A stretch of DNA of 8,576 nucleotides from Actinomycetes bacterium. GTDB lineage: Bacteria; Actinomycetota; Acidimicrobiia; Acidimicrobiales; Acidimicrobiaceae. The notes under the pieces were generated by a model that was given only the letters and a program-made list of their open reading frames with translations, ran no database searches and was not told the origin of the DNA. Position 1 is the first letter of the stretch. Each line of letters begins with the position of its first letter. The stretch spans positions 1 to 8,576 of the forward strand of contig JAKAOC010000074.1 of NCBI GenBank assembly GCA_021823385.1, written 5' to 3'. The position numbers were made by a program, and so were the translations under genes. Positions 1 through 8,576 of the stretch are shown here, piece by piece.

Positions 1-2
1 GG

Positions 3-104
3 GCCGCCGCGCTGATCAACGGTCTACGAGAGCTACTCAGCGACCGCTCCGGGGTCATGCTCGTCTCCGACACGTGGGTGAGCCGTCCGGAGTACTTCCG
101 GTGA
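3..104 (+). CDS. 3' end of an unidentified protein-coding gene
   Basis: The frame is open from the left edge of the window and ends at TGA 102-104, giving 33 codons. About 29 of 33 codons end in G or C, as expected for a real gene in this genome. The visible C-terminus (ending DTWVSRPEYFR) is hydrophilic and shows no motif I recognise, so no function is proposed. A GC-rich inverted repeat begins four bases after the stop codon and may mark the end of the transcript. That this is coding sequence is inferred from codon bias alone. Confidence 0.5.
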   Translation, partial: AAALINGLRELLSDRSGVMLVSDTWVSRPEYFR

Positions 105-107
105 GCT

Positions 108-134
108 CCGCCACCTGCCGGGAGGGTGTGGCGG
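108..134 (+). terminator. Possible GC-rich hairpin after the first gene
   Basis: CCGCCAC at 108-114 pairs with GTGGCGG at 128-134 across a 13-base loop, starting just after the stop codon at 104. No T-run follows, so it is not a classical intrinsic terminator. Its position is the main argument for it. Confidence 0.2.
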
Positions 135-251
135 GTGGTGGCGCGAGCCGTCTGCGCGGGCGGCCACGCCGTCGGTTGGCACGTATAGGGCCAGAGGACA
201 GCCGGACGGACCCGCCTGTGGTCATTGCCGGTGACGACCAAGAGGTTGATT

Positions 252-517
252 ATGGCCGATCTGTTCCTTCTGAGCCACGGGGGAACCGCATCCCCATTCG
301 GGTCGTGATCCACAATTCGATCGTCCACCTCGTACTCCGCCCCATCCCCGGGATCACGCTGGCCGAGTATCGAAGGTGCTTCCCGCCGGGGCGTAATTGC
401 CACCAGAACCAAGTGCGGGCCCTACCCGGCAAGCAGGCGGCGTTGCTGCACTTCAACGAGCTCCTGACCGACCGCTGGACCCTGAGCGATGTGGCGGTGG
501 GGTGCGCTCGCCCATGA
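252..517 (+). pseudogene. Small unknown ORF, apparently frameshifted near 290-305
   Basis: ATG at 252 has a good ribosome-binding site (AGAGG at 241-245, six bases upstream). It reads 18 codons with G/C-rich third positions, starting MADLFLLSHGG, before a stop at 306-308. From about 290 the frame one base earlier takes over with about 86% G/C third positions and runs to TGA 515-517, including the stretch GKQAALLHFNELL. Before 290 that second frame has poor codon bias, so the switch looks like a single frameshift in a roughly 88-codon gene. I do not recognise the product. It could be a pseudogene, a sequencing error or a chance run. The rest of 105-600 holds nothing else I can name. Confidence 0.3.
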
Positions 518-600
518 CGGGTGCTCGGCCGGCGCACAGTGACGATCCTCGCGTGGACCCAGGTGAGAATGGGGAGCGGAGTGGACCGCGCCACTCGGTC

Positions 601-1620
601 ATGCGCTGCGGCGATGGAACCCGGGTGGTAGACGGCAGTGACCGGTCGATAAGTCTCGCGGTCGCCATGCTGCGGGCCGGCGAGGTGGTGGCGGTGCCCA
701 CCGAGACGGTCTACGGTCTTGCCGCAGACGCGTCCAACCCTGGGGCCGTTTTGCGTGTGTTCGCGGCCAAGGGCCGCCCCGGCGACCATCCGTTGATCGT
801 CCACCTGGGAAGGGGAGCAAACCTCGCCGACTGGGCACGACACATCCCGGACCAGGCATCCCGCCTGGCCGAGGCGTTCTGGCCCGGTCCCCTCACGATG
901 GTGCTGGACCGGCACCCGTCAGTTCTCGACGCGGTCACCGGAGGGCAGGACACCGTGGCCCTGCGGATCCCCTCTCATCCGGTGATGCAGAGGATCCTCC
1001 AAGACTTCGGTGGGGGGCTTGCCGCCCCATCGGCCAATCGCTTCGGGCACGTGAGCCCCACGACGGCGCGCCATGTGTGCGACGGGCTGGCTGATTCGGT
1101 CGGGCTGGTCGTGGACGGCGGTCCGTGCGACGTGGGTGTCGAGTCGACCATCGTGGCGTTCGAAGCGGACGAGGTGGTGATCCTGCGACCCGGCGGCGTG
1201 GCTCCCGAAGCCATCGAATCTGTTATCGGGCGTCAGGTGAGCACCGGCGCGGCCGGGGTGGTACGCGCACCGGGCATGTTGGCTTCCCATTACGCCCCCG
1301 CGACCCCGCTCGAGCTGTGTTCCGCCGACGAGGCTGCTCCACGAGCATCCAAGCTCGTGTCGCTGGGCAAACGGGTGGGCGTGCTGTCCTTGGGGAGAAC
1401 AAACGTGCCGGGGGCGGCGGCGACCTGGGATGCAGGTGGCGACATGGCCGGATTCGCGCGCTCTCTTTACCACTTCATGAGGCAGGCGGATGCCGAGGCA
1501 CTTGACGTGCTCGTGGTGGCGTTACCCCCCGTCGAAGGGCTCGGGCTTGCGGTCCAAGACCGCCTGCGCCGCGCCGCGCACCGGCCCGTTACCCCCGACC
1601 GCTGCGATCACGGCCACTGA
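601..1620 (+). CDS. sua5: L-threonylcarbamoyladenylate synthase, Sua5 type
   Basis: This cytosolic enzyme makes threonylcarbamoyl-AMP from threonine, bicarbonate and ATP, the first step of t6A37 modification of ANN-decoding tRNAs; the TsaD complex then transfers the group. The N-terminal YrdC/TsaC domain (about residues 16-210 of 339) shows PTETVYGLAADA (33-44), KGRP (57-60), PGPLT (95-99), the nucleotide-binding APSANRFGHVSPT (142-154) and GVESTIV (179-185). The linker APGMLASHYAP (223-233) and a C-terminal Sua5 domain (about 256-327, ending GLAVQDRLRRAA) make it Sua5 rather than the short TsaC; the length fits Sua5. No strong ribosome-binding site is seen. ATG 601 is preferred because similarity starts about 15 residues in, but GTG 553 and GTG 625 are in frame and possible. 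It converges with ilvD. Confidence 0.95.
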   Translation: MRCGDGTRVVDGSDRSISLAVAMLRAGEVVAVPTETVYGLAADASNPGAVLRVFAAKGRPGDHPLIVHLGRGANLADWARHIPDQASRLAEAFWPGPLTMVLDRHPSVLDAVTGGQDTVALRIPSHPVMQRILQDFGGGLAAPSANRFGHVSPTTARHVCDGLADSVGLVVDGGPCDVGVESTIVAFEADEVVILRPGGVAPEAIESVIGRQVSTGAAGVVRAPGMLASHYAPATPLELCSADEAAPRASKLVSLGKRVGVLSLGRTNVPGAAATWDAGGDMAGFARSLYHFMRQADAEALDVLVVALPPVEGLGLAVQDRLRRAAHRPVTPDRCDHGH

Positions 1621-1659
1621 TGCGTCCGAGAAGTAGACGATCGGCGCCCGCGAAAGGCG

Positions 1660-1941
1660 GTGCTTTTTAGCACAAGCACGGCGGGCCTCCGGCGAGACCG
1701 ATCGGGGCTGGTGGTCGTCGTCACCGGGACCGCAATCGAAATCGGCAAGACCGCCGAAGTCGGCAAGACCGGGTGAATGCCGGAGTCGCGGAAGAGTTGC
1801 CGCACGCCCGCATGGAGGGGACGCTTCCGGTTGATTTTGGGGGGGCTGAGTGGCGCCCCGCTCGTCGCGGTGCGCCGAGCGGCGTCGGCGACGGCGACGG
1901 CTCGAGCCGGCGCATCCAAGCCAAGCCCTTCCTGTGAACAA
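1660..1941 (+). pseudogene. Decayed 5' fragment resembling bioD (dethiobiotin synthetase)
   Basis: From GTG 1660 the frame reads through LVVVVTGTAIEIGKT (1708-1752). This matches the N-terminal strand and P-loop of dethiobiotin synthetase, typically VVTGTGTEVGKT. Directly after it, 18 bases are repeated (TCGGCAAGACCG at 1742-1753 and again at 1760-1771), duplicating the EVGKT piece, and a TGA follows at 1774. The same frame then continues with G/C-rich third positions to a weakly BioD-like ARAGASKPSPSCE near 1897-1935, where a KPvQS motif would be expected. No other biotin gene is nearby. The P-loop match is seen directly; family membership is inferred, and the part after 1776 is uncertain. 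Its end coincides with the end of ilvD on the other strand. Confidence 0.45.
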
Positions 1942-3663
1942 CTACGCGTCGACCGGCTGGTGGGGGTGAATGGTGTGGTCGTGACCCACCAAGGCACCCT
2001 GTGAGGCGCTACCGACCTGACGTGCGTATTTCGCCAAGAAGCCGTTCCCGCCGGGAAGAGGCGGCGCGTTCCACAGCCGCCGCCGCCGGTCGATCTCGGC
2101 TGAGGCCACCAGGAGGTCGAGGCGCCTTTCCTCGATGTCGATGAGGATCTGGTCGCCATCGGCGACGAGTCCGATTGGCCCGCCGACCGCGGATTCGGGA
2201 GAGACGTGACCGATGGACAGCCCGGTCGTGGCACCGGAGAAGCGGCCGTCGGTGATCAAGGCGACGTCGTGACCGTGGCTACTCCCGTTGACCGCCGCTG
2301 TCACGGCCAACATCTCGGGCATTCCAGGGCCGCCGCGGGGGCCCTCGCCACGGATGATGAGGACGTCGCCCGGTCGCAGCGTGCCCGAGCGGACATAGGC
2401 CATGGCCGGCTCCTCACCCTCGAACACCCGCGCCGTGCCGGTAAAGCGACGGACCTTCAATCCGGCGACCTTCACCACAGCCCCATCGGGAGCGAGCGAG
2501 CCGTACAGGATCGCGAGCCCGCCCTCTTCGTGCAAGGGGTGATCGATAGGGCGGACGACCGAGCCGTCCGGACTTGGGACATCGAGAGCAGTGAGGTTCT
2601 CCGCGAGGGTCGCCCCGGTCACGGTCATGCATTCGCCGTGAAGTAGACCAGCGTCGAGTAGCGCCTTCAGCACGATCGGCATGCCCCCCACCCGATCGAG
2701 ATCTGCCATCACGTACTGGCCTCCGGGCCGGAGATCCGCGAAGTGGGGGACCCGCCGGCCGATCCGATCGAAGTCATCGAGTGAGAGAGCCACTCCCGCT
2801 TCGTGCGCGATGGCCATCAGGTGGAGCACTGCGTTGGTGGAGCCGCCGAGGGCCATCACGACCGTGATCGCGTTTTCGAACGCCTCCCGGGTGAGGATAT
2901 GACGCGGGCGCAAGCCTGCCTCGAGGAGGTGCACTGCGGCTGCGCCGCTTCGATAGGCGATGTCCTCGCGGCGGGAGCCGCCCGCCGGCGGCGTCGCAGA
3001 CCCCGGCAGGGCCATCCCGAGCGCCTCAGCCTCGGCGGCCACGGTGTTCGCGGTGTACATGCCTGCGCACGACCCCTCTCCCGGGCAGGCCACGCGCTCG
3101 ATCTCCTCGAGCTCTTCGACTGACATGTGCCCGGCACTCACCGCTCCGACCCCTTCGAAGACGTCTTGCACGGTCACAGCGCGGCCTCGGTGCAAACCGG
3201 GCATGCTGCTGCCGCCGTAGACGAAGACCGTGGGGATGTCTAGCCGGGCTGCCGCCATCAGCATCGCCGGGAGGCTCTTGTCGCAGCCGGCAATCGTGAC
3301 GAGCGCGTCGAAGCGCTCCGCGACGGCCATGCACTCGACCGAGTCGGCAATGAGGTCCCGGCTCGGCAGGGAAGCCCGCATCCCGCTATGTCCCATCGCG
3401 ATGCCGTCGGACACGGCGATAGTCGCGAACCCGAGCGCAACGGCGCCTGCGTCGACGGCTCCGCGCCGCGCGGAAGAAGCCAGCCGCGACAACCCCATGT
3501 TGCACGGCGTGACGTCGTTCGCAGCGGCAGCGACCCCGATCTGAGGCTTGTCGAAGTCGCCGTCCTCGAACCCGACCGCTCGCAGCATCGCCCGGGCCGG
3601 GGCCCTCGCCACACCGGCGGTGACTTCGCGGCTTCGCCTATTCGGATCCTGAGCCATCTGCAT
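1942..3663 (-). CDS. ilvD: Dihydroxy-acid dehydratase
   Basis: It dehydrates 2,3-dihydroxyisovalerate and 2,3-dihydroxy-3-methylvalerate to the 2-keto acids in cytosolic valine, isoleucine, leucine and pantothenate synthesis. The 573-residue protein covers the whole IlvD/Edd family length. Three conserved cysteines are present: C54 (TPCNMG), C127 (AGCDKS) and C199 ([13 protein letters not shown]). This is the pattern of [2Fe-2S]-type enzymes. K128 of GCDKSLP is the metal-site lysine that is carboxylated in the family, and S476 of [19 protein letters not shown] is the expected catalytic serine. ATG 3663 is preferred because a promoter ends just upstream; ATG 3657 is two codons further in. No Shine-Dalgarno sequence precedes either, which fits leaderless translation. 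No other ilv or leu gene is in the window. Confidence 0.97.
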
Positions 3664-3700
3664 ACGAAGAAGATATCATGAACAGAAATACGTATGTCAA
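3664..3700 (-). promoter_or_regulatory. Probable ilvD promoter giving a nearly leaderless mRNA
   Basis: On the minus strand a perfect -35 TTGACA (plus-strand 3695-3700) is followed after 16 bases by TGATAT (3673-3678), a weak -10. A start about seven bases further on would fall at 3663-3667, at or within a few bases of the ilvD ATG at 3663. CATACG at 3661-3666 and CGTATG at 3691-3696 form an inverted repeat that flanks the promoter. The motif TTCGTATG around the start codon recurs at the promoter near 4307. Confidence 0.45.
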
Positions 3701-4155
3701 ATCGGGAGGTGGGTCTCGCGGTGATCGGAGTCGGGCTCGGAGGCAAGCACAACGCAACCGCGGCAGCCATTCCAGCTCTCGTCGCGTGAGGGACGTCGAC
3801 CTAGGCCGGACCGAGATCCTCGGAGCCATACGACCTGAGGTTCTAGCGGCCGAGGCCACCATCGTCTCCCCTGGGTTTGGCCCCATCCCCGAAGAGGCGG
3901 ACCGCTCCTGGGGTCTGTGACACTGACCAGGTCGCATGCCGCTCGGCGGGCACTCCACGAGCGCGTGCCGCCTCTGATCTCGTCGAGATCCCGCCTGCCG
4001 GGTCGCGTGCTCCGCCATCAAGGCCGCGCCAGCATCGAGGATGCGGCTCGCAGCGCCGCCGGCTCGCCTCGGCAGCTGCTCTTGCGGTAGTCACCGGATC
4101 GCTCTATTTCGTCGCCGAGGCCCGCCGAAACATGAATCCTGGGACGTTCGGTTGA
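3694..4155 (+). pseudogene. Frameshifted relic of folC (folylpolyglutamate synthase), 3' half
   Basis: Pieces of a FolC protein lie in order in changing frames. VIGVGLGGKHNATAAA (3724-3771) resembles the family's LGGRHQ..NAA segment. GRTEILGAIRPEV (about 3804-3842) resembles GRxEvl..xPxV. DQVACRSAGTPRARAASDLVEI (about 3925-3990) resembles the TrspsPRAl..dL stretch. ASIEDAARSAAG (about 4028-4063) resembles the following helix. VVTGSLYFVAEAR (4087-4125) is the hallmark C-terminal strand VTGSLYLVGEAR. At least four frame changes and a stop at 3787-3789 rule out an intact gene. The N-terminal ATP-binding half is missing, and ilvD begins where it would lie. The last motif is strong; the earlier ones are weaker individually but are in the right order. 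Confidence 0.6.
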
Positions 4156-4287
4156 GCAACTGCCTTGCCGGTAGGTCCGGCGCGGTCACCAAGCGCTCGC
4201 ACCCCGGCGTGCGGGCCGGGCGTTCCTGCCCTGGGGCCGGGCCCTCGGTGGACCTCCGGGGTTGCCAGGCTTACGCCCGATTCGTGC

Positions 4288-4316
4288 ACTTGTATACGAA
4301 CTACAATTCGTATAAT
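4288..4316 (+). promoter_or_regulatory. Promoter of the isocitrate dehydrogenase-purK operon
   Basis: A perfect TATAAT at 4311-4316 has ACTTGT (4288-4293) 17 bases upstream, or TTGTAT (4290-4295) at the short spacing of 15; neither is a good -35. Transcription would begin around 4323-4326, at the ATG of the next ORF (4326), so the message is probably leaderless. The local A/T richness stands out against the GC-rich surroundings. Confidence 0.55.
4293..4314. promoter_or_regulatory. Perfect 8-bp inverted repeat over the -10 box, likely operator
   Basis: TATACGAA (4293-4300), six bases, then TTCGTATA (4307-4314) is a perfect dyad. Its right arm supplies the first four bases of the TATAAT box, so a bound protein would block RNA polymerase. 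The left part, TTGTATACGA, resembles GntR/FadR-type operators, but no regulator gene is present to support that. No transcription factor is identified. Confidence 0.5.
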
Positions 4317-4325
4317 GTGGTGCGT

Positions 4326-4721
4326 ATGATGAGCAATGTAGGGATGTCGAGCAGCCAGTGTTGCACTCCGGCGCGGCCAGGATGGCGGCGTCAGCGGGTG
4401 GTAGGGGTCGACCTGTGGGCGGACTGCCCCTCTGGTGGGCAGCAGGTGATGGCCATGGCCCGCTGTGCTGCGACCGCTACGCACCTCCGCCTGGCCACTG
4501 TGATGGAAGTGCACCGCGACGAAGGAGAGCCGGAAGGCGACAACGAGGACGGTGTTCTCCGCCTGCGCTTCTTGGCCCGCCGCGACGACGTTCACGTGAC
4601 CGACGAGGCGATCTGGGAGCTCCTGGTCAGGCTGCCCGGTGGGCTGCGGTGGTCGCGGCTGGCCAAGCTGGAGGAGTTCGACGGCATCCCGAACTTCGTC
4701 CCGCTGCCGGCGCTGCCATGA
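4326..4721 (+). CDS. Stand-alone isocitrate dehydrogenase C-terminal-domain protein
   Basis: This 131-residue protein has no dehydrogenase core but resembles the extra C-terminal domain of Thermus-type isocitrate dehydrogenase. It shows VVGVDLW (25-31), HLRL (53-56), LRLRFLAR (78-85), ELLVRL (98-103) and KLEEFDGIPNF (114-124). The next gene's product has LVGIDVF, LELV, WRCRFQA, ALLGRL and LFTFDGQPGF in the same order and spacing. The first 22 residues look unstructured, and an acidic insert EGEPEGDNED lies at 66-75. It starts at or beside the predicted transcription start (second ATG at 4329), with no Shine-Dalgarno sequence. It ends 45 bases before the dehydrogenase gene, so the two are probably cotranscribed. 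The role is unknown: a regulatory partner is possible, as is a relic of a second full-length copy. The divergence shows that it is not a recent duplication. Confidence 0.6.
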   Translation: MMSNVGMSSSQCCTPARPGWRRQRVVGVDLWADCPSGGQQVMAMARCAATATHLRLATVMEVHRDEGEPEGDNEDGVLRLRFLARRDDVHVTDEAIWELLVRLPGGLRWSRLAKLEEFDGIPNFVPLPALP

Positions 4722-4766
4722 CCGGAATCACCCTCGCCCGGAAACGACGTCAACAAGGAGCAGTAC

Positions 4767-6221
4767 ATGAGCACTGGCAGTAATGGGGCGGTCCCGATCA
4801 CGGTCGCGTACGGCGACGGTATCGGCCCGGAGATCATGGAGGCCACTCTTCGCATCATCATGGCCGGCGGCGCCGATCTGGACGTGACGACGATCCGGAT
4901 TGGCGAGGCGGTCTACGCGGCGGGCAACACCGCCGGCATCGAACCGGAGGCCTGGGAATCCTTGCGCAGGACCAAGGTCTTCCTGAAGGCTCCCATCACG
5001 ACGCCCCAAGGGGGCGGGTTCAAGAGCCTGAACGTGACCGTCCGCAAGGCGTTCGGCCTCTTCGCAAACGTAAGGCCCTGCCCTTCGTACTCCCCGTTCG
5101 TCGCGACGAAGCATCCCGGCATGGACGTCGTCATAATCCGTGAGAACGAAGAGGACCTCTACGGCGGTATCGAGCATCGCCAGACAGAAGATGTCACCCA
5201 GTGCCTGAAGCTCATCACGAGACCGGGGACCGAACGTCTGGTCAGGTACGCCTTCGAGTACGCCCGTCGCTACGGACGCTCCAAGATCACCTGCTTCACC
5301 AAGGACAACATCATGAAGATGACCGACGGGCTGTTCCGCCGCGTCTTCGAGGAGGTGGCGGCCGAGTACCCGGACATCGAGTCCGAGCACTGGATCGTGG
5401 ACATAGGTGCAGCCAAGCTTGCGGACACTCCCGAAGCCTTCGACGTCGTCGTCCTGCCGAACCTCTACGGTGACATCCTCTCCGATGTGGCGGCACAGAT
5501 CGCCGGATCCGTCGGCCTTGCAGGCAGCGCGAACGTCGGCAGCGAGATCGCGATGTTCGAGGCGATCCACGGATCTGCGCCTCGGCGGGCCGGCCAGAAC
5601 CTGGCCAACCCCTCGGGCCTGCTGCTCGGGGCTGTCCAGATGCTCGTTCACATCGGCCAGGGCGCGGTGGCTGAGCGAGTCCACAACGCCTGGTTGCGCA
5701 CCATTGAGGATGGTGTGCACACCTATGACATCTACGATCCCGAGGTCTCGCGCGAGAAGGTCGGGACCTCCCAGTTCGCGGACGCGGTGATAGTCCGGCT
5801 GGGCGAGTCACCGAAGGCTCTAAAGCCCGTCCACTACCCGTCGAGCTCCGAGCGGATCTCCGTCGCAGTTTCGGAGCGTCCGCTCGCCAGGAAAGAGCTG
5901 GTGGGCATCGACGTGTTCGTGGAGTCTCGCAAGCCCGTCGACGAGCTGGCCAAAGCCCTCGAAGAGAACGCCGGCCCTCTCGAGCTGGTCATGATCACCA
6001 ATCGTGGGCAAAAGGTCTACCCGGGTGGCATCCCGGAAACATTCTGCGTGGACCATTGGCGCTGCCGCTTCCAGGCCGGCGAAGCGGACGGGCCTTTCTC
6101 CTACGAGGACGTACTCGCGTTGCTCGGACGTCTGGTAGGGGCGGGCCTACCCTTCATCAAGACCGAAGGGCTGTTCACCTTCGACGGCCAGCCCGGCTTC
6201 TCCCTTGGTCAGGGGCAATGA
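4767..6221 (+). CDS. icd: Isocitrate dehydrogenase, Thermus/Rickettsia type with C-terminal domain
   Basis: It oxidatively decarboxylates isocitrate to 2-oxoglutarate in the TCA cycle. The core of 484 residues shows YGDGIGPE (15-22), the isocitrate-binding SLNVTVRK (88-94) with R103 and R125, RENEEDLYGGIEHRQ (125-139), KDN (179-181), and metal-binding D212, D236 and D240 (PNLYGDILSD). HGSAPRRAGQN (268-278) is the adenine loop. R273 and R274 occupy the places of the lysine and tyrosine that hold the 2'-phosphate in NADP enzymes, so NADP use is likely but inferred. Residues 377-484 form the additional C-terminal domain that the upstream ORF duplicates. ATG 4767 is set by AAGGAG at 4755-4760, six bases upstream. 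The stop overlaps purK. A related decarboxylating dehydrogenase is less likely because of the C-terminal domain. Confidence 0.92.
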   Translation: MSTGSNGAVPITVAYGDGIGPEIMEATLRIIMAGGADLDVTTIRIGEAVYAAGNTAGIEPEAWESLRRTKVFLKAPITTPQGGGFKSLNVTVRKAFGLFANVRPCPSYSPFVATKHPGMDVVIIRENEEDLYGGIEHRQTEDVTQCLKLITRPGTERLVRYAFEYARRYGRSKITCFTKDNIMKMTDGLFRRVFEEVAAEYPDIESEHWIVDIGAAKLADTPEAFDVVVLPNLYGDILSDVAAQIAGSVGLAGSANVGSEIAMFEAIHGSAPRRAGQNLANPSGLLLGAVQMLVHIGQGAVAERVHNAWLRTIEDGVHTYDIYDPEVSREKVGTSQFADAVIVRLGESPKALKPVHYPSSSERISVAVSERPLARKELVGIDVFVESRKPVDELAKALEENAGPLELVMITNRGQKVYPGGIPETFCVDHWRCRFQAGEADGPFSYEDVLALLGRLVGAGLPFIKTEGLFTFDGQPGFSLGQGQ

Positions 6222-7426
6222 CCATTATCGGAGGTCCGCGCGGAGGCCAGCCCAGTGCTCGTAACGGGCACGGCGAGGTGAGTATCCGCAGGCGGGGGTC
6301 GGCCAGGGTGGCGATGATCGGAGCTGGGCAAGTAGCCCGGATGACCTACCAGGCTGCCGTCGATCTCGACATCGATGTCGTAGTCCTGGCTGGGTCCGCC
6401 GATGACAGCGCCGTCGTCGGTGGCGCACCGCACCGGTTGGGATCATCGTCGTGCTTGGCGGACATCCAGGCGGTGGCTGCGGGGGCCGACGTAGTCACCT
6501 TCGACCACGAGGTAGTCCCTTGGGCGCATCTGGAGCGGCTGGAGCAGCTCGGATATCGCTTGCGCCCGGCGTCGCCTGCACTGGGCCTGGCCCAGGACAA
6601 GCTCAAGGCTCGCACGGTCCTATCGGAGTCGGGTTTCCCCGTGCCGGCGTTCGCTCGGGTGTCGTCACCGGGAGACGTCGCGAGGTTCGCCGAAGCGCAG
6701 GGGTGGCCGGTCATAGTGAAAGGCGCGAGGGGCGGCTACGGCGGTCGAGGCCTCCACCTGATTGAGAGCCTGGACCAAGCTGGGGCTCTCTTCGAGCCGG
6801 GAACGCGTGAGAATTCCTTTTGGCTTGCCGAGGAGCACGTCGACATCGCGGCCGAGCTGGCGATCCTGATCGCCCGCAGCGTTTCAGGGTACGTGGCGGT
6901 GTACCCGGCCATCCAAACCGTCCATGAGGCCGGGGTCCGCCGGCACCTGCTCATGCCGGCATCGCTGCCCGCCCCTGTCATCGACCAGGCAGTTCGGATG
7001 GCGAAGTCGATCGCCGACGGCATCGACGCCACCGGGGTGCTCGCCGTGGAGATGTTCCTCGACACCCGTGGCCAGCTTCTCGTCGACGAGATCGCCCTGC
7101 GGCCGCACAACTCCGGTCATGTCACGATCGAGGCCTGTGAGACTTCGCAGTTCCACCAGCACTTGCGTGCCGTGCTCGACTGGCCGCTCGGTGCCACGAC
7201 GCTGCGCAGCCCCGCGGCGACCGTGAACCTTATCAGCGGGACGGACACCTGCGACCCCTCTGTCCGGCTTCCCCGCGCCCTGGCCGTCACCGGCGCGCAT
7301 ATCCATCTGTATGGGAAGGCTCCTCGCCCAGGCCGCAAGCTTGGACACGTCACCGCCCTCGGTGCGAGCACGGAGCATGCGCTCGAGACCGCGCAAACGG
7401 TGGCTGCGCTGCTCACGGAGTCATGA
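6218..7426 (+). CDS. purK: 5-(carboxyamino)imidazole ribonucleotide synthase
   Basis: PurK uses ATP and bicarbonate to carboxylate AIR to N5-CAIR in de novo purine synthesis; PurE then rearranges the product. The 402-residue protein has the ATP-grasp layout. GAGQVARM (35-42) begins the N-terminal domain, and TFDHEVVP (94-101) and AQDKLKAR (125-132) follow. KGARGGYGGRG (168-178) is the ATP-binding loop, EMF (278-280) and DEIALRPHNSGH (290-301) carry the metal and substrate residues, and TSQFHQHLRAVLDWPLG (309-325) and HLYGKAPRPGRKLGH (363-377) close the fold. ATG 6218 overlaps the dehydrogenase stop as ATGA, with AGGGG at 6211-6215, indicating translational coupling. About 27 residues precede the first motif, so GTG 6278 is an alternative start. 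No purE follows, although purK and purE often sit together. Confidence 0.95.
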   Translation: MTIIGGPRGGQPSARNGHGEVSIRRRGSARVAMIGAGQVARMTYQAAVDLDIDVVVLAGSADDSAVVGGAPHRLGSSSCLADIQAVAAGADVVTFDHEVVPWAHLERLEQLGYRLRPASPALGLAQDKLKARTVLSESGFPVPAFARVSSPGDVARFAEAQGWPVIVKGARGGYGGRGLHLIESLDQAGALFEPGTRENSFWLAEEHVDIAAELAILIARSVSGYVAVYPAIQTVHEAGVRRHLLMPASLPAPVIDQAVRMAKSIADGIDATGVLAVEMFLDTRGQLLVDEIALRPHNSGHVTIEACETSQFHQHLRAVLDWPLGATTLRSPAATVNLISGTDTCDPSVRLPRALAVTGAHIHLYGKAPRPGRKLGHVTALGASTEHALETAQTVAALLTES

Positions 7427-7503
7427 GCCCGGCTTAGACCGCCCGGCGAGATCAGGTGGTCCGTGCTGGCGTGAGGCGGTTGGTGCGTCCTCGCCCGAGA
7501 CGC

Positions 7504-7680
7504 ATGGGGCGCGCGGAGCACCCGGTGGTCGCACTGCGGTTACGCGCCGGCACGCTCACTTGGTGGGGAGACTATCTCGGGCAGGTCGAGCAGGCGCAGC
7601 CAGGTGCCGTCTTCCTGGCGGCCTACGACCCTGGGCGCCCAGCGGCGCAGGTGTTCAGAAGGCACGCCACGACGAAGTGA
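7504..7680 (+). CDS. Small unknown protein at the end of the purK operon
   Basis: ATG 7504 to TGA 7680 encodes 58 residues, or 74 residues from GTG 7456. About 84% of codons end in G or C, supporting coding. The protein includes the aromatic run LTWWGDYLG, then AVFLAAYDPGRPAAQVF, and is basic at its end. There is no clear signal peptide, membrane segment or Shine-Dalgarno sequence. It begins about 80 bases after purK on the same strand and is followed directly by a hairpin, so it may be the last gene of the operon. It does not resemble PurE. It could also be a fragment of a larger decayed gene, as several relics lie nearby. Function unknown. Confidence 0.4.
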   Translation: MGRAEHPVVALRLRAGTLTWWGDYLGQVEQAQPGAVFLAAYDPGRPAAQVFRRHATTK

Positions 7681-7682
7681 AT

Positions 7683-7699
7683 CCGAAGCGTAACTTCGG
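7683..7699 (+). terminator. Possible terminator hairpin after the purK operon
   Basis: CCGAAG (7683-7688), loop CGTAA, CTTCGG (7694-7699) is a perfect 6-bp stem starting two bases after the stop codon at 7680. The following bases, TCTAGATTCC, contain no T-run, so termination strength is doubtful. The stretch 7700-7950 shows no gene I can support. Confidence 0.35.
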
Positions 7700-7951
7700 T
7701 CTAGATTCCTGCGGCTGTGCTGCCGTCGTTCTGCTCTTGGCTATCTGCCTGCCTTATCCAAATGCAGTGAAGAGCAGAGTAGCAGTAACGCGGGTGTCCG
7801 GGCGGGGAGCGGGGAAGTGGCCGTTACGCACCCTCGGACTCTTCGAAGTCCCAGTGCATCTGGGCCTCCAGGCGGAAGTTGCGTCTCCTAAGCCATGGTT
7901 ATCCACGCTGAACTGGACATTTGCACCGAAGCGGCGTGCGGGTGCCGACCA

Positions 7952-8125
7952 CTTTAAGGGCGGCGGGATCGGTACCTCGATGAGCTCGAACACCTTTGGC
8001 TGAGTCGAGGTGGGCTCTGCCATGCGTTCGAAGGTGACGGCGGTCCCTGGGCGCCGGGCAGGTGTTGCGGGTGAGGGTGACGAGGTGGTCGAGTAGCTGC
8101 CGGCCGAGGCGGAGCGAACCGCGGG
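7952..8125 (-). pseudogene. Relic of the C-terminus of an insertion-sequence transposase
   Basis: Read on the minus strand, 8102-8058 encodes RQLLDHLVTLTRNTC. After a frame change between 8058 and 8047, 8047-7952 encodes GTAVTFERMAEP, then TSTQPKVFELIEVPIPPPLK. Together these resemble the C-terminal tail of DDE transposases common in actinomycete insertion sequences (tail of the form LATLTRNT..F...T.TQ.raFELi..pIP), perhaps IS1634- or IS4-like; this is from memory and the family is uncertain. The catalytic DDE region is absent and the frames are broken, so it cannot be active. Its upstream edge abuts the dedA relic at about 8126, suggesting the element once inserted there and was later deleted. 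Confidence 0.5.
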
Positions 8126-8401
8126 CGACACCGGGTCCTCACCTTCCTCGGCTCCCTTGTGTGGGATTGCGGCCTCGCCCTCCTTGGCTACAGCCTCGGC
8201 TCCGCTTGGAACTCTATAGCCCACGCCGTCTCCGGCGCCAGATACCTCATGGTCGCCGTGGTGGCGGCAGTTGCGGCCGTGCTCGGCCTGCTCCACTGGC
8301 AGAGCGGCGAGCTGGTGCGCCGGACCGACGGGGCCACCGGACACCTCTCCGCCCTGGCTCGGATCCAGGCCCGGACCTATGTGGCGTCGCTCGCGGCCTA
8401 G
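8126..8401 (+). pseudogene. 5'-truncated dedA-family membrane protein
   Basis: The frame from about 8126 to TAG 8399-8401 encodes RVLTFLGSLVWDCGLALLGY, then SLGSAW. This matches the segment of DedA/SNARE-associated membrane proteins around their conserved GslvWd..L...Gy.lG.sW motif. A hydrophobic helix (YLMVAVVAAVAAVLGLLHW) and a charged cytoplasmic tail follow. Members of the family are about 200 residues and take part in lipid flipping and membrane homeostasis. Here the N-terminal half is missing and the frame hits a stop at 8078-8080. GTG 8159 could start a short protein but lacks a ribosome-binding site. The truncation point coincides with the transposase relic. Membrane and motif features are visible; that it is non-functional is inferred. 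Confidence 0.6.
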
Positions 8402-8478
8402 GTAGAGCCGGAAGGAAGGAGAGGCTGAGCGCCGGTCCTTAGAGAGACCAGTTGTGTCCCGAATCTTGTGCAGATTCT

Positions 8479-8496
8479 CCGCCGCGTGAGCGGCGG
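8479..8496 (+). promoter_or_regulatory. Stable 7-bp hairpin with GTGA loop in the leader of the last gene
   Basis: CCGCCGC (8479-8485), GTGA, GCGGCGG (8490-8496) forms a perfect stem capped by a GNRA-type tetraloop. A smaller hairpin just upstream pairs GAATCT (8461-8466) with AGATTC (8472-8477). The right arm shares bases 8493-8496 with the long inverted repeat that covers the start codon, so the two structures cannot form together. Confidence 0.5.
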
Positions 8497-8557
8497 CCAT
8501 GGTATCTAGGGAGTTGAACACATACCTAGAACCTCCAAGGAGGGATACCATGGCCGC
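8493..8557 (+). repeat. 14-bp inverted repeat enclosing ribosome-binding site and covering the start codon
   Basis: GCGGCCATGGTATC (8493-8506) is the exact reverse complement of GATACCATGGCCGC (8544-8557), which contains the start codon at 8550. Inside it, TAGG (8507-8510) can pair with CCTA (8525-8528). In the remaining loop, CCTCC (8532-8536) is complementary to the GGAGG (8539-8543) of the Shine-Dalgarno sequence. In RNA this would hide the start codon and restrain the ribosome-binding site. Confidence 0.6.
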
Positions 8558-8576
8558 TAAAGCCAAGACTACCCAA
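8550..8576 (+). CDS. 5' end of an unidentified gene (first nine codons)
   Basis: ATG 8550 is preceded by a near-perfect Shine-Dalgarno sequence AAGGAGG (8537-8543), six bases upstream. The visible codons read MAAKAKTTQ before the window ends. Such a basic N-terminus is uninformative. The hairpin over the start resembles the read-through protection found at some transposase genes (IS10 and IS50 are known cases). A transposase is therefore one possibility, but a host gene under RNA control is equally possible. Confidence 0.6.

Follow-up and report, generated by a model that had tools for sequence, protein, structure and literature searches.

Background

Bacterial isocitrate dehydrogenase (IDH) is usually regarded as a homodimer that is complete in itself and is controlled by phosphorylation or by metabolites. 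Some metabolic enzymes have free-standing regulatory subunits of the ACT type, for example the small subunit of acetohydroxyacid synthase, and the regulatory subunits of mitochondrial NAD-IDH, which form the heteromers of subfamily III, are whole paralogues of the catalytic fold.

A passage of PMC3521221 divides subfamily IV IDH into Rickettsia and Thermus subgroups; there, a clasp is usually a sheet to which both IDH subunits contribute, and the long C-terminal region of subfamily IV enzymes is described as a larger clasp-like structure. A 2014 paper on a Thermus structure, cited in PMC4360740, concerns a novel terminal domain. None of the papers listed in searches of the open-licence PMC literature reports a free IDH clasp domain.

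The Locus and the Solo Domain

The window, i.e., the whole analysed stretch of 8,576 nucleotides, has the gene order sua5 (+), ilvD (-), and then a solo clasp-domain gene (hereafter the solo), the IDH gene (icd), and purK on the + strand. Its features are as follows:

1942..3663, - strand: ilvD (dihydroxy-acid dehydratase), the divergent neighbour
4293..4316, + strand: upstream element, an 8-bp inverted repeat TATACGAA/TTCGTATA with a 6-nt spacer (4293-4314), overlapping a -10-like TATAAT (4311-4316)
4326..4721, + strand: solo clasp-domain gene (131 aa), conserved domain at about residues 22-127 (4389-4706)
4767..6221, + strand: full-length subfamily IV IDH (484 aa) with PF00180 and PF18324; NF006673, 753.8 bits against a cut-off of 509
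5892..6218, + strand: attached clasp domain of the window IDH (residues 376-484), a complete PF18324 domain
6218..7426, + strand: purK (5-(carboxyamino)imidazole ribonucleotide synthase); NF004680, 358 bits against a cut-off of 327

The ATG of purK, a start picked by reading, overlaps the icd stop (ATGA). Five ORFs scanned on both strands of 7311-8576 (the purK end and beyond) had no Pfam match at E <= 0.1. The solo frame is open over all 131 codons, and its candidate starts are an in-frame GTG at 4317, the ATG at 4326, or a later codon, as in the 88-aa gene calls (e.g., P0004); in the alignment of relatives, conservation starts at about residue 22.

The preliminary description had recognized a solo IDH C-terminal domain, devoid of the catalytic core, directly before the full enzyme, and this was confirmed. 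The solo matched the window IDH in BLASTP (E 1e-4 over 47 residues) and PF18324 (Isocitrate_DH_C_bact) at residues 24-124 (profile positions 2-104 of 110; E 0.0011), with a score of 19.5 bits that lies under the curated cut-off of 25. Among six relatives scanned, P0061 alone exceeded this cut-off (40.9 bits); PF18324 was also present in the precomputed annotation of some other relatives, and all 26 members of alignment A1 matched it at E <= 1 (best 2.6e-6). The A1 profile found one match among the PDB sequences, Thermus IDH 2d1c (residues 385-490, E 4.4e-10), and the predicted solo fold matches the clasp region of the same protein, so that the structural correspondence expected between the free and attached domains was obtained. 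The PF18324 homology and the predicted fold span the whole domain, and chance similarity to the IDH domain is ruled out by the profile and fold matches. The Iso_dh core (PF00180) was absent from the solo at E <= 1; it is thus not a subfamily IV IDH as defined by a core and a C-terminal domain in one chain, both of which the neighbouring gene has. Ten positions are invariant across 33 aligned members. ORF 4326-4721 is best explained as a conserved gene for a free-standing IDH clasp domain with Thermus-subgroup features.

Distribution of the Gene Family

The solo is a small gene, conserved as a family, that occurs in actinobacteria of acid sites. The first protein search yielded 34 relatives, and the second, with a 25-row profile, at least 63 at E <= 0.01 among 7995 candidates scored, including the window's own protein (P0004) and short gene calls of about 80-90 aa. 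At least one of them, P0063, looks like a cut enzyme since it retains the loop and tail of attached domains. Most relatives are unnamed. Where a name is given, it is that of a hypothetical protein, either from Acidimicrobiales (P0010, P0016, P0046, and P0055), Ferrimicrobium sp. (P0043), or Actinobacteria (P0035, P0044, P0048, and P0052), or with no organism listed.

In genome sets that overlap one another, the solo profile matched at least 12 of 298 genomes in the order of G414, at least 4 of 296 in the class of G001 (including a full enzyme in G133), 7 of 42 in the family of G564 (including a full enzyme in G600), 4 of 6 in the family of G414, 2 of 2 in the family of G186, and 2 of 32 in the family of G001, where the G423 match was weak and a tblastn follow-up of it gave nothing. 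The first two counts are lower bounds because at most 14 candidates per genome were scored; G505, which belongs to the order-of-G414 set, matched only in the family-of-G186 set. In the order of G002 (126 genomes), 23 genomes matched A1, and the sole solo of this family was G002 C72; the other rows were a 70-aa frame at a contig end (G069 C139), a weak match (G068 C8), and long frames.

PF18324 itself matched 28 of 346 genomes of the phylum, every one of the 30 matches listed lying in a frame of 364-1671 aa, and none of 14 control genomes; this phylum-wide search says little about solos because it overlooked those of G414 and G186. A search for free PF18324 proteins in other lineages, made with a Thermus-type domain (63 candidates), returned 37 proteins; for 36 of them a single contig is given, and for one no count. 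Six retain a portion of the core (PF00180), 11 bear the name isocitrate dehydrogenase, and the proteins look like truncated enzymes. Two further candidate settings were rejected: phage cargo, with no solo relative in two pattern-matched stretches of viral contigs, and plasmid cargo, since tblastn against plasmids gave nothing at E <= 1e-5.

Genomic Context in Relatives

A solo or its remnant was located in 19 genomes, with an intact frame in 17 (G001, G002, G186, G414, G452, G454, G455, G482, G491, G505, G517, G564, G988, G989, G1001, G1005, and G1006) and a broken one in two. The most diverged intact solo is that of G505, and the tail of the G988 protein is altered. The adjacency to icd noted in the window recurs: of the 17 intact solos, 14 lie directly upstream of icd in the same orientation (icd is contig-cut in G001 and G517). 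The gap was 45-75 nt at 8 of 12 loci, where an AAGGAG resembling a ribosome site stands close to the start of icd, and roughly 200 nt in G505; at three of the 12 (G414, G454, and G482) a candidate icd start overlaps the solo stop by 4 nt. In G988, G989, and G1001, the intact solo stands beside ilvD or sua5 and icd is unlinked; the approximately 290-nt leader of the unlinked G1001 icd showed no convincing similarity to a decayed solo (best tblastn E 0.008). Linked or not, a subfamily IV icd or a contig-cut part of one was present in all 17 genomes, and the only one found in G988 and G989 is another subtype (69% and 68% identical).

Downstream of icd, purK follows in nine genomes (G186, G452, G455, G482, G491, G564, G568, G1005, and G1006; 33-36% identity in G1005 and G1006). 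In G414 and G505 it precedes the solo, and the sequence retrieved around the G002 and G454 loci did not contain it. A linkage of icd with purine genes was seen for both enzyme types, purK following the Rickettsia-type icd (window 6218-7426) and purE the Thermus-type icd of G133 (L045 4057-4638). The metagenome-assembled genome G002 is labelled Chloroflexi and combines an acidimicrobial-like solo-icd contig with a different contig that bears a second icd of 47% identity (loci L044 and L005); given this label and the second icd, the solo contig may be mis-binned, or may reflect transfer.

Frameshifted homologues had been named beforehand as the mark of a merely decaying copy. Broken copies do occur, in G568 and G603 (L071 ~6351-6600; L069 ~36-415(-); L070 ~218-370(-)), but the frame is open in 17 of the 19 genomes. 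The G568 solo is broken mid-contig by a stop and an internal loss, while its icd retains both domains; in G603, an assembly error is possible because the copies are close to the ends of their contigs.

Upstream Element and Promoter

In several relatives, a related element immediately precedes the solo. Sites of the element are window 4293-4316, L041 2530, L065 7070, L090 7253(-), and L105 3701. Its general form is TATNNTGA-N7-TTCG, of which the window variant is the palindrome TATACGAA-N6-TTCGTATA. This recurrence makes the promoter of its own that the preliminary description assigned to the solo likely, as a prediction. The pattern TATNNTGAN7TTCG matched the solo promoter in 7 of 13 genomes, the window variant not being matched. 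In G1001, where solo and icd lie on different contigs, its sole two genome matches precede these two genes (three matches for the backward control). A regulon defined by this pattern was rejected, since the 13 genomes gave 34 matches to it and 29 to the backward control, which is no genome-wide enrichment.

Phylogenetic Origin

A tree was built from 125 alignment columns of 20 solos and 38 attached domains. The solos formed one group (100/100) and 18 Rickettsia-like domains, including the operon-mates, another (100/100), and the 20 Thermus-like domains did not form a single group; a program warning pointed to long branches coming together at the solos. Constraining the solos to group with 11 attached domains of their operon-mates, including the domain of G568 despite its broken solo, cost 26.3 log units (p-AU 0.0245), and constraining them with all 18 Rickettsia-type domains cost 1.55 log units and was not rejected (p 0.40), both p values being approximate because the groups were picked after the tree was seen. 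In the rows compared, the motif RW-x-L-KL-EFDG is common to solos and Thermus-type domains, and the one-residue insertion of the Rickettsia type is absent from solos. The NRGxxVYP loop and QG tail of attached domains were missing from the five solos compared, and a piece resembling the VYP loop is kept in P0061 and the G505 protein.

The solo had been taken for a diverged copy of the neighbouring enzyme's domain. This is not supported, given the rejected operon-mate grouping and the Thermus-subgroup C-terminal motif; the view that the neighbour's own clasp domain was recently duplicated in tandem is likewise disfavoured by the same p-AU value and the indel pattern. It is plausible, but unproven, that a Thermus-type icd was displaced by a Rickettsia-type one at the pur-linked locus and that its clasp was left behind.

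Selection and Co-Inheritance

The dN/dS check proposed for the solo ORF (Nei-Gojobori) gave values below 1 in every computable pair, many distant pairs being saturated at synonymous sites. The ratio was 0.07 for G452-G455, 0.19 for G414-G454, and 0.21 for window-G001, with 14/13/61, 7/2/16, and 4/2/9 differences at codon positions 1/2/3, respectively. It reached 0.53 for window-G002, against 0.11 for icd, and was highest (0.63) for G001-G002. The solo evolves fast: its median protein distance was 0.62-0.63, whereas the attached domain had 0.32 and the icd core 0.17. The distances of solo and icd core were correlated (Mantel r 0.85, p 0.0001, n=14), which shows co-inheritance and not interaction, because shared descent alone yields such a correlation.

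Possible Functions

The region homologous to the solo forms a clasp-like structure in the enzyme, which makes hetero-assembly with IDH the most direct reading. The free domain would be produced together with IDH and would bind it via the clasp, either replacing the attached domain or added on top of it, and the resulting assembly would differ in activity, stability, or metabolite response. The physical contact between the two proteins, the site of that contact, and any change in activity are what we infer here. Constraint on the sequence, the gene order, and joint inheritance with icd point to a link with IDH. Against binding speak the fast evolution of the solo, its loss in two genomes, its separation from icd in three, the different icd subtype in two, the higher dN/dS of other pairs, and the loop and tail missing from the five solos compared; we consider the chances that the free domain binds and modulates IDH to be about evenly balanced. 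The fuller proposal, a heteromeric IDH of acidophilic Acidimicrobiia in which a Thermus-type clasp was retained as a trans-acting subunit controlling the displacing Rickettsia-type enzyme and the TCA branch point, is possible and is offered tentatively.

Somewhat doubtful is a function off IDH, in which the solo would be an independent ACT-like (ferredoxin-like) ligand-binding regulator whose place before icd was inherited from its origin. It is unlikely that the solo is a tolerated, slowly decaying relic, the 3' end of a Thermus-type icd displaced on arrival of the Rickettsia-type one. Its Thermus-type features beside a Rickettsia-type enzyme, the purine genes after icd in both G133 (class set of G001) and the window, the broken copies in G568 and G603, and the relaxed window-G002 pair all fit such a relic, but the constraint in the three close pairs, the ten invariant positions, and the open frames in 17 of 19 genomes do not; a relic origin is compatible with a later-acquired function. 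That the ORF acts as a leader cistron by translational coupling to icd, and not through its protein, is very improbable despite the 4-nt overlaps at three loci, considering the conservation of protein and fold, the 45-75-nt gaps with an AAGGAG at eight loci, and the intact solos without adjacent icd in three genomes.

Returning to the preferred reading of hetero-assembly, the solo may be an undescribed extra subunit of IDH tuning a key step of central metabolism. A separately encoded, conserved clasp beside a complete IDH would represent a new mode of control for the isocitrate branch point, and would exemplify an enzyme domain turned subunit, perhaps following gene displacement.

Comparison with Known Systems

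The closest described relative is the attached clasp C2 domain of subfamily IV IDH (Thermus thermophilus 2d1c residues 385-490; PF18324), homologous to the solo by sequence and predicted fold and sharing with it the VGVD start and the RW-L-KL-EFDG end. In contrast to this domain, the solo stands alone without a catalytic core as a separate conserved gene, and the compared solos lack the loop and tail described above. The solo may resemble ACT-type regulatory subunits as a small domain with a putative ferredoxin-like (b-a-b-b-a-b) fold, encoded beside its enzyme and possibly regulating it in trans; however, Pfam scans revealed no sequence relation to them, and its neighbouring enzyme retains an attached domain of its own. 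As with the regulatory subunits of mitochondrial NAD-IDH, the solo would make a heteromeric IDH, but, unlike those whole paralogues, it has no Iso_dh match.
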